A stretch of 64,000 bases of DNA from Burkholderia sp. Bp8992 (lineage in GTDB: Bacteria; Pseudomonadota; Gammaproteobacteria; Burkholderiales; Burkholderiaceae): positions 62,001 through 126,000 of the forward strand of contig NZ_QTQI01000001.1 in NCBI RefSeq assembly GCF_003853705.1. Reading direction: 5' to 3'. Below are positions 1 through 64,000 of this stretch, one piece after another. The position numbers and the translations under genes were made by a program. The notes under the pieces were generated by a model. It worked only from the letters and a program-made list of their open reading frames with translations. It had not been told where the DNA came from and made no database searches. How positions within the stretch are numbered: position 1 is the stretch's first letter; every line of letters starts with the position of its first letter.

Positions 1-944
1 TCGGCCGCGGCGCCGAATCCGCTGCCGCGGCCGTCGCCGTTGAAATAGTTGAATACGTTGAACGACACGACGCGCACGTCGGCATCCGGATGCCGGGCCG
101 GTGCATCGCGACGCGGGTTCGCCGTGGCGTCGAACGCCGGCGCGGCGCCGGCGGCCGGTTGCAGCCGCCACGCACCGTAGCGCAGTTCGAGCACGCCTTC
201 GACGCCGCGCACCGTGTAGCCCGCACGAAGCGTGTTGGCGGCGCTCAGTGCGGGCGACGGATAGCGGACGGCCGCGCGATCGCGGCGGTTCGAGCCGTCG
301 TCGAGCACGATGCGGTTGCGCGCGTTGGCCGCCGCGAGCGCAGCGGCTTCGGCGGGCGGCGCGACCTGGGTCGGGATGCGCAGCCGGCCGTTGCTGAGCA
401 CGACGCTGCCGTAGCGGCCGAGTTCGTGCGTGCCGCTGACCGTCAGCGTTTGCGGCAGGCGCACCAGCATGCCTTCGTGGGCGGCCAGCACGGCCGGCGT
501 GGCGACCGGCAGCGTGAGCGTGGCGGGCGTGACCGCCTGCCCGCGTGCACAGACCGCGACGCCGCCCGTCAGCGTGAACTGCGTGCGGCCGTATCGATCG
601 TCGATCCGGCCGGTGAGATGCACGAGATCGCCTGCATTCGCACGCGCGTTCGGCGCGTACACGAACAGGCCTTCCGGGACGCCCGGCTTGTGCGTGCGCT
701 GCGCATCGGCCTGCTGGACGAAGAAGCCGCCGAGGCCGTCGGGCCCGCCGAACGTCGCGGTGACGACGGCCTCGATCGACGTCGTGTGCCCGGCCACCGG
801 CGACGGGCCGTCGCCGCGGCGGAGATCGGCGATCGCCGAGGTCGCGCCGCCGCAGCCCGCGCTGACCGGCAGCGCGGCGATGGCCGGACGGACGGAGAGG
901 GCGAGCGACAGCGCAATGGCAGGCAGTGGCAGCAGGCGTGACAT
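1..944 (-). CDS. ExeM/NucH-family extracellular nuclease, N-terminal part (cut by window edge)
   Basis: The frame reads from an ATG at 944 down to base 1 without a stop, giving the first 314 residues; the C-terminal part lies outside the window. A signal peptide (residues 1 to about 24, ending near AIAALP) is followed by an OB-fold-like region (roughly 45-160). At the edge comes the motif VVSFNVFNYFNGDGRG, which opens the exonuclease-endonuclease-phosphatase domain in ExeM/NucH proteins. Members of the family are secreted or surface nucleases that degrade extracellular DNA. The catalytic Glu, Asp and His residues of the nuclease domain are not in view. An in-frame GTG lies four codons upstream of the chosen ATG. 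Family assignment is firm for the visible part; secretion is inferred from the signal peptide. Confidence 0.8.
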   Translation of the reverse strand, partial: MSRLLPLPAIALSLALSVRPAIAALPVSAGCGGATSAIADLRRGDGPSPVAGHTTSIEAVVTATFGGPDGLGGFFVQQADAQRTHKPGVPEGLFVYAPNARANAGDLVHLTGRIDDRYGRTQFTLTGGVAVCARGQAVTPATLTLPVATPAVLAAHEGMLVRLPQTLTVSGTHELGRYGSVVLSNGRLRIPTQVAPPAEAAALAAANARNRIVLDDGSNRRDRAAVRYPSPALSAANTLRAGYTVRGVEGVLELRYGAWRLQPAAGAAPAFDATANPRRDAPARHPDADVRVVSFNVFNYFNGDGRGSGFGAAA

Positions 945-1151
945 GGGACGGTCCACAGGAAGAAAATCCAACGGTTCGGCCCCACATCCTGAAGGCAAAA
1001 TGTCAGGAAGCGGCCGAATTGGCCGTCAGGCCAGTGCCGGTCGGCCAACGATGCCGGCAGGCCGCATCGCGGCTGTTACGCTTTCGCATCGGGCGTCGCT
1101 TGCCGATCGTGCACCGAACATTGCCGCGCCCCGTTCCCACAGGAGATGCCC

Positions 1152-1505
1152 ATGTCTTACATGCTGTTGATTGTCGAGCCGACCGAGCAGCGTGCCGAGC
1201 GCACGCTCGACGAAGGTCAGGCGCTGTACGCGCGGATGGTCGATTTCGCCGAGACGCTGAAGGCGCGCGGCGTGCTGCGCGGCGTCGAGTCGCTGGAGCG
1301 TTCCGAGCGCGGCACGCGCGTGCAGGTGCGCGACGGCGAGACGCGCCTGCTCGACGGCCCGTTCGCGGAGGCGAAGGAAATGGTCGGCGGCTTTTTCCTC
1401 GTCGACGTCGACACGCGCGAAGAGGCGATCGAGATCGCACGCCAGTGCCCGGCGGCGCAATGGTGCACGGTCGAGGTTCGCGCGGTCGGCCCGTGCTTCC
1501 TGTGA
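1152..1505 (+). CDS. YCII/DGPF-domain protein (first copy)
   Basis: A 117-residue protein of the YCII-related (DGPF) family, small dimeric alpha-beta barrel proteins. It begins MSYMLLIVEP and carries the diagnostic LLDGPFAEAKE motif near residue 70. The ATG at 1152 is preferred over the one at 1146 because the AGGAG at 1141-1145 is then correctly spaced. The biochemical role of DGPF proteins is unknown. They are repeatedly found beside ECF42-type sigma factors, as here, where a second DGPF protein, a VOC protein and the sigma factor follow on the same strand. It is probably a member of the sigma-factor regulon or a partner; that role is inferred from context. Confidence 0.85.
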   Translation: MSYMLLIVEPTEQRAERTLDEGQALYARMVDFAETLKARGVLRGVESLERSERGTRVQVRDGETRLLDGPFAEAKEMVGGFFLVDVDTREEAIEIARQCPAAQWCTVEVRAVGPCFL

Positions 1506-1630
1506 CGGCTGCGACTCGGTATTTACCCTGATCTGTCGCGGCGCGTGTCGATCCGGCCGTCTTTCGTCCGTCGTCCGGATAAGGCCCCGATGGACGGGCG
1601 CCTCCTTCCATCGACGACAAGGAGTAAACG

Positions 1631-2050
1631 ATGCGATTCATGATCATGATCCGGGCGAACGCCGTCAGCGAATCCGACGCGTTGCCGGACAACCGGCTGG
1701 TCGAAGCCATGACCGTCTATCACGAGGAACTGGCCAAGGCCGGCGTGCTGCTCGACGCGAACGGGCTGCGGCCGAGCGCGCGCGGCTGGCGCGTGCGCTA
1801 CACGGGCGGCAAGGGCACCGTGATCGACGGCCCGTTCGCCGAAACGAAGGAGCTGATCGCCGGCTATACGCTGATCCAGGTGCGGTCGCGCGACGAGGCG
1901 CTCGAATGGACGCGCCGGTTTCCCGCGCCGTTCGGTGCCGAGATGGATTGCGAGATCGAGGTGCGGCCGCTGTTCGAGCTCGACGATCTCACGCCGAGCG
2001 ACGCGGTCGAGCGGTTCCGCGATCTCCACGTCGGCCGCGCCGGCGCCTGA
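1631..2050 (+). CDS. YCII/DGPF-domain protein (second copy)
   Basis: A 139-residue DGPF/YCII family protein starting MRFMIMIRANAVSES, with an AAGGAG ribosome site ending 7 nt upstream. The family motif reads VIDGPFAETKELI near residue 72. It resembles the preceding gene only in fold and motif and is clearly diverged, so the pair is an old duplication or two separate acquisitions. The C-terminus (about residues 105-139) extends beyond the core domain. It lies between the first DGPF gene and the VOC gene, with a 125-nt gap upstream and 38 nt downstream, consistent with one operon. The function is unknown. Confidence 0.85.
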   Translation: MRFMIMIRANAVSESDALPDNRLVEAMTVYHEELAKAGVLLDANGLRPSARGWRVRYTGGKGTVIDGPFAETKELIAGYTLIQVRSRDEALEWTRRFPAPFGAEMDCEIEVRPLFELDDLTPSDAVERFRDLHVGRAGA

Positions 2051-2088
2051 ACGTCCACCTGAATCCAACTTCACCGGGAGCACCCGTC

Positions 2089-2505
2089 ATGCACAAGATG
2101 GTCTTCATCAACCTGCCCGTCGCCGACCTGCCGCGCTCGAAGGCGTTCTACCAGGCGCTCGGCTTCGAAGTCGTGCCCGAATACACCAACGACATGGCCG
2201 CCTGCATCAAGATCAGCGACGCGATCTTCGCGATGCTGCTCGTGCGGCCGTTTTTCCAGACCTTTACCGACAAGACGATCATCGATCCGGCCACGCAGGT
2301 GCAGGTGCTGTCGTGCCTGTCGTGCGAAAGCCGCGCCGAGGTCGACGCGATCGTCGCGAAGGCGCTCGCGGCCGGCGGCTCCGCGCCGCAGGCGCCGCGC
2401 GAGTACCCGAACATGTACGGCCACGGGTTCGACGATCCGGACGGCCACGCATGGGAGCTGATGGCCATGCCGCTGGAGGCGCCGGCCGCGGGGCAGGCGT
2501 CGTGA
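2089..2505 (+). CDS. VOC-superfamily (glyoxalase/bleomycin resistance-like) protein
   Basis: A 138-residue protein with a vicinal-oxygen-chelate fold: N-terminal MVFINLPVADLPRSKAFYQ strand-helix module and C-terminal GFDDPDGHAWELM motif. The C-terminal Glu (WEL) is a usual metal ligand of the family. Its closest type is the VOC relative often called a glyoxalase/extradiol dioxygenase-like protein; the substrate cannot be read from sequence. Its stop codon overlaps the GTG start of the sigma-factor gene by 4 bp, indicating translational coupling. VOC proteins and DGPF proteins recur in ECF42 neighbourhoods, so this is likely an effector of the same response. Confidence 0.85.
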   Translation: MHKMVFINLPVADLPRSKAFYQALGFEVVPEYTNDMAACIKISDAIFAMLLVRPFFQTFTDKTIIDPATQVQVLSCLSCESRAEVDAIVAKALAAGGSAPQAPREYPNMYGHGFDDPDGHAWELMAMPLEAPAAGQAS

Positions 2506-3770
2506 CGCTCGAGGCGACGCATCGTGCGATCGAAGCGGTCTGGCGAATCGAGGCGCCGAAGATCATCGCGCGCGCCGCGCGCGTGGTGCGCGACGTCGGC
2601 GTCGCCGAGGAGCTGGCGCAGGACACGCTCGTCGCGGCGCTCGAGCACTGGCCCGTCGACGGCGTGCCCGACAACCCGGCCGCCTGGCTGATGACGGCCG
2701 TGAAGCGTCGCGCGCTCGACCGCGTCCGGCAGGAGTCGCTGCATGCGGCGAAGCGCGACCAGCTCGGGCACGAGATGGACGCGCTCGAGGCGCACGTCGT
2801 TCCCGACATCGCGGAGGCGCTCGCCGACGCGAGCGACGACGACATCGGCGACGACCTGCTGCGGCTGATCTTCACGTCGTGCCACCCGGTGCTGTCGACC
2901 GATGCGCGTGTCGCGCTGACGCTGCGGCTGCTCGGCGGGCTGACGACGGGCGAGATCGCACGCGCGTTCCTGACGCCCGAGCCGACGATCGCGCAGCGGA
3001 TCGTGCGCGCGAAGCGCACGCTCTCGGCCGCGCACGTGCCGTTCGAGGTGCCGGCCGCCGATGCGCGGCCCGCCCGGCTCGCGTCGGTGCTCGAAGTGAT
3101 CTACCTCGTGTTCAACGAAGGCCATGCGGCGACCGCCGGCGACGACTGGACGCGTCCGGCGCTGTGCGACGAAGCGCTGCGGCTCGGCCGCGTGCTGGCC
3201 GGGCTCGCGCCGGACGAAAGCGAAGTGTTCGGGCTCGTCGCGCTGATGGAACTGCAGGCGTCGCGCATGCATGCGCGCACCGATGCACAGGGCCGGCCCG
3301 TGCTGCTGCTCGACCAGGACCGCAGCCGCTGGGATCCGCTGCTGATCCGGCGCGGCCTCGCGGCGCTGGAGCGGGCGACGAAGCTCGGCGGCGTGCGCGG
3401 GCCGTATGCGCTGCAGGCCGCGCTGGCCGCCTGCCATGCGCGTGCGCGGCACGCGTCGGATACCGACTGGGCGCAGATCGTCGCGCTGTACGACGCGCTC
3501 GCCGAGGTCGCGCCGTCGCCAGTCGTCGAGCTGAATCGCGCGGTGGCGGTGGGGATGGCGTTCGGGCCGGCCGCGGCGCTCGAGCTCGTCGACGCGCTGC
3601 GCGACGATCCTGCGCTGGCACGCTATCACTGGCTGCCGAGCGTGCGCGGCGACCTGCTGGCGAAGCTCGGCCGCGCCGACGAGGCCAAGCTCGAGTTCCG
3701 CCGCGCGGCGGAACTGACGCGCAACGAACGCGAACGCGAATTGCTGCTCAAGCGTGCGACGGATGCATGA
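2502..3770 (+). CDS. ECF42-type RNA polymerase sigma factor with long C-terminal extension
   Basis: A 422-residue sigma-70-family factor starting at GTG 2502, inside the end of the VOC gene. Region 2 lies at about residues 12-85 (including LAQDTLVAALEHWP) and region 4 at about 139-175 (LTTGEIARAFL helix-turn-helix). About 240 residues of helical, TPR-like extension follow (DUF6596 type), containing AVAVGMAFGPAAALELVDAL. This architecture plus DGPF neighbours defines the ECF42 group. Those factors lack a gene for a membrane anti-sigma factor, and none is seen here; the extension is thought to control activity. The inducing signal is unknown. Assignment to the group is confident; the regulon is inferred to include the three upstream genes. 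Confidence 0.88.
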   Translation: MTLEATHRAIEAVWRIEAPKIIARAARVVRDVGVAEELAQDTLVAALEHWPVDGVPDNPAAWLMTAVKRRALDRVRQESLHAAKRDQLGHEMDALEAHVVPDIAEALADASDDDIGDDLLRLIFTSCHPVLSTDARVALTLRLLGGLTTGEIARAFLTPEPTIAQRIVRAKRTLSAAHVPFEVPAADARPARLASVLEVIYLVFNEGHAATAGDDWTRPALCDEALRLGRVLAGLAPDESEVFGLVALMELQASRMHARTDAQGRPVLLLDQDRSRWDPLLIRRGLAALERATKLGGVRGPYALQAALAACHARARHASDTDWAQIVALYDALAEVAPSPVVELNRAVAVGMAFGPAAALELVDALRDDPALARYHWLPSVRGDLLAKLGRADEAKLEFRRAAELTRNERERELLLKRATDA

Positions 3771-4013
3771 CGCATGACCCATGACGCACGAGAGTGCGTC
3801 CAGCTTGCCGTCCCGACACCACCCGCGTCTCGCCTGGCACTGCCTGACACCGCCCGACGCTATCGCGCGCATTGAAAAAGCCTATTGGGGGATGCGAACG
3901 CGAGCGCCTAGATTGAAGAGCACGATGCGTGCGCCGCGGCGCACGCATCGTTCCCCACATACATCATCGGCCCGGCTTCGCACGCGGCCGCGCCGACTCG
4001 AACGGAGGCGCAA

Positions 4014-4436
4014 ATGGCTCAACTCAAGGGCAGCAAGACCGAAGAGAACCTGAAGGCCGCATTCGCAGGCGAATCGCAGGCGAACCGGCGCTATCTGTAT
4101 TTCGCTTCGAAGGCCGACGTCGAAGGGCAGAACGACGTCGCCGCGCTGTTCCGCTCGACCGCCGAAGGCGAAACCGGCCATGCGCACGGCCATCTCGAAT
4201 ACCTGGAAGCCGTCGGCGATCCGGCCACGGGCTTGCCGTTCGGTTCGTCGCGGCTGAATCTCGAATCGGCGATCGCCGGCGAGACGCACGAATACACCGA
4301 CATGTATCCGGGCATGGCGAAGACGGCCCGCGACGAAGGCTTCGACGAAATCGCGAACTGGTTTGAAACGCTCGCGAAGGCCGAACGCAGCCACGCAAAC
4401 CGCTATACGAAGGCGCTGGACAGTCTCGTCGACTGA
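4014..4436 (+). CDS. Rubrerythrin-family diiron protein without rubredoxin domain
   Basis: A 140-residue ferritin-like four-helix protein. Paired iron-ligand motifs are visible: E near residue 20 ([11 protein letters not shown]), [10 protein letters not shown] near residues 45-55, EFLE-like HLEYLEAV, the second-half [10 protein letters not shown] and AERSHANRY. The C-terminal rubredoxin domain of classical rubrerythrins is absent. Rubrerythrins reduce peroxide using electrons from rubredoxin or other Fe-S donors. A GGAGG site sits 5 nt before the ATG. It heads a cassette with an HdrD/GlpC-like Fe-S protein and a DUF3501 protein, so the Fe-S protein is a plausible electron donor replacing the missing rubredoxin domain; that link is an inference. 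Confidence 0.9.
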
Positions 4437-4451
4437 CGGGCCGCCGCGGGC

Positions 4452-4470
4452 CGCACGGCATCGCCGTGCG
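4452..4470 (+). other. Intra-operon stem-loop between rubrerythrin and Fe-S protein genes
   Basis: CGCACGGC and GCCGTGCG form a perfect 8-bp stem with a 3-nt loop 15 nt after the rubrerythrin stop. There is no T-tract, so it is more likely an mRNA-processing or stability element than a full terminator. It could account for higher rubrerythrin than downstream expression. Confidence 0.45.
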
Positions 4471-4559
4471 ACCGGCATGCGGCCGGCTGTTCGTTCACCG
4501 CTGCCCGCAGTGCGCGGGCGGCGCGCTCGCGCGCATGCGCGCCACGCTGGAGCGCCCCC

Positions 4560-5897
4560 ATGCCCCACAAGGAAGGCAGTCTCGAAGCCCCGACCCGGCA
4601 TCCGCTCGACTGGCAGTCCGATGCGTTCTACGACCAGGCCGCGATCGATGCGGAAATGACGCGCGTGTTCGACATCTGCGCGGGCTGCCGGCGCTGCGTG
4701 TCGCTGTGCGGCGCGTTCCCGGCGCTGTTCGACCTGGTCGACGACACGCCGATGGGCGACATCGAGGAAGTGCCGAAGGAAGCGTTCGGCAAGGTCGTCG
4801 ACCAGTGCTATCTGTGCGACCTCTGCTATATGACGAAATGCCCGTACGTGCCGCCGCACGCATGGAACGTCGACTTCCCGCACCTGATGCTGCGCGGCAA
4901 GGCCGCACGCTACCGGCGCGGCGAAGTGGCGTTGCGCGACAAGGTGCTGTCGAACACCGATGCGCTCGGTCATTTCGCGGGTATTCCGATCGTCACGCAG
5001 GCGGTCAACGCGGTGAATCGCACGCCGCCCGCCCGCCACGCGCTCGAAGCGGCACTCGGCGTCGATCGCAACGCATGGCTGCCGGCGTTCGCGCCGCGCA
5101 AGTTCCGGCGCGGCGCGAAGCGCTCGGACAACCCGCCCGTGCGCGACGGCGAACGCACGCCCGGCAAGGTCGCGATCTACGCGACGTGCTACGTGAATTT
5201 CAACGAACCCGGCATCGGCCACGACCTGCTCGCGATCCTCGCGCACAACGACATCCCGTACGAACTCGTCACGCACGAAGCCTGTTGCGGGATGCCGCTG
5301 CTCGAACAGGGCAATCTCGACGGCGTCGCCGCGAAGAAGGCCGTGAACATGCCGGTGCTCGAACGCTATGCGCGCGAAGGCTATGCGCTGATCGGCGCGA
5401 TTCCGAGCTGCGTGCTGATGTACAAGAGCGAGCTGCCGCTGATGTTCCCCGGCGACGAGGCGGTGCGCGCGGTGGCCGACGCATTCTGGGATCCGTTCGA
5501 ATACGTGATCGCGCGGCATCGCGACGGGCTGCTGAAGACCGATTTCAAGACCGGCCTCGGTACCGTGTCGTATCACGTGCCGTGCCATGCGCGCGTGCAG
5601 AACATCGGCCGCAAGACGGCCGACGCGTTGTCGCTCGTGCCCGATACGCGCGTGAACGTCGTCGAGCGTTGCTCGGGCCATGCGGGCACGTTCGGCGTGA
5701 AGAAGGAATTCCATGCGGACGCGATGCGGATCGGCGCGCCCGTGTTCAAGGCGATGGCCGAGGCGCAACCGGATGTCGTGTCGTCCGACTGCGCGCTGGC
5801 CGGCCATCACATCGTGCAGGGCATCGACGAGAAGGGGCTGCCGTCCGCGCCGCTCGCGCATCCGCTCACGCTGCTGCGCCGCGCGTACGGGATCTGA
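4560..5897 (+). CDS. HdrD/GlpC-like (4Fe-4S) CCG-domain oxidoreductase
   Basis: A 445-residue cytoplasmic Fe-S protein. Two cluster motifs are present: C40, C43, C46, C50 (CX2CX2CX3C) and C83, C86, C89, C94 (CX2CX2CX4CP). Two CCG-type domains follow; the first has C242-C243-G244, while the second is reduced to CSG with a later single Cys (SSDCALAG). Related proteins (GlpC, HdrD, LutA-like) move electrons between carriers and quinones or disulfides. Position between rubrerythrin and DUF3501 is a conserved arrangement in proteobacteria. The enzyme partner is not proven; a role in peroxide or redox stress is inferred. The degenerate second CCG domain argues against true heterodisulfide reductase activity. 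Confidence 0.85.
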   Translation: MPHKEGSLEAPTRHPLDWQSDAFYDQAAIDAEMTRVFDICAGCRRCVSLCGAFPALFDLVDDTPMGDIEEVPKEAFGKVVDQCYLCDLCYMTKCPYVPPHAWNVDFPHLMLRGKAARYRRGEVALRDKVLSNTDALGHFAGIPIVTQAVNAVNRTPPARHALEAALGVDRNAWLPAFAPRKFRRGAKRSDNPPVRDGERTPGKVAIYATCYVNFNEPGIGHDLLAILAHNDIPYELVTHEACCGMPLLEQGNLDGVAAKKAVNMPVLERYAREGYALIGAIPSCVLMYKSELPLMFPGDEAVRAVADAFWDPFEYVIARHRDGLLKTDFKTGLGTVSYHVPCHARVQNIGRKTADALSLVPDTRVNVVERCSGHAGTFGVKKEFHADAMRIGAPVFKAMAEAQPDVVSSDCALAGHHIVQGIDEKGLPSAPLAHPLTLLRRAYGI

Positions 5898-5927
5898 TTC
5901 GAGGCCCGCCATCCACGAGGACTGCTC

Positions 5928-6509
5928 ATGACGCTGACCCGCGACTCCCTGCTGACGCTCGAGGCGTACGCCAAGATCCGCCGGGCCGAACACGCACGGC
6001 TCGTCGCGTACAAGCGCCGCCGCGCGGTGGCGCTCGGCAATCACCTGCGCTTCCTGTTCGAGGACGAGACGACGATCCGCTATCAGATCCAGGAGATGCT
6101 GCACATCGAGAAGATTTTCGACGAGGCAGGCATCGAGGGCGAACTGGAAGCGTATCTGCCGTTGATACCCGACGGCACCAACCTGAAGGCGACGATGCAG
6201 ATCGAATACGAGCACGAGGCCGAGCGGCGTGCGGCGCTCGCACGGCTGATCGGTGTCGAGGATCGCGTGTACGTGCAGGTCGACGGGCATGCGAGCGTCT
6301 ATGCGATCGCCGACGAGGATCTCGAGCGCGACACCGCCGAGAAAACGTCGGCCGTGCACTTCGTGCGCTTCGAACTCGACGCGCCGATGCGCGCGGCGCT
6401 CAAGGGCGGGGCGGCGCTGTCGATCGGCTGCGATCACCCGGCCTACGCGATGCCGCCGCAGCTTGTGGACGCGGACGTGGCCGCATCGCTGGCCGGCGAT
6501 CTGCGCTGA
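5928..6509 (+). CDS. DUF3501 family protein
   Basis: A 193-residue soluble protein starting MTLTRDSLLTLEAYAKIR, 30 nt after the Fe-S protein gene and so almost certainly cotranscribed. It matches the DUF3501 family, which is found almost only next to the rubrerythrin/HdrD-like pair. The sequence is acidic, with an alpha-helical N-terminus containing ENTIRYQIQEML-like segments and a beta-rich C-terminal half. Few cysteines are present (one in IGCDHPAY near residue 167), so it is unlikely to carry an Fe-S cluster. The function is unknown. Confidence 0.85.
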   Translation: MTLTRDSLLTLEAYAKIRRAEHARLVAYKRRRAVALGNHLRFLFEDETTIRYQIQEMLHIEKIFDEAGIEGELEAYLPLIPDGTNLKATMQIEYEHEAERRAALARLIGVEDRVYVQVDGHASVYAIADEDLERDTAEKTSAVHFVRFELDAPMRAALKGGAALSIGCDHPAYAMPPQLVDADVAASLAGDLR

Positions 6510-6742
6510 CGCGACCGCCGTGGGTCCCGGGCGCCGGTTTCAGCCTTCCCGTTCCGACCCGAAACAGGATTTCCGCTCGCCGGGCGGCATGGCCGCGCGC
6601 GTGTCGCCGCGAAAATGTAACAGGCGTCACGAGGTTGCATGCGGGGACATACCGTGCATCGCGCGTCACCGCGCTTTCATCACTCGCAGAGAAACAATAA
6701 AAAGATTGTGCACGGAGATAATCAAAGCGAACGGGAATTGAA

Positions 6743-6796
6743 TGATTTACCGATTCGTGAATATCTTGTTACGATTTTTTCCCTGATTTACCGATT
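6743..6796 (+). repeat. 13-bp exact direct repeat (TGATTTACCGATT x2)
   Basis: TGATTTACCGATT occurs at 6743-6755 and again at 6784-6796, start-to-start 41 bp (about four helical turns), so both copies face the same side of the DNA. The first copy continues into ACCGATTCGTGAA, which recurs with one change (ACCGATTCGGGAA) at 10058-10070 before bceB. It is likely a tandem operator for a regulator. Confidence 0.65.
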
Positions 6797-6798
6797 TT

Positions 6799-6825
6799 CG
6801 GCAGCAATTCTTGCGATTGTTGCCG
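6799..6825. promoter_or_regulatory. 10-bp inverted repeat next to the direct repeats
   Basis: CGGCAGCAAT (6799-6808) pairs with ATTGTTGCCG (6816-6825) with one G-T mismatch and a 7-nt loop. No T-tract follows. It could be an operator or an RNA hairpin in the leader of a transcript starting upstream. Confidence 0.5.
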
Positions 6826-7003
6826 ACAAGGGCCGGATCAGCCTGTAACAGCTTATTTCAGGCCATTCTTCATACCCCGCGGAGCCCCGCCAGACGGGCC
6901 TTTGCAGCGGCGGGCATAAAGATCTCGCAAAAAAATTCAAGCGTAAATAGATTGCGCATCAATGGCTGGATGTTTCAGTGCGTAACATTAAGTCATTGTC
7001 ATA

Positions 7004-7031
7004 TTGAGATAAACCCTGAGGATGGTATGCT
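7004..7031 (+). promoter_or_regulatory. Candidate sigma-70 promoter of the DUF4096 gene
   Basis: TTGAGA (7004-7009) and TATGCT (7026-7031) are separated by 16 bp and lie about 200 nt before the ATG at 7234, which would give a long untranslated leader. It was found by eye and other start sites are possible. Confidence 0.4.
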
Positions 7032-7233
7032 TCGTGCACAAAAATTCCCACATTGGAGTGAGACCGTGACTTGTGCGCCATTGCCGGGAATTGCGGCACC
7101 GTGAAAGTGCGGTGTCGCCCGGTATGCACAACACCGGATAACCATAATGTGCAACCTGGCCGCCGGGCGACGCGATTGTGTCGCGAAGGCGCCGCCAATC
7201 GCAGCCCGGCCTGGCTGCGTGGAGAGATCTACT

Positions 7234-8175
7234 ATGTTCTTCGATGAGCTTAACGATGAAGAGTGGGTTCGTCTTTCAACGCTGATCGCCGATGAACCCA
7301 TCCGGCTGAACCGTCGTGGGCGTCCACGCGCCGAACCGCGCGTCGTCGCGAATGCGGTGCTGTGGATCCTGACGACCGGTGAAGCCTGGTCCAAGCTGCC
7401 CGGCCGCTATCCGTCCGGGCCGACGTGCCGTCGCCGCTATGAAGAGTGGCTGGCGAACGGCACGCTGCTGAAGATGATCGACGTACTGACCCAGTTCAGC
7501 GGGCGCACGTTCGCGTATATTCCGCCGCCGCCGGAGGCGGCAGTGCCTGCGCGTCGCGCGGAGCCCGTGCCCGACAACGATCGCTTGCGCGGCGTGTTCT
7601 GGCAAAACCCCGAGTCGTGGCAATTGCCGGTTGCGCAGGCAAACGTTTGGGAGGGCGAAGGTGCGTCGATCAGCGCGATGCAGGTCGATGCGGTGATCGA
7701 CCGGTCCGACGCATCGTTCGTGGTGCCCGGGGCGCCGGCGGCCGAGTTGCGCCATGCACGCGCATCGGCGACGAGCTTCGCCGCGGCCGAACCGCAAGTC
7801 GACGAGTATCGCGGCTATACGATCAGCGGCATCGCGCAGCCCGTGCAGAACCTGATGTATCGCGCGTGGGCCGAGATCTCGCAGGGCGACCGGCGCGTGG
7901 AGCGCTCGGGCCTCATCGGCCCGCGCTTCACCGATGCCGAGGAAGCCGAGCAGTTCGCGCTCGACTGGGCGCGCCAGTGGATCGATCGCCATGGCGCGAG
8001 CGACGAGCCGGCGCGCGAGCCGCAAAGCGAGGTGCTGGTCGGCTTGTCCGCGCTGGCGCGTGCGGAATCGGACATCAAGCGCTTCATCGCCGAGCGTCAC
8101 GCGGGCGCGATGTCCGAAAGCCGCAACGATCCCGTGCAGTCGGAACGTCGCGAGTACGCGTACCGCGTCGGTTGA
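7234..8175 (+). CDS. DUF4096 (IS5-type transposase DNA-binding) domain protein, putative exapted regulator
   Basis: A 313-residue protein; the ATG at 7234 has GGAGAG 8 nt upstream. Residues 1 to about 85 match the N-terminal DNA-binding domain of IS5-family transposases (DUF4096): LNDEEWVRLSTLI, RRGRPRAEPRVVANAVLWIL, GEAWSKLPGRYPSGPTC. The DDE nuclease domain is absent. In its place are a Pro/Ala-rich linker and a conserved-looking domain at about residues 185-260 (DEYRGYTISGIAQPVQNLMY, then an acidic helix). No terminal inverted repeats surround the gene. It lies beside the exopolysaccharide cluster behind an elaborate AT-rich promoter, so a domesticated transcription factor is the best reading. 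Its target is unknown; the bce genes are candidates. Confidence 0.75.
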   Translation: MFFDELNDEEWVRLSTLIADEPIRLNRRGRPRAEPRVVANAVLWILTTGEAWSKLPGRYPSGPTCRRRYEEWLANGTLLKMIDVLTQFSGRTFAYIPPPPEAAVPARRAEPVPDNDRLRGVFWQNPESWQLPVAQANVWEGEGASISAMQVDAVIDRSDASFVVPGAPAAELRHARASATSFAAAEPQVDEYRGYTISGIAQPVQNLMYRAWAEISQGDRRVERSGLIGPRFTDAEEAEQFALDWARQWIDRHGASDEPAREPQSEVLVGLSALARAESDIKRFIAERHAGAMSESRNDPVQSERREYAYRVG

Positions 8176-8251
8176 TCGCGATGTCGATGCAATGCGCGGG
8201 CCGCCGTGTGCCACGACGTCCGCGCAGTTGCCCAGTCTCTCCATGGCCGCG

Positions 8252-8286
8252 TTGCCGGGAGCGCTGCCACGACGGCAGCGCTCCCG
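8252..8286. terminator. Bidirectional hairpin between convergent DUF4096 gene and bceA
   Basis: A perfect 15-bp stem (8252-8266 with 8272-8286) and a 5-nt loop sit 76 nt after the DUF4096 gene stop and 12 nt beyond the end of bceA. The following GTTTGAT gives only a weak T-run. Its position between two converging genes makes a shared terminator likely. Confidence 0.7.
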
Positions 8287-8298
8287 GCGTTTGATGCA

Positions 8299-9825
8299 TC
8301 ACTGGCGGCCGTAGGTATCGTCGAAGCGGACGATGTCGTCCTCGCCGAGATATGCGCCCGATTGCACTTCGATCAGTTCGAGCGGCATCTTGCCCGGGTT
8401 CTCCAGGCGGTGCGAGACGCCGAGCGGGATGTACGTCGATTCGTTTTCGGACAGCAGGAACGTTTCGTCGCCGCGCGTGATGCGCGCGGTGCCGCGCACG
8501 ACGATCCAGTGCTCGGCGCGGTGGTGGTGCATCTGCAGCGACAGTTGCGCGCCCGGCTTCACGACGATGCGTTTCACCTGGAAGCGCTCGCCCATGTCGA
8601 CCGAGTCGTAGTGGCCCCACGGGCGGTGCACCTTGCGGTGATCGGTGGCTTCCGCGCCGCGTTGCGCCTTGATGCGTCCGACGATCTTCTTCACGTCCTG
8701 CACGCGCGATTTGTCCGCGACGAGCACGGCGTCGGGCGTTTCGACGACGACGAGGTTCTGCGTGCCGACGCAGGCGACGAGCCGGCTTTCCGAATGCGCG
8801 AAAGTCGATTCGGCGCCTTCGAACAGCACGTGGCCGCGGCCGACGTTCTCCGCATCGTCCTTCGGCGAGATCTGCCAGATCGCGTCCCACGAACCGACGT
8901 CCGACCAGCCGGCGTCGAGCGGCACGACGACGCTCTCGCACAGTTGCGGCAGGCTCGCGAGCGGCTCCATCACCGCATAGTCGATCGAGTTCGACGGCGA
9001 AGCGGCGAATGCGTCGCGATCGACGCGGAAGAAATCGCCGTCGTCCCTCCCTTGTGCGACCGCCTGTTCGCACGCGGCGTAGATCGCCGGTTCGAGCTGG
9101 CGGATCGCCTTCAGCCAGACCGAGGCGCGCACGATGAAGATCCCGCTGTTCCACCAGTATTCGCCCGACGCGACGTACTGCTGGGCGAGTTCGAGGTGCG
9201 GCTTCTCGACGAAACGGTCGAGGCGGCGCACGTCGAGGCTGCCCGTCGCGGCGTCACCGAGCGGCGCGCCGACGCGGATGTAGCCGTAGCCGGTTTCCGC
9301 GTGCTTCGGCACGATGCCCATCGTCGCGATCTTGCCTTGCGCGGCGCAGTGCACGCCGGCCGCGACGGCTGCGTGAAAGCGCGGCAGGTCGGCGACCGCA
9401 TGGTCGGCCGGCATCACGGTCATCACCGCATCGTTGCCGTCGGCGACGAGCCGCAGCGCGGCGAGCGTCAGCGCGGGCGCGGTATCGCGGCCGAGCGGCT
9501 CGAGCATGATGGTCGCGTTCTTGGCGGTCAGGCGCAGCTGTTCGGCGGTCGTGAAGCGGTGATCCTCGCCGCACACGATCAGCACGTCGTCGTTCAGCGG
9601 ATGGACGGCCTCGAGGCCGTCGAGGCGCAGTGCGGTCGACTGCAGCAGCGAATGATCGCCGAGCAGGCCAATGAGCTGTTTCGGAAAACGTTCGCGCGAC
9701 ATCGGCCACAGACGCGTGCCGGAGCCGCCGGCAAGAATCACCGGTTGCACCGCGAGGCGCGTGCCGGTGGCGGGGGCGGCGGAAGAAGCATGGCGCGTTT
9801 CGGCTGCCACGGCCGGAGCATTCAT
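8299..9825 (-). CDS. bceA: Bifunctional mannose-1-phosphate guanylyltransferase / mannose-6-phosphate isomerase (cepacian)
   Basis: A 508-residue type II PMI/GMP enzyme that makes GDP-mannose for the exopolysaccharide. The nucleotidyltransferase domain opens with PVILAGGSGTRLWPMSRERFPKQ (seen as ILAGGSGTRLWPMSR then FPKQ), followed by FVEKP. The C-terminal cupin isomerase domain (about residues 375-500) contains RPWGHYDSVD, KRIVVKPGAQLSLQMHHHR and EHWIVVRGTA with the metal-binding histidines. The start MNAPAVAAE at 9825 is chosen because GGAG lies 9 nt upstream; an in-frame ATG exists at 9921. It is divergent from bceB across a 428-nt regulatory gap. Homology to BceA/AlgA/WbpW type enzymes is strong. 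Confidence 0.93.
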   Translation of the reverse strand: MNAPAVAAETRHASSAAPATGTRLAVQPVILAGGSGTRLWPMSRERFPKQLIGLLGDHSLLQSTALRLDGLEAVHPLNDDVLIVCGEDHRFTTAEQLRLTAKNATIMLEPLGRDTAPALTLAALRLVADGNDAVMTVMPADHAVADLPRFHAAVAAGVHCAAQGKIATMGIVPKHAETGYGYIRVGAPLGDAATGSLDVRRLDRFVEKPHLELAQQYVASGEYWWNSGIFIVRASVWLKAIRQLEPAIYAACEQAVAQGRDDGDFFRVDRDAFAASPSNSIDYAVMEPLASLPQLCESVVVPLDAGWSDVGSWDAIWQISPKDDAENVGRGHVLFEGAESTFAHSESRLVACVGTQNLVVVETPDAVLVADKSRVQDVKKIVGRIKAQRGAEATDHRKVHRPWGHYDSVDMGERFQVKRIVVKPGAQLSLQMHHHRAEHWIVVRGTARITRGDETFLLSENESTYIPLGVSHRLENPGKMPLELIEVQSGAYLGEDDIVRFDDTYGRQ

Positions 9826-10253
9826 GATGGCACTCTCCACGGTTGAAGTCAGTGCCTGTCGTTGTAGCATGAAGTAAATCGACAATAAAACCGGGCCCAT
9901 TGCCTGATATTCATCGGGCATTCACCAGGAAAAATTTTCCGCGCTAGCATCGGTTGCAAATAAAAAAATAAAAAATAATTCCGCGCATTGTTGTCAATGG
10001 CTTGCCTGCAAAGGGCTGGCGGCGACCGTAAAGTTTCCGAAAACTTCTCGATTTCCGACCGATTCGGGAAAACGTGCCGAATTAATTCAGAAAGATCGCG
10101 GCAAGTATTTCCGATTATTTTTCGAAATACTTGTGCGCTTGAGGGGGAATTTTCTTGTCGCTTCAATAGCGTCATGCAACGTTTGAATCGAGTGTGCGGC
10201 ACGGGTCGCACGAGGAGCTGTTCGGCAAACGCCTGTTCAAAGAGGAAGCAGAC
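9826..10253. promoter_or_regulatory. Divergent bceA/bceB regulatory region
   Basis: 428 AT-rich bases with no real gene. TTTCCGA occurs exactly at 10034-10040, 10052-10058 and 10108-10114. Dyads are AAGTTT-CCGA-AAACTT (10031-10046) and AAGTATTTC/GAAATACTT (10103-10111 with 10124-10132, 12-nt spacer). ACCGATTCGGGAA at 10058-10070 nearly matches an element at 6749-6761. A cluster like this suggests cooperative binding by one regulator; which one cannot be told. Confidence 0.65.
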
Positions 10254-11627
10254 ATGTTGAGCGTGCTGGCGAGAGTCATCGATATCGCGATGGTCGTAGC
10301 GGGGGCGCTGATCGCCGCCGCGCTGCACGGCGGCAGCATCTGGCTCAACGACCTGCAGCGCACGATGATGCTGTTCGATTGCCTGCTCGTCGTCGTGTGC
10401 TTTCCCGCATTCGGCATCTACCAGTCCTGGCGCGGCAAGCGTCTCGTCGGGCTGGTGGGGCGGGTCGTGTTCGCGTGGCTCCTGGTCGAGCTCGCGGGCA
10501 TCCTGCTGAGCTTCAGCTTTCACCAGTCGGGTGACCTGTCGCGGCTGTGGCTGGGTTACTGGGCGCTCGTGACGATGGCGCTGCTCGCCGGCTCGAAGGC
10601 CTGCGTGCACGTCGTGCTGCGGCAACTGCGCCGCGGCGGCTACAACCTGAAGGCGGTCGCGATCGTCGGCGGTACGCCGGCGGCGCGGCGGCTGATCGCG
10701 CAGATGCGGGCGCGGCCGGAAGCCGGTTTCAACCCGGTGTGCGTGTACGACGAAAGCGAAGTGCCGGGCGAAGTGGCGCTCGACGACGTGCGCATCGAGC
10801 GGCAGTTCGAATCGCTGGTGTGGCTGGTGCGCAGCCGCGCGATCAGCGAGCTGTGGCTCACGCTGCCGATCACCGAGGAGCGCCGGATCCACCACATCGT
10901 GACGGTGTTCCGCCACGACTTCGTGAACATCCGCTTCATCCCGGACGTGCGCACGCTGTCGTTCTTCAACCAGGAAGTGGTCGAGGTGCTCGGCGTGCCG
11001 GCGATCAACCTCGCGGCGTCGCCGATCACCGACGTGCGGATCCTGCCGAAGTTCGTGTTCGACCGGCTGTTCGCGCTGGCGGCGCTCACGGCGCTTGCGC
11101 CGGTGATGGTGCTGATCGCGGGCCTGATCAAGCTGACGTCGCGCGGGCCGGTGTTCTTTCGCCAGAAGCGCAAGGGCATCGACGGGCACGAGTTCGAGAT
11201 CTACAAGTTTCGCTCGATGAAGGTGCACCAGGAAGTGGCCGGGCAGGTCACGCAGGCGACCAAGAACGACTCGCGCGTGACGCCGGTCGGCCGGTTCCTG
11301 CGCCGCACGAGCCTCGATGAACTGCCGCAGTTCATCAACGTGCTGAAGGGCGAGATGTCGGTCGTCGGCCCGCGTCCGCATGCGCTCGCGCACGACGACA
11401 TCTACAAGGATCTGGTCAAGGGCTACATGTTCCGCTACCGGATCAAGCCGGGCATCACCGGATGGGCGCAGATCAACGGCTATCGCGGCGAGACCGACCA
11501 GATCGAGAAGATGATGGGACGCGTGAAGCTCGATCTGTACTACATGCAGAACTGGTCGTTCTGGCTCGACATCAAGATCGTCGTGCTGACGCTCTGGAAA
11601 GGCTTCACCGGCAGCAACGCGTACTGA
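10254..11627 (+). CDS. bceB: Undecaprenyl-phosphate glucose phosphotransferase (priming enzyme)
   Basis: A 457-residue polyisoprenyl-phosphate hexose-1-phosphate transferase. Four or five N-terminal membrane segments (about residues 1-130) precede a Rossmann-like central region ([17 protein letters not shown]) and another membrane helix (about 275-300). The C-terminal catalytic sugar-transferase domain has [44 protein letters not shown] and the closing [16 protein letters not shown]. It starts cepacian synthesis by placing glucose-1-phosphate on the lipid carrier. The frame is uninterrupted here, whereas the ET12 lineage strain J2315 is known to carry a bceB deletion that makes it non-mucoid. 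First gene of the plus-strand bce operon. Confidence 0.93.
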
Positions 11628-11704
11628 TACCGACGTCCGGCACCGCCACGCAGGCATTCCGGTCTTACGAATTTCGAATCATTGGTCACGAGGTCCGACA
11701 CATC

Positions 11705-13117
11705 ATGAATCTGACTATCATCGGCAGCGGTTACGTAGGTCTTGTCACCGGCGCATGTCTCGCCGACATCGGGCACGACGTGTTCTGTCTCGATGTCGAC
11801 CAGGCAAAGATCGACGTCCTGAACAACGGCGGCGTGCCGATCCACGAGCCGGGCCTGAAGGAAGTCATCGCGCGCAACCGTGCGGCCGGCCGCCTGCGCT
11901 TCTCGACCGACGTCGAGGCCGCGGTCGCGCACGGCGACGTGCAGTTCATCGCGGTCGGCACGCCGCCCGACGAGGACGGCTCGGCCGACCTGCAGTACGT
12001 GCTCGCGGCCGCGCGCAACATCGGCCGCTACATGACGGGCTTCAAGGTGATCGTCGATAAGTCGACGGTGCCGGTCGGCACGGCCGAGCGCGTGCGCGCA
12101 GCGGTCGCCGAGGAGCTCGCGAAGCGCGGCGGCGACCAGATGTTCTCGGTCGTGTCGAATCCGGAATTCCTGAAGGAAGGCGCGGCCGTCGACGATTTCA
12201 CGCGTCCCGACCGCATCGTGATCGGTTGCGACGACGACGTGCCTGGCGAACGCGCCCGCGAGCTGATGAAGAAGCTGTACGCGCCGTTCAACCGCAACCA
12301 CGAACGCACGCTGTACATGGACGTGCGCTCGGCCGAGTTCACGAAGTACGCGGCCAACGCGATGCTCGCGACGCGCATCTCGTTCATGAACGAGCTGGCG
12401 AACCTCGCCGACCGCTTCGGTGCCGACATCGAGGCCGTGCGCCGCGGGATCGGCTCCGATCCGCGCATCGGCTACCACTTCCTGTATGCCGGCTGCGGCT
12501 ACGGCGGCTCGTGCTTCCCGAAGGACGTCGAGGCGCTGATCCGCACGGCCGACGAGCACGGGCAGGCGCTGCAGATCCTGAAGGCCGTGTCGTCGGTCAA
12601 CGCGACGCAAAAGCGCGTGCTCGCCGACAAGATCGTCGCGCGTTTCGGCGAGGACCTGACGGGCCGCACGTTCGCGATCTGGGGCCTGGCGTTCAAGCCG
12701 AACACCGACGACATGCGTGAAGCGCCGAGCCGCGAGCTGATCGCCGAGCTGCTGTCGCGCGGCGCGCGCATCGCGGCGTACGACCCGGTCGCGCAGCAGG
12801 AAGCGCGCCGCGTGATCGCGCTCGACCTGGCCGATCACCCGAGCTGGCTCGAACGCCTCTCCTTCGTCGACGACGAGGCGCAGGCCGCGCGCGACGCCGA
12901 CGCGCTCGTGATCGTCACCGAATGGAAGATCTTCAAGAGCCCCGACTTCGTCGCGCTCGGCCGCCTGTGGAAGTCGCCGGTGATCTTCGACGGCCGCAAC
13001 CTGTACGAGCCGGAGACGATGAGCGAGCAGGGCATCGAATACCACCCGATCGGCCGGCCGGGCTCGCGCCAGGCCGTCGCCGCCCGCGTGCCGGGCGCCG
13101 TGCGCGCCAGCGCGTAA
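11705..13117 (+). CDS. bceC: UDP-glucose 6-dehydrogenase
   Basis: A 470-residue enzyme that oxidises UDP-glucose to UDP-glucuronate for cepacian. The NAD-binding motif is [12 protein letters not shown] (residues 5-16). The catalytic cysteine is C270 in [11 protein letters not shown], and the C-terminal UDP-binding domain has [17 protein letters not shown]. The ATG at 11705 follows the end of bceB by 77 nt. Length and motif spacing are typical of the family. Confidence 0.93.
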
Positions 13118-13147
13118 CCCGTTTCCCGTCACTCGCCACGAGACGCC

Positions 13148-13591
13148 ATGTTCCGGAACATCCTGATCGTCTGCCACGCGAACGTCTGCCGCAGCCCGGC
13201 AGCGGAGATGCTGTTCAAGTCGCACGCCGCGTCGCGCGGCGGCCCGCGTCCGACGTTCCACTCGGCCGGCGTGCATGCGAATGACGGCGACGGCATCGAT
13301 CCGGTGATGCGGCAGCTGCTCGCCGAGCGGGGCGTCGATGCGACGACCCATCGCTCACGGCGGCTGTCGCGCCGGATCGTGCGCGACGCCGACCTGATTC
13401 TCGTCAGCGAGCGCGGACAGATTGCGGCCGTCGAAAAGGTCGATCCGTTCGCGCGCGGCAAGGTCCACCTGCTCGGCAAGTGGGAAGGGGCCGAGATTGC
13501 CGACCCGCACGGCGGCCCCGAGGCCGATTACCGCGAGAGCTACTCACTGATCGAACGTCTGGTTCAAGGATGGCTACAGAAACTATGCTGA
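13148..13591 (+). CDS. bceD: Low-molecular-weight protein tyrosine phosphatase
   Basis: A 147-residue phosphatase with the CX5R signature C9-HANVC-R15 and the general-acid Asp at about residue 119 (IADPHGG). It belongs to the Wzb/Etp type that dephosphorylates the exopolysaccharide tyrosine autokinase, here BceF two genes downstream. The end of the frame overlaps the start of bceE, implying coupled translation. Confidence 0.93.
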   Translation: MFRNILIVCHANVCRSPAAEMLFKSHAASRGGPRPTFHSAGVHANDGDGIDPVMRQLLAERGVDATTHRSRRLSRRIVRDADLILVSERGQIAAVEKVDPFARGKVHLLGKWEGAEIADPHGGPEADYRESYSLIERLVQGWLQKLC

Positions 13592-14772
13592 AACGCCCGA
13601 TGCGCCCAATGCGCCCGGTGGCGCTTGCCGTCGCGCTGACGACTTTCCTGTCAGCCTGTGCGACCGCCCCCGGCAACTACCTCGACTCGTCGAACCTGAA
13701 GGACGAAGGCCGGCAGCAAGCCGCCGAAACCTATCCGGTTCATTACATCGACGCCAAAGTGGTGATGGACCAACTGCAGAAGGCGCAGGTCGACCATCCG
13801 CTGCCGCCGGGACGCTATACCGATCCGTCGGAGTACGTGTACCGCGTCGGCCCGCAGGACATCCTCGGCGTCACCGTGTGGGACCACCCCGAGCTGACGA
13901 CGCCGCAGGGCCAGTCGTTCTCGAGCGGCGGCAACACGACGCAGACGGTCGCGGGCGCGTTGCAGCAGCCGTATACGACCGCGCTGCCGGGCCAGGCCGA
14001 TCCGTACGGCCAGACGGTCGCTGCGGACGGCACGATCTTCTTCCCGTTCGTCGGCCGCATCAAGGTGGCCGGCAAGACGGTCGCGCAGATCCGCGAGCAG
14101 ATGGCCACCACGCTGTCGCGCTACGTGAAGAATCCGCAGCTCGACGTGCGCGTGCTGTCGTTCCGCAGCCAGAAGGTGCAGGTGACGGGCGAGGTGAAGC
14201 AGCCGGGCCCGCTCGCGGTGAGCGACGTGCCGCTGACGCTCGTCGACGCGATCTCGCGCTCGGGCGGCTCGACCAACGAGGCCGACCTGCAGCGCGTGCG
14301 CCTGACGCGCGACGGCAAGCTCTACACGCTCGACGCGAACGGCGTGCTCGATCGCGGCGAAGTGAAGCAGAACGTGATGCTGCAGCCGGGCGACATCGTC
14401 AACGTGCCGGACCGCAGCGACAGTCGCGTGTTCATCATGGGCGAGGTCAAGACGCCGGTCACGGTGCCGATGCTCAAGGGCAGGCTGACCATCGCCGACG
14501 CGCTGACCGCGGGCGGCGGCATCCTCGACACCGACGCGAACCCGCGCAAGATCTACGTGATGCGCGGGATGCGCGACAACCCGACGAAGCCTGAGGTGTA
14601 CCGCCTCGACATGACGCAGCCCGATGCGCTGATGCTGTCGAGCCGCTTCCCGCTTCAGCCGCTCGACGTCGTCTACGTCAGCACGGCCGGCTCGGTGCAG
14701 TTCAACCGTGTGCTGCAGCAGGTGCTGCCGACGATCCAGACGATCTTCTACATGCGGCAAATCACGCGCTGA
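13585..14772 (+). CDS. bceE: Outer-membrane polysaccharide export lipoprotein (Wza-type)
   Basis: A 395-residue exporter. A lipoprotein signal (MLKRPMRPMRPVALAV to LSAC, cleavage before the Cys at about residue 25) is followed by a polysaccharide-export domain (VGPQDILGVTVWDHPELT) and two SLBB-type beta-grasp repeats (VQVTGEVKQPGPLAV and VFIMGEVKTPVTVPM). The ATG at 13585 overlaps the bceD stop (ATGCTGA); an alternative in-frame ATG at 13570 would add five residues but has no ribosome site. It is expected to form the octameric outer-membrane channel that works with BceF. Confidence 0.92.
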   Translation: MLKRPMRPMRPVALAVALTTFLSACATAPGNYLDSSNLKDEGRQQAAETYPVHYIDAKVVMDQLQKAQVDHPLPPGRYTDPSEYVYRVGPQDILGVTVWDHPELTTPQGQSFSSGGNTTQTVAGALQQPYTTALPGQADPYGQTVAADGTIFFPFVGRIKVAGKTVAQIREQMATTLSRYVKNPQLDVRVLSFRSQKVQVTGEVKQPGPLAVSDVPLTLVDAISRSGGSTNEADLQRVRLTRDGKLYTLDANGVLDRGEVKQNVMLQPGDIVNVPDRSDSRVFIMGEVKTPVTVPMLKGRLTIADALTAGGGILDTDANPRKIYVMRGMRDNPTKPEVYRLDMTQPDALMLSSRFPLQPLDVVYVSTAGSVQFNRVLQQVLPTIQTIFYMRQITR

Positions 14773-14822
14773 TAGCCCGCCGGGGCGGCGCCTCCGCCCC
14801 GGCACCACTCAAGCGGGAACGA

Positions 14823-17048
14823 ATGGTGAACACGCAAGCGAAACACTCCTACGCGGATCTGTCCGCCAAGACCGAGGAAGAGGACGTCGTCCTCGGCCAG
14901 TTGCTCCAGGTGATCATGGACGACATCTGGCTGCTGCTCGGCATCGCGGTGACGGTCGTCGCGCTCGCGGGCCTCTACTGCTTCATCGCGAAGCCGGTCT
15001 ACCAGGCCGATGTGCACGTTCGCGTCGAGGGCAACGACAACACGTCGCAGGCGCTCACGCAGACGCAGACGGGCGCGATGATCAACAGCGGCCCGCAGCA
15101 GGCGCCGACCGACGCGGAAATCGAGATCATCAAGAGCCGCGGCGTCGTCGCGCCGGTGGTCGAGCAGTTCAAGCTGAACTTCTCGGTCGCGCCGAAGACG
15201 CTGCCGGTGATCGGCAGCCTCGCGGCACGCCTCGCGACGCCGGGCACGCCGTCGCGGCCGTGGCTCGGCCTGAAATCGTATGCGTGGGGCGGTGAAGTCG
15301 CCGACGTCGACACGATCAACGTCGAGCCTGCGCTCGAAGGCAAGAAGCTGACGCTGACGGCCGGCCCGAACGGCACCTATTCGCTGGTCGACGCGAACGG
15401 CAAGCGGCTGCTGTCGGGCCAGGTCGGCGAATCGGCGCAGGGCGGCGGCGTGACGCTGCTCGTGAAGAACCTCGTCGCGCGCCCCGGCACGCAGTTCACG
15501 GTGGTCCGCTACAACGATCTCGACGCGATCAGCGGGTTCCAGGCCGGCATCCAGGTGACCGAGCAGGGCAAGCAGACGGGCGTCGTGCAGATCTCGCTCG
15601 AAGGCAAGGACCCGGACCAGACCGCCGCGATCGCGAACGCGCTCGCGCAGTCGTACCTGAACCAGCACGTGGTCGCGAAGCAGGCCGAAGCGACCAAGAT
15701 GCTCGACTTCCTGAAGGGCGAGGAACCGCGCCTGAAGGCCGACCTCGAGCGCGCGGAAGCCGCGCTGACGCAGTACCAGCGCACGTCGGGCTCGATCAAC
15801 GCGAGCGACGAGGCGAAGGTCTACCTCGAAGGCAGCGTGCAGTACGAACAGCAGATCGCCGCGCAGCGCCTGCAGCTCGCGTCGCTCGCGCAGCGTTTCA
15901 CCGATTCGCACCCGATGGTGATCGCGGCCAAGCAGCAGCTCGCGGAACTGCAGGGCGAGAAGGACAAGTTCAGCAACCGCTTCCGCAGCCTGCCGGCCAC
16001 CGAAGTGAAGGCCGTTCAGCTCCAGCGCGACGCGAAGGTCGCCGAGGACATCTACGTGCTGCTGCTGAACCGCGTGCAGGAGCTGTCGGTGCAGAAGGCC
16101 GGCACGGGCGGCAACATCCACCTCATCGATTCGGCGCTGCGTCCGGGCGATCCGGTCAAGCCGAAGAAGGTGCTGATCCTGTCGGCGGCCGTGTTCCTGG
16201 GCCTGATCCTCGGCACGGGCGTCGTGTTCCTGCGCCGCAACCTGTTCCAGGGCATCGAGGATCCGGACCGCATCGAACGCGCGTTCAACCTGCCGCTGTA
16301 CGGGCTGGTGCCGCAGAGCGCCGAGCAGGTGAAGCTCGACGCGCAGGCCGAGAAGGGCGGCAGCCGTGCCCGGCCGATCCTCGCGAGCCTGCGTCCGAAG
16401 GATCTCAGCGTCGAGAGCCTGCGCAGCCTGCGCACCGCGATGCAGTTCGCGATGATGGATGCGAAGAACCGCGTGATCGTGCTGACGGGCCCGACGCCCG
16501 GCATCGGCAAGAGCTTCCTGACGGTCAACCTCGCGGTGCTGCTCGCCCATTCGGGCAAGCGCGTGCTGCTGATCGACGCGGACATGCGCCGCGGCCTGCT
16601 CGACCGCTACTTCGGCCTCACCGCGCAGCCGGGCCTGTCCGAGCTGCTGAGCGACCAGTCGCCGCTCGAGGAGGCGATCCGCGAAACGCCGGTGCAGGGC
16701 CTGTCGTTCATCGCGGCCGGCACGCGTCCGCCGAACCCGTCGGAGCTGCTGATGTCGTCGCGCCTGCCGCAATACCTCGAAGGGCTCGGCAAGCGCTACG
16801 ACGTCGTGCTGATCGATTCGCCGCCGGTGCTGGCGGTGACCGATGCGACGATCATCGGCCGCATGGCCGGCTCGACGTTCCTCGTGCTGCGCTCGGGCAT
16901 GCATACCGAAGGCGAGATCGCCGATGCGATCAAGCGCCTGCGCACCGCGGGTGTCGACCTGGAAGGCGGGATCTTCAACGGCGTGCCGCCGAAGGCGCGC
17001 GGCTACGGCCGCGGCTATGCGGCCGTGCATGAATACCTGAGCGCCTGA
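14823..17048 (+). CDS. bceF: Polysaccharide co-polymerase / bacterial tyrosine autokinase (Wzc-type)
   Basis: 741 residues. Membrane segments at about 36-58 and 449-470 flank a large periplasmic Wzz-type domain with coiled-coil helices (about 300-400). The cytoplasmic BY-kinase domain has Walker A GPTPGIGKS near residue 556, A' VLLIDADMRRG and Walker B VVLIDSPP. The C-terminal tail is a tyrosine cluster with three Tyr in the last 17 residues (GYGRGYAAVHEYLSA). Autophosphorylation of that cluster and its removal by BceD control chain length and export in this family. It is cotranscribed with bceE (50-nt gap). Confidence 0.93.
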   Translation: MVNTQAKHSYADLSAKTEEEDVVLGQLLQVIMDDIWLLLGIAVTVVALAGLYCFIAKPVYQADVHVRVEGNDNTSQALTQTQTGAMINSGPQQAPTDAEIEIIKSRGVVAPVVEQFKLNFSVAPKTLPVIGSLAARLATPGTPSRPWLGLKSYAWGGEVADVDTINVEPALEGKKLTLTAGPNGTYSLVDANGKRLLSGQVGESAQGGGVTLLVKNLVARPGTQFTVVRYNDLDAISGFQAGIQVTEQGKQTGVVQISLEGKDPDQTAAIANALAQSYLNQHVVAKQAEATKMLDFLKGEEPRLKADLERAEAALTQYQRTSGSINASDEAKVYLEGSVQYEQQIAAQRLQLASLAQRFTDSHPMVIAAKQQLAELQGEKDKFSNRFRSLPATEVKAVQLQRDAKVAEDIYVLLLNRVQELSVQKAGTGGNIHLIDSALRPGDPVKPKKVLILSAAVFLGLILGTGVVFLRRNLFQGIEDPDRIERAFNLPLYGLVPQSAEQVKLDAQAEKGGSRARPILASLRPKDLSVESLRSLRTAMQFAMMDAKNRVIVLTGPTPGIGKSFLTVNLAVLLAHSGKRVLLIDADMRRGLLDRYFGLTAQPGLSELLSDQSPLEEAIRETPVQGLSFIAAGTRPPNPSELLMSSRLPQYLEGLGKRYDVVLIDSPPVLAVTDATIIGRMAGSTFLVLRSGMHTEGEIADAIKRLRTAGVDLEGGIFNGVPPKARGYGRGYAAVHEYLSA

Positions 17049-17113
17049 CCCACCTGGTGCGTAACCGGGCAGGCAGCGCGTGCTGCCCGCCCGGCCGACT
17101 GGAGAAACCATCG

Positions 17114-18073
17114 ATGAAAATTTCCGTGCTCGTTCCGACCTACCGGCGTCCCGCCGACCTCGCGCGCTGCCTGCTGGCGCTGCAGCGGCAGCAGCGGCTG
17201 CCCGACGAGGTGATCGTCGTCGCGCGCCCGGAGGACGACGCCACGCACGAGCGGCTCGCCGATCCGGCGGTCGGCGGCGCGCTGCCGCTGCGCATCGTGC
17301 CGGTCGACGTGCCGGGGCAGGTCGCCGCGCTGAACAAGGGGCTCGACTCCGCGCACGGCGACATCGTGGCGATCACCGACGACGATGCGGCGCCGCATCC
17401 CGACTGGCTCGCCCGCGTCGAATCGGTCTTCGAGGCCGATCCGCGCGTGGGCGCGGTCGGCGGGCGCGACTGGGTCCACGAAAAGGGCCGCGTGCTCGAC
17501 GAATCGCGCGAGCTCGTCGGCCAGCTCACGCTGTTCGGCAAGATCGTCGGCAATCATCATCTCGGCGTCGGTGGCGCACGCGAAGTCGACATGCTGAAAG
17601 GCGCGAACATGAGCTACCGCCGCGCCGCGATCGAGCGGCTGCGCTTCGATACGCGGCTGCGCGGCGCCGGTGCGCAGGTGCACAACGACATGGGTTTCAG
17701 CATGCGCGTGCAGCGCGACGGCTGGAAGCTCGTCTACGACCCGGCGATCGCGGTCGATCATTTTCCGGCCGAGCGTTTCGACGACGACCGGCGCGATGCC
17801 GCGTCGCTGAATGCGATCAGCAACGGCGCGTACAACATGCACCTGATCCTGCGCGAGCACCTGCCGCCGCTGCGGCGCGAGCTTGCCTGGTGGTGGTGGA
17901 CGCTGGTCGGCACGCGCGTCTACCCGGGCGTCGCGCATCTGCTGCTGTCGCTGCCTACGGCGAAGCGCGAGCGGATTCTCGAGCACTGGCGCGCGGTGCG
18001 CCGCGGCGCGCGCGACGCCCGCCGCGCGAACCTTGCCCCCCACCGCGCGGCGATGCCGCCGGTGACGTCTTGA
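17114..18073 (+). CDS. bceG: Family 2 glycosyltransferase
   Basis: 319 residues. The GT-A fold begins ISVLVPTYRRPADLARCL, and the nucleotide-sugar metal site is the DDD of ITDDDAAPHPDWL (near residue 97). A GTG/ATG choice is not needed: the ATG at 17114 has GGAG about 10 nt upstream. The C-terminal part contains WWWWTLVGTR, a hydrophobic stretch that may associate with the membrane. It adds one sugar of the cepacian repeat unit on the inner face of the membrane; which sugar cannot be read from sequence. Confidence 0.9.
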   Translation: MKISVLVPTYRRPADLARCLLALQRQQRLPDEVIVVARPEDDATHERLADPAVGGALPLRIVPVDVPGQVAALNKGLDSAHGDIVAITDDDAAPHPDWLARVESVFEADPRVGAVGGRDWVHEKGRVLDESRELVGQLTLFGKIVGNHHLGVGGAREVDMLKGANMSYRRAAIERLRFDTRLRGAGAQVHNDMGFSMRVQRDGWKLVYDPAIAVDHFPAERFDDDRRDAASLNAISNGAYNMHLILREHLPPLRRELAWWWWTLVGTRVYPGVAHLLLSLPTAKRERILEHWRAVRRGARDARRANLAPHRAAMPPVTS

Positions 18074-18095
18074 ACGGCACCCCCGGAGGGCTCGC

Positions 18096-19232
18096 ATGAC
18101 TTCAACGAAAGTTCACGTCCATTTGTTTTACGGCGCCGATCCGCGTACCTACCGGAAAGGCGAGAACATCGGCTGCCTGTACGGCTATCACCATGCCGAA
18201 TCCGACGAATTCCGGCTGACCTATTCGCAGGACGGCGGCGAGAACCGCGTCGCCAGCCTCGCGCGTCGCGCGCTGAAGGCGGCGCTCGGCTTCGACATCG
18301 TGCATGCCTGGCGCAACCGCGCCGCGCTGCTGAACACCGACGTGATCTGGACGCACACGGAACAGGAGCACCTGGCGGCCTCGCTGGTGCTGAAGCTCGC
18401 CGGTGCGCAGGGCAAGCGCCCGCTGCTGCTCGCGCAGAGCGTGTGGCTGTTCGACAAGTGGGGCAGCTTCGGCGGCCCGCGCCGCTGGCTGTACCGCAAG
18501 CTGCTCAACCGCGCCGACGCGCTGACCACGCTGGCGCGCGACAACGCCGACCTGTGCCGCCGCTATCTGGGACGCGAAGCCGAGTTCGTCTACTACGGGC
18601 TGAACACGCAGGATTTCCCGCTGACCGAGCCGCAGCAATGGAAGCCGAACCGGCCGCTGCGGATCGCGGCGATCGGCAACGATCGCGACCGCGACTGGCG
18701 CACGTTCCTCGCCGCGTTCGGCGGCGACGAGCGCTACGACGTGCGGCTCGCGACGCGCCGCCGCGTGCCGCGCGAGTGGCATGCGCCGAACGTGAAGATC
18801 GGCTCGGCGTCGGGGCTCGCGAAGCAGCACGAGCTGTACGCGTGGGCCGACGTGATCGTCGTGCCGCTGCGGCCGAACTTCCATGCGTCGGGCATCACCG
18901 TGATGCTCGAGGCGGCGGCCGTCGGCAAGCCGATGATCGTGTCCGACGTCGGCGGGCTCAGCGACTACTTCCCGCACGATACGGCCGCGTACGTACCGGC
19001 GTTCGACGCACAGGCGATGCGCCAGGCCGCCGACCGTTTCGTCGCCGATCCGGTGGCGGCGCTCGCTTGCGCGCAGGCCGCCGCCGCGTGCCTGCGCGAT
19101 CGCGACCTGACCACGCAGGCGTTCGCCGAACAGCACGTGCGGATCACGCGCGACATGCTGCGCCGGCGCCGCACGCCGGCGGCCGCGGGCGTGGCGATGC
19201 CGCTCGCGGATTCGCGTCCGTCGTCGCGGTGA
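18096..19232 (+). CDS. bceH: GT-B fold glycosyltransferase
   Basis: 378 residues with a GT4-like two-domain layout. The N-terminal half is cepacian-specific (HVHLFYGADPRTYRKG). The C-terminal nucleotide-sugar region has VPLRPNFHASGITVMLEAAAVGKPMIVSDVGG, where the E of MLEAAA is the conserved donor-binding Glu. It starts 22 nt after bceG, behind GGAGGG. Probably cytosolic and membrane-associated. Confidence 0.9.
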   Translation: MTSTKVHVHLFYGADPRTYRKGENIGCLYGYHHAESDEFRLTYSQDGGENRVASLARRALKAALGFDIVHAWRNRAALLNTDVIWTHTEQEHLAASLVLKLAGAQGKRPLLLAQSVWLFDKWGSFGGPRRWLYRKLLNRADALTTLARDNADLCRRYLGREAEFVYYGLNTQDFPLTEPQQWKPNRPLRIAAIGNDRDRDWRTFLAAFGGDERYDVRLATRRRVPREWHAPNVKIGSASGLAKQHELYAWADVIVVPLRPNFHASGITVMLEAAAVGKPMIVSDVGGLSDYFPHDTAAYVPAFDAQAMRQAADRFVADPVAALACAQAAAACLRDRDLTTQAFAEQHVRITRDMLRRRRTPAAAGVAMPLADSRPSSR

Positions 19233-19242
19233 GAGCGGATCG

Positions 19243-20709
19243 ATGAGTACGATTGCCGCCGAACGCACCTCGTCGCGCACGCGCAGCTGGCTGCCCGAGC
19301 CGAAGCACTGGGTCGGGCAGGCTGCGCTGTGGTCCCTTACCGCCGCGCTGATCGCCGTACACCAGGGCAGGGTGCTGACGCTCGCGTTCCCGGTTCTGGC
19401 CATCGCGGTCGGCATCTGGCTGTATTTCAAGAGCCCGGCGCGCTACGTCGGCTTCATGTGGTGGGTGTGGTTCCTGAGCCCGGAAGTGCGCCGGCTTGCC
19501 GACTGGTCGAAGGGCGCGTTCACGCCGACGAGCCTGATCCAGGTCGCGCCGCTCGCGGTGACGATGATCGCCGGCTTCGGGCTGATCCGGCATTACCGCG
19601 TGCTCGCGCAGCGGCGCGGGATTCCCGTGCTGCTGATGCTGTTCGGGCTCGCGTATGCGTATCTCGTCGGGATCGTGTCGAGCGGCGTGATGGCCGCGAC
19701 CTATGACCTGGCGAACTGGGTGTATCCGGTGCTGATCGGCTTCCACATCATGGTCAACGCACGCGACTATCCCGAGTACCGCGACGTGCTGCTGTCCACG
19801 TTCATGTGGGGCATGCTCGTGATGGGCCTGTACGGCGTCGTGCAGTACTTCGTGATGCCGCAGTGGGACGTGCTGTGGATGATCGGGTCCGACATGGGTT
19901 CGCAGGGCGAGCCGGTGCCGTACGGCGTGCGCGTGTTCAGCACGATGAACTCGTCCGGGCCTTTCGCGTTCGCGATCATGGGCGCGCTGGTGTTCGTGTT
20001 CGCCGCGCCGCAGAAGATCCGCTGGTTCGCGGGGGCGGCCGGCTTCGTGTCGTTCGCGCTGTGTCTCGTGCGCTCGACGTGGGGCGGCTGGGTGATCGCG
20101 CTCGCGATCCAGCTCGCGCAGTCGAACAACCGCTTGCGGATGCGGATCCTGATCAGCGGCGTCGTGCTGGTCGGGCTCTGCGTGCCGCTCCTGACCGTCG
20201 GGCCGGTGGCCGACCGTCTCGGCGCGCGCCTGCAGTCGATCACGAACCTGAAGGACGACCGCAGCTACGACGACCGCAACAAGTTCTACGCCACCTTCGC
20301 GCAGACGGCGTTTACCGACGTCGCCGGCGAAGGGATGGGTGCGACGGGCGCGTCCACGAAGCTGTCGAGCGACAGCGGCGAGCTCGGCAAGTACGGCAGC
20401 TTCGACAGCGGCGTGATGAACGTGCCGTTCGTGCTCGGCTGGCCCGGCACGCTGCTGTACCTCGCCGGCGTCGTGATGCTGTTCGGCCGCACGCTGCGCG
20501 CGGCATTCAAGCTGCGCAAGGACAAGTTCGTCGGCGCGTGCCTGAGCCTGTGCCTGTCGACCTTCGCAATGCTCGTGTTCACGAACTCGCTGATCGGCAC
20601 GGGCGGCCTGCTGATGTTCACAGCCATTTTTTCGATACTTGCCGCGGCGCACTGGCAAAAGGCACAACGCCTGCTGGCCGCCGCGCGTTCACGGGGAGGC
20701 GACCATTGA
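19243..20709 (+). CDS. bceI: Wzy-type exopolysaccharide polymerase
   Basis: A 488-residue integral membrane protein with about ten to twelve predicted helices and the larger O-antigen-ligase-like loop (about residues 320-400: DRSYDDRNKFYATFAQTAF, GATGAS, NVPFVLGWPG). In the Wzy-dependent pathway such proteins polymerise lipid-linked repeat units in the periplasm. Its TGA stop overlaps the TTG start of bceJ. Confidence 0.88.
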   Translation: MSTIAAERTSSRTRSWLPEPKHWVGQAALWSLTAALIAVHQGRVLTLAFPVLAIAVGIWLYFKSPARYVGFMWWVWFLSPEVRRLADWSKGAFTPTSLIQVAPLAVTMIAGFGLIRHYRVLAQRRGIPVLLMLFGLAYAYLVGIVSSGVMAATYDLANWVYPVLIGFHIMVNARDYPEYRDVLLSTFMWGMLVMGLYGVVQYFVMPQWDVLWMIGSDMGSQGEPVPYGVRVFSTMNSSGPFAFAIMGALVFVFAAPQKIRWFAGAAGFVSFALCLVRSTWGGWVIALAIQLAQSNNRLRMRILISGVVLVGLCVPLLTVGPVADRLGARLQSITNLKDDRSYDDRNKFYATFAQTAFTDVAGEGMGATGASTKLSSDSGELGKYGSFDSGVMNVPFVLGWPGTLLYLAGVVMLFGRTLRAAFKLRKDKFVGACLSLCLSTFAMLVFTNSLIGTGGLLMFTAIFSILAAAHWQKAQRLLAAARSRGGDH

Positions 20710-21890
20710 GAATCGCGATCGTCACGCACGTCGTGCGACATAACGACGGGCAGGGCCGCGTCAATTACGAAATCGCGCGCGCGGCGCTGGCCGAGAACTA
20801 CGAGGTCACGCTGGTCGCGTCGCATGTCGCGCCCGAGCTGCTGGCCGACCCGCGCGTGCGCTGGGTGCCCGTGAAGGTCGGCGGCTTCTGGCCGTCGAAT
20901 CTCGTCAAGCAGCAGGTGTTCGCGCTGAAGAGCGCGGCCTGGCTGCGCGCGCACCGCAGCGAATACGACGTGCTGCACGTGAACGGCTTCATCTCGTGGA
21001 TCAAGGCCGACGTGAATACCGCGCACTTCGTGCACGGCGGCTGGTTCAAGAGTCCGTACTATCCGTTCGGGCCGACGAAGGGCATCTGGTCGGCTTACCA
21101 GTACGTTTATACGCGCGTGAACACCACGCTCGAGCGCTGGGCGTACAAGCGCTCGCGCGCGATCACCGCCGTGTCGCAGAAGGTGGCCGACGAGATCGCC
21201 GGGCTCGGCATCGACAGCAGCAAGATCAGTGTGATCTACAACGGCGTCGACGGCAGCGCGTTCGCCGGTGCGCAGGCCGACCGTGCGGCGTTCAAGCTGC
21301 CGGACGACGCATTCCTGCTGCTGTTCGTCGGCGACCTGCGCACGCCGCGCAAGAACCTCGGCACCGTGCTGAAGGCGCTGACGAAACTGCCGTCGAACGT
21401 GCACCTGGCGGTGGCTGGCTATCTGCCGGGCAGCCCGTATCCGGAAGAGGCGCGTGCGCTCGGCATCGATTCGCGCGTGCATTTCCTCGGTCTCGTGAAA
21501 AACATGCCGACGCTGATGCGCTCGGTCGACGCCTACGTCTTTCCGTCGCGCTACGAAGCGATGAGCCTGTCGCTGCTGGAAGCGATGGCGGCCGGTTTGC
21601 CGGTCGTTACCGCGCGCACGGCGGGCGGCGCGGAAATCATCACGCGCGAATGCGGGATCGTGCTGGAGGACCCGGACGATCCGGCCGCGCTCGCGCAGGC
21701 GATCGGCTCGCTCGCGGTGTCGCGCGACACCTGTCGCGCGATGGGCGACGCGGCCCGCGAACTGATGACCCGTTTCGGCTGGGCGCACATGGGTGCCCAG
21801 TATGTCGCGCTTTACCGGCGCATCGGCCAACCCACGCAGCCGTCCGCCTTCGAGCGCGTCGAGCATGCAGTCACGCAGGAGCAATCGTGA
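20706..21890 (+). CDS. bceJ: GT4 family glycosyltransferase (TTG start)
   Basis: 394 residues. No ATG matches the family start; the frame begins with the sequence LRIAIVTHVVRHNDGQGRVN, so the TTG at 20706, which overlaps the bceI stop by 4 bp and follows GGGGAGG, is the likely start. The GT-B C-terminal domain contains LLFVGDLRTPRKNLGTVLKAL, FPSRYEAMSLSLLEAMAAG and LPVVTARTAGGAEI with the donor-binding EX7E-type glutamates. It adds a sugar to the cepacian repeat. Confidence 0.88.
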   Translation: MRIAIVTHVVRHNDGQGRVNYEIARAALAENYEVTLVASHVAPELLADPRVRWVPVKVGGFWPSNLVKQQVFALKSAAWLRAHRSEYDVLHVNGFISWIKADVNTAHFVHGGWFKSPYYPFGPTKGIWSAYQYVYTRVNTTLERWAYKRSRAITAVSQKVADEIAGLGIDSSKISVIYNGVDGSAFAGAQADRAAFKLPDDAFLLLFVGDLRTPRKNLGTVLKALTKLPSNVHLAVAGYLPGSPYPEEARALGIDSRVHFLGLVKNMPTLMRSVDAYVFPSRYEAMSLSLLEAMAAGLPVVTARTAGGAEIITRECGIVLEDPDDPAALAQAIGSLAVSRDTCRAMGDAARELMTRFGWAHMGAQYVALYRRIGQPTQPSAFERVEHAVTQEQS

Positions 21891-23056
21891 TGTCCCAAAC
21901 TTCCCGGCCGATCAAATCGTTGCAGATCGGCATGCACTGGTTCCCCGAACGCGCGGGCGGCCTCGACCGGATGTACTACTCGCTCGTTGGCGCGCTGCCG
22001 GGCGCGGGCGTCGAGGTGCGCGGGCTCGTCGCCGGCTCGCCGAAGGTCGCCGACGACACGGGCGGCGCGATCCAGGGCTTCGGTCCCGCCACGGAGACGC
22101 TCGCGCGCCGGATGCTCGCCGCGCGCCGCGCGCTGCGCGACGAGATCCGCACCGAACGGCCGGACGTGATCTCGTCGCACTTCGCGCTGTACACGTTTCC
22201 GGGGCTCGACGTCACGCGCGGGATTCCGCAGGTGTCGCACTTCCAGGGCCCGTGGGCCGACGAAAGCCAGGTCGAGGGCGCCGCGACGCTCGGGCAGCGC
22301 GCGAAGCGCTATCTCGAACAGGCCGTCTATACGCGCTCGTCACGGCTGATCGTGCTGTCGCAGGCATTCGGCCAGATCCTGACGAATCGCTACGGCATCG
22401 ATCCGTCGCGCGTGCGCGTGATTCCCGGTTGCGTCGATACCGCGCAGTTCGATACGCCGCTCACGCCCGCCGAGGCGCGGCACAAGCTGCAACTGCCGCA
22501 GGACCGGCCGATCGTGCTGGCCGTGCGCCGGCTCGTGCGGCGCATGGGGCTGGAGGACCTGATCGACGCGATCGGCCTCGTCAAGCACCGTCACCCGGAC
22601 GTGCTGCTGCTGATCGCCGGCAAGGGCAAGATCGGCGAGGAACTGCAGCAGCGCATCGACGATGCCGGGCTGCAGGACAACGTGAAGCTGCTCGGCTTCG
22701 TGCCCGACAACCATCTCGCGGCGCTGTACCGCGCGGCGACGGTCAGCGTCGTGCCGACGGTCGCGCTCGAGGGCTTCGGGCTGATCACCGTCGAATCGCT
22801 CGCGTCCGGCACGCCCGTGCTGGTGACGCCGGTCGGCGGGCTGCCGGAGGCGGTCGCCGGGCTGTCGAACGATCTCGTGCTGCCGTCGACGGGCGCGGCT
22901 GCGATCGCGGAAGGGCTCGGCGGCGCACTGTCGGGGGCGATCGCGCTGCCCGACGAGGCCGCATGCAAGCGCTACGCGCGTGATCATTTCGACAACGCGG
23001 TGATCGCGCGACGCGTCGCCGGCGTGTATGAAGAGGCGATCCGGGCGGCAGGTTGA
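21890..23056 (+). CDS. bceK: GT4 family glycosyltransferase
   Basis: 388 residues, starting at the ATG that overlaps the bceJ stop (TGATG), with AGGAG 7 nt upstream. The N-terminal glycine-rich acceptor loop is PERAGGLDRMYYSL. C-terminal donor motifs are PIVLAVRRLVRRMGLEDLI, VALEGFGLITVESLASGTP and VLVTPVGGLPEAV. It is the last gene of the bce-I operon, followed by a terminator. Confidence 0.9.
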   Translation: MSQTSRPIKSLQIGMHWFPERAGGLDRMYYSLVGALPGAGVEVRGLVAGSPKVADDTGGAIQGFGPATETLARRMLAARRALRDEIRTERPDVISSHFALYTFPGLDVTRGIPQVSHFQGPWADESQVEGAATLGQRAKRYLEQAVYTRSSRLIVLSQAFGQILTNRYGIDPSRVRVIPGCVDTAQFDTPLTPAEARHKLQLPQDRPIVLAVRRLVRRMGLEDLIDAIGLVKHRHPDVLLLIAGKGKIGEELQQRIDDAGLQDNVKLLGFVPDNHLAALYRAATVSVVPTVALEGFGLITVESLASGTPVLVTPVGGLPEAVAGLSNDLVLPSTGAAAIAEGLGGALSGAIALPDEAACKRYARDHFDNAVIARRVAGVYEEAIRAAG

Positions 23057-23124
23057 GCGCCGCGGCGCGCCACCTGCGCGCCGAACCTGAATCGGGACCG
23101 GCGCATGCACATGGCCGGTCCGCG

Positions 23125-23159
23125 AGCCGGCCGCCCGACGAGGGTGGGCCGGCTTTTTT
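23125..23159 (+). terminator. Rho-independent terminator after bceK
   Basis: AGCCGGCC (23125-23132) pairs with GGCCGGCT (23147-23154), followed by a run of six T to 23159. It lies 69 nt after the bceK stop and before the convergent MFS gene. Confidence 0.8.
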
Positions 23160-23185
23160 CGTTCGACTCCGATCGCCGGCGCGCA

Positions 23186-24421
23186 TCACGCGCGCCTGAG
23201 CGTCGCGGCCCATACGCCGAGCGCGGCCACGCTGACGACGGCCCCAAGCGCGCAGACGCCCGTCCATCCGGCGCGCGCATACATCATCGTCGACGCGATC
23301 GCGCCGAGCCCGCTGCCGGCCGAGTAGAACAGCATGTAGCAGCCGACGAGGCGCGCGTGCGCATCGGGCCGCGCGCCGAGAATCATGCTCTGGTTGACGA
23401 CGTGGACGGCCTGCCCGCCGACGTCGAGCAGCACGATGCCGACGATCAGCCATGCAATCGACGTGTCGCCGAACGCGAGCGGCAGCCATGAGCATGCGAG
23501 CAGCGCGAGCGCGGCGCCGGTCGTCGCTTCGCCGCGCCCGCGATCGGCGAGCCGGCCGGCGCGTGCGGCGGCCGCGGCCCCCAGCGCGCCGACGAGGCCG
23601 AATGCGCCGATCTGCGTATGCGACATCGCGTGCGGCGGCGCGCTCAGCGGCAGCACGAGCGCGCTCCAGAAGATGCTGAATGCCGCGAACACCAGCAGCG
23701 CGATCGCACCGCGCACGCGCAGCACGCGTTCATCGCGCAACAGCGACACCATCGACCGCAGCAGCGCCGCGTAGCCGATGCGCTCGCGCGGCCCGTTCGT
23801 GTCGGGCAGCAGCCGCGACAATGCGACGAGCATCGCGATCGCGAGCGCACCCGACACGAGATAGACGGCCCGCCAGCCCGCGAAGTCGGTGACGACACCG
23901 GCCAGCGAGCGCGCGGCCAGCAGCCCGACCACCACGCCGCCTTGTGCGGCGCCCACCACGCGCCCGCGTTCGCCTGCGCCCGAGAGCGCTGCCGAGCATG
24001 CGATCAGCCCTTGCGTCATCGCGGTGCCGAGCAGGCCGACCGCGACCATCCCCGCCAGCAGCGCGATGCGTGTCGACGACAAGGCGACGCCGATGCAGGC
24101 TGCCGTCAGCAGCAGAAGCTGCACGGCGATCAGGCGCTTGCGGTTCAGCAGGTCGCCGAGCGGCACGACGAACAGCAGCGCGAGCGCACAGCCGAGTTGC
24201 GTCGCGGTGATGACGCCGCCGACGGCGGCCTGCGGCACGCCGAAATCGCGCGCGATCGAATCGAGCAGCGGCTGGGCGTAATAGACGTTCGCGACGCTCG
24301 CCGCACAGCAGACGGCCAGCAGCGCGATGCGCGCCGACGACAGGCCGCCGCCCTCGGCCGGATGCGTCGCGGATGTCGGCACGTTCGATGCAACGGTGCC
24401 GGAATGACACGAAGACTCCAT
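23186..24421 (-). CDS. MFS transporter (DHA-type efflux)
   Basis: A 411-residue, 12-helix major facilitator protein. The N-terminal half has VYYAQPLLDSIARDFGVPQA, and loop 2-3 has the MFS signature VVPLGDLLNRKRLI. The start at 24421 (MESSCHSGTV) is preferred to 24448 because the latter would lie inside the operator region. It is divergent from an HxlR regulator, whose presumed operators fill the intergenic gap, so expression is probably induced by the transported or a related compound. Substrate unknown. Confidence 0.85.
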   Translation of the reverse strand: MESSCHSGTVASNVPTSATHPAEGGGLSSARIALLAVCCAASVANVYYAQPLLDSIARDFGVPQAAVGGVITATQLGCALALLFVVPLGDLLNRKRLIAVQLLLLTAACIGVALSSTRIALLAGMVAVGLLGTAMTQGLIACSAALSGAGERGRVVGAAQGGVVVGLLAARSLAGVVTDFAGWRAVYLVSGALAIAMLVALSRLLPDTNGPRERIGYAALLRSMVSLLRDERVLRVRGAIALLVFAAFSIFWSALVLPLSAPPHAMSHTQIGAFGLVGALGAAAAARAGRLADRGRGEATTGAALALLACSWLPLAFGDTSIAWLIVGIVLLDVGGQAVHVVNQSMILGARPDAHARLVGCYMLFYSAGSGLGAIASTMMYARAGWTGVCALGAVVSVAALGVWAATLRRA

Positions 24422-24437
24422 GGGGTCCCTCACGCAG

Positions 24438-24497
24438 ACTAGTTGCAAATTGAAACTAGTGTGAGTGTAGGAAAAGTAGTTTTAAAATGCAACTTTT
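24438..24497. promoter_or_regulatory. HxlR-type operator pair between MFS and hxlR-like genes
   Basis: Dyad 1: ACTAGTT (24438-24444) and AACTAGT (24454-24460), 9-nt spacer. Dyad 2: AAAAGT (24472-24477) and ACTTTT (24492-24497), with an AT-rich core. They lie between the two divergent start codons, where an autoregulating HxlR protein would bind. Confidence 0.6.
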
Positions 24498-24575
24498 TGT
24501 GCGGCGGGCGACGGGCTCGCGCACGGATGCGCCGATGCCGCCGCGCGGGCGGCCGGCACGATTGCGGAGAGGAAC

Positions 24576-25046
24576 ATGGCCAGGCAGAAAAGTCTTGCGG
24601 ATTCCCCGTGCCCGGTGGCGCGGGCGACCGATATCGTCGGCGATCGCTGGGCGTTGCTGATCGTGCGCGATGCGTTCGACGGCGTGCGCCGCTTCGGCGA
24701 TTTCCGCGCGAGCCTCGGCGTCGCGAGCAACATCCTGTCCGACCGGTTGAAGATGCTGGTGGATGCCGGCGTGTTCGACGTCGTGCCGGCGTCGGACGGC
24801 ACCGCGTATCAGGAGTACGCGCTGACGAAGAAAGGCGAGGGGCTGTTTCCGGTGATCGTGATGCTGCGGCAGTGGGGCGAGGCGAACCTGTTCGCACGCG
24901 GCGAGCCGCATTCGGTGCTGGTCGACCGCAGCACGGGGCGCGCGATCCGCAAGCTCGCGCTGCGGCACGACGACGGCCGGCCGGTGAAGGCGGCCGACAC
25001 GGTCGTGAAGAAGATCGACGACGAGGCGGGTGGGGCGCGGCGGTGA
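24576..25046 (+). CDS. HxlR-family winged-helix transcriptional regulator
   Basis: 156 residues. The family signature CPVARATDIVGDRWALLIVRD occurs as CPVARATDIVGDRW near residues 12-25, followed by the wing region FRASLGVASNILSDRLKML and YALTKKGEGLFPVI. The N-terminal Cys (C12) is the conserved redox/electrophile-sensing cysteine of many HxlR proteins. GGAGAGG is 5 nt upstream of the ATG. It likely represses both itself and the divergent MFS gene. Confidence 0.9.
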   Translation: MARQKSLADSPCPVARATDIVGDRWALLIVRDAFDGVRRFGDFRASLGVASNILSDRLKMLVDAGVFDVVPASDGTAYQEYALTKKGEGLFPVIVMLRQWGEANLFARGEPHSVLVDRSTGRAIRKLALRHDDGRPVKAADTVVKKIDDEAGGARR

Positions 25047-25187
25047 GCGCGATGCGCGGCGGCCGGTCGGCTGGACTGCCGAGATCGTCGTTGACCGGAG
25101 CCGCATCGCCATGACCCATCCGCTGGATTCCGCCGGTCATCGGCGGCTGCTCGACCTGCGGCGCCGGATCCACGGCCCCGGCGACGC

Positions 25188-26627
25188 TCAATCGTGCGCC
25201 GGCATCGGCTGATGCGAACGCGGTGCGCCGTGATGCGCATCGCCCCGCACGCGGGTCGCGAGCAGCGCGGCCGCGAGCAGCAGCGCGACCGACACGGCCG
25301 TTTCGATCCGCAATCCGTTGACGACCTGCGATGCACCGCCGCCGCCGGCAAGAGCGCCGAACGCCGCGACGCCCATCGCGCCGCCGGCCTGCCGCGCGGT
25401 ATTCAGCACTGCCGACGCGATGCCGGCCCGCTCGGGCGCGACCGACGCGAGCACGGCCGTCGTCATCGCGGGCACCGCGAACCCCATGCCCGTCGGAATC
25501 AGCAGGAACGGCACGAGCAGCACGGCGAGCGGCGTCGATGCGTCGACGAAATGCAGCGATCCGTAGCCGAGCGCGGCGACCAGCGCGCCGGCCAGCATCG
25601 GCACGCGCGGGCCGTGACGCGCGACGACGCGGCCGCTCGCGAGATTCGACAGCAGGAAGCCGCCCGTCAGCGGCAGGAACGCGAGGCCGGCCTGCCACGC
25701 CGATTCGCCGCGTGCACGCTGCAGGTACAGTGCCAGCACGAACACGGTGCCGTAGTACGTGAGGTTCACGCAGATCCCGAACAGTACGGCCGCGCTGAAG
25801 GTGCGATGGCGGAACAGCGACAGCCGCAGCATCGGCGTGGCCGTGCGCGATTCGACCGCGACGAAGGCGAGCGCGGCCAGCGCCGCGAACGCGAAGCCGC
25901 CGGCCACGACCGGATGCGCGAAGCCGAGCGGCCGCCATTCGATCACGGCGCCGGTCAGCGCGGTCAGCATCGCGATCGCGACGAGCTGGCCGCGCAGGTC
26001 GAGCGAGCGGGTCAGGCGGGATGGTGTGCTCTGCTCGCGGCGCGCAGGCACCCACGCGAACGCGGCCGCGAGTCCCGCCGCACACAGCGGCAGGTTCACG
26101 AGGAAGATGCCGCGCCAGCCCCACGCGGCGATCAGCAGGCCGCCGACCACCGGGCCGGCCGCGATCGAGATCGACCCGGCCGCCGTCCACCCGCCGACCG
26201 CGCGGGCACGCAGGTGCGGGTCGTGGCGGCACGCGCCGTTGAGCAGCGCGAGCGAATTGGGCAGCATCGCCGCGGCGCCGACGCCTTGCAGCGCGCGGGC
26301 CGCGATCAGCATCGCGGGCGTGACGGCGCCGCCGCAGGCCAGCGACGCGAGCGCGAACAGCACGAGGCCTGCGATGTACAGGCGGCGCGCGCCGAAGCGG
26401 TCGCCGAGCGCGCCGCCCGACAGCATCAGCACCGCGAACGCGAGCGTGTATGCATCGACGACCCATTGCAGGCCGGCGACCGGCAGATGCAGGTCGGCTG
26501 CGAGATGCGCGAGCGCGATGTTGACGATCGTCACGTCGAGCTGCGTGACGACGAAACCGATGCTGACGGCCGCGACGACGCGTGCCAGCGCGGGCGGGAA
26601 AGCGGGAGGCGGTGTGGTCGTATCCAT
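25188..26627 (-). CDS. DHA2-family (EmrB/QacA) MFS multidrug exporter
   Basis: A 479-residue, 14-helix transporter. Helix 1 has FVVTQLDVTIVNIALAHL with the conserved motif D1 Asp; loop 2-3 has GGALGDRFGARRLYIAGL (motif A); helix 5 carries the GPVVGGLL motif C typical of antiporters. It converges with the HxlR gene and stands alone, without membrane-fusion or outer-membrane partners nearby. Substrate unknown. Confidence 0.88.
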   Translation of the reverse strand: MDTTTPPPAFPPALARVVAAVSIGFVVTQLDVTIVNIALAHLAADLHLPVAGLQWVVDAYTLAFAVLMLSGGALGDRFGARRLYIAGLVLFALASLACGGAVTPAMLIAARALQGVGAAAMLPNSLALLNGACRHDPHLRARAVGGWTAAGSISIAAGPVVGGLLIAAWGWRGIFLVNLPLCAAGLAAAFAWVPARREQSTPSRLTRSLDLRGQLVAIAMLTALTGAVIEWRPLGFAHPVVAGGFAFAALAALAFVAVESRTATPMLRLSLFRHRTFSAAVLFGICVNLTYYGTVFVLALYLQRARGESAWQAGLAFLPLTGGFLLSNLASGRVVARHGPRVPMLAGALVAALGYGSLHFVDASTPLAVLLVPFLLIPTGMGFAVPAMTTAVLASVAPERAGIASAVLNTARQAGGAMGVAAFGALAGGGGASQVVNGLRIETAVSVALLLAAALLATRVRGDAHHGAPRSHQPMPAHD

Positions 26628-26771
26628 GCATCCATCGTAGGATGCGACGGACCGGCGATGTTTCAGCGGGAGGTGAAGCGTCGATACACGGCCGGTGCAT
26701 GGCGATTAACATGGCAATGCGGCTGATCATGCATGCCACGGCACACATCGACTTTCGACAGGCCCATCCGG

Positions 26772-27215
26772 ATGACTCCCTCGAACCTGACGACGCGCGA
26801 CGCGCAGATTGCCGATCACGCCGACATTGCAAGGCTGATGCAACAGCTCGGCTACGATGCGAAACCCGCGATGATCCGCGCCAAGCTGGCGACACTGCTG
26901 CCGAGTGCGGTCGACCGTATCCTGGTCGCGACGATCGCGCACAGCGTGGTCGGCTGCATCAGCCTGCATGCGCTTGCGCTGTTTCATGCACCCGGAAATC
27001 TCGGGCGCATCACCAGTCTGGTCGTCGACGAGCGCTGTCGCGGGCAGGGTGTCGGCGGTGTGCTGATCGCTGCGGCGCAGGTGTGGTTCGAGACAGCAGG
27101 GTGCGTGAAACTGGAAGTGACGAGCGGCGACCATCGGCTCGATGCGCACCGCTTTTACGCGCGGTACGGTTTCACGCGGGACGGACAGCGGCTGTCGAAG
27201 CTTGTCCTGTCGTGA
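26772..27215 (+). CDS. GNAT-family N-acetyltransferase
   Basis: 147 residues. Acetyl-CoA motif A is ITSLVVDERCRGQGVGGVLI (Q/RxxGxG/A), and motif B ends FYARYGFTRDGQRL. The start MTPSNLTTRDAQ at 26772 is chosen on family length; an in-frame ATG at 26733 would add 13 residues, and neither has a strong ribosome site. The acceptor is unknown. It converges with the AraC regulator. Confidence 0.85.
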   Translation: MTPSNLTTRDAQIADHADIARLMQQLGYDAKPAMIRAKLATLLPSAVDRILVATIAHSVVGCISLHALALFHAPGNLGRITSLVVDERCRGQGVGGVLIAAAQVWFETAGCVKLEVTSGDHRLDAHRFYARYGFTRDGQRLSKLVLS

Positions 27216-27276
27216 CGCCACGGCGCGAGCGAGCGCCTCATCCGCTATCGTGGGAAAGCCGGTACCGCTTGGCCGC

Positions 27277-28050
27277 TCAATGCCGTTCGCCGCGCCAGCG
27301 TCCGGGCGCGACGCCGAAGCGTTTCGTGAACGCATGCGTGAACGTGCTCTGGTCAGCGAAGCCGACCGTGCCCGCGATGTCGACGAGCGGATGCCGGCCG
27401 TCGGCGAGCAGCACGACCGCTGCGTCGAGCCGCAGCCGCTGCAGGTAGCGATGCGGTGTTTCGCCGAATGCATCGACGAACAGTTGATGAAACCGGCGCA
27501 TCCCGTAGCCGCAGTGCGCGGCGAGATCGGCGATGCGCAGCGGCTCCGCGAGCCGCGCGCGCAGCCAGCGGTCGATGCGCGCGAAATCGAGGCCCGACGC
27601 GGGCGCGGCGATGCCGGCGTCGTCGAGCAATGCGTCGCACAGGCGTGCGGCGGCCTGCCACTGGAACCGGTGCGCGGCTGCGTGCCGTGCGTCGCCGGCC
27701 GGCGCATCGTGTTGCGCGGCGGCCGCTGCAACCTGCGCGACCAGCGACGTCAGCGCCGGGTCGATCGACACGGCGCGCGCATGGTCGAACAGCCGCTGCG
27801 GCACCGCGAGCGATGCCGCGGGCAGGTCGATCACGAGCTGGCGATTGTCGCCGAGGCCCGCGTAGTCATGGCGCGCGCCGGCCGGAATCAGCCAGGCGGC
27901 GTGCCGGTCGATGCGCTGGCCGATCCCGTCCACCGCCATCACCATCGCGCCATCGACGCCGAGCACGACCTGGTGGAAGTCGTGCACGTCCGACGCTTCG
28001 CACGTGTCGTAGCGGCGCAGCGCGATGGCGGGGGAGGCGATGCGTTCCAT
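27277..28050 (-). CDS. AraC-family transcriptional regulator
   Basis: 257 residues. The N-terminal cupin-like sensing domain (HQVVLGVDGAMVMAVDG, LIPAGARHDY) is followed by the C-terminal double helix-turn-helix (about 155-250) with LRIADLAAHCGYGMRRFHQLF and IAGTVGFADQSTFTHAFTKR. The domain order matches cupin-AraC activators. It ends the minus-strand pair with the FKBP gene (25-nt gap), so it may be transcribed from the FKBP promoter. Confidence 0.88.
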   Translation of the reverse strand: MERIASPAIALRRYDTCEASDVHDFHQVVLGVDGAMVMAVDGIGQRIDRHAAWLIPAGARHDYAGLGDNRQLVIDLPAASLAVPQRLFDHARAVSIDPALTSLVAQVAAAAAQHDAPAGDARHAAAHRFQWQAAARLCDALLDDAGIAAPASGLDFARIDRWLRARLAEPLRIADLAAHCGYGMRRFHQLFVDAFGETPHRYLQRLRLDAAVVLLADGRHPLVDIAGTVGFADQSTFTHAFTKRFGVAPGRWRGERH

Positions 28051-28075
28051 CGGAAGGAAGCGGCCGGGTGCGCGA

Positions 28076-28417
28076 TCAGACGTCGAGCAGTTCGACTTCG
28101 AACACGAGCGTCGCGTTCGGCGGAATCACGCCGCCTGCGCCGCGCGGGCCGTAGCCGAGTTGCGGCGGGATCGTCAGGCGACGCACGCCGCCGACCTTCA
28201 TGCCCTGCACGCCTTCGTCCCAGCCCTTGATGACCATGCCGCCGCCGAGCACGAATGCGAACGGGTCGTTGCGGTCCTTGCTCGAATCGAATTTCTGACC
28301 GTCGGTCAGCCAGCCCGTGTAGTGGACGCTGACGGTCTTGCCGGCTTGCGCTTCCGCGCCGGTGCCTTCGGTCAGGTCTTCGTATTTGAGGCCCGATTCG
28401 GTCGTGATGACAGACAT
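28076..28417 (-). CDS. FKBP-type peptidyl-prolyl cis-trans isomerase
   Basis: 113 residues, a single minimal cytosolic FKBP domain: [63 protein letters not shown]. The active-site Y, F, D, W and second Y/F are in place, so the isomerase should be active. No signal peptide or IF-domain dimerisation segment is present. An AGGAG site precedes the ATG, and a TACAAT -10 box on the minus strand lies near 28452-28457. Confidence 0.93.
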
Positions 28418-28994
28418 GACTTCTCCTGAAAGAGCGTTACGTAAAACCGCTATTGTAGGCGAGCGTGCAGCGGGTCGGCGCGCGTGGTTCTTGTGTCGCT
28501 GCGTGCGGATCGGCAGCGTCGACCGACCGCCTTGCCTGCGGTCGCCCGAAACACGATTGGAACGCGCGTTTGAATTTTTTGCGAGCCATGCGATCGCCGT
28601 TGCACCAGGCGAGTGCGCCGCACGTATGAATCGGTGTTGCCGGGGCCGCCGGCCGTATCGCGTCCGGCCGGCGCCGGATACCGCGAAATGCCCGTCCCAC
28701 GGGGCTTTCAGGTAGCCGACAGGGCATGCGGCCGGGCGTCGTGCATCACGTGCCGCCCAGCCCCCGCGTTCGAATCGCGGCCGGTCCCGGCGCCGTTCGA
28801 GCGCCGTTTTTTCCGCCTTTTCGACCGTGCCCCGTTTGGAAGCGCGCATCTACCGCGCGGCTTGCACGCGCTGGCGCGGGCGGCCTATCTTTACATCTGT
28901 CGATGTCAGGATTTTGGCGGTGCGCGACGCGCCGCCCGGGCGTGCGCCGGCCGCGTCGGATGACGCGCCGGGCCGCCTCGGAACCAGGAGAACC
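28418..28994. other. Divergent intergenic region (FKBP / PF10118 gene)
   Basis: 577 bases with no convincing gene. The left end holds the FKBP promoter. Near the right end there is a small dyad ACATC-TGTC-GATGT (28893-28906), about 90 nt before the PF10118 start, a possible operator. Nothing else stands out. Confidence 0.5.
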
Positions 28995-29918
28995 ATGAAC
29001 ATGAAGTCAGCCGCTTCCGCCACCGCAGCCGGGATCATGCCGGTGCGCCGCGACCTGCGCTTCGACCTGCCGGTCGAACGCGCGAAGGACTGGCATGGCC
29101 TCGGGTCGCACGTGACCCATTTCTTCAACGCGCTGTCGCTGCTGTTTCCGGCCGGCGAGCGCTTCTTCATGGATTCGGTGCGCAACTACCGCGACCGGAT
29201 CGACGATCCCGTATTGAAGCAGCAGGTGCTCGGCTTCATCGGCCAGGAGGCGATGCATACGCGCGAGCACATCGAATACAACGAGCTGATGCAGGCGAAC
29301 CGCCTGCCCGCGCGCAAGCTCGACAAGCGCGTGTGGACGGTGCTCGCCTTCATGAAGCGCAAGCTGCCGCATTCGGTACAGCTCGCGCATACGGTCGCGG
29401 CCGAACACTACACGGCGATGCTCGCCGACTGGCTGCTGCGCGACCCGACGCGCCTCGACGGTTCGGTCGAAGGCTACCGCCAGATGTGGATCTGGCACGC
29501 GCTCGAGGAAACCGAGCACAAGGCCGTGTCGTTCGACGTATGGAATGCCGCGATGAAGCCGGGGCTGCGCCGCTACCTGATCCGCATCGGCGTGTATCTG
29601 CTGACGACGCTGACCTTCTGGCCGACCGTGTTCCTGATGCACGCGACGCTGCTGTGGCGCGATCGCGGCGCCGGCCATCACGTGCGCGGCATGCTGCGGA
29701 TGATCGCGTTCCTGTACGGGCCGCGCCGCGGCCTGTTCCCGCGCATCGCGGGCGAATGGCTGAGCTTTTTCCGGCCGGGCTTCCATCCGTGGGATCACGA
29801 CAACCATCACCATCTTGCGCGCGTCGACGCGCTCGCCGCCACCTACGGCGAAAAGGGCGGCGCACCTGCCGGACGCGGCCGCGCGAACGCGCCGGCATCG
29901 CTCGCGTCGGGCCGCTGA
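28995..29918 (+). CDS. PF10118-family putative metal-dependent hydrolase
   Basis: 307 residues. Conserved metal-ligand-like motifs are ALSLLFPAGERFFMDSVR, GQEAMHTREHIEYNE, TVAAEHYTAML and WHALEETEHKAVSFD; the paired E/ExxH motifs resemble a diiron site. One or two hydrophobic helices at about residues 195-220 suggest membrane association. The ATG at 28995 has AGGAG 6 nt upstream. The family is annotated as predicted metal-dependent hydrolase; its reaction is not established, and a ferritin-like oxygenase chemistry is as likely. Transcribed alone. Confidence 0.78.
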   Translation: MNMKSAASATAAGIMPVRRDLRFDLPVERAKDWHGLGSHVTHFFNALSLLFPAGERFFMDSVRNYRDRIDDPVLKQQVLGFIGQEAMHTREHIEYNELMQANRLPARKLDKRVWTVLAFMKRKLPHSVQLAHTVAAEHYTAMLADWLLRDPTRLDGSVEGYRQMWIWHALEETEHKAVSFDVWNAAMKPGLRRYLIRIGVYLLTTLTFWPTVFLMHATLLWRDRGAGHHVRGMLRMIAFLYGPRRGLFPRIAGEWLSFFRPGFHPWDHDNHHHLARVDALAATYGEKGGAPAGRGRANAPASLASGR

Positions 29919-30360
29919 CACGACCCGCCGCGCGGCGATGCGCGGCGCATGTTGCGTTCCCGCATCAGCGGGCTTCCTGTGACGATTGGCGGAAGTCGAC
30001 CGGAAACGATTGCACGCCCGCCGGCGTGCGCGGCCGACGGGGCGCGTGCACCCGCGCCGGCGTCCCGATCCTGCGTAGCCGCATCACATGCAAACGCCGC
30101 GCGCCAGCACCGGCGCGGGTTTGCGCGCGGTGCGCCGTCCCGCTCCGGGTTCTTGCCGCACGCGCCACAGGGATAACACCCATCTAGTCGCCCGCCGGCC
30201 GCATCGATATACCGTTCATGACAGCGTCCCCTTCGCGCGCGATTCGTGCGGAGGGGGATTTTATTCGGACGGAAATGCGGCCAATATGTCGGTTCAATCG
30301 TGGTCCGTCGGACACGGCGGCGAGCCGGCGCACGATACCAACGCCAAGCGGGGAACAACG
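29919..30360. other. Intergenic region before the VpsR-like regulator
   Basis: 442 bases with no convincing gene. A short perfect dyad GTCCG-T-CGGAC (30303-30313) lies 48 nt before the regulator start and could be an autoregulatory site. GGGATTTTATTC near 30255 is the most AT-rich part. No strong promoter was recognised. Confidence 0.45.
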
Positions 30361-31842
30361 ATGGTTGCAAGGTCACCCGACGCAAACGGGCAGGCGGCGC
30401 CCGAGATGACGGATGTATCCGTCACCGCTCCCGAGGCTGGACGCAAGCTGTTCGTGATCATGCGGACGCCCGACGAGCCGTTGCTGGCGCAACTGCGCGG
30501 GCTCGGCTGGGAGATCGCGGTCGCGAAGACGGCCGGCGCCGCGCAGAACATGACCTCCGGCGTGAGCGTCGCGGCCGGGCTGGTCGATTTCACGGGGTTC
30601 ACGTCGCGCGACTATCCCGCGCTGAAGGCGTGCCTGAGCCAGCCGGCGATCGGCTGGATTTCCATCGCGCAGGCCGGCATTACGATCAGTCCTGCCGTGC
30701 GCGAGCTGATCCGCAGCTATTGTTTCGACTATGTGACGCTGCCGCTGCCCTACGAATGGATTTCGCATGTGCTTGGTCATGCGCGCGGGATGGCCGCGCT
30801 CGATCGCGTCGACGGCGCGGCCTATGCGGCGTCGATAGGCGAACACGGGATGATCGGCAACTGCGAAGCGATGCAGCAGTTGTTCAGCACGATCCGCAAG
30901 GTCGCGAAGACCGATGCGAGCGTGTTCATCTCGGGCGAGTCGGGTACCGGCAAGGAACTGACCGCGCTCGCGATTCACGAGCGTTCCGGGCGCGGCAAGG
31001 GGCCGTTCATCGCGATCAATTGCGGGGCGATTCCGCATCACCTGCTGCAGTCGGAACTGTTCGGCTACGAGCGCGGCGCATTCACCGGCGCGAACCAGCG
31101 GCGCGCGGGCCGGATCGAGTCGGCGAACGGCGGCACGCTGTTTCTCGACGAGATCGGCGACATGCCGGTCGAGAGCCAGGCGAGCCTGCTGCGCTTCCTG
31201 CAGGAAGGGAAGATCGAGCGGCTCGGCGGGCAGGAATCGATCGCGGTCGACGTGCGGATCATCTCGGCCACGCACGTGGATCTCGACGGCGCGGTCGAGG
31301 CCGGGCGCTTCCGCGCGGACCTCTATCACCGGCTGTGCGTGCTGCGCATCCACGAGCCGCCGCTGCGCGCGCGCGGCAAGGACATCGATATCCTCGCGCA
31401 CTACGTGCTGCAGAAATTCAAGTCCGACAGCGGTCGCAAGATCAGCGGCTTCACGTCGGCCGCGCTCGATGCGATGCGCCGCTACGAATGGCCCGGCAAC
31501 GTGCGCGAGCTGATCAACCGCGTGCGGCGCGCGATCGTGATGGCCGAGAGCCGGCTGCTGACGCCGCACGATCTCGGGCTCGAGACGCCCGGCGAAACCG
31601 AACCCGTGACGCTCGAACAGGCGAGGGCGCTCGCCGAGCGCACCGCAATCGAGAACGCGCTGCTGCGCAACGATCACCGGATCAACAAGGCCGCCGCCGA
31701 ACTCGGCATCTCGCGCGTGACGCTCTACCGGATGATGATCGAGCACGGGCTGAACGATCACGACAACAACGGCGGAAACGGCGACAACGGCGGGCACGAC
31801 GGCGCGCCGTCCGGCGACGCCGGGCATCAGCGGGTCGGCTGA
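30361..31842 (+). CDS. VpsR-like sigma-54-dependent transcriptional activator
   Basis: 493 residues. The N-terminal domain (about 25-150) resembles the receiver-like VpsR domain rather than a canonical phospho-receiver. The AAA+ domain has Walker A GESGTGKE at 192-199, the sigma-54 contact loop GAFTGA at 239-244 and Walker B GTLFLDEIGD. The C-terminal Fis-type helix-turn-helix includes NKAAAELGISRVTLYRMM. VpsR of Vibrio cholerae controls exopolysaccharide with c-di-GMP. Because GAFTGA is intact, this protein should activate sigma-54 promoters. A candidate target lies just downstream at 32189. The link to exopolysaccharide is an inference. Confidence 0.85.
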   Translation: MVARSPDANGQAAPEMTDVSVTAPEAGRKLFVIMRTPDEPLLAQLRGLGWEIAVAKTAGAAQNMTSGVSVAAGLVDFTGFTSRDYPALKACLSQPAIGWISIAQAGITISPAVRELIRSYCFDYVTLPLPYEWISHVLGHARGMAALDRVDGAAYAASIGEHGMIGNCEAMQQLFSTIRKVAKTDASVFISGESGTGKELTALAIHERSGRGKGPFIAINCGAIPHHLLQSELFGYERGAFTGANQRRAGRIESANGGTLFLDEIGDMPVESQASLLRFLQEGKIERLGGQESIAVDVRIISATHVDLDGAVEAGRFRADLYHRLCVLRIHEPPLRARGKDIDILAHYVLQKFKSDSGRKISGFTSAALDAMRRYEWPGNVRELINRVRRAIVMAESRLLTPHDLGLETPGETEPVTLEQARALAERTAIENALLRNDHRINKAAAELGISRVTLYRMMIEHGLNDHDNNGGNGDNGGHDGAPSGDAGHQRVG

Positions 31843-32865
31843 GCAGGAGCCGGTGCGGCACGACCGCGCCGGTTGCACCGTGCAGCCGGCGCGGTCGTCC
31901 GGCCCGGCCCGTGTCGACCCGCCGCGCCGGCGGGCATGTAAAGCGCATGAAACATTTCGCGTCGGCAGCCGGGCGAATTCTCGCGGCAAACCGCGCCGAA
32001 CGGCCCGGCACCTATCGGTAAAAACGCCGCGCTCCATTGTTCAGCCTTATCCCGCAAGGCTCTGCCGTCGCCCGTCCGGCGCGTGCCGCGTGCCGCATGT
32101 TTCAGATTCGCAACTTCCGCCAATCCGCCCCCGTTCCGGCTGCCTGCGGGCACTGCCAACCCCTTGTCTGGACAGGCTTACGCGTGGCTGGCCCGCTCCT
32201 TGCGAAGCTTGTCATGCGAAAGTCGACGACGCGAGGTCCGGCCGGTTCCAGCGGCCAGGACGCACTCCGCGGGGATGCGGCGGCGGAGCGCGGCGCAGTT
32301 GCCGCGTTCCGGCGGGCAACGGACGTCGTCGCCTGATCGTCGGGGCACCGGCATCGTCCGGTTGCCGGAACAAACATCACACAGCAAACGGGGTAGAAAA
32401 TGAACGATCGCCACACGCCGCGGCCGGCAGGCCGCGATCGCAGTGACTCGGGGCATCGCCGGTCGAACGTCGCACTCGCAGCCGGCCGGCATGCATCGAC
32501 AGGCCATCTCTCCGCGCCCGGTGCGAGGCGGATCCGGCTGGTTGCCGGTCATCCGCGCCGGGTCGGCACTTTCCTGCACGCCAACCCGGTTCGCATGGGC
32601 ATGTGCGCACGGGCGCCGGTACCGCGGCGCCCGATCTTCGCCTATTGACCCCGAGCAGCAGGCCGGCCGTTCGCGTTGCCGGTCGTTCCCTGGGCAATTG
32701 ATCTGCAATCCGAACGATGGTCGAGGCGCCGTGTCGTGCACGCGACGCAAGACAAGAGCATTCGATGCAACGGCGAACCGCGCGGTGCCGTTGCCATCCG
32801 GTTGAAGGGGAGGGGCGGTCGGACGCGCGCGACGGGAGTGGCACCCGTACGCGCGCGACGCCGTT
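31843..32865. other. Long gap without a convincing gene, containing a sigma-54 promoter candidate
   Basis: About 1 kb. Frames that stay open here (for example 32400-32648, 82 codons) are Arg/Ala-rich with no recognisable domain, and I do not call them genes. The notable element is the -24/-12 match at 32189-32204. The region could hold a small RNA or a short unrecognised protein. Confidence 0.55.
32189..32204 (+). promoter_or_regulatory. Candidate sigma-54 (-24/-12) promoter
   Basis: TGGCCCG-CTCC-TTGCG matches the consensus TGGCACG-N4-TTGCW with exact GG/GC spacing. A TGTC-TG-GACA dyad lies just upstream at 32166-32175. The site is 347 nt after the gene of a sigma-54 activator and points into a stretch with no called gene. 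Confidence 0.55.
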
Positions 32866-33648
32866 TCAGCTGCCGTAGATGTCGAAGTCGAAGTACTTCG
32901 ACGCGAGCCGCTTGTAGGTGCCGTCCTTGACCATGTCGAGGATCGCGCGATCGATCTTCGCCTTCAGGTCGGCGTCTTCCTTGCGCAGCCCGATGCCGGC
33001 GCCGATGCCGAGCATCTTCTCGTCGACGAGTTCGGGCCCGACGAACGTGTAGTTCGCGCCGCGCGGCGATTTCAGGAACCCGATCGCGGCCTGCACTTCA
33101 TCCTGGAGCGCTGCATCGAGGCGGCCCGACGTCAGGTCCGCGTACACGCCGTCCTGGTTCTGGTACGACACGACGTTCGCGCCTTGCTTGCCCCAGTACG
33201 CCTTCGCGTACGTTTCCTGCGTCGTGCCCTGCTCGACGCCGATCGACTTGCCCTTCAGCGATTCGGCCGTCGGCAGCAGCGGCGAGCCCTTCTTCACGAC
33301 GAGCCGCGTCGGCTGGTTGTAGATCTTCGTCGTGAAGCCGATCTGTTCCGCGCGTTGCGGCGTGATCGACATCGACGACAGCACCGCGTCGAACTTCTTC
33401 GCCTTCAGCGCCGGAATCATCCCGTCGAAATCGTTCTCGAGCCACACGCACTTGGCCTTCAGCCGCGCGCAGATCTCGTTGCCGAGGTCGATGTCGAAGC
33501 CGACGAGCTTGCCGTCGGGCGCCTTCGACTCGAACGGCGCGTAGCTGGCATCGGTGCCGAAGCGGATCGTGGTCCAGTCCTTCGCGGCGGCGGGGCCTGC
33601 GGATACCGCGAGCAGGGCGATCGAAACAGCGGCAATCAGTCTCTTCAT
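32866..33648 (-). CDS. Amino-acid ABC transporter periplasmic binding protein (HisJ/ArgT type)
   Basis: 260 residues with a Sec signal peptide (MKRLIAAVSIALLAVSAGPAAA). Family-3 solute-binding motifs are FGTDASYAPFESKAPDGKLVGFDIDLGNEI, seen as GFDIDLGNEICARL near residue 50, then FDAVLSSMSITPQRAEQIGFT and GKSIGVEQGTTQETYA. It most resembles lysine/arginine/ornithine or histidine binders. No permease or ATPase genes lie beside it, so it is an orphan that must use a transporter encoded elsewhere or act as a sensor. Confidence 0.88.
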   Translation of the reverse strand: MKRLIAAVSIALLAVSAGPAAAKDWTTIRFGTDASYAPFESKAPDGKLVGFDIDLGNEICARLKAKCVWLENDFDGMIPALKAKKFDAVLSSMSITPQRAEQIGFTTKIYNQPTRLVVKKGSPLLPTAESLKGKSIGVEQGTTQETYAKAYWGKQGANVVSYQNQDGVYADLTSGRLDAALQDEVQAAIGFLKSPRGANYTFVGPELVDEKMLGIGAGIGLRKEDADLKAKIDRAILDMVKDGTYKRLASKYFDFDIYGS

Positions 33649-33842
33649 GGTGCGTTCCTTGGCGGGTGCTTCCGGGTTCTGTGCGACACGGTTTCACGGA
33701 TACGAGCCGCGTCTTCGCGCGGTGTCCGCACGGTCATTAACGCAGAAAATAAAATACGAGTCCAGAATGGACAAAAAATATCGTTCCGTCGGAAGCAATG
33801 GCCGATCGACGGGTGTCGACCCTTGCAAAAATACGAAAATGG

Positions 33843-33880
33843 ACTAATCTTGTTAGTAAATTCGTTTCGAGACTAACGAT
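33843..33880. promoter_or_regulatory. Operator candidate of the Xre/RES toxin-antitoxin operon
   Basis: A perfect dyad ACTAA-TCTTG-TTAGT (33843-33857) and a further half-site ACTAA at 33872-33876 precede the antitoxin ATG at 33882. Antitoxins of this family usually repress their own operon, so this is the likely site. Confidence 0.6.
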
Positions 33881-33881
33881 C

Positions 33882-34301
33882 ATGTCACAGCCCGCCTACG
33901 ATTCGCATTCCGCCCCGCCGCAGGCCTCGGTCGCCCAGATGTCGGCGGCCGGCCTGCGTGCGTTTTTCAACATCGCGCGCGACTGGGAACTGACGATCGA
34001 CGAGCAGATCGTGCTGCTCGGGTCGCCCGGCCGTTCGACGTTCTTCAAGTGGAAGGCCACGCCGGAATCGGCGCGGCTGCCGCGCGATACGCTCGAGCGG
34101 CTGTCGCTGCTGCTCGGCATCTACAAGGCGCTGCAGATCCTGCTGCCGCAGCCGGCCGCGGCCGACGCGTGGGTCAAGCGGCCCAACGACGCGGCGCCGT
34201 TCGGCGGCCGGCGCGCACTCGACCGGATGCTCGCCGGCAACGTCGGCGATCTGGTCGCCGTCCGGCAATATCTCGACGCGATGCGGGGTGGCTGGGCGTG
34301 A
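33882..34301 (+). CDS. Xre/MbcA/ParS-type antitoxin (DUF2384)
   Basis: 139 residues. An N-terminal Xre-like helix-turn-helix region (about 25-75: TIDEQIVLLG, STFFKWK) precedes the C-terminal toxin-binding domain (about 85-139) with FGGRRALDRMLAGNVGDLVAVRQYL. This is the antitoxin half of RES-Xre systems; it binds and blocks the RES enzyme and represses the promoter. The end overlaps or abuts the toxin start. Confidence 0.88.
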   Translation: MSQPAYDSHSAPPQASVAQMSAAGLRAFFNIARDWELTIDEQIVLLGSPGRSTFFKWKATPESARLPRDTLERLSLLLGIYKALQILLPQPAAADAWVKRPNDAAPFGGRRALDRMLAGNVGDLVAVRQYLDAMRGGWA

Positions 34302-34303
34302 CG

Positions 34304-34999
34304 ATGCCGATCGAAACACAACAATGGCCCACGACCACGGTCGACTGGGCACCTGCCTATCGTGTGATTCCCACCCGTTTTCCGGCAATCAACCTGTTCG
34401 ACCGCGTCGCCTCGGCGGACGATTTCGACGCGCTGTATGCGCTCGAGTCGCTGACCAACGACCGCATCCGCAACGAAATCGGCGCGCTTGACCTCGTGCC
34501 GCCTGCCGAGCGCCGCTACGGGCTGGGCTGGGGGCCGATCATGGCTGCGTTTACGCACCTGAATCCGCAGGGCAGCCGCTTTTCCGACGGCAGCTACGGC
34601 GTGTTCTATTGCACCCGCTCGCGCGATACGGCGATCGCCGAAACGCGCTATCACAGCGCGCTGTTCCTGGCCGCGACGAAGGAGCCGCCGATGCGCCAGC
34701 AGATGCGGCTCTACACCGTGTTCGCGCAGGGCAGCGTGGTCGACGTGCGCACCTGGCCGCAGCGCGATCCCGCGTTGCTGCATCCGCTCGACTACGGCGC
34801 CGGGCAGGCGCTCGGCCGGGCGGTGCGCAACGCGGGCGGCGCGGGGATCGTCTATCCGTCGGTGCGCGACCCGCGCGGCGAGTGTCTGGCGGCGTTCCGC
34901 ACCGCGCTGCTGCGCGATTGCCATCACGCGGCCTATCTCGAATACAACTGGAACGGCACCGGTGTCGATGCGGTGTTCGAGCTGAACCAGGTCGGCTAG
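34304..34999 (+). CDS. RES-domain toxin (NAD-degrading family)
   Basis: 231 residues. The three residues that name the domain are present: R20 in AYRVIPTRF, E in IAETRYH (about 115) and S in IVYPSVRDPRGE (about 186). Family members such as MbcT deplete NAD+ and arrest growth when the antitoxin is degraded. The ATG at 34304 is 2 nt after the antitoxin stop; a GTG at 34298 overlapping it by 4 bp is an alternative. With the preceding gene this forms a complete type II toxin-antitoxin module. Confidence 0.9.
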   Translation: MPIETQQWPTTTVDWAPAYRVIPTRFPAINLFDRVASADDFDALYALESLTNDRIRNEIGALDLVPPAERRYGLGWGPIMAAFTHLNPQGSRFSDGSYGVFYCTRSRDTAIAETRYHSALFLAATKEPPMRQQMRLYTVFAQGSVVDVRTWPQRDPALLHPLDYGAGQALGRAVRNAGGAGIVYPSVRDPRGECLAAFRTALLRDCHHAAYLEYNWNGTGVDAVFELNQVG

Positions 35000-35051
35000 C
35001 ACGCACCGGCTCGCGCGCCGTGGCCGGCGACGGTGCAGGGGCGCGAGCGCG

Positions 35052-35783
35052 TTACGGCAGCGGCCAGTCGCCCGCGTGGCGCTCGCGCGCCTCGGCCTGC
35101 GTCATCGACCACGTGCTGCCGGTACGCGGCTCGACGAGCGTGAGCCTCCCGGCCGGCGCGAACGCGCCCGTGTCGATGAACCATTGCGCACCGATCCGCT
35201 GCGGCGCGCGCACGGGCGTATGCCCGGTGCAGGTCAGCGACAGCCCGGCCTGCCGCGCCGGATCGGCGAGCCCCTGGACGAGATCGCGACCCCAGATCAG
35301 CCGCTCGCGCACGTCGTGCGCATAGCTGCCCGTGTCGAGATCGGCGTCCGAGCCGAAGAATTCCGCATGCAGCACGTTGAAGCGGCCGGGGCCGTCGCCG
35401 ATCACGCGCACCAGCGGCAGCGCGTCGACGCGCGCCGCATGGGCGTGCAGCCGTTCCGGCGGCAGGTCGGCGCCCCAGTCGCCGCCGATCCCGCGCCACG
35501 CGTCGGGCGACAGCTTGCCGCGCGACACGAGGCTCAGCACTTCCTCGTGGTTGCCGCGCACGACGTGGCACCACGGACGGTCGAGCAGGTCGAGCGCGGT
35601 TTCGGAGGCAGGGCCGCGGTCGACCAGGTCGCCGACCGAGAACAGGCGGTCGCGGGCCGGATCGAAGCGGATGTCGCGCAGCAGCGCGCGCAGCACGTCC
35701 ACGCACCCGTGCAGGTCGCCGACGACGAAGTCGCAGCCGGCGGTGTTCGCGGGGTGGCGGCAGAGGGGGGCGGTGGCAGTCAT
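35052..35783 (-). CDS. Metallophosphoesterase (PrpA/serine-threonine phosphatase 1-like)
   Basis: 243 residues with the PPP-type metal-binding signatures GDLHGC (near 22), GDLVDRG (near 50) and RGNHEE (near 75). Later His residues are in VLHAEFFG and CTGHTPV. The size matches bacterial single-domain protein phosphatases and ApaH-like enzymes. The natural substrate (phosphoprotein or dinucleotide) cannot be told. It converges with the RES toxin gene and is transcribed alone. Confidence 0.88.
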   Translation of the reverse strand: MTATAPLCRHPANTAGCDFVVGDLHGCVDVLRALLRDIRFDPARDRLFSVGDLVDRGPASETALDLLDRPWCHVVRGNHEEVLSLVSRGKLSPDAWRGIGGDWGADLPPERLHAHAARVDALPLVRVIGDGPGRFNVLHAEFFGSDADLDTGSYAHDVRERLIWGRDLVQGLADPARQAGLSLTCTGHTPVRAPQRIGAQWFIDTGAFAPAGRLTLVEPRTGSTWSMTQAEARERHAGDWPLP

Positions 35784-35921
35784 CCCCTTATCTTAGGCGC
35801 TCGCGCCCATCGCCACGTCACGATGGAATGGCGATAATCGGGCGCGGTATCCTACGGCGCGGCGCAGCGGGCCGCCCCGTGCGCCGTTCGAACCCTTTCC
35901 ATCCGCTTTCGGAATCACACG

Positions 35922-36575
35922 ATGACGCTTTATCCGCAGGTATTACGCAACCGGCCGCGCATGGTCGTGGCGTTCGTCGCAGGCTTGCTGTGCGCGGTGC
36001 TGCTGCCGTTTCCGCTGCGTCCGGCCGTGCGGGCGCTGATCGGCTGGGATTGCACGGTCTGGCTGTATCTCGTGCTGATGTGGGTGCGCATGGTTACCGC
36101 GCATCATCACAAGGTGCGCGAAGTCGCGATCCGTGAAGACGAAAACGCGACGACCGTGCTGACCGTCGTGTGCTTCGCGACCGTCGCGAGCGTCGCTGCG
36201 ATCGCGATCGAACTCGCAACCGTCAAGAGCGTGGGCTTCAGCGCGGGGCTCAGCCACTACGCGATCACGGCCGCGACGCTGTTCGGTGCGTGGTTCCTGA
36301 TCCCGACGATCTTCACGCTGAACTATGCGCGGCTCTATTACGGCTCGCCGTCCAGCGACCGCGCGCTGCGCTTCCCCGACCGCAACCCCGAGCCCGATTA
36401 CTGGGACTTCCTGTATTTCGCGTTCACGATCGCGGTCGCGTCGCAGACGGCCGACGTGTCGCTCGCGAACCGCTCCGCGCGACGCTCGGTGCTCGCGCAG
36501 TCGATCCTGTCGTTCTACTTCAACATGGCCGTGCTCGGGCTGTCGATCAACGTCGCGGCCGGCCTGCTGAGCTGA
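35922..36575 (+). CDS. DUF1345 integral membrane protein
   Basis: 217 residues with about five hydrophobic helices (for example [19 protein letters not shown] and [16 protein letters not shown]). The conserved central segment includes NYARLYY and [22 protein letters not shown], diagnostic of DUF1345. Function unknown. It is convergent with the GST gene, 6 nt apart end to end. Confidence 0.88.
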
Positions 36576-36581
36576 CGCCGG

Positions 36582-37250
36582 TCACGCGAGCAGGCCGTAC
36601 GGGCCGCCGCGTTCCAGCGCCCGCTGGTACGCGGGCCGCGCATGGATCGCGTCGAGAAAGCGCGCGATCGCCGGATAGCGGCTGCCGCCGCCGCGCGCGG
36701 TCGCCGCTTCGAGCGGGAAGCTCATCTGGATGTCGGCCGCGCTGAAGCCGTCGCCGACGAACCAGCCGGTGCGGCCCAGCGCGCCGTCGATATGGCCGAG
36801 ATGCAGCGCGATCTGCGGATCGACGAAGCCCGACTGCAGCGTGGCGGCGATCTTGCGCGCGATCGGCCGCGCGAAGAACGGCATCGGCGCATGCGCGATC
36901 CGCAGCGCGACGAGCTTGAGCAGCAGCGGCGGCATCGCCGATCCTTCCGCGTAGTGCAGCCAGTACGTGTACTCGTGCCGCCCGGGCGTGCCGGGCGGCG
37001 GCGCGAGGCGCCCGTTGCCGTAGCGTTCGACCAGGTACTCGATGATCGCGCCCGATTCGGCGAACGTGCGGCCTTCGTCGGTGACGACCGGCGACTTGCC
37101 GAGCGGATGGATCGCGCGCAGTTCGGGCGGCGCGAGCATCGTTTTCGGATCGCGTTCGTAGCGGACGATCTCGTACGGCACCTCCAGTTCTTCGAGCAGC
37201 CAGAGCACGCGCTGCGAGCGCGAGTTGTTCAGGTGATGGACGGTGAGCAT
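36582..37250 (-). CDS. Glutathione S-transferase
   Basis: 222 residues. The thioredoxin-fold N-terminus has LTVHHLNNSRSQRVLWLLEEL with the likely catalytic Ser of NNSRSQR, followed by the cis-Pro/ESGAII motif GKSPVV...FAESGAIIEYL; the helical C-terminal domain has FSAADIQMSF. The ATG at 37250 is the family start; an in-frame ATG pair near 37280 lacks support. A single cytosolic GST with unknown electrophile. Confidence 0.88.
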   Translation of the reverse strand: MLTVHHLNNSRSQRVLWLLEELEVPYEIVRYERDPKTMLAPPELRAIHPLGKSPVVTDEGRTFAESGAIIEYLVERYGNGRLAPPPGTPGRHEYTYWLHYAEGSAMPPLLLKLVALRIAHAPMPFFARPIARKIAATLQSGFVDPQIALHLGHIDGALGRTGWFVGDGFSAADIQMSFPLEAATARGGGSRYPAIARFLDAIHARPAYQRALERGGPYGLLA

Positions 37251-37335
37251 GTCGTGGCCGGAAAGGGGCGGGAACGACATCATACCCAGCGCGCGTGGCA
37301 TGCACGCGAATCCCGTCCGGCGCCGTGCCGAACCG

Positions 37336-38043
37336 CTATGCGCGCCGCACCGCGACCCACGCGCCCCAGAACAGGCTCGCGAAAAAGCGCAGCGGCGCAT
37401 CGAAGCCCGCGTCGCGCAGCAGGTCGAACATGGCGTCCTCGGAGGCGGGCGGATCGGCGCCCTGCAGGATCTTCGCGAGTTGCGCGCGTACGGCGTCGGG
37501 CGTGGCGCCCTTCATGCGCCAGCGCTGCTGCCACGCGTCGAGCAGGCGAGGGTGGTCCGCATAGCGGCGATGGTTGCCGGCGAGCACGAGCGGTGCGCCG
37601 GGCTTCAGGCGCCGCGCGATCGCGCGCAGCAGCGCGGCCTTCGCGTCGTCGCCCGGCACGTGATGCAGCACGCCGATCAGCGTTGCGCCGTCGAACGCGG
37701 CGGCATCGGGCAGCGCGTCGACGCCGTCCTCGACGAACGTCGTGCGCGACCCGAAGCCTGCGGCCTCGACGTTCGAGCGCGCGAGCACGAGCATCGGCGC
37801 GGACGGGTCCACCGCCGTGAATTGCCAGCCCGGTTCGAGCGCGGCCGCCACGCAGATTTCCTGCCCCGTGCCGCCTGCGCCCGCGACGAGGATTTGCGCA
37901 TCGGTCGCGCCGATCGCCGACGCGAGCATGCACGCGGTGAGTTCGTGACATGCATCGTAGCCGGCGAGCGCGATGCGCGATTGCGCGGCGTATTCCTGCG
38001 CGCGTGACGGATCGAATTTCGCGGCGCTGGCGGGAAGCGACAT
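37336..38043 (-). CDS. Class I SAM-dependent methyltransferase
   Basis: 235 residues with SAM motif I ILVAGAGGTGQE (about residue 52) in place of the commoner ExGxGxG, motif II-like FTAVDPSAPML and post-motif GATLIGVLHHVPG. An AAGGAAA site lies upstream of the ATG at 38043. The substrate is unknown. Confidence 0.82.
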   Translation of the reverse strand: MSLPASAAKFDPSRAQEYAAQSRIALAGYDACHELTACMLASAIGATDAQILVAGAGGTGQEICVAAALEPGWQFTAVDPSAPMLVLARSNVEAAGFGSRTTFVEDGVDALPDAAAFDGATLIGVLHHVPGDDAKAALLRAIARRLKPGAPLVLAGNHRRYADHPRLLDAWQQRWRMKGATPDAVRAQLAKILQGADPPASEDAMFDLLRDAGFDAPLRFFASLFWGAWVAVRRA

Positions 38044-38351
38044 GGCGGTTTCCTTGGGTTTGTGGCGGACGACGTGCCCGCGAGCCTGACGCAGAGCGTA
38101 CGGGCGCACGGCCCGCGCAACAAGGCGAGCAGACATTCCGGTATGCCGACTACCCGATTCGCCGGCACGTGCCGGCAAGCCCGTTTTCCCAGGGGTCGGT
38201 TCGCATTTAAAAATGTCTGACCAGCCTGCATCGCGGTGGCGAATCCGGCGCATACTCGGTTCTCTCCCCCCGCCTGGCCTTCGCATGCCGGGCCCCGATG
38301 CGCCGCGCCACGGGCGCGGCCATGCCGCTCGGTACGCACGAGGAGCGCATG
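38044..38351. other. Divergent intergenic region (methyltransferase / GH13-like gene)
   Basis: 308 bases without a gene. ATTTAAAAATG near 38205 is the only AT-rich spot and may hold the promoter of the GH13-like gene. No other structure was recognised. Confidence 0.4.
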
Positions 38352-40004
38352 ATGTCCGATTGTCCGCACGATCCGTACGCGCAGCACTACATCCATTGTT
38401 TGCCGTTTGGCGCGCAGCCCTGTGGCGCGCTCGGCACGTCGCCGCGCACGCATTTCCGCGTGTGGGCGCCGGGCAGTACGCAGGTTCAGCTCGAACTCGA
38501 TTCCGGCTCCGACCCGACGCTCGTTCCGATGACGGCCGCCGGCCCGAACTGGTTCGAAGTCTTCGCCGACTGCGGCGCGGGCACCCGTTACCGCTATCGC
38601 CTCGACGATGCCGTGTCGATTCCCGATCCCGCGTCGCGCTCGCAACCCGACGGGCTCAACGGCCCGAGCGAAGTCGTCGATCCGCGTGCGTTCACGTGGC
38701 GCAACACGTTCTGGCACGGGCGTGCGTGGGAAGACATGGCGCTTTACGCGATCCGGCCGCACGCGGTGGGCGGCTTCGACGGCGTGCGCCGCCGCCTGCC
38801 GCAGCTCGCGCGGCTCGGCGTGACCGCGCTGGAACTGCTCGCGTCACCGCACGACAGCCTGCCGTTCGCGCCGCTCGCGGCCGAGGGCGGCCCCGACGCG
38901 CTGAAGGCGCTGATCGACGAAGCGCACGGCTACGGTTTCGCGGTGCTGCTGGAGCTCGACTACGCGCGCTTCGGCAGCGGCACCGACGCGCTGCGCCACT
39001 ACGCGGCGCCGTTCTTCCATACGCGCGACGATCCGCTGCAGGCTGCGCCGCTGGCGCTCGATCACCCGGAAGTCTGCGATTTCTTCTGCGACAACGCGCT
39101 GTACTGGATCGACGAATACCGTTGCGACGGGCTGCGCCTGCGTGAAGCCGACCGGATCGGCGTGTCGTGGCTGCGCGAGATCGCGGACCGCGTGCGCGCG
39201 GCCGTGCCGGCCGACCGGCTCATTCATCTCGTGCTCGGCAGCGAGCGGCATCCCGCGCATCTCGCCGATACGCATTTCGACGCGCAGTGGAACGGGTGCG
39301 GCGAACGCGCGCTGCACCGGCTGACGGGGCGCGATACGTCGGCCCACGAAGGCATTTCCACGCACCAGTCGATCCACACGCTCGCGCGTGCATTGACCGC
39401 GGCCGGTGCGGCATTCCAGCCGGCCGCATCGGCAGAGGGCATGAGGGCCGACGGCGGGCTGGCGCTGACGTCGCTCGTGCTGTCCGACGGCGCATGGCGC
39501 GACAGCGGCCAGAGCGACCACGCGCAGGAGGCCGGCCTGGCTGCGCTCGCGCTGTCGCTGCTCACGCCGCAGATCCCGCTGATCTTCGACGAAACCGCGC
39601 GCGACGCCGATCGTGCGCACTTCGTGCAGTCGGCGCTCGCGGTGCGCGCGAAGCTGATCGCGCCGCGGCTGTCCGATTGCCGGCCGCAGGACGCGCATGC
39701 GCTGAAGGCGGACGGCGACGGCGATGCCGACGCGCTGCTCGCGTCATGGCGGCTCGCCGACGACGAGACGCTGACGATCGCGCTGAACCTGTCGCCCGAT
39801 GCGCTGCGGTTCGACGCGCCGAAAGGGCGCGTCGTGTTCGAGACGCCGGCGCGTGCGCGCGACCGCGTCGATGAAGGGGAATTGCCGCCGTATTCGCTCG
39901 TCGCGTGGCTGACGGGCGACGTCAACCACTATGCGCTGACGCACGACGTGCGGCGCATCGATGACGGTTCGTGGCGCGGCATGCGTGCGAACCTGAACGC
40001 CTGA
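38352..40004 (+). CDS. Catalytically degenerate GH13 protein related to malto-oligosyltrehalose trehalohydrolase (TreZ)
   Basis: 550 residues. An N-terminal CBM48-like domain (about 30-115: FRVWAPGSTQVQLEL) is followed by a GH13 barrel matching TreZ (LARLGVTALELLASP, GGPDALKALIDEAHGYGFAVLLELDYARFGS, CDFFCDNALYWIDEYRCDGLRL) and a C-terminal beta domain. The nucleophile Asp expected in DGLRLD is R264, the acid/base Glu expected in LVLE is G296, and the usual NHDQ motif is absent. It is therefore unlikely to hydrolyse glycans and may bind them or regulate a partner. The frame is intact and full length, so it is not a decaying pseudogene. AGGAG is 6 nt before the ATG at 38352. Confidence 0.8.
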   Translation: MSDCPHDPYAQHYIHCLPFGAQPCGALGTSPRTHFRVWAPGSTQVQLELDSGSDPTLVPMTAAGPNWFEVFADCGAGTRYRYRLDDAVSIPDPASRSQPDGLNGPSEVVDPRAFTWRNTFWHGRAWEDMALYAIRPHAVGGFDGVRRRLPQLARLGVTALELLASPHDSLPFAPLAAEGGPDALKALIDEAHGYGFAVLLELDYARFGSGTDALRHYAAPFFHTRDDPLQAAPLALDHPEVCDFFCDNALYWIDEYRCDGLRLREADRIGVSWLREIADRVRAAVPADRLIHLVLGSERHPAHLADTHFDAQWNGCGERALHRLTGRDTSAHEGISTHQSIHTLARALTAAGAAFQPAASAEGMRADGGLALTSLVLSDGAWRDSGQSDHAQEAGLAALALSLLTPQIPLIFDETARDADRAHFVQSALAVRAKLIAPRLSDCRPQDAHALKADGDGDADALLASWRLADDETLTIALNLSPDALRFDAPKGRVVFETPARARDRVDEGELPPYSLVAWLTGDVNHYALTHDVRRIDDGSWRGMRANLNA

Positions 40005-40074
40005 GCCGACGACGGCGTGATGGCTGGAAGGCCGGGCGCATGCGTGCCCGGCTGCACGGCAGGAAATCCCGGAC

Positions 40075-40668
40075 TTACCAGAACCCGCGAATGCCCGCGA
40101 TGCCGTACGCGCCGTGGCGGCGCGCATCGTCGAGATCCGCACGCGTCATCCCGCCGAGCGCGAAGACGGGCATCGCGGCCTGCGCGGCCAGCGCTGCGAA
40201 CTGCGCCCAGCCGAGCGTCGGCGCACCGGGGTGGCTGAGCGTCGGCAACACCGGCGACAGCGTGACGAAATCCGCGCCGGCGCGCGCGGCCAGCAGCAGG
40301 TCGTCGTGCGTGTGACACGCGGCGGACACCCATCGTCCGGCCGGCAACGGCCGCTGCGCGGCGGCGCGCAACGCGGTGCCGTCGAGATGCCAGCCGGCGC
40401 CGTCGAGCCGCGTCACGCCGGCTGCATCGATCGGGCCATTGAGCATCAGGTGGGCGCCGGCCGCGTCGCAGCGCGCGAGCGCCGCGGCGGCGAGCGACGC
40501 GAACGCGGCTGCGTCGAGCGATTTCACGCGCAGTTGCACGAGCGTTTCGCCGCGTGCGAGCACGGCCGACAGCCGGTCGAGGAACGCCGCGCGATCGGCC
40601 GCCGCTGCGGACGCCGGTTCCGGCGTGATCACGCAGCAGCGCGGCAGCGGCGCGGCGACCGGGTTCAT
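40075..40668 (-). CDS. Stand-alone ThiE/TenI-like (thiamine phosphate synthase fold) protein
   Basis: 197 residues with the ThiE-like TIM barrel: QLRVKSLDAAAF, CHTHDDLLLAARAGADFVTLSPVLPT, PTLGWAQF, PVFALGGM and the ending GIAGIRGFW. That ending is typical of the ThiE-like domain fused behind MutT/Nudix hydrolases in many proteobacteria; here the Nudix half is missing. The usual ND of the active-site loop is NG (LNGPID), so true thiamine phosphate synthesis is doubtful. The gene is adjacent to, and codirectional with, the CorC/HlyC gene (22-nt gap). Confidence 0.8.
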   Translation of the reverse strand: MNPVAAPLPRCCVITPEPASAAAADRAAFLDRLSAVLARGETLVQLRVKSLDAAAFASLAAAALARCDAAGAHLMLNGPIDAAGVTRLDGAGWHLDGTALRAAAQRPLPAGRWVSAACHTHDDLLLAARAGADFVTLSPVLPTLSHPGAPTLGWAQFAALAAQAAMPVFALGGMTRADLDDARRHGAYGIAGIRGFW

Positions 40669-40690
40669 CGCGTGCGGCGCAGCGGGGCCG

Positions 40691-42034
40691 TCATTCGTCG
40701 GCCTCTTTCGCGACTTTCGGATAGACGCGCACGAGCACGATGCGCGGCCCGTTCATCTTCTTCACGACGACGTCGAAGCGGTCGAACGACACGCGCTGCC
40801 CTTCGGTCGGCAGGTCGCTGAGCGCCTGGATCACGAGGCCGCCGACCGACTCCGCGCGGCCTTCGTCGATGTCGATGCCGAGCGCCTGCTCGAGCGACAC
40901 GACGGGCAGGCTGCCCTTGCCCATCAGCGTGCCGTCGTCGAGGCGGCTCCAGTCGGCATCGCCCTGGCGGAACTCGTCGTGGATCTGGCCGACCAGTGCG
41001 CCGAGCAGGTTGTCGAGCGTCAGGAAGCCGATCGGCTTCTCGCCCTTGTTGCCGACCAGCGCGAAGTGCGGCGCGCCCTTGCGGAAGCGGCGGAACAGGT
41101 CGAGCGCCGGCGTGTCGGGCCGCACGTACTGCACGGGGCGCACGTAGTCGGACAGGTCTTCGAGCGCCGCGCCGGCATGACGTGCGAGCAGCAGGTCCTT
41201 CAGGTGGATCAGCCCGCTCACCTGTTCGCGCGACGCGTCCTCGAACAGCGGATAGCGGCTGAAGCGGTGCCGCGCGACGATCTCCATGTTGTCGGGCAGC
41301 GGCAGGTCGCGCCGCAGGCCGATCATTTCATGGGCCGGCCGCATCAGGTCCGACACGGTCATCGACGAGAAGTCGAGCGAATGCGCGAGCGTGTTCCATT
41401 CGTCGTTGGTGTACGTGCCGCGCGCCGGCTGGGCGGTATTGCCGGCCGTACTGCGGCGGCTGCGCAGGATCAGCTTCAGTTCGTCGGTCGAGTAGTGCGC
41501 GTCGCCGCCGTGGTCGGCCGACAGCCCCGCGAGCCGCAGCACTGCGTTGGCGCTGTTGTTGAGCACCCAGATCGCCGGATACATCGCCCAGTAGAACGCA
41601 TACAGCGGCAGCGCGACCCACAGGCCGACCTTCTCGGGCTGGCGGATCGCCATCGATTTCGGCGCCAGTTCGCCGACGACGATGTGCAGGAACGAGATCA
41701 GCGAGAACGCGAACGCGAGCGAGATCAGGTGCACGACGCGTTCGGACTCCACGCCGATCAGGTCGAGCAGCGGGCCGAGCAGTTGCGCGAAGGCCGGTTC
41801 GCCGACCCAGCCGAGGCCGAGCGACGCGAGCGTGATGCCGAGCTGGCACGCGGAAAGATACGCGTCGAGGCGGCCGTGCACGATGCCGAGGATGCGGCCG
41901 CGCAGGCCGTGCTTGCGGGCCAGTGTCTTGACGCGCGTGGCGCGCAGTTTGACGAGGCCGAATTCGGCCGCGACGAAGAACCCGTTGAGGGCCACCAGGA
42001 ACAACGCGCCGATGAGCGCGAAGATCTGTAACAA
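40691..42034 (-). CDS. HlyC/CorC-family (CNNM-CBS) membrane transporter
   Basis: 447 residues: an N-terminal DUF21/CNNM membrane domain with three or four helices (ALFLVALNGFFVAAEFGLVKLRATRV, AFSLISFLHIVVGELAPKS), paired CBS domains (about 215-340) and a C-terminal CorC_HlyC domain (about 355-435: DADWSRLDDGTLMGKGSLPV). Relatives export Mg2+ or Co2+, or take part in metal homeostasis; the old name hemolysin is misleading. First gene of a two-gene unit with the ThiE-like protein. Confidence 0.9.
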   Translation of the reverse strand: MLQIFALIGALFLVALNGFFVAAEFGLVKLRATRVKTLARKHGLRGRILGIVHGRLDAYLSACQLGITLASLGLGWVGEPAFAQLLGPLLDLIGVESERVVHLISLAFAFSLISFLHIVVGELAPKSMAIRQPEKVGLWVALPLYAFYWAMYPAIWVLNNSANAVLRLAGLSADHGGDAHYSTDELKLILRSRRSTAGNTAQPARGTYTNDEWNTLAHSLDFSSMTVSDLMRPAHEMIGLRRDLPLPDNMEIVARHRFSRYPLFEDASREQVSGLIHLKDLLLARHAGAALEDLSDYVRPVQYVRPDTPALDLFRRFRKGAPHFALVGNKGEKPIGFLTLDNLLGALVGQIHDEFRQGDADWSRLDDGTLMGKGSLPVVSLEQALGIDIDEGRAESVGGLVIQALSDLPTEGQRVSFDRFDVVVKKMNGPRIVLVRVYPKVAKEADE

Positions 42035-42110
42035 AGAATCGCTCCGGTTATGACAGGCCCGTCAGTATAGAGCCAGAAAGGAATTTGTAATGAATGGGGC
42101 GGCCGAATAC

Positions 42111-42890
42111 TTACACCGGCGCCTCACAGGGGACGGAGAAGGTGAGGGTGGTCACTGCGCCGTGGGCGAACGCGGTATGCGAGAACGCGCCGCCGTGCGC
42201 GAGCGCGACGCGCAGGCACAGCGCGAGCGTCCATGCGATCCGCTTCGCGTCGCGCTCGCGCAGCATCTCGCGCCGGGCGAACGCTTCGAACGCGTGCGGC
42301 TGCGCGGGATCGGCGAGCGCGTCGGCATTCACGGTGCAGGTAGCGCGTGCGGTGAACTGCGCGCCGTCGCGCGTGCATTCGAACGTCACGCGAGTGCCGG
42401 CGGCGCTGGCTTCGACGGCGGTCGTCAGCATCGTCCACAGCGCCTGCGCGATGCGCTCGCGGTCGACGGTCAGCGACGGCTCGCCGTCCGGCAGCGTCGC
42501 GTCGAGCGCGACCTGCCGTGCGTCGGCGAGCGTCGCGCGCACGAGCGCGATCGTGTCGTCGAGCAGCGGGCGCAGCGCGAACGGCTGTGGCTTGAGTGCG
42601 AGCGTGCGGGTTTCCGCGCGTGGCGCGTCGAGCACGTCGTCGATCAGCGCAACCTGCTGGTCGATGCCCGTGCGGATGCCCGCGAGTGCGCGCTGCAGGT
42701 TCGGATCGGCATTGGCGAGCTGGCGCTCGAGCACGTATGCCCAGCTGTGCATCGCGTTCAGCGGGCTGCGCAGGTCGTGCGACGCGGTGGAGAGCGCCTG
42801 GTCGCGCAGGAACAGCGCGGCCTGGGCGGCGTAATGCGCTGCGCGCTCGCGCAGCAGGTCGGCGGCGGGATCGACGGTAGTGGACGTCAC
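42111..42890 (-). CDS. Degenerate sensor histidine kinase-like protein
   Basis: 259 residues, with no membrane segment or sensor domain. The dimerisation/H-box is canonical (STASHDLRSPLNAM, H38). In the ATPase region the N-box Asn is replaced (LWTMLTTAVEAS) and no DxGxG or GLGL-type glycine boxes are found. It could be phosphorylated by, or titrate, another kinase or response regulator, but self-phosphorylation is unlikely. No response regulator is adjacent. Confidence 0.75.
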   Translation of the reverse strand: MTSTTVDPAADLLRERAAHYAAQAALFLRDQALSTASHDLRSPLNAMHSWAYVLERQLANADPNLQRALAGIRTGIDQQVALIDDVLDAPRAETRTLALKPQPFALRPLLDDTIALVRATLADARQVALDATLPDGEPSLTVDRERIAQALWTMLTTAVEASAAGTRVTFECTRDGAQFTARATCTVNADALADPAQPHAFEAFARREMLRERDAKRIAWTLALCLRVALAHGGAFSHTAFAHGAVTTLTFSVPCEAPV

Positions 42891-42957
42891 GGAGCTGGCC
42901 TGTCGGAAACGGTTGGCGTGGAAGTCACGCGAACCGTCATTATAGGGACCGTGCGCG

Positions 42958-43881
42958 TCACGCCGGCAGTGCGTCCTCGTCCTTTTTCCGGGCGTCGCCG
43001 TTCGGCAGCAACTGGCACGCGAGCAGGCCGGCCAGCATCAGCGCGCAGCCGACGAGCGCGCGCAGCGTCAGCGTTTCGCCGAGCGCGGCCCAGCCGGCGA
43101 CCGCCGCGAACACGCCTTCCATGCTGAAGATCACGGCCGCGTGCGCGGGCGCCGCGTCGCGCTGCGCGACGACCTGCAGCGTATAGCCGACGCCCACCGA
43201 CAGCAGCCCGCCGTACAGCAGCGTCGGCAGTGCGCCGCGCAGCATCGCGACGCTGACCGGCTCGACGGCGAGGCCGACCGTGAGGCACGCAATGCCGCAC
43301 ACGAGGAACTGCAGGAACGCGAGCACGAGCGGATCGTGGCGCTTCGCGAGATGGCCGACGGCCATCACGTGCGCGGCGATGATGACGGCGCCCGCGAGCT
43401 GGAACCAGTCGCCGTAGAGCACCGAGAAATGCTCGTCGATGCTGAGGAAATACAGGCCGATCGCCGCGAGCAGCGCGCCGAACCACGTGCCCGCGCCGAT
43501 CCGGTGGCGCGCGAACACGCCCATCAGCGGCACGATCACGACGTACAGCGAACTGATGAAGCCCGCGTTGGCCACCCGCGTGAACTGCAGGCCGACCTGC
43601 TGCAGCGAGATCGATACCGCGAGCAGCCCGCCGAGCGCGAGGCCCGGCAGCAACAGCGCCGGGTCGCGGCGGATGGCCGCGAGCTGCGCGCGCGACGCGG
43701 CGTTGAGCATCAGCAGCGGCACCAGCACGAGCGCGCCGAGCAGGAAGCGCAGCCCGGTGAACAGGAACGGCCCGATCACGTCGAGGCTCAGGCGTTGCGC
43801 GACGAAAGCCGAGCCCCAGATCGCGGCGGCGGCGAGCATCAGCAGGTTGGCGTGGAGGTGCTTGCGGGCTTCGGGCTTCAT
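42958..43881 (-). CDS. EamA/DMT-family transporter
   Basis: 307 residues with ten predicted helices in two EamA repeats: the first begins MLAAAIWGSAFVAQRL, the second includes GDWFQLAGAVIIAAHVMAVG, and the end has VFAAVAGWAALGETLTLRALVGCALMLAG. Family members move metabolites or amino acids out of the cell. Substrate unknown. Codirectional with the LysR gene upstream (39-nt gap). Confidence 0.88.
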   Translation of the reverse strand: MKPEARKHLHANLLMLAAAAIWGSAFVAQRLSLDVIGPFLFTGLRFLLGALVLVPLLMLNAASRAQLAAIRRDPALLLPGLALGGLLAVSISLQQVGLQFTRVANAGFISSLYVVIVPLMGVFARHRIGAGTWFGALLAAIGLYFLSIDEHFSVLYGDWFQLAGAVIIAAHVMAVGHLAKRHDPLVLAFLQFLVCGIACLTVGLAVEPVSVAMLRGALPTLLYGGLLSVGVGYTLQVVAQRDAAPAHAAVIFSMEGVFAAVAGWAALGETLTLRALVGCALMLAGLLACQLLPNGDARKKDEDALPA

Positions 43882-43920
43882 CGGAATTCTTCTGGAGATT
43901 ACAGGCGGCGACCCGCTAGT

Positions 43921-44778
43921 TTACGCCGAGATTGCAAGGCTGTCGGCAAACCGGCGCAGCGCCGCCGCCGCCCGGGCGTCGCGTACCCGCGAATACAGCA
44001 CGACCTGCGATTGCGGCAGCGGCGGCAGCCCGAATTTCGCGCCGACGTCGGCCAGCGTGCGCGGGGCGACGCGCCGCGCGAGCGGGCAGACGGCGAGCCC
44101 TGCTGCGGCGGCGGCCGTGACCGCCGCGACGCCGCCGCCGATGAAGCGCTCGCGCCACGGCCGCGCTGCACGATCGAGCGCGCGCAGCGCGGCCGCCCGC
44201 ACGCCGCACGGGCCGGCCAGCACCGCGAGCGGCAGCGGCTCGCCTGCGCGCGGCACCCAGTCGGGCGCGGCGAGCCAGGCCAGCGGCTCGGTGAACAGCA
44301 GCGTGCCGTCTTCGCGCGGCGAATCCTCGCCTGGCTCGTGCCGCACGATCACCGCGTCGAGCCGGCGTTCGTCGTATTGCGCGAGCAGGTTCGTCGACGT
44401 CCCGAGATGCATTTCCAGCGACAGCCCCGGATCCTGCCGATGCAGGCTCGTGAGCACGGCCGGCAGGTCGGGCACCGCGACGTGCTCGCTGACGCCGAGC
44501 GACAGGCGGACCGTGCCGGCCGAGATCGCGCCGAGCGCGTGCTCGTGCGCATCGAGCAGCGCGCGGGCGGCCGGCAGGAAATTCTCGCCGTCGGCCGCCA
44601 GCTTGACGACACGCGGCGTGCGCGCGAGCAGCGGCGTGCCGAGATGGGCCTCCAGCCGCTTCAGCTTCAGGCTGACGGCCGATTGCGTGGTGCCGAGCGC
44701 ATCGGCGGCGCGCGTGAAGCTGGCGAGATCGGCAACCAGCACGAACGCGCGCACGGCATCGAGATCGAGTACTTTCAT
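43921..44778 (-). CDS. LysR-family transcriptional regulator
   Basis: 285 residues. The N-terminal winged helix is typical (LDLDAVRAFVLVADLASFTRAADALGTTQSAVSLKLKRLE, visible as FTRAADALGTTQSAVS), followed by a periplasmic-binding-like effector domain. It is divergent from a tautomerase gene, with a dyad in between, and upstream of the EamA transporter, so both neighbours are candidate targets. Ligand unknown. Confidence 0.9.
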   Translation of the reverse strand: MKVLDLDAVRAFVLVADLASFTRAADALGTTQSAVSLKLKRLEAHLGTPLLARTPRVVKLAADGENFLPAARALLDAHEHALGAISAGTVRLSLGVSEHVAVPDLPAVLTSLHRQDPGLSLEMHLGTSTNLLAQYDERRLDAVIVRHEPGEDSPREDGTLLFTEPLAWLAAPDWVPRAGEPLPLAVLAGPCGVRAAALRALDRAARPWRERFIGGGVAAVTAAAAAGLAVCPLARRVAPRTLADVGAKFGLPPLPQSQVVLYSRVRDARAAAALRRFADSLAISA

Positions 44779-44789
44779 TTTGAATGTAA

Positions 44790-44806
44790 ATGAATGAAAT
44801 ATTCAT
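44790..44806. promoter_or_regulatory. LysR-type operator candidate
   Basis: ATGAAT-GAAAT-ATTCAT is a perfect 6-bp dyad placed 12 nt upstream of the LysR start and 88 nt before the tautomerase start. Position and AT-rich dyad form fit a LysR recognition site. Confidence 0.55.
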
Positions 44807-44893
44807 CAATGACTGTTCATTATAGTTATGCGCGCCTAACCTGATGCTGTGTTTCCGTTCTTCAACGTCAACTTCACCGACAGGAGCAGGACC

Positions 44894-45277
44894 ATGCCAC
44901 TTACCCGTATCGCCGTACGCGAAGGCAAACCGGCCGCCTACCGCGCGGCAATCGTCGACGGCGTGCAGCGCGCGCTGGTGCGCACGTTCAACGTGCCCGA
45001 GGACGACATCTTCATGGTCGTCACCGAACATGCGGCCGAGAACTTCGTGTATGGCCGCCATTACCTCGACATCGAGCGCAGCGACGATCTCGTGATCATC
45101 CAGATCACCGCGAACAACACGCGCACGCTCGAGCAGAAGCGGGCGCTGTACCGGGCGATCGCCGACAACCTCGCGGAGCAGCCCGGCGTGCGGCAGCAGG
45201 ACGTATTCATCAGTCTTGTCGAAGTGCTGAAGGAGAACTGGTCGTTCGGCAATGGTCTCGCGCAATACGCCGTTTGA
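44894..45277 (+). CDS. Tautomerase-family (4-oxalocrotonate tautomerase-like) protein
   Basis: 127 residues. The ATG at 44894 is followed at once by Pro (MPLTRIAVREG), the catalytic N-terminal base after Met removal; AGGAG stands upstream. It matches the Tautomerase_2 family, which is longer than classical 62-residue enzymes. It likely isomerises an enol or unsaturated acid, possibly the substrate sensed by the divergent LysR protein. Confidence 0.88.
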   Translation: MPLTRIAVREGKPAAYRAAIVDGVQRALVRTFNVPEDDIFMVVTEHAAENFVYGRHYLDIERSDDLVIIQITANNTRTLEQKRALYRAIADNLAEQPGVRQQDVFISLVEVLKENWSFGNGLAQYAV

Positions 45278-45403
45278 CCTGGGACACGACGACAGGGCCA
45301 GATCGTCGCCAGCACGATTGTGCGACGTGTACTATGGAAGCTGCTTCACGGACGACGCCGGCGTGGTCGATACGCCGGCGATTCTTCTTGTGCAGGAGCC
45401 TTC

Positions 45404-47035
45404 ATGTCGCGTGCGTTGGAAATCGTGTTGTCGCTGTCGCTGGAAGGTTGGCCGGTCAAGGCTGCGAGCCGCACCCGCGGCACGCAGCGCGACTTCGGCG
45501 CCGAGCTGGTGCGGGCGTGGCGGATCTGCCCGCAGGTGCGGATGCGGCGCGGCCATGAACGCGTGACGATCGAGCCGTGCCAGATCGAGGAGGCCGAGGC
45601 GAGCCCCGGCGCAAGCTGGTGGACCTGGGTCGAATCGAACGCGCATGGCAGGCGCGTCGTCGCGTCGCGCACGAAGGCGTTCGCGCCCGGCGTCACCGAG
45701 CGCGAACTGTTCGATGCGGAGCATGCCGGCATCGTCGTCGCGATGCCGTTACCCGTACCCGTTACGACGATCGCAGCCGATGCCGATGCGCCGACGGACG
45801 AAGTCGATGGCGCCGCGCGTGACGCCGCGCCACCGGATGCGGGTGCGCGGCTCGACACGTCGGCGCTGCGCCTCGTCAGCGAACGGCGGCGCGGGCGGTG
45901 GGCCGACGACAGCGGCGTCGTGGTCGAGTTGACGCTCGACGACATCACGCTGTCCGGCGGCGGCGAGCCGCCGCGCCGCTACGTCGAGTTGCGGCTTGCG
46001 GCACCCGACTGGGAAACCGTGCCCGCGCGCACGGCCGCACTGCATGCGCTGTTTGCCGCGGCGCGCGAGCTGAGCGGCGCGTGGCCCGCGTTCGTGCAAC
46101 TGACGAGCGTGATCGACCGCGCCTGCGCGGGCGCGCCGGTGGCCGCCGGGCTGGTCAAGGCGCAGCTCGTCGACCTGACCGGCATCCGCACGCAACGTGC
46201 CGCGCTGTTCGCGCTGTCGGGCGACATCACCGCGCAGTGGCTCGGCAACGAAGGCGGCGTGCTCGAGCGCGACGATCCCGAATTCGTTCACCAGATGCGC
46301 GTCGCGCTGCGCCGCCTGCGCACGCTGATGCGTTTTTTCCCGCGCTTTGCCGACCGCCAGTGGCGCGACACGCTCGGCGTCGACCTGCGCTGGCTCGCCG
46401 GTCTGCTCGGCACGGTACGCGACTGGGACGTCTTTTCGACCGAGAGCCTGCCCGCGCTGATCGCGGCCGACGGCGGCGACGGCGACTGGGACGGCACGCT
46501 CGACGCGGCCCGCGCGCAGGCGATGGCCGCACGCGTCGAGCTGCGGCAGGCGCTGCATTCCGCCCGCTATGCGCGGCTGACGCTCGGCTGGCTCGAATGG
46601 CTGGGCACGCTCGCGCTGCCGGCGGCCGAAGGCGGCGACGCACCGTCGCTGCGGCGGCACGCGACGAAGCGCGTGCGCCGGCTGTTCGGCCATCTCTACG
46701 CATCGCCGTCGCTCACGTCGCTCGATTCGGCTGCGCGCCACCAGGTGCGGATCGACGCGAAGCGGCTGCGCTATGCGCTCGAATTCTTCGCGTCGCTGGC
46801 GTCGCGCCGCACGCGCAACGAGACGGTCAAGGCGCTCTCGCGCGTGCAGAGCGTGCTCGGTGAAGCGAACGACACGATCGTCGCGCTGCATCACCTCGAG
46901 CAGCTGGACGCGCCGCCATACCAGATCGGTTTCGTGCGCGGCTACGGCGCGGCGCTCGAACAGCGCGCGGCGCGCGACGCCGAAACGCTGCTGGCCAGCC
47001 TGCGCCCGCCGAAGCTCGACGGCAAGCCGGGCTGA
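45404..47035 (+). CDS. CHAD-domain protein with degenerate CYTH N-terminus
   Basis: 543 residues. The N-terminal 240 residues keep the C-terminal part of a CYTH fold (DDSGVVVELTLDDITLSGGGEPPRRYVELRLAAPD region) but begin EIVLSLSLEG, without the ExExK motif needed for triphosphatase chemistry. The CHAD domain (about 265-540) has the conserved His-rich helices VHQMRVALRRLRTLMRFF and HQVRIDAKRLRYALEFF, which bind polyphosphate in this family. It is probably a polyphosphate-associated protein rather than a triphosphatase. It precedes modE by 46 nt. Confidence 0.85.
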   Translation: MSRALEIVLSLSLEGWPVKAASRTRGTQRDFGAELVRAWRICPQVRMRRGHERVTIEPCQIEEAEASPGASWWTWVESNAHGRRVVASRTKAFAPGVTERELFDAEHAGIVVAMPLPVPVTTIAADADAPTDEVDGAARDAAPPDAGARLDTSALRLVSERRRGRWADDSGVVVELTLDDITLSGGGEPPRRYVELRLAAPDWETVPARTAALHALFAAARELSGAWPAFVQLTSVIDRACAGAPVAAGLVKAQLVDLTGIRTQRAALFALSGDITAQWLGNEGGVLERDDPEFVHQMRVALRRLRTLMRFFPRFADRQWRDTLGVDLRWLAGLLGTVRDWDVFSTESLPALIAADGGDGDWDGTLDAARAQAMAARVELRQALHSARYARLTLGWLEWLGTLALPAAEGGDAPSLRRHATKRVRRLFGHLYASPSLTSLDSAARHQVRIDAKRLRYALEFFASLASRRTRNETVKALSRVQSVLGEANDTIVALHHLEQLDAPPYQIGFVRGYGAALEQRAARDAETLLASLRPPKLDGKPG

Positions 47036-47048
47036 GCGGCGCGCTGAC

Positions 47049-47054
47049 TATAAT
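47049..47054 (+). promoter_or_regulatory. Candidate -10 box of modE
   Basis: TATAAT sits 27 nt before the modE ATG. The -35 region is poor, so this would be a weak or regulated promoter; read-through from the CHAD gene is also possible. Confidence 0.4.
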
Positions 47055-47081
47055 GGCCGCCCGTTTCCCGCACGCATTCCG

Positions 47082-47918
47082 ATGACCGACGCACCGCATT
47101 CCTCCTCGTCCGCCGAACCGCTCGAACTGGGCGGCGAGCTGTGGCTGCGCGCCGGCGAGCAGACGCTCGGCGGCGCGACGCGCATCGCGCTGCTCGCGGC
47201 GATCGGCGACACCGGCTCGATCACGCGTGCGGCGAAGGCCGTCGGCCTCAGCTACAAGGCCGCGTGGGACGCCGTCGACACGATGAACAATCTCGCCGGC
47301 GAACCGCTCGTCGCGCGGTCGACGGGCGGCAAGGGCGGCGGCGGCACGACGCTGACGCCGCGTGCGACGTCGCTGATCGCCGCGTTCCGCACGATCGAGC
47401 GCGAGCATCGCCGCTTCATCGAGGCCGCGAGCGCGGCCGTCGCCGGCTTCGACGTCGACTGGGCGCTGATCGGCCGGATCGGGATGAAGACGAGCGCGCG
47501 CAACCAGTTGTTCGGCAAGGTCGCGTCGATCGTGCGCGGCACCGTCAACGACGAGGTGACGCTCGCGCTGCCCGGCGGGCAGCCGGTCGTTGCCGTGCTC
47601 ACGCACGAAAGCGCCGAGGCGCTCGGCCTGCGGGAAGGCGCGGATGCCTGCGCGCTGGTGAAGGCGTCGTGGGTCGTGCTCGCGGTGGACGATGGCGGGT
47701 CGGACCTGAAGGTGTCTGCGCGCAACCAGTTGAGAGGCAGTGTGGAAGCCGTCGCGACGGGCGCGGTGAACAGCGAGGTGACGCTGGCGCTCGACGGTGG
47801 CGGGACGCTGACGGCCGTCGTCACCAACGACAGCGTCGAGGCGCTGCAACTCGACGCCGGTCGACCGGCGATCGCGCTGTTCAAGGCGTCGAGCGTGATT
47901 CTCGCCGTGACGGGCTGA
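47082..47918 (+). CDS. modE: Molybdate-responsive transcriptional regulator ModE
   Basis: 278 residues. The N-terminal winged helix (about 20-110) has ALLAAIGDTGSITRAAKAVGLSYKAAWDAV. Two molybdate-binding TOBE/Mop repeats follow: SARNQLFGKVASIVRGTVNDEV and SARNQLRGSVEAVATGAVNSEV. Molybdate-bound ModE represses the molybdate uptake operon; modABC lies nearby and convergent, with a ModE-like operator upstream of modA. Confidence 0.93.
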   Translation: MTDAPHSSSSAEPLELGGELWLRAGEQTLGGATRIALLAAIGDTGSITRAAKAVGLSYKAAWDAVDTMNNLAGEPLVARSTGGKGGGGTTLTPRATSLIAAFRTIEREHRRFIEAASAAVAGFDVDWALIGRIGMKTSARNQLFGKVASIVRGTVNDEVTLALPGGQPVVAVLTHESAEALGLREGADACALVKASWVVLAVDDGGSDLKVSARNQLRGSVEAVATGAVNSEVTLALDGGGTLTAVVTNDSVEALQLDAGRPAIALFKASSVILAVTG

Positions 47919-47965
47919 CGAAGCAGCCCGGGCGGCGCGCGTCGAAGATCGTGTGACGGACGGGG

Positions 47966-48006
47966 CGAAGCCGGCATCGCACCGCACGTGCGCGATACCG
48001 GCTTCG
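47966..48006. terminator. Hairpin between convergent modE and modC
   Basis: CGAAGCCGG (47966-47974) pairs with CCGGCTTCG (47998-48006), with an additional inner ATCGC/GCGAT pairing, followed by TTTCC. Likely a shared terminator for the two converging genes. Confidence 0.65.
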
Positions 48007-48085
48007 TTTCCGCTTTCAGCCTATGCCGCTACGCGCGGCTTCTCTCAGGCTCCAACCTGCCTGCCACGACCACGGCCGCGCGCGC

Positions 48086-48787
48086 TCAGGTGACGCGCGT
48101 CGGCCACTCGGCGTGCGGCGGGTTCGCCTGCACGCGTCCTTCGCTCAACTGCACGACCTGGTCGCCGAATGCGGCGACGTCGTCGGGGTCGTGCGAGATC
48201 AGCACCATCGGGATATCGAGCCGCGCCTGCAGCTCGGCGAGCTCGTGGCGCATGCGCTGGCGCATCGCGCCGTCGAGCGCCGCGAACGGTTCGTCGAGCA
48301 GCAGGATCCGCGGCTGCGCGACCAGCGCGCGCGCCAGCGCGACACGCTGCTTCTGCCCGCCCGACAGTTGCGACGGATACTGCCCCGCGAGCGTTTCCAG
48401 GTCGAAGGCGCGCAGCCAGTACGCGACCTCGGGCGGCACCGCCTTCGCGCGCGGATTGCGCAGCCCCGGCGTGAGCCCGAACGCGATGTTCTGGCGCACG
48501 TTCAGGTGCGGAAACAGCGCGTAGTCCTGGAACAGGTACGCGACGCGGCGGTCGCGGGTCGGCACGTCGATGCGGCGCGCGGCGTCGAACAGCGCTTCGC
48601 CGTTCAGCGTGATCGAGCCTTCGTCGGGCGACAGCAGCCCGGCGATCGCCTGCAGCGTCATGCTCTTGCCCGCGCCGGACGGCCCGAACAGCACGACGCG
48701 CTGAGTCGTCGCGGTGAACGACAGGTCGAGCGTGAAGCGCCGCTCGGCGTTCGCGTAGGTCTTGCGGATGTCGACGACGAGGCTCAT
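48086..48787 (-). CDS. modC: Molybdate ABC transporter ATP-binding protein
   Basis: 233 residues. Walker A GPSGAGKS, Q-loop LFQDYALF, signature LSGGQKQR and Walker B ILLLDEPFAALD are all intact. It ends soon after SHDPDDVAAFGDQVVQL, so the C-terminal TOBE (Mop) domain of typical 350-residue ModC is missing. The ATG at 48787 has GGAGG 6 nt upstream. It drives molybdate import with ModB and ModA. Loss of the Mop domain would remove direct feedback by bound molybdate. Confidence 0.9.
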   Translation of the reverse strand: MSLVVDIRKTYANAERRFTLDLSFTATTQRVVLFGPSGAGKSMTLQAIAGLLSPDEGSITLNGEALFDAARRIDVPTRDRRVAYLFQDYALFPHLNVRQNIAFGLTPGLRNPRAKAVPPEVAYWLRAFDLETLAGQYPSQLSGGQKQRVALARALVAQPRILLLDEPFAALDGAMRQRMRHELAELQARLDIPMVLISHDPDDVAAFGDQVVQLSEGRVQANPPHAEWPTRVT

Positions 48788-48842
48788 GCGCGCCTCCACC
48801 GAAGCAATCGGGTCCCGGAACGATACGGACGGGGCACGCGCG

Positions 48843-49520
48843 TCATGTCAGCTGGCTCCGCCGGGCGCGCGACGGCACGAGCCAGCCGGTCGCGAGCAGC
48901 ACGAGCACGCAGGTGATCGACGTCACCAGCACGAGGAAGTTGGCCGTGTTGTCGTCGCCGGCCTGCACGGCCGCGTAGATCGCGACCGACAGCGTCTGCG
49001 TGCGGCCGGGCAGGTTGCCCGCGATCATCAGCGTCGCGCCGAACTCGCCGAGTGCGCGGGCGAACGCGAGCAGCGCGCCCGCGAGAATGCCGCGCGTGGC
49101 GAGCGGCAGCGTCACGCGGAAGAACACCGCGACTTCGCCGAGCCCGAGCGTGCGCGCCGCGCGTTCGAGATGCGGATCGACGCCTTCGAACGCGGCGCGT
49201 GCCGACTTCAGGATCAGCGGAAACGCGACGACCATCGATGCGATCACCGCACCCTGCCACGTGAAGACCAGCTCGATGCCGAGGCTGTCGAGCCATGCGC
49301 CGAACACGCCGCGCCGGCCGAGCAGCACGAGCAGGTAATAGCCGAGCACCGTCGGCGGCAGCACGAGCGGCAGCGTCAGGATGGAATCGACGACATCGCG
49401 CAGCGGCGAGCGCCAGCGCGCGAGCACGAACGCGGCCGCGACGCCGAGCACGAGGTCGAGCGCGGTTGCCCAGCCGGCAACCTTCAGCGACAGCAGCAGC
49501 GGTACCCAGGCGTCTTGCAT
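48843..49520 (-). CDS. modB: Molybdate ABC transporter permease
   Basis: 225 residues with about five membrane helices and the permease EAA-like loop ARALGEFGATLMIAGN that contacts ModC. It matches ModB in size and in the segment LPPTVLGYYLLVLLGRRG. It lies between modA (10-nt gap) and modC (55-nt gap) in one operon. Confidence 0.92.
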   Translation of the reverse strand: MQDAWVPLLLSLKVAGWATALDLVLGVAAAFVLARWRSPLRDVVDSILTLPLVLPPTVLGYYLLVLLGRRGVFGAWLDSLGIELVFTWQGAVIASMVVAFPLILKSARAAFEGVDPHLERAARTLGLGEVAVFFRVTLPLATRGILAGALLAFARALGEFGATLMIAGNLPGRTQTLSVAIYAAVQAGDDNTANFLVLVTSITCVLVLLATGWLVPSRARRSQLT

Positions 49521-49530
49521 CGCGATACGC

Positions 49531-50331
49531 TCACTTGCCCGCGGGCTTGAAGCCGAACGTCGACAGCACGGCCTGGCCCTGCGGCGACGCGACGAAGTCG
49601 ATGAACGACTGCGCCTGCGCGGCGCGGCGGCTGTCCTTGACCACGGCGATCGGGTAGGTGATGGCCGTCCTGGTCGGCACCGTGAGCGCGACCTTCACGC
49701 GACCCGGCATGATCGCGGCGTCGGTACCGAACACGAAGCCCGCATCGACCTCGCCGCGCGCGACGTAGTCGAGGCTCTGGCGCACGTTCGCGGCCAGCAC
49801 GCCCTTCGCGCTGACGGCATCCCACACGCCGGCCGCGCGCAGCGCGCCTTCGGTGTAGCGGCCGACCGGCACCGATGCCGGGTCGCCGTACGCGATGCGC
49901 TTCACGCCGGGCGCCGTCAGGTCGTTCAGCGACGTCGGTGCTGCCGCGTGGCTGTCCGCCGGCACGATCAGCACGAGCGAGTTCGCCGCGAAATCGCGAC
50001 GCGTGCCGGGCACGATCACCTTTTCGTCGACCGCGCGATCCATCGCCTTCTGGTCGGCCGACGCAAACACGTCGGCCGGCGCGCCCTTGGCGATCTGCTG
50101 CATCAGCACGTCCGACGCGCCGAAGTTGAACAGCACCTTGGTGTCCGGATGCTGCTTCTGGTAAGCATCGCCGACGGCCTTGAACGCATTCGTCAGGCTG
50201 GCGGCGGCCGACACGACCAGTTCGTCGGCGGCGGAGGCGGGCGCGCTGAACGCGATGCCGGCAGCGGCAAGCGCGGCCATCGGCAGCAGGCGGAGCAGGG
50301 TGCGGCGAAGCGGACGGACGGTCGAGCGCAT
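49531..50331 (-). CDS. modA: Molybdate-binding periplasmic protein
   Basis: 266 residues with a signal peptide (RRTLLRLLPMAALAAAG to ASA, about residues 1-35). Substrate-binding motifs of ModA are LVVSAAASLTNAF, FNFGASDVLMQQI, GAPADVFASADQKAMD and DAGFVFGTDA. It heads modABC and is preceded by a ModE-type operator at 50366-50389. Confidence 0.92.
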   Translation of the reverse strand: MRSTVRPLRRTLLRLLPMAALAAAGIAFSAPASAADELVVSAAASLTNAFKAVGDAYQKQHPDTKVLFNFGASDVLMQQIAKGAPADVFASADQKAMDRAVDEKVIVPGTRRDFAANSLVLIVPADSHAAAPTSLNDLTAPGVKRIAYGDPASVPVGRYTEGALRAAGVWDAVSAKGVLAANVRQSLDYVARGEVDAGFVFGTDAAIMPGRVKVALTVPTRTAITYPIAVVKDSRRAAQAQSFIDFVASPQGQAVLSTFGFKPAGK

Positions 50332-50365
50332 GGCGGATTCGTTTCGAATGGGTGGAAACCGTAAT

Positions 50366-50389
50366 CGTAATATAGGGCGGGTTATAACG
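50366..50389. promoter_or_regulatory. ModE-like operator upstream of modA
   Basis: CGTAATATAGGG-CGGGTTATAACG is an imperfect 24-bp dyad, close in form to the known ModE site CGTTATAT-N-TATAACG. It overlaps the promoter region 35-58 nt before the modA start. Confidence 0.75.
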
Positions 50390-50459
50390 CTCGACATACC
50401 GTTCATGCGACGGTGCGCATGAAATGGTCAGACCTGCAAAAGGGCGGCCGGACGGCCCG

Positions 50460-51161
50460 TCACATGCGGAACGTGTGCTGCGTCGACGATTCGGTGCGCT
50501 GCAGCGACGACGGCTGCGACGCGGGACGGTAGTTCGGGTTGGCCTTCCAGCGCGCGCGGACGAACGGGCGCTCGTGGCCAGACAGTTCCAGCGCGACCTT
50601 GGTGACCCAGCGATGCGACGGCACCGTGATGCCGTGCAGCGCGACGGTGACGATCGCGAGGCTCGCGACGACCGCCGGCACCGACCAGCGGTGCGGCACC
50701 GCATGCCACGAGCCGGCGATGAACACGAGTGCGGCGATCGCGCCGACGATGCAGCCGGTGATCGATTCGGATGGCGAATGCGCATCGAGCGCGACGCGCG
50801 ACACGCCGACCGCGACGCCGGCCGCGAGCCCGAGTGCGATCCCAGCGAGCCGCGCCGGCGTGCGCGTGCGGATCAGCGCAAGGAAGATCGCGACCGGATA
50901 CACCGACGTCGACAGCATCGCATGGCCGCTGAACCCCGTGAAATCCCACGCGCGGATGCCGATGCCCCAGCCGAGGAACGCGATCTTCGTGAGCGCCACC
51001 ACGCCGATCGCGGCCGCGAGCACGCCGAGCCACGCGGCCGCGCGCCGCCACGAGTAGCCGAGCGCGAGCCAGACGGCGATCGTGATCGCGAGCGGCAAGG
51101 TCAGGCCCGCGCCGCCGAACGCGGTGATCATGATCCACAGGTGAGACGACAGGTCGAACAT
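50460..51161 (-). CDS. PAP2-family membrane phosphatase
   Basis: 233 residues with about five or six helices. The phosphatase motifs GFSGHAM (about 78, a PSGH variant) and SRVALDAHSPSE (about 122) are present; the third motif's catalytic His is in AHSPSE. Members dephosphorylate lipid phosphates such as undecaprenyl pyrophosphate. The tail (about 185-233) is hydrophilic and Ser/Arg-rich. Confidence 0.85.
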   Translation of the reverse strand: MFDLSSHLWIMITAFGGAGLTLPLAITIAVWLALGYSWRRAAAWLGVLAAAIGVVALTKIAFLGWGIGIRAWDFTGFSGHAMLSTSVYPVAIFLALIRTRTPARLAGIALGLAAGVAVGVSRVALDAHSPSESITGCIVGAIAALVFIAGSWHAVPHRWSVPAVVASLAIVTVALHGITVPSHRWVTKVALELSGHERPFVRARWKANPNYRPASQPSSLQRTESSTQHTFRM

Positions 51162-51421
51162 CGGGAAGGGGACGAACGAAGGCGGGGAGAATGCTCAAAT
51201 CAACGCGCGAGCCGGGAAGAACGACTACAACGGATACAAGCGGCGAAACTCCAGTATAGCGCCGCATATGCATGAGGCCCGATTTTTGCGCCGCCGGGAA
51301 CTATCCGCATGCAGGAAAAATCCCAGAAACAATGTTATGGTGCATTGCACAAAGTCGAACGATGCACCCGTTGCGGTGCCTTCATGGCGCCCCTATTTTT
51401 TCCTGACTGCGAGCCCGATCG

Positions 51422-52531
51422 ATGACCAAAAGTCTGACCAAGGTGTGGCTGGGCGGCATGAAACGCATGCTGTCTCCGGCCGCCAAGCGCGCGGCGCGCG
51501 ATGCGCAGCGCATCACTCGCGACGCACTCGAAGCTGCCGCCGCTCCGGCCGCATCCGATCTGTCCCCGCCACGCGAATCGCGCGTGCGTCCGCGCGCTGC
51601 CGCATGGGCGGCGGGGGAATGGACGCGCGGCGAACATCCGATGGCCCCCGCACTGGGGCGCCTCGTCCAGAATCTCGCCTACGGCCTGTACGTGCCGCCC
51701 GGTCGCCGGCGCGGCGCGATGCCGCTCGTCGTGATGCTGCACGGCTGCCAGCAGTCCGTCGACGAATTCGCGCAGGGCACGCGGATGAACCTGCTGGCCG
51801 ACCAGCACGGTTTCGCGGTGCTGTATCCGGAGCAGTCGCTGCGCGCACACGCGCATGGTTGCTGGCACTGGTATGAAGATACCGACCGCGCCGGACGCGG
51901 CGAGGCGAACACGGTGGCGTCGCTGGTCGACGCGCTCGTCGACGAGCATGGTTTCGATGCGTCGCGTGTCTACGTGGCGGGGCTGTCGGCCGGCGCGGGT
52001 CTCGCGTCGCTTCTTGCACTGCACCATCCGGACCGTTTCGCGGCGGTGGCGCTGCATTCGGGTCCCGCGCTCGGCGAGGCGAATTCCGGCATCACCGCGA
52101 TGGACGTGATGCGGCGCGGCCTGCGGCAGAACCCGGCGGCGCAGGTCGATGCGCTGGCCGATGCGGCTACGTATCCCGGCATGCCGGCGCTGATCGTCCA
52201 CGGTGACGCCGACCACGTAGTCGCGCCGAAGAATGCCGACCAGCTGACGGTGCAGTTCATGCGCCTGAACGGGCTGGCCGATGCGCGCGGCGCACTGCGC
52301 GGCGGCGAACGTGTCGAGACGCGCGAGGCAGGCGCGCAGATCACCGACGTCTGCCGCGACGGCGAGCCGGTCGTGCGGCTTTGCCATGTGAAAGGGCTCG
52401 CTCATGCGTGGGCCGGCGGCGACGAAGCCGTGCCGTTTCATGCGGCGGCCGGCCCCGATGCGAGTGCGATGATCTGGGCCTTTTTCGAGGCGAATCAACG
52501 CACTGTGGCGACGGAACGACGCACCGTCTGA
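51422..52531 (+). CDS. PHB-depolymerase-family esterase (LpqC-like alpha/beta hydrolase)
   Basis: 369 residues. The nucleophile elbow GLSAGAG is at about 186-192, with acid and base in IVHGDADHVV and GLAHAW; the upstream oxyanion segment is VVMLHGCQQS. No classical signal peptide is visible; the N-terminus MTKSLTKVWLGGMKRML is basic, so intracellular action on short polyester or on other esters is likely. Matches the esterase_phb_depolymerase family. Confidence 0.88.
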   Translation: MTKSLTKVWLGGMKRMLSPAAKRAARDAQRITRDALEAAAAPAASDLSPPRESRVRPRAAAWAAGEWTRGEHPMAPALGRLVQNLAYGLYVPPGRRRGAMPLVVMLHGCQQSVDEFAQGTRMNLLADQHGFAVLYPEQSLRAHAHGCWHWYEDTDRAGRGEANTVASLVDALVDEHGFDASRVYVAGLSAGAGLASLLALHHPDRFAAVALHSGPALGEANSGITAMDVMRRGLRQNPAAQVDALADAATYPGMPALIVHGDADHVVAPKNADQLTVQFMRLNGLADARGALRGGERVETREAGAQITDVCRDGEPVVRLCHVKGLAHAWAGGDEAVPFHAAAGPDASAMIWAFFEANQRTVATERRTV

Positions 52532-52548
52532 TCAACGCTGGCCAAAGC

Positions 52549-52582
52549 CTAGGGTTTTCCCTATAATTCGGGAAAACCCTAG
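52549..52582. promoter_or_regulatory. Perfect 13-bp palindrome around a TATAAT box, upstream of the DUF3563 gene
   Basis: CTAGGGTTTTCCC (52549-52561) and its exact complement (52570-52582) flank the 8-nt centre TATAATTC. The centre holds a consensus -10, 51 nt before the DUF3563 ATG. It could be an operator over a promoter, or the terminator hairpin of the esterase gene that ends 17 nt upstream, but no T-tract follows. Confidence 0.65.
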
Positions 52583-52612
52583 TCAAAGAACCTTTGGATT
52601 GCGAGATCGAAC

Positions 52613-52789
52613 ATGTACCTGCTGAGCCACCTCTTCCTGATGCTGACCAAGAACGCTGAAAAGGCCTCGAAAGAGCGCGCGGACGCGTACCTGGCCGATG
52701 CCACCGACATCTACGATCTCGAATTCCGCATGCGCAAGATCGATCGCGAAGCGGCGATGAACCGCCCGTATTCGTTCGGCTCGCGCTAA
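52613..52789 (+). CDS. DUF3563 small protein
   Basis: 58 residues starting MYLLSHLFLMLTKN, with an amphipathic N-terminal helix followed by a charged segment (ASKERADAYLADATDIYDLEFRMRKIDRE). This matches DUF3563, short proteins frequent in Burkholderia. Function unknown. It is preceded by the palindromic TATAAT element and followed by a strong terminator, so it is a monocistronic transcript. Confidence 0.88.
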   Translation: MYLLSHLFLMLTKNAEKASKERADAYLADATDIYDLEFRMRKIDREAAMNRPYSFGSR

Positions 52790-52834
52790 GCAGCGCAGGC
52801 GGGCACGCTGGCCCGCCGCTTCGACGAATCGCGC

Positions 52835-52875
52835 AAAAGGGGCGCGTGCGGCACCATGCCGCACGCGCCCTTTTT
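52835..52875. terminator. Strong bidirectional terminator between DUF3563 and ohr
   Basis: A perfect 14-bp GC-rich stem (52840-52853 with 52857-52870), a 3-nt loop, five T on the plus-strand side and AAAA on the left for the opposite direction. It separates two converging transcripts. Confidence 0.9.
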
Positions 52876-52897
52876 GTATTGGCGGTCCAGCGTCGCG

Positions 52898-53317
52898 TCA
52901 GACGACCGTCAGGCGCACCGGCACGTTGTTACGAGTGGCGTTCGAATACGGGCACACGTGGTGGGCCTTTTCGACCAGCGCTTGCGCGTCGGCTTTGTCG
53001 AGCCCCGGCAGCGACACGCGCAGCTCGATGTCGAGCCCGAAGCCGCCTGCGTCGTTCGGGCCGATACCCACTTCCGCCGTGACCTGCGTATCGGCCGGCA
53101 GCGCCTGCTTGTTCTGGCCGGCGACGAATTTCATCGCGCTCAGGAAACAGGCCGAGTAACCTGCGGCAAACAGCTGCTCCGGATTCGTGCCTTCCGCGCC
53201 CGTGCCGCCGAGTTCACGCGGTGCGGCCAGCTTCACTTCCAGCTTGCCGTCGGCGGAAACTGCGCGGCCGTCGCGGCCGCCCGTGCTCGTGGCGCTGGTC
53301 TTGTACAGAATGTTCAT
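52898..53317 (-). CDS. ohr: Organic hydroperoxide resistance protein Ohr
   Basis: 139 residues of the OsmC/Ohr family. The two catalytic cysteines are C57 (AAGYSACF) and C122 (HHVCPYSNA), with the Arg/Glu partners in GGRDGRA and NPEQLFAAG. It reduces organic peroxides using lipoyl thiols. It is near its MarR-type regulator OhrR, on the same strand, and an OhrR-like dyad precedes it. Confidence 0.93.
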   Translation of the reverse strand: MNILYKTSATSTGGRDGRAVSADGKLEVKLAAPRELGGTGAEGTNPEQLFAAGYSACFLSAMKFVAGQNKQALPADTQVTAEVGIGPNDAGGFGLDIELRVSLPGLDKADAQALVEKAHHVCPYSNATRNNVPVRLTVV

Positions 53318-53410
53318 CGTGCAGCTCCTGTCGGGAAAAGGGGAAAAGCGGTCCGGTCAAACGGGATGTCGCCGGCCACGTAGAAAATATAGAACACAAA
53401 TAATTAGTGT

Positions 53411-53425
53411 GCAAATGAAATTTGC
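53411..53425. promoter_or_regulatory. OhrR operator candidate upstream of ohr
   Basis: GCAAAT-GAA-ATTTGC is a perfect 6-bp dyad 94 nt before the ohr start, within AT-rich sequence. Its CAAAT/ATTTG core is shared with the dyad upstream of ohrR. Confidence 0.6.
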
Positions 53426-53469
53426 AAGAAAAAGCCCGGCAGCACCGGGCTGGTCGATCGGCGCGCGCG

Positions 53470-53922
53470 TCAGCGTTCGTTGGCCGCCGACAGCGCGTCG
53501 CGCAACTGCTGGAGATCGGCACGCAGCCTGATCAGGAAGTCGGGTGTCTGCTGCATCGCGCAGAAGAGATCGGCGGGCACCGAGCGCGCGCGATCCTTCA
53601 GCGCGCGGCCTTCCGGCGTGACGAGCACGTTCACGACGCGTTCATCGGCCGCGCTGCGCACGCGTTCGACGTAACCGAGTGCTTCCAGCCGCTTGAGCAG
53701 CGGCGTGACGGTGGCCGGGTCGAGATCGAGCCGCGCGGCGATGTCCTTCACCGCGATGTCGTCGCGTTCCCACAGCACGAGCATCGCGAGATATTGGGGA
53801 TAGGTCAGCGACAGCTTGTCGAGTAGCGGCTTGTACGCCTTCGTCATCGCGTGCGAAGTCGAATAGAGCGCGAAGCACAGTTGCTCGTCGAGCGTCTGGG
53901 GCAGTGCGGGTGGGCGGTCCAT
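53470..53922 (-). CDS. ohrR: Organic hydroperoxide-sensing MarR-family repressor OhrR
   Basis: 150 residues. The reactive cysteine is C16 (LDEQLCFALYSTS) and a second cysteine, C121 (ADLFCAMQQ), lies 105 residues later, as in the two-cysteine OhrR of Xanthomonas. The winged helix includes DIAARLDLDPATVTPLLKRLE. Oxidation releases it from DNA and induces ohr. The start at 53922 excludes 27 residues of an extended frame that runs into the operator. Confidence 0.92.
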   Translation of the reverse strand: MDRPPALPQTLDEQLCFALYSTSHAMTKAYKPLLDKLSLTYPQYLAMLVLWERDDIAVKDIAARLDLDPATVTPLLKRLEALGYVERVRSAADERVVNVLVTPEGRALKDRARSVPADLFCAMQQTPDFLIRLRADLQQLRDALSAANER

Positions 53923-53951
53923 GATTCGGGTGGCGCGGCGGACGCGCGAAC

Positions 53952-53967
53952 AATTTGTACGCAAATT
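53952..53967. promoter_or_regulatory. OhrR operator candidate upstream of ohrR
   Basis: AATTTG-TACG-CAAATT is a perfect dyad 30 nt upstream of the ohrR start, consistent with autorepression. Confidence 0.6.
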
Positions 53968-54115
53968 ATTTTGCGCGCAAAAGATCGGATTGAACAGGGG
54001 CACCCGGCGCGGGTTGCCGGCGGTCGATGCGGGAAAGGGGGGCAGAAGCGCGCCGGGGGCAACCCGGCGCGGTGAGCGGCGTGACGGCCGGCGGTGTGCG
54101 CCGGCCGGGGAAGCT

Positions 54116-54925
54116 TCAGCGGCCCGACGTGGCCGTCGGTGCGCCCGGTTCCTGGACGCCGAAGCAGCCGCGATAGGTCGCGTAGAACGAGCAGTACAGC
54201 ATCGTGACGATGATGATCGTCACCGGCATCATGATCGTCAGCGCATACGCGCCGGCGCCGAGCGCCTGCAGCAGCAGCGACAGCGCGAGCGACGTGCCGA
54301 GCGCGACGGCGAACCACAGCACGCCGTACACGACGAACGCGCCGCGATTGCGCCAGCAGCTGACGACGCTGAAGAACAGCGCCTTCGCGGGCGGCACGTC
54401 ATGCCACGCGACCAGCACCGGCGCGAACCAGAACAGCATCGCGATCGGCAGATAGAGCAGCGTCGCGAAGAACAGTGCGCCAAGCGTGCCCTGCGCGGCC
54501 AGCGCTTCCGGCGTCGTGCTCGCTTCGTCGGCCGCGCCCATCATCGCGTGGAACAGCGCGCCGCCGTCGACGAACGACGAAGCGGCGAACACCAGCACCA
54601 TCGCCGCGACGTAGATCACGCCGAGCACCAGCAGCCGCTGGGTCGCGACGGTGCCGTAAGAGCGGAAGCCGTCGACGAGGATCGTCGGCATCACGGGCTT
54701 GCCGGCCACCGTGTCGCGGCACGCGGCCATGAAGCCGACCGCGACGCCGGGAATGAACACCAGCGGCAGCGCCGAGCCGATCACGGGCACCATCGACACC
54801 AGCGTGATCGCCAGCAGGTACGTGAAGAACAGCGTGATGAACGCGAGCGGATTCCGGCGGAACAGCCAGACGCCTTGACGGAACCAGACATAGCCCGTTT
54901 TGGCGGGCACTTCGATCAGTTGCAT
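54116..54925 (-). CDS. BPSS1780-family membrane protein
   Basis: 269 residues with about six helices ([64 protein letters not shown]). The N-terminal [23 protein letters not shown] is typical of the family, named after a Burkholderia pseudomallei chromosome 2 locus. Its start overlaps the end of thrB by 10 bp, so the two proteins are made together. Function unknown. Confidence 0.88.
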
Positions 54926-55914
54926 GCGGTTTGGATCTCGGGAAGCGCGGGCGCATGCGCGATACGCTCGCGCAGGATGCGTTCGAAATGGCCGGGGTCG
55001 TGCGGCTTGAGCATCTCGGCCGCACGCGGCAGGTAGAAGTCGTACAGGCGCGACACCCAGAAGCGGTACGCGCCCGCGCGCAGCATGTCGCTCCAGTGAC
55101 GGCGCTCCTCGGCCGTGAACGGGCGAACCGTCTGGTACGCGCGCAGCAGCGCATCGGCGCGCGCGACGTCGAGCACGCCGGTCGCGAGGTCGACGCACCA
55201 GTCGTTGACCGTCACCGCGACGTCGAACAGCCACTTGTCGCAGCCCGCGAAATAGAAGTCGAAGAAACCGCCCAGCCGCACGTCGTGGCCGGTGCCGGGC
55301 GCCGCGTGCGCGAACAGCACGTTGTCGCGGAACAGGTCGCAATGGCACGGCCCGGCCGGCAGCGCCGCGTAGTCGTCCGACGCGAAGAAGGCCGCCTGGT
55401 GCGCGAGTTCGCCTTCGAGCAGCGCGCGTTGCGCGTCGGTGATGAATGGCACGATCGCCGGCACGTTCTCCTGCCACCATGGCAGGCTGCGCAGGTTCGG
55501 CTGGTTGCGCGGATAGTCGCGCCCCGCGAGGTGCAGGCGCGCGAGCATCTGCCCGACCTCGATGCAGTGTTCGACCCCCGGCGCGAGTTCGGCCGCGCCG
55601 TCGAGCTTCGTGACGATCGCGGCCGGCTTGCCGTGCAGCTCGCCGAACAGCGCGCCGTCGTCACGCGGGACCGGATCCGGCACCGGCACGCCGTGGCCGG
55701 CCAGATGACGCATCAGGTCGAGGTAGAACGGCAGCTGCTGCGCCGAGAGCTTTTCGAAGATCGTGAGGACGTACTCGCCGCGCGTCGTCGTCAGGAAGAA
55801 ATTGCTGTTTTCGATACCGGACGGAATGCCGCGGAACGCAAGCACGTCGCCCAGTTCGTAGTGGCGCATCCATTGCGCGAGATCGGAGTCGGAAACAGCA
55901 GTGAAAACGGCCAT
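54916..55914 (-). CDS. thrB: Homoserine kinase (ThrB, APH-like type)
   Basis: 332 residues. The kinase-like catalytic loop is [14 protein letters not shown] and the metal loop GFFDFYFAG, as in ThrB of pseudomonads and Burkholderia, which is unrelated to the GHMP enzyme of E. coli. It phosphorylates homoserine for threonine synthesis. No other thr gene is beside it; the downstream gene is the BPSS1780 membrane protein. Confidence 0.93.
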
Positions 55915-56015
55915 GCGGGATGCGTCAGGTCAGGGTGTCGGCACGCGGGCGGCGTGCGTCGCGACAGCAGGTGAAGGGAGGCGGCGCGCCGCGAACGATG
56001 CGGCGCGCCACGGAA

Positions 56016-56411
56016 TCAGTAGCGCAGGTTCAGCGACGGCAGCCGCGTGATCGGGATGCCCGCGTCGTGCGGCTTCGGCGACGTGTCCGGCGTCGAGCTC
56101 ATCTGGTAGCGCGTGCCGAAGTTCGACTTCACGTCGATCTCGACCGGCTTGCCGCGATCGCGGTACTCGGTGACCTCGGTGCCGTTCTTGCTCTTTTCGT
56201 GGAAGCTCGGCGTGCGGCGGATGTCCGCGAAGTCCACTTTCGACGTGACTTCGGCGCCCGGCCGGTTGATCTTGCGGAGATCGGGCAGGCCGGCGGCCTC
56301 GTTGGCCTCGGCCCGGGCCTGCGCGTCGGCGTCAGGCGTGCCGCCGGCGGCGTAAGCGGCGCTGGCGGCGGCAAACGCGGCGGCAGCGACGACGAGAATG
56401 AGCGGCTTCAT
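56016..56411 (-). CDS. DUF2782 secreted protein
   Basis: 131 residues with a Sec signal peptide (MKPLILVVAAAAFAAASAAYA). The mature part has the DUF2782 pattern KNGTEVTEYRDRGKPVEIDVKS followed by GTRYQMSSTPD. Function unknown. It lies 101 nt beyond the thrB start, on the same strand and upstream, so it may head the thrB unit. Confidence 0.85.
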   Translation of the reverse strand: MKPLILVVAAAAFAAASAAYAAGGTPDADAQARAEANEAAGLPDLRKINRPGAEVTSKVDFADIRRTPSFHEKSKNGTEVTEYRDRGKPVEIDVKSNFGTRYQMSSTPDTSPKPHDAGIPITRLPSLNLRY

Positions 56412-56540
56412 GATGAGTCTCCAGTGAACCTACCGATTTTAGCAAATACTGCGCGCCATCCGGCCCTGACGTGCGCAGGGGCGGCCATAAGCGTGACCGG
56501 GTTCCGTGGTAATGTCGTCCGATCAGACGAGGTGATGAAA

Positions 56541-58067
56541 ATGAAGAACGATTTGAGCCGCCGGCACCGTGTGCTGACGCCCGAAAGCCCGTCCGTCGAG
56601 GCTTTCGACGATCCGATCGCCGCCGTCGCGCGGCTGTCCGCCATTTACGACACGAATGCGGGTTTCCTGCGCGACGCGTTTGCGCGCTATCGCCGCCACG
56701 AACCGATCACCGAGCACGTGCGCGCGTGCTATCCGTTCGTGCGGATCCGCACCGACGTCAACACGCACGTCGATTCGCGCCGCTCGTACGGTTTCGTCGC
56801 CGGCCCCGGCGTGTTCGAGACGACGGTCACGCGCCCCGATCTCTTCGCGAACTACTATCGCGAGCAGTTGCGCCTGCTGTCGAAGAACCACCATGTCAAG
56901 ATCGAGATCGGCGTGTCGTCGCAGCCGATTCCGATTCATTTCGCGTTTCCGGAAGGCATCCATCTCGAGGGCGAGCTCGACCGCGACCGCCTGCTCGCGA
57001 TGCGCGACATCTTCGACACGCCCGACCTGTCGTATCTCGACGACCGCATCGTCAACGGCACGTTCGAGCCGGCGGCGGGCGAGCCGCATCCGCTCGCGCT
57101 GTTCACGGCCGCGCGCGTCGACTTCTCGCTACACCGGCTGCGCCACTACACGGCGACGTCGCCCACGCATTTCCAGAACTACGTGCTCTACACGAACTAC
57201 CAGTTCTACATCGACGAATTCGTGAAGCTCGGCCGCACGGTGATGACGGAGAGCGACGATCCCGAGGTGCGCGCCTACCGCAGCCAGTACAGTTCGTTCG
57301 TCGAACCGGGCGATGTCGTCACGTACAACGCCAACCTCGGCAGCGAGCCGTCCGAGGGCGCCGCGCCGCCGCGCCTGCCGCAGATGCCCGCATATCACCT
57401 GAAGCGCGCGGACGGCAGCGGGATCACGATGGTCAACATCGGCGTCGGCCCGTCGAACGCGAAGACGATCACCGATCACATCGCCGTGCTGCGCCCGCAC
57501 GCGTGGGTGATGCTCGGCCACTGCGCGGGGCTGCGCAACACGCAGCGTCTCGGCGACTACGTGCTTGCGCACGGTTACGTGCGCGAGGATCACGTGCTCG
57601 ACGACGACCTGCCGCTGTGGGTGCCGATCCCGGCGCTGGCAGAAGTACAGCTCGCGCTCGAGCGCGCGGTGGCCGACGTCACGCGCCTGGAGGGCGCGGA
57701 GCTGAAGCGCGTGATGCGTACGGGCACGGTCGCGAGCGTCGACAACCGCAACTGGGAACTGCGCGATCATCGCGAGCCCGTGCAGCGGCTGTCGCAGAGC
57801 CGCGCGATTGCACTCGACATGGAAAGCGCGACGATCGCCGCGAACGGTTTCCGCTTCCGCGTGCCGTACGGCACGCTGCTGTGCGTGTCGGACAAGCCGC
57901 TGCACGGCGAGCTGAAACTGCCCGGCATGGCCGACACGTTCTATCGCGGGCAGGTCGACCAGCATCTGCAGATCGGCGTGAGGGCGATGGAGATCCTGCG
58001 CACGAACGGGCTCGACAAGCTGCATAGCCGCAAGCTGCGGAGCTTTGCGGAAGTGGCGTTCCAGTAA
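56541..58067 (+). CDS. amn: AMP nucleosidase
   Basis: 508 residues (start at 56541, where GAGG is 8 nt upstream; an ATG at 56535 would add two residues). The N-terminal AMP-nucleosidase domain has PFVRIRTDVNTHVDSRRSYGF. The C-terminal phosphorylase-like domain has NIGVGPSNAKTITDHIAVL, GHCAGLRNTQRLGDYVLAHGY and the catalytic-type ALDMESATIAANGFRFRVPYG (read as LDMESATIAANG). It hydrolyses AMP to adenine and ribose-5-phosphate, buffering AMP levels. Monocistronic, with a terminator after it. Confidence 0.92.
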   Translation: MKNDLSRRHRVLTPESPSVEAFDDPIAAVARLSAIYDTNAGFLRDAFARYRRHEPITEHVRACYPFVRIRTDVNTHVDSRRSYGFVAGPGVFETTVTRPDLFANYYREQLRLLSKNHHVKIEIGVSSQPIPIHFAFPEGIHLEGELDRDRLLAMRDIFDTPDLSYLDDRIVNGTFEPAAGEPHPLALFTAARVDFSLHRLRHYTATSPTHFQNYVLYTNYQFYIDEFVKLGRTVMTESDDPEVRAYRSQYSSFVEPGDVVTYNANLGSEPSEGAAPPRLPQMPAYHLKRADGSGITMVNIGVGPSNAKTITDHIAVLRPHAWVMLGHCAGLRNTQRLGDYVLAHGYVREDHVLDDDLPLWVPIPALAEVQLALERAVADVTRLEGAELKRVMRTGTVASVDNRNWELRDHREPVQRLSQSRAIALDMESATIAANGFRFRVPYGTLLCVSDKPLHGELKLPGMADTFYRGQVDQHLQIGVRAMEILRTNGLDKLHSRKLRSFAEVAFQ

Positions 58068-58097
58068 CGGCGCCGCGTAGCGGCGCCCGTAACGACA

Positions 58098-58133
58098 AAG
58101 GCCTCGCGCGAACCTGCGTTCGCGCGAGGCCTT
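58098..58133 (+). terminator. Terminator after amn
   Basis: A perfect 15-bp stem (58098-58112 with 58119-58133), a 6-nt loop, then CGTCTTT. It stands 30 nt after the amn stop, before the convergent small-protein gene. Confidence 0.85.
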
Positions 58134-58181
58134 CGTCTTTCCGCTTCAGCGCCAGGGCCCGACGGCCCGGCAGTCAAGTGC

Positions 58182-58472
58182 TCAGCACTCACCCTTCTTC
58201 GCGTGTCCCGGCGGGCAGTGATAGCCGCCATGACCGTGATGACGCTCGTGATCTTCCCACTCGCGGCGTTCCCAGTAGCGGCGGCCGTCCCAGTAGCGGT
58301 CGCCGTGCCAGCCGACGATGACGGCCGGCGCGGGGGCGACCACGACGGGCGCAGGCGCGACGATGACCGGTGCGGGTGTGCCGATGTTGACGTCGACGTT
58401 GACGGCATGAGCGAGGCCGGACAGCGAGAGGCCGAGGCCGGCGAAAGCGAGGGCGATCAGCGAGCGTTGCAT
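58182..58472 (-). CDS. Small secreted Pro/Val-repeat protein with His/Trp-rich tail
   Basis: 96 residues. A signal peptide (MQRSLIALAFAGLGLSLSG to AHA) is followed by a PAPVIVAPAPVVVAPAPAV repeat (three PAP units) and a tail rich in Trp, Arg and His with WDGRRYWERREWEDHERHH and CPPGHAKKGEC. Similar YXWD/GRRYW tails occur in many uncharacterised proteobacterial envelope proteins. Likely periplasmic; function unknown. The ATG at 58472 is chosen to give the complete signal peptide. Confidence 0.75.
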   Translation of the reverse strand: MQRSLIALAFAGLGLSLSGLAHAVNVDVNIGTPAPVIVAPAPVVVAPAPAVIVGWHGDRYWDGRRYWERREWEDHERHHGHGGYHCPPGHAKKGEC

Positions 58473-58863
58473 GTTCTTTTCCGTGATGTCGTTGTATGAG
58501 GCCGGCACGACGCGATGGAAGCGAGGGGGACCGTTCCACCGGGGGAACGCCGCGCCGACACGATGGAGTGTGCGGGCACGTGACGGAAAAGGCTAGGCAG
58601 GTTTATTACGGAGGGTTGCCGGCCGGCCAATGCAGGAAGCCGGTACGGGCCCGCGCCATTTGACAATGGCGGGCCGCGGGGGCCGATAGTGACTCCGCCT
58701 CATGCAGCGCGGGCTGTGCGCATTTGACATTCGACGGTGCGTGGCCGCGAAGCGGGATTAACGGTGCGTTACAAAGTCATGTGCGGCAGGCTGCAGCAGT
58801 CGCACCGGCTGCCGCACATCAAGCAGCACGCCGGCCGTCGGGCCGGCGGCTGCCACGGATGCG
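58473..58863. other. Intergenic region between the small secreted protein and LOG genes
   Basis: 391 bases with no gene. CATTTGACA occurs twice (near 58657 and 58721); the first has a weak CCGATA at 17-bp spacing on the plus strand, but no plus-strand gene follows. Nothing further is recognised. Confidence 0.45.
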
Positions 58864-59622
58864 TTACAGATAGAACATCCGGTCTTCTTCAGGCCGCGGC
58901 GGATGATCGTCGTCGTCCGAACCTTCTTCTTCGCCGCTGTCCTCGTAGAACGCGAGCACGGCGTCGAGCACCTGGTCGGGATCGTCGATCACCTGCATCA
59001 GATCCATGTCGTCCGGATTGATCAGGCCCATCGGGATCAGCTGGTCGCGGAACCACTGCAGCAGCCCCTGCCAGAATTCGCTGCCGACGAGAATGATCGG
59101 CACGAGGCGCGACTTCTTCGTCTGGATCAGCGTGAGGACTTCGGACAGCTCGTCGAGCGTGCCGAAGCCGCCCGGCATCACGATCACCGCATCCGAGTTC
59201 TTCACGAACGTGACCTTGCGCGTGAAGAAATGGCGGAAGCGCAGCGAGATGTCCTGGTAGTGGTTGCCGGCCTGCTCGTGCGGCAGCTCGATGTTCAGGC
59301 CGACCGACGGCGCCTTGCCGGCGTGCGCGCCCTTGTTCGCGGCTTCCATGATGCCGGGGCCGCCGCCGGAGATCACGGCGAAGCCGGCGTCGGACAGCTT
59401 GCGCGCGATCTGCACGGCGAGCTTGTAGTGCGGCGTGTCGGGTTTGAGGCGGGCAGAGCCGTAGATGCTGACAGCCGGGCGGATCTCCGACAGGTACTCG
59501 GTCGCCTCGATAAACTCTGCCATAATCGTGAACATCTGCCACGATGCGCGCGCCTTCTTGGCCGTCGCGCGTTCTTGATCTGCGAGCGAACGCAGACTCG
59601 GAATCACTTTTCTCTTGTTCAT
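58864..59622 (-). CDS. LOG-family (TIGR00730) nucleotide-phosphoribohydrolase-like protein
   Basis: 252 residues. Family motifs: SGGGPGIMEAANKGA near residue 90 and MPGGFGTLDELSEVL near 155, which include the PGGxGTxxE signature; the core resembles lysine-decarboxylase-named LOG proteins that release cytokinin-type bases or hydrolyse AMP-like nucleotides. The tail (about 220-252) is very acidic. The start used here is 1 bp from the polA start; an internal Met at 59535 is a possible alternative. Opposite strand to polA. Confidence 0.88.
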   Translation of the reverse strand: MNKRKVIPSLRSLADQERATAKKARASWQMFTIMAEFIEATEYLSEIRPAVSIYGSARLKPDTPHYKLAVQIARKLSDAGFAVISGGGPGIMEAANKGAHAGKAPSVGLNIELPHEQAGNHYQDISLRFRHFFTRKVTFVKNSDAVIVMPGGFGTLDELSEVLTLIQTKKSRLVPIILVGSEFWQGLLQWFRDQLIPMGLINPDDMDLMQVIDDPDQVLDAVLAFYEDSGEEEGSDDDDHPPRPEEDRMFYL

Positions 59623-59623
59623 A

Positions 59624-62377
59624 ATGCCTGAAGAACGAAATCTGGAAGGTAAGACCCTGCTATTGGTTGACGGTTCGAGCTATCTCTATCGGGCTTACCA
59701 TGCGATGCCTGATTTGCGTGGCCCTGGCGGGGAGCCGACCGGAGCGCTCTACGGAATCATCAACATGCTGCGCCGTATGCGCAAGGAAGTCAGTGCAGAG
59801 TATAGCGCTTGCGTGTTTGATGCAAAGGGCAAGACGTTCCGTGACGACCTTTATGCCGACTATAAGGCAAACCGTCCGTCGATGCCGCCTGATCTCGCAT
59901 TGCAGGTCGAACCGATCCACGGCGCCGTGCGCGCGCTCGGCTGGCCGCTGCTGATGGTCGAAGGCGTCGAGGCCGACGACGTGATCGGCACGCTCGCGCG
60001 CGAAGCCGAACGGCACGGGATGAACGTGATCGTGTCGACCGGCGACAAGGATCTCGCGCAGCTCGTGACCGACCACGTCATGCTCGTCAACACGATGACC
60101 AACGAGACGCTCGACCGCGACGGCGTGATCGCGAAGTTCGGCGTGCCGCCCGAGCGCATCATCGATTACCTCGCGCTGATCGGCGATACCGTCGACAACG
60201 TGCCGGGCGTCGAGAAATGCGGGCCGAAGACAGCCGTGAAATGGCTCGCGCAATACGACAGCCTCGACGGCGTGATCGAACACGCGGGCGAGATCAAGGG
60301 TGTGGTCGGCGACAACCTGCGCCGCGCACTCGACTTCCTGCCGCTCGGCCGCCAGCTCGTGACCGTCGACACGGCATGCGATCTCGCACCGCATCTCGAA
60401 TCGATCGAGGCGTCGCTGAAGAGCGACGGCGAGGCGCGCGACCTGCTGCGCGACATCTTCGCGCGGTACGGCTTCAAGACGTGGCTGCGCGAAGTCGAGA
60501 GCGCACCGGCCGAAGGCAACGGCGCCGATGCGCCGGAAGGCGAGCCGGCCCCGGTGATCGCGGCCGACGTCGTGCGCGAATACGACACGATCCAGACCTG
60601 GGAACAGTTCGACGCATGGTTCGCGAAGATCGATGCGGCCGCACTGACCGCGTTCGACACCGAAACCACCGCGCTCGACCCGATGCTCGCACGGCTCGTC
60701 GGCCTGTCGTTCTCGGTCGAGCCGGGCAAGGCGGCGTACCTGCCGGTCGCGCACCGCGGCCCCGACATGCCCGAGCAGCTGCCGATCGACGAAGTGCTCG
60801 CCCGCCTGAAGCCGTGGCTCGAATCGGCCGATCGCAAGAAGGTCGGCCAGCACCTGAAGTACGACGCGCAGGTGCTCGCGAACTACGACATCGCGCTGAA
60901 CGGCATCGAGCACGACACGCTGCTCGAATCGTACGTGGTCGAATCGCACCGCACGCACGACATGGACAGCCTCGCGCTGCGTCATCTGGGCGTCAAGACG
61001 ATCAAGTACGAAGACGTCGCGGGCAAGGGCGCGAAGCAGATCGGTTTCGACGAAGTGGCGCTCGCGCAGGCCGCCGAATACGCGGCCGAAGACGCGGACA
61101 TCACGTTGCAGCTTCATCACGCGCTGTATCCGCAGGTCGCGCGCGAGCCGGGCCTCGAGCGCGTGTACCGTGAGATCGAGATGCCGGTGTCGCTCGTGCT
61201 GCGCAAGATGGAGCGTACGGGCGTGCTGATCGACGATGCGCGCCTGCAGGCGCAAAGCACCGAGATCGCGACGCGCCTGATCGAGCTCGAAGCGCAGGCG
61301 TACGAACTGGCGGGCGGCGAATTCAATCTCGGCTCGCCGAAGCAGATCGGGCAGATCTTCTTCGAGAAGCTGCAGTTGCCGGTCGTGAAGAAGACGCCGA
61401 GCGGCGCGCCGTCGACCGACGAAGAGGTGCTGCAGAAGCTGGCGGAGGACTACCCGCTGCCGAAGCTGCTGCTCGAGCATCGCGGGCTGTCGAAGCTGAA
61501 GTCGACCTATACCGACAAGCTGCCGCGCATGGTGAACCCGTCGACGGGCCGCGTGCACACGAACTATGCGCAGGCCGTCGCGGTGACGGGCCGCCTCGCA
61601 TCGAACGATCCGAATCTTCAGAACATTCCGGTGCGCACGGCCGAAGGCAGGCGCATCCGCGAGGCGTTCATCGCGTCGCCGGGCCACCGGATCGTGTCGG
61701 CCGACTATTCGCAGATCGAACTGCGGATCATGGCGCACATCTCGGGCGACGCGTCGCTGCTGCGCGCGTTCTCGCAGGGCGAGGACATTCACCGCGCGAC
61801 GGCCGCCGAAGTGTTCGGCGTGACGCCGCTGGAGGTCAATTCCGACCAGCGCCGGATCGCGAAGGTGATCAACTTCGGGCTCATCTACGGGATGAGCGCG
61901 TTCGGCCTCGCGTCGAACCTCGGCATCACGCGCGATGCGGCGAAGCTCTATATCGACCGCTATTTCGCCCGCTACCCGGGCGTCGCGCAGTACATGGAAG
62001 ACACGCGCTCGCTGGCGAAGGAGAAGGGCTACGTCGAAACCGTTTTCGGCCGCCGCCTGTGGCTGCCGGAGATCAACGGCGGCAACGGCCCGCGCCGCCA
62101 GGCGGCCGAGCGCGCGGCCATCAATGCGCCGATGCAGGGCACGGCGGCCGACCTGATCAAGCTGTCGATGATCGCGGTGGACGACTGGCTCACGCGCGAC
62201 AAGCTCGCGTCGCGGATGATCATGCAGGTGCACGATGAACTGGTACTCGAGGTGCCCGACGACGAGCTGTCGCTGGTGCGCGAGAAACTGCCGGAAATGA
62301 TGTGCGGCGTCGCGAAGCTGAAAGTGCCGCTCGTCGCCGAAGTGGGGGCCGGCGCGAACTGGGAAGAGGCACACTGA
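59624..62377 (+). CDS. polA: DNA polymerase I
   Basis: 917 residues. A 5' nuclease domain (about 1-290: LLLVDGSSYLYRAYHA, GVEADDVIGTLA, GDKDLAQL, GDTVDNVPGV) precedes an intact 3'-5' exonuclease (DTE near 344, GQHLKYDAQV, YAAEDADITL) and the polymerase: motif A DYSQIELR near 692, motif B RRIAKVINFGLIYGMSAFG, motif C QVHDELVLEV near 869. All catalytic residues are present, so both proofreading and polymerisation should work. The start MPEERNLEGK follows the divergent LOG start by one base. Confidence 0.95.
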   Translation: MPEERNLEGKTLLLVDGSSYLYRAYHAMPDLRGPGGEPTGALYGIINMLRRMRKEVSAEYSACVFDAKGKTFRDDLYADYKANRPSMPPDLALQVEPIHGAVRALGWPLLMVEGVEADDVIGTLAREAERHGMNVIVSTGDKDLAQLVTDHVMLVNTMTNETLDRDGVIAKFGVPPERIIDYLALIGDTVDNVPGVEKCGPKTAVKWLAQYDSLDGVIEHAGEIKGVVGDNLRRALDFLPLGRQLVTVDTACDLAPHLESIEASLKSDGEARDLLRDIFARYGFKTWLREVESAPAEGNGADAPEGEPAPVIAADVVREYDTIQTWEQFDAWFAKIDAAALTAFDTETTALDPMLARLVGLSFSVEPGKAAYLPVAHRGPDMPEQLPIDEVLARLKPWLESADRKKVGQHLKYDAQVLANYDIALNGIEHDTLLESYVVESHRTHDMDSLALRHLGVKTIKYEDVAGKGAKQIGFDEVALAQAAEYAAEDADITLQLHHALYPQVAREPGLERVYREIEMPVSLVLRKMERTGVLIDDARLQAQSTEIATRLIELEAQAYELAGGEFNLGSPKQIGQIFFEKLQLPVVKKTPSGAPSTDEEVLQKLAEDYPLPKLLLEHRGLSKLKSTYTDKLPRMVNPSTGRVHTNYAQAVAVTGRLASNDPNLQNIPVRTAEGRRIREAFIASPGHRIVSADYSQIELRIMAHISGDASLLRAFSQGEDIHRATAAEVFGVTPLEVNSDQRRIAKVINFGLIYGMSAFGLASNLGITRDAAKLYIDRYFARYPGVAQYMEDTRSLAKEKGYVETVFGRRLWLPEINGGNGPRRQAAERAAINAPMQGTAADLIKLSMIAVDDWLTRDKLASRMIMQVHDELVLEVPDDELSLVREKLPEMMCGVAKLKVPLVAEVGAGANWEEAH

Positions 62378-62656
62378 CGCACCCCCGTGCGGTTCGCGTT
62401 CCCCGCGGCATATTGTTGCAGGGATGCTGAATATCGAGATGGTTTGCTTGTGGTCAACGCGCAAGCTCCCGGACAATGCATGTCAGTCATGTCATTGACG
62501 TGGGGCGGCGCGCCCCGCGTTCCGGGGCCGGACGCATCGAAGTGTTTCGAACTGCACAACGATGATGTCCGAACCGGTTAATCCACCGGGCGGCGCGAAC
62601 GGATCGCGTTTGCTTCGTCCGGCGGCAGCAGTATCGAATCGCAAAGGGGGAATCAG

Positions 62657-64000
62657 ATGCATCGGATCATCATCGTAGGCGGAGGCGCGGGCGGCCTGGA
62701 ACTGGCGACGCGGCTCGGCGACCGTTACGGCGCGCGCGGCAATCGTCCCGCGCGTGCACTCGTCACGCTCGTCGACCGCAATCCGACCCACATCTGGAAA
62801 CCGCTGCTGCACGAAGTCGCGGCCGGCAGCATGGACCCGTTCACGCAGGAGCTCGAATATGCGGCGCAGGCGCGCTGGCACGGCTTCGAGTTCCAGCAGG
62901 GCGGCCTGAGCGGGCTCGACCGCACCGCGAAACGCATCACGATCGCGCCGGTCAGCGACAGCGACGGCGAGGAACTGCTGCCGGCGCGCGAGCTGGAATA
63001 CGACACGCTCGTGATCGCGATCGGCAGCACGACCCACTTCTTCGGCGTGCAGGGCGCAGCGGAAAACGCGATCGCGCTCGATACGGTTGGTGAGGCCGAG
63101 CGTTTCCGCAAGCGGCTGATCGCCGCGTGCATGCGTGCCGAGCACCAGAGCCCGGCGCCGGCTGTATCGGGCGCACCGGGCGAAGCGGCAGAGCCGCGCA
63201 TCCAGGTTGCGATCGTCGGCGGCGGCGCCACCGGCGTCGAGCTGTCCGCCGAGCTGCGCAACACCGCGCAAGTGTTGTCGGTCTACGGGCTGCACAAGCT
63301 CGATCCGCGGCACGACGTCGGCATCGTGCTGATCGAATCGGGGCCGCGGATCCTCCCGGCGTTGCCGGAGCGCGTGTCGTCGGCGACGGCCGAACTGCTC
63401 GAAAAGATCGGCGTGCGGCTGATGCTCTCCGAGCGCGTGACGGAGGTGGCGCCCGGGGCCGTCCACACGGCGAGCGGCAAGACGATACGTGCCGACCTGA
63501 CGGTCTGGGCTGCCGGCATCAAGGCGCCGTCCGTGCTCGCGAATCTCGATGGACTCCAGGTCAACAAGCTTGGCCAGCTCGACGTGCGCCGCACGCTGCA
63601 GACTTTCACCGACGACAACATCTTCGCGCTCGGCGATTGCGCGGCATGCGCGTGGCCCGGCAACGAGCGCAACGTGCCGCCGCGCGCGCAGGCCGCGCAC
63701 CAGCAGGCGAGCTTCCTGCTGAAGGCGATCGGCTGCCGGCTCGAAGGGCGTCCGCTGCCGGAATTCACGTATCGCGACCTGGGCTCGCTCGTGTCGCTCG
63801 GCCATTTCAGCGCAGTGGGCAACCTGATGGGCGGGCTGATCGGCGGCAACATGCTGATCGAAGGGCTGTTCGCACGCTTCATGTACATGTCGCTGTACCG
63901 GATGCACATCGCCGCGCTGCACGGCTATCCGCGGATGATGCTCGATACGGTCGCGCACTGGCTGCGGCGTACGACGCTGCCGCGCGTCAAGCTGCACTGA
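62657..64000 (+). CDS. ndh: Type II NADH dehydrogenase-like FAD/NAD(P) oxidoreductase
   Basis: 447 residues ending exactly at the right edge. The FAD-binding GxGxxG is HRIIIVGGGAGGLELATRLG (seen as IIIVGGGAGGLELA), the NADH-binding one is VAIVGGGATGVELSAEL, and the FAD ribityl motif is FALGDCAAC. The C-terminal membrane-anchoring region has LIEGLFARFMYMSLYRMHI. It would oxidise NADH and reduce quinone without pumping protons. AGGGGGAA precedes the ATG. Confidence 0.88.
   Translation: MHRIIIVGGGAGGLELATRLGDRYGARGNRPARALVTLVDRNPTHIWKPLLHEVAAGSMDPFTQELEYAAQARWHGFEFQQGGLSGLDRTAKRITIAPVSDSDGEELLPARELEYDTLVIAIGSTTHFFGVQGAAENAIALDTVGEAERFRKRLIAACMRAEHQSPAPAVSGAPGEAAEPRIQVAIVGGGATGVELSAELRNTAQVLSVYGLHKLDPRHDVGIVLIESGPRILPALPERVSSATAELLEKIGVRLMLSERVTEVAPGAVHTASGKTIRADLTVWAAGIKAPSVLANLDGLQVNKLGQLDVRRTLQTFTDDNIFALGDCAACAWPGNERNVPPRAQAAHQQASFLLKAIGCRLEGRPLPEFTYRDLGSLVSLGHFSAVGNLMGGLIGGNMLIEGLFARFMYMSLYRMHIAALHGYPRMMLDTVAHWLRRTTLPRVKLH

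Follow-up and report, generated by a model that had tools for sequence, protein, structure and literature searches.

Cepacian is a main exopolysaccharide both in the Burkholderia cepacia complex and in plant-associated Paraburkholderia. The window analysed here, a stretch of 64,000 nucleotides from Burkholderia sp. Bp8992, contains the divergent cepacian genes bceA and bceB, with a gene for a 313-residue DUF4096 protein beside them (Table 1). The window gave no Rfam match at the gathering threshold. Two intergenic regions, one upstream of the DUF4096 gene and one between bceA and bceB, are AT-rich, at 47% and 55% G+C compared to 68% for the window.

Table 1 Features of the DUF4096–bceA–bceB region, in window coordinates. 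Fractions are the loci that keep the feature.
Feature	Position	Strand	Remarks
TTNCCGAT box, upstream copy 1	6747..6754	+	TTACCGAT in 51/53, TTACCGGT in 2/53; within the 6743-6755 repeat
TTNCCGAT box, upstream copy 2	6788..6795	+	TTACCGAT in 52/53; within 6784-6796; 41 bp from copy 1
TGGTATGCTTCGTGCA, sigma54-type -24/-12 box for DUF4096	7023..7038	+	exact in 49/53
Untranslated leader of the DUF4096 gene	7039..7233	+	conserved; hairpin adjoins ribosome-binding site
DUF4096 gene, 313 aa	7234..8175	+	residues 6-80, IS5-type DNA-binding domain; residues 187-257, CV_2116-like domain; the linker between them is disordered
bceA (mannose-1-phosphate guanylyltransferase/mannose-6-phosphate isomerase)	8299..9825	-	start 9825 picked by eye
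Invariant AAATCGACAAT upstream of bceA	9876..9886	-	51/51
ACCGATTCGGGAA	10058..10070	+	ACCGATT half not conserved, 3/51
Inverted box-like copy ATTCGGGAAA (complement TTTCCCGAAT)	10062..10071	-	full 10-mer in 28/51
TTNCCGAT box, bceB promoter	10108..10115	+	51/51; varying base T (46), A (3) or G (2); third TTTCCGA copy
AATACT, -10-like hexamer	10126..10131	+	9 nt past CCGATT; 51/51
bceB (priming glycosyltransferase)	10254..11627	+	

The original prediction for this locus was that a 12/13 element is common to the two AT-rich regions, where it would be read by one regulator. All of the strings on which it drew are present: TGATTTACCGATT at 6743 and 6784, ACCGATTCGTGAA at 6749-6761, ACCGATTCGGGAA in the bceA/bceB gap, and three copies of TTTCCGA in the same gap, at 10034, 10052 and 10108. 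The upstream 13-mer pair is unusual for the window, with 2 places found against 0.22 expected when up to two mismatches are allowed, a number reached in 5 of 100 shuffles. At the same tolerance ACCGATTCGKGAA has 4 places, 2 of them exact, where 2.45 are expected, and because 25 of 100 shuffles reach that number the pair proves little alone. TTTCCGA occurs at 8 places in the window against 5.2 expected, and 16 of 100 shuffles have at least that many.

Conservation was assessed in loci with at least 77% DUF4096 identity, the window included, which gave 53 loci upstream of DUF4096 and 51 in the bceA/bceB gap; twelve more distant loci of the genus (L083-L094) were kept apart. The full upstream 13-mer is kept in 28/53 loci at copy 1 and 25/53 at copy 2, and the bceB-side 13-mer in 3/51. 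The first, second and third copies of TTTCCGA are exact in 11, 4 and 46 of the 51 loci, and at the position of the third, TTNCCGATT is kept in all 51. What is conserved is TTNCCGAT, where N is a varying base, with two copies upstream of DUF4096 and one upstream of bceB. Because of this difference in conservation (51/51 vs 3/51), we place the common element at 10108-10116 and reject 10058-10070 as the shared site. The prediction of one element common to both promoter regions is supported, with a different element from the one named, and the lack of conservation that would count against it applies to 10058-10070 but not to the other sites. Elsewhere in the gap, the CGGGAAA end of the inverted copy (10065-10071) is kept in 51/51 loci, and ATTGTCGATTT, the complement of AAATCGACAAT, looks like the box once CC is taken as TC, and may possibly be an extra site. 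In the 11 distant loci with a bceB start, inspected by eye, the bceB site reads CCGATT in 6 and CCGAAT in 3 (L091, L092 and L094), and is absent in 2 (L089 and L090).

We see the same box, again 9 nt before a -10-like hexamer, in two promoter gaps of the bce-II cluster, which is unlinked to bce-I. Counted by eye among the 54 genomes listed (G001 and G056-G065 being left out), the bceO-type site is present in 50 and the bceT-type site in 52; in six genomes the neighbouring genes were checked as well, and the remainder were assigned by sequence and spacing. In the bceB, bceO and bceT-side promoters the box stands directly upstream of the -10, and there is no good -35. Of 400 motifs made by permuting its letters, 2 matched the bceA/B gap equally well, none matched the bceO gap to that degree and none did so in both, in an alignment subset of 16, 16 and 6 sequences (16 for bceA/B, 6 for bceO). 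Among conserved windows, 0.011 matches are expected for bceA/B and 0.008 for bceO, and one was seen in each; the strict count for bceT is 0 because two of the six loci read TCGAT. None of the four loci looked at in other genera reads CCGAT at the bceO site. It is very improbable that the sites look alike only because they lie in AT-rich intergenic DNA bound by H-NS, where matches arise by chance, an account that fits the base composition of the gaps, the repression of bce genes by H-NS given in part of PMC8231446, and the poor conservation of the 10058-10070 pair, but against which stand the failure of permuted motifs of the same composition and the identity of the free base within and between promoters. 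The box alone is not specific, because TTTNCCGATT occurs 59 times in genome G001 and 42 times in G013 (reversed-pattern control, 3 and 4); one conserved match stands in front of an unrelated, Mrp-like gene.

The fixed 9-nt spacing to the -10-like hexamer in the bceB, bceO and bceT-side promoters could also mean that the box is a promoter part read by RNA polymerase, either in a sigma70 promoter whose spacer is unusual or with an alternative sigma factor, rather than an operator. GCCGAT is similar to the -10 element recognised by sigma28, and the sigma28 (FliA) consensus is TAAA-N15-GCCGATAA. However, no conserved TAAA was found by eye some 15 nt upstream of GCCGATAA at bceO in L149 or L151, and the two copies upstream of DUF4096 have no -10-like hexamer at 9 nt, and the sigma54 box is over 220 bp away from them. 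We therefore consider a polymerase-read element unlikely.

Upstream of the DUF4096 gene itself, the -24/-12 box has the GG-N10-GC arrangement of sigma54-dependent promoters. In a looser form this box is found in 59/65 loci of the genus and 38/40 loci of other genera, and in the bceA/B gap no GG-N10-GC site reaches 80% of the 51 loci. A sigma70-like TTGAGA-N16-TATGCT at 7004-7031 overlaps the sigma54 box (1 found, 0.6 expected). An ATG at 7147 was rejected as the protein start because indels among the leaders break its frame. Published data, as given in parts of two sources, have the orthologue following NtrC and BDSF: BCAM0853 of B. cenocepacia has a log2 change of -4.1 in an ntrC mutant (PMC5491218), and in the wild type it is 3.1-fold (RNA) and 10-fold (protein) above an rpfF mutant, alongside 8.3-fold for bceA (PMC3502180). 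In the literature searched, no title or abstract opening assigns the DUF4096 protein a regulatory role or names the box, and a direct cepacian regulator is unnamed in the portions consulted of PMC5491218, PMC3502180, PMC8231446, PMC7378592 and PMC5295037.

One of these, PMC7378592 in part, suggests that the DUF4096 gene is a transposase and that the cluster may have been moved by it. The protein does belong to PF13340 (66.1 bits, cut-off 34.3, residues 6-80), and shares this N-terminal DNA-binding domain with IS5-family transposases. Against the full-length family profile NF033580 it scores 63.2 bits, below the cut-off of 110, and covers positions 4-83 of 258 only. No other transposase domain was found in Pfam at E 0.1 and no catalytic part was found, so that this is not a full-length IS5-family transposase with a catalytic domain. 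It differs from these enzymes also in its C-terminal domain and in its fixed place beside bceA/bceB. A PDB sequence search gave nothing at E 1; structural comparison gave matches for the C-terminal domain, which may resemble the CV_2116/DUF6566 domain (structure 2kon). The helix-turn-helix region is near-invariant across 35 homologues. A helix-turn-helix without a catalytic part, family-wide synteny and the published co-regulation make the DUF4096 protein a plausible binder of the box.

In other genera the DUF4096 gene adjoins bceA/bceB in 37/40 loci. The bceB box is kept there as CCGATAC, and in 39/40 loci a search of the 900 bp preceding the DUF4096 gene gave no box. A bceB box is found in 28 of 34 loci with the helix-turn-helix turn GRYPSG compared to 1 of 31 with another turn; of 82 loci entered, 7 were excluded because they had no usable bceB start and 10 because they were duplicates, and L190 is tallied as boxless though its box sits just outside the search range. 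The exceptions are L210 (ARYPSG with a box) and L118, L119, L205, L209 and L224 (GRYPSG without one), and the distant Burkholderia loci L091, L092 and L094 have CCGAA at bceB despite a GRYPSG turn. With phylogeny controlled (120 rows thinned to 78, most Burkholderia rows carrying both states being left out), there are some 2.4 to 2.6 independent concordant changes and practically none opposite, and the sign test is not significant. Changes of turn and box coincide, in too few independent lineages for significance.

A real, though lesser, possibility is that the box is shared but bound by a regulator encoded elsewhere, with the DUF4096 gene as a further target and its protein doing something else. 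Other genera having a bceB box and none upstream of DUF4096 would agree with this, as would the action of quorum sensing (BDSF, CepR) and H-NS on bce genes, reported in parts of PMC3502180 and PMC8231446. The joint change of box and turn in several lineages and the lasting position of the gene beside bceA/bceB argue against it. Judged from sequence, the DUF4096 protein is most likely the regulator that binds the TTNCCGAT boxes, which would make TTNCCGAT the binding box of a single regulator of the cepacian system, built from an IS5-type transposase DNA-binding domain fused to a new C-terminal domain.

Under this interpretation, nitrogen shortage would act via NtrC with sigma54 to raise DUF4096 expression from the box at 7023-7038, and the protein would then activate both bce clusters, unlinked as they are; in Burkholderia it would also feed back on its own gene, as the two upstream box copies suggest. 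We regard the case for this whole chain as evenly balanced. Like NtrC/sigma54-controlled regulators of exopolysaccharide pathways, the gene has a -24/-12 box and a strongly NtrC-dependent orthologue (PMC5491218, in part), but its product is not an enhancer-binding protein and, if the model holds, acts one step downstream, at sigma70-like promoters. Somewhat more tentatively than an even call, we propose that a transposase DNA-binding domain, resident beside the bce genes since the ancestor of Burkholderia, Paraburkholderia and Caballeronia, became a dedicated activator coupling nitrogen status (NtrC/sigma54) to exopolysaccharide through TTNCCGAT boxes in sigma70-like promoters, with helix-turn-helix and boxes changing together in several lineages. 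The sequences suggest, in short, an old piece of a transposase turned into a switch for slime (cepacian) production. If true, this box with its candidate binder would account for the joint nitrogen and quorum response of bce clusters that are not linked, and what is annotated as a transposase gene would become a testable pathway regulator.

A 136-residue paralogue was ruled out as a carrier of the same box, two half-site patterns being unmatched in the 600 bp upstream at nine paralogue loci (L095-L103). The longer palindrome at 10064-10082 was discarded as a regulon motif, with TTCGGGAAANCGTNCCGAA in only 9/65 genomes; eight of these nine places lie within 5 kb of a DUF4096 orthologue, and the ninth (G037) is on a different contig.

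Alignment of 53 DUF4096-upstream regions and 51 bceA/bceB gaps, the window counted in, was used to assess the original prediction that a 13-mer in the bceA/bceB gap and a repeat upstream of the DUF4096 gene are sites of one regulator. Both strings are present where it placed them, and on the DUF4096 side the core TTACCGAT is conserved in 51/53 loci for one copy and 52/53 for the other, but the bceB-side 13-mer is kept in only 3/51 gaps. The shared element at bceB is instead the box TTNCCGAT (N, varying base), which lies within a long invariant block of the gap and is found in 51/51 loci. T fills the N position in 46 of them, A in three and G in two; at the DUF4096 gene N is A. Variation between promoters thus falls on the very base that is free within a single promoter, the pattern that a single binding site should give. 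CGGGAAA, part of an inverted box-like copy, is present in 51/51 gaps, and in distant loci (L087, L088, L091-L094) the DUF4096-upstream site takes the form of a dyad in which TTTACCGATT precedes a near-inverse, ATCGGAAA. Upstream of bceA we also see AAATCGACAAT in 51/51 loci, possibly a degenerate box read from the bceA strand.

Features of the DUF4096 and bce-I region (window positions)
Feature	Position	Strand	Detail
DUF4096-upstream boxes	6747..6754; 6788..6795		
DUF4096 leader	7039-7233		
DUF4096 gene	7234..8175	+	313 aa
bceA	8299..9825	-	
AAATCGACAAT	9876-9886		
13-mer of the original prediction	10058-10070		
Inverted box-like copy	10062-10071		
bceB box	10108..10115		
-10-like hexamer at bceB	10126-10131		AATACT
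bceB	10254..11627	+	

The same box occurs in the unlinked bce-II cluster. GDP-mannose dehydratase homologues, bceN included, were identified with the profile TIGR01472 in 11 of 12 genomes, and stretches around ten of these homologues were compared. Six Burkholderia loci (L146-L149, L151, L152) carry TTTTTTGCCGATTTCTTTTCCCTAGAAT in the bceO-adjacent gap; in L150 the string was not found there. About 8 kb away, the gap between the bceS-like and bceT-like genes carries TTTRCCGATTTTTTTCTGATA in 4/6 loci, with TCGATT replacing CCGATT in the other two. In both bce-II gaps a -10-like hexamer (TAGAAT and TAGTTT, respectively) follows CCGATT after 9 nt, a layout with a counterpart at bceB. The pattern TTTNYCGATT-N9-TANNNT was run against 65 genomes of the genus, and counts cover 54 of these (G002-G055): 50 have the bceO-type site, 52 the bceT-type site and 49 both, while a reversed control pattern gave 0 or 1 match per genome. 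The one genome with neither site, G042, also lacks a DUF4096 orthologue and has a BceB match of merely 51%, so the whole system is missing there. In another genome (G025, locus L079) the bceA match is partial and bceB was not found, the best match in the genome having 47% identity; it nevertheless retains the DUF4096 gene with both boxes in front of it, as well as the two bce-II sites. Directly after the bceT-side box and upstream of the bceT-like gene, six loci (L264-L269) share a conserved reading frame (47 aa in L265) with a hydrophobic stretch, and with the start and first residues alike in 6/6; Pfam gives no match for it.

When the letters of TTTNCCGATT were permuted, 2/400 permutations matched the bceA/bceB gap equally well, 0/400 did so in the bceO gap, and none in both. 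In conserved windows, TTNCCGAT is expected 0.011 times (bceA/bceB) and 0.008 times (bceO) and was observed once in each; the strict count at the bceT gap is 0, because 2/6 loci read TCGAT. Simple gap shuffles give weaker support than these two tests: with up to one mismatch, the observed 2 matches were attained by 20/500 shuffles of the window's bceA/bceB gap and 30/500 of the bceO gap of genome G001, and with no mismatch allowed the counts were 0 and 1 (11/500 shuffles), respectively. The box by itself is not specific, as TTTNCCGATT has 59 matches in G001 and 42 in G013. One further recurrent box-plus-hexamer match outside the bce loci, TTTCCCGATTTTSGCAGCGTAATTT, is conserved in three loci (L270, L271, L277), where it either precedes an Mrp-like gene or coincides with its start; it is either another target or a coincidence.

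In the DUF4096 protein, an IS5-type N-terminal domain is joined through a linker of low model confidence to a CV_2116-like domain, and the rest of the IS5 transposase is missing. The structure model is reliable for the two domains only (mean pLDDT 62.1, pTM 0.35), and the helix-turn-helix region is almost invariant among 35 homologues. Judged by this protein, the nearest relatives of the window are Burkholderia cepacia complex species; a protein search gave a match in 65/65 genus genomes, better than the 136-aa paralogue in 64/65. That paralogue, seen in seven genomes (L095-L101), is the domain plus a short tail, with TGGCACGCTTCGTGC upstream in 5/7 loci and variants in two. In 37/40 loci of other genera, Paraburkholderia and Caballeronia among them according to named records, bceA and bceB accompany the DUF4096 gene. 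The promoter of this gene has the sigma54-type box TGGTATGCTTCGTGCA exactly in 49/53 loci, and a looser form in 38/40 loci of other genera. The leader is strongly conserved, with 14 predicted pairs overall (2 with a change on both sides) and, at its end, a hairpin CGCAGCC...GGCTGCG adjoining the ribosome-binding site.

Co-regulation is known from print: loss of ntrC lowers expression of the B. cenocepacia orthologue by log2 4.1 [PMC5491218], and wild-type levels exceed those of an rpfF mutant 3.1-fold for its RNA and 10-fold for its protein, a comparison in which bceA is 8.3-fold higher [PMC3502180]. BCAL1500, likewise named a transposase and possibly the 136-aa paralogue, has a log2 value of -5.2 in that ntrC mutant [PMC5491218]. 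The boxes, the promoter layout and the sigma54 box are seen in the sequence. The account that assumes least is a cascade: NtrC with sigma54 would drive the DUF4096 gene, and its product would in turn bind the TTNCCGAT boxes of the bce promoters, presumably as an activator, and within Burkholderia would feed back on its own gene.

The chief rival is that another regulator binds the same boxes. Binding by the DUF4096 protein would be consistent with a covariation between its turn (residues 57-62) and the bceB box: of 65 loci from other genera, those with the turn GRYPSG have CCGAT in 28/34 cases, against 1/31 for ARYPSG or SHYPTV (Fisher 2e-11). A BceB tree of 78 rows holds just 5 turn changes and 6 box changes. 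Concordant changes in independent pairs on this tree average 2.4 to 2.6, with next to none in the opposite sense, too few to reach significance; the Fisher value is therefore not to be taken at face value, and the test points in the right direction but weakly. Most of the ARYPSG group has CGAAAC at the homologous bases. Among Burkholderia loci, L089 and L090, with the turn SRYPSG, are also without the box, and L091, L092 and L094 have GRYPSG yet read CCGAA.
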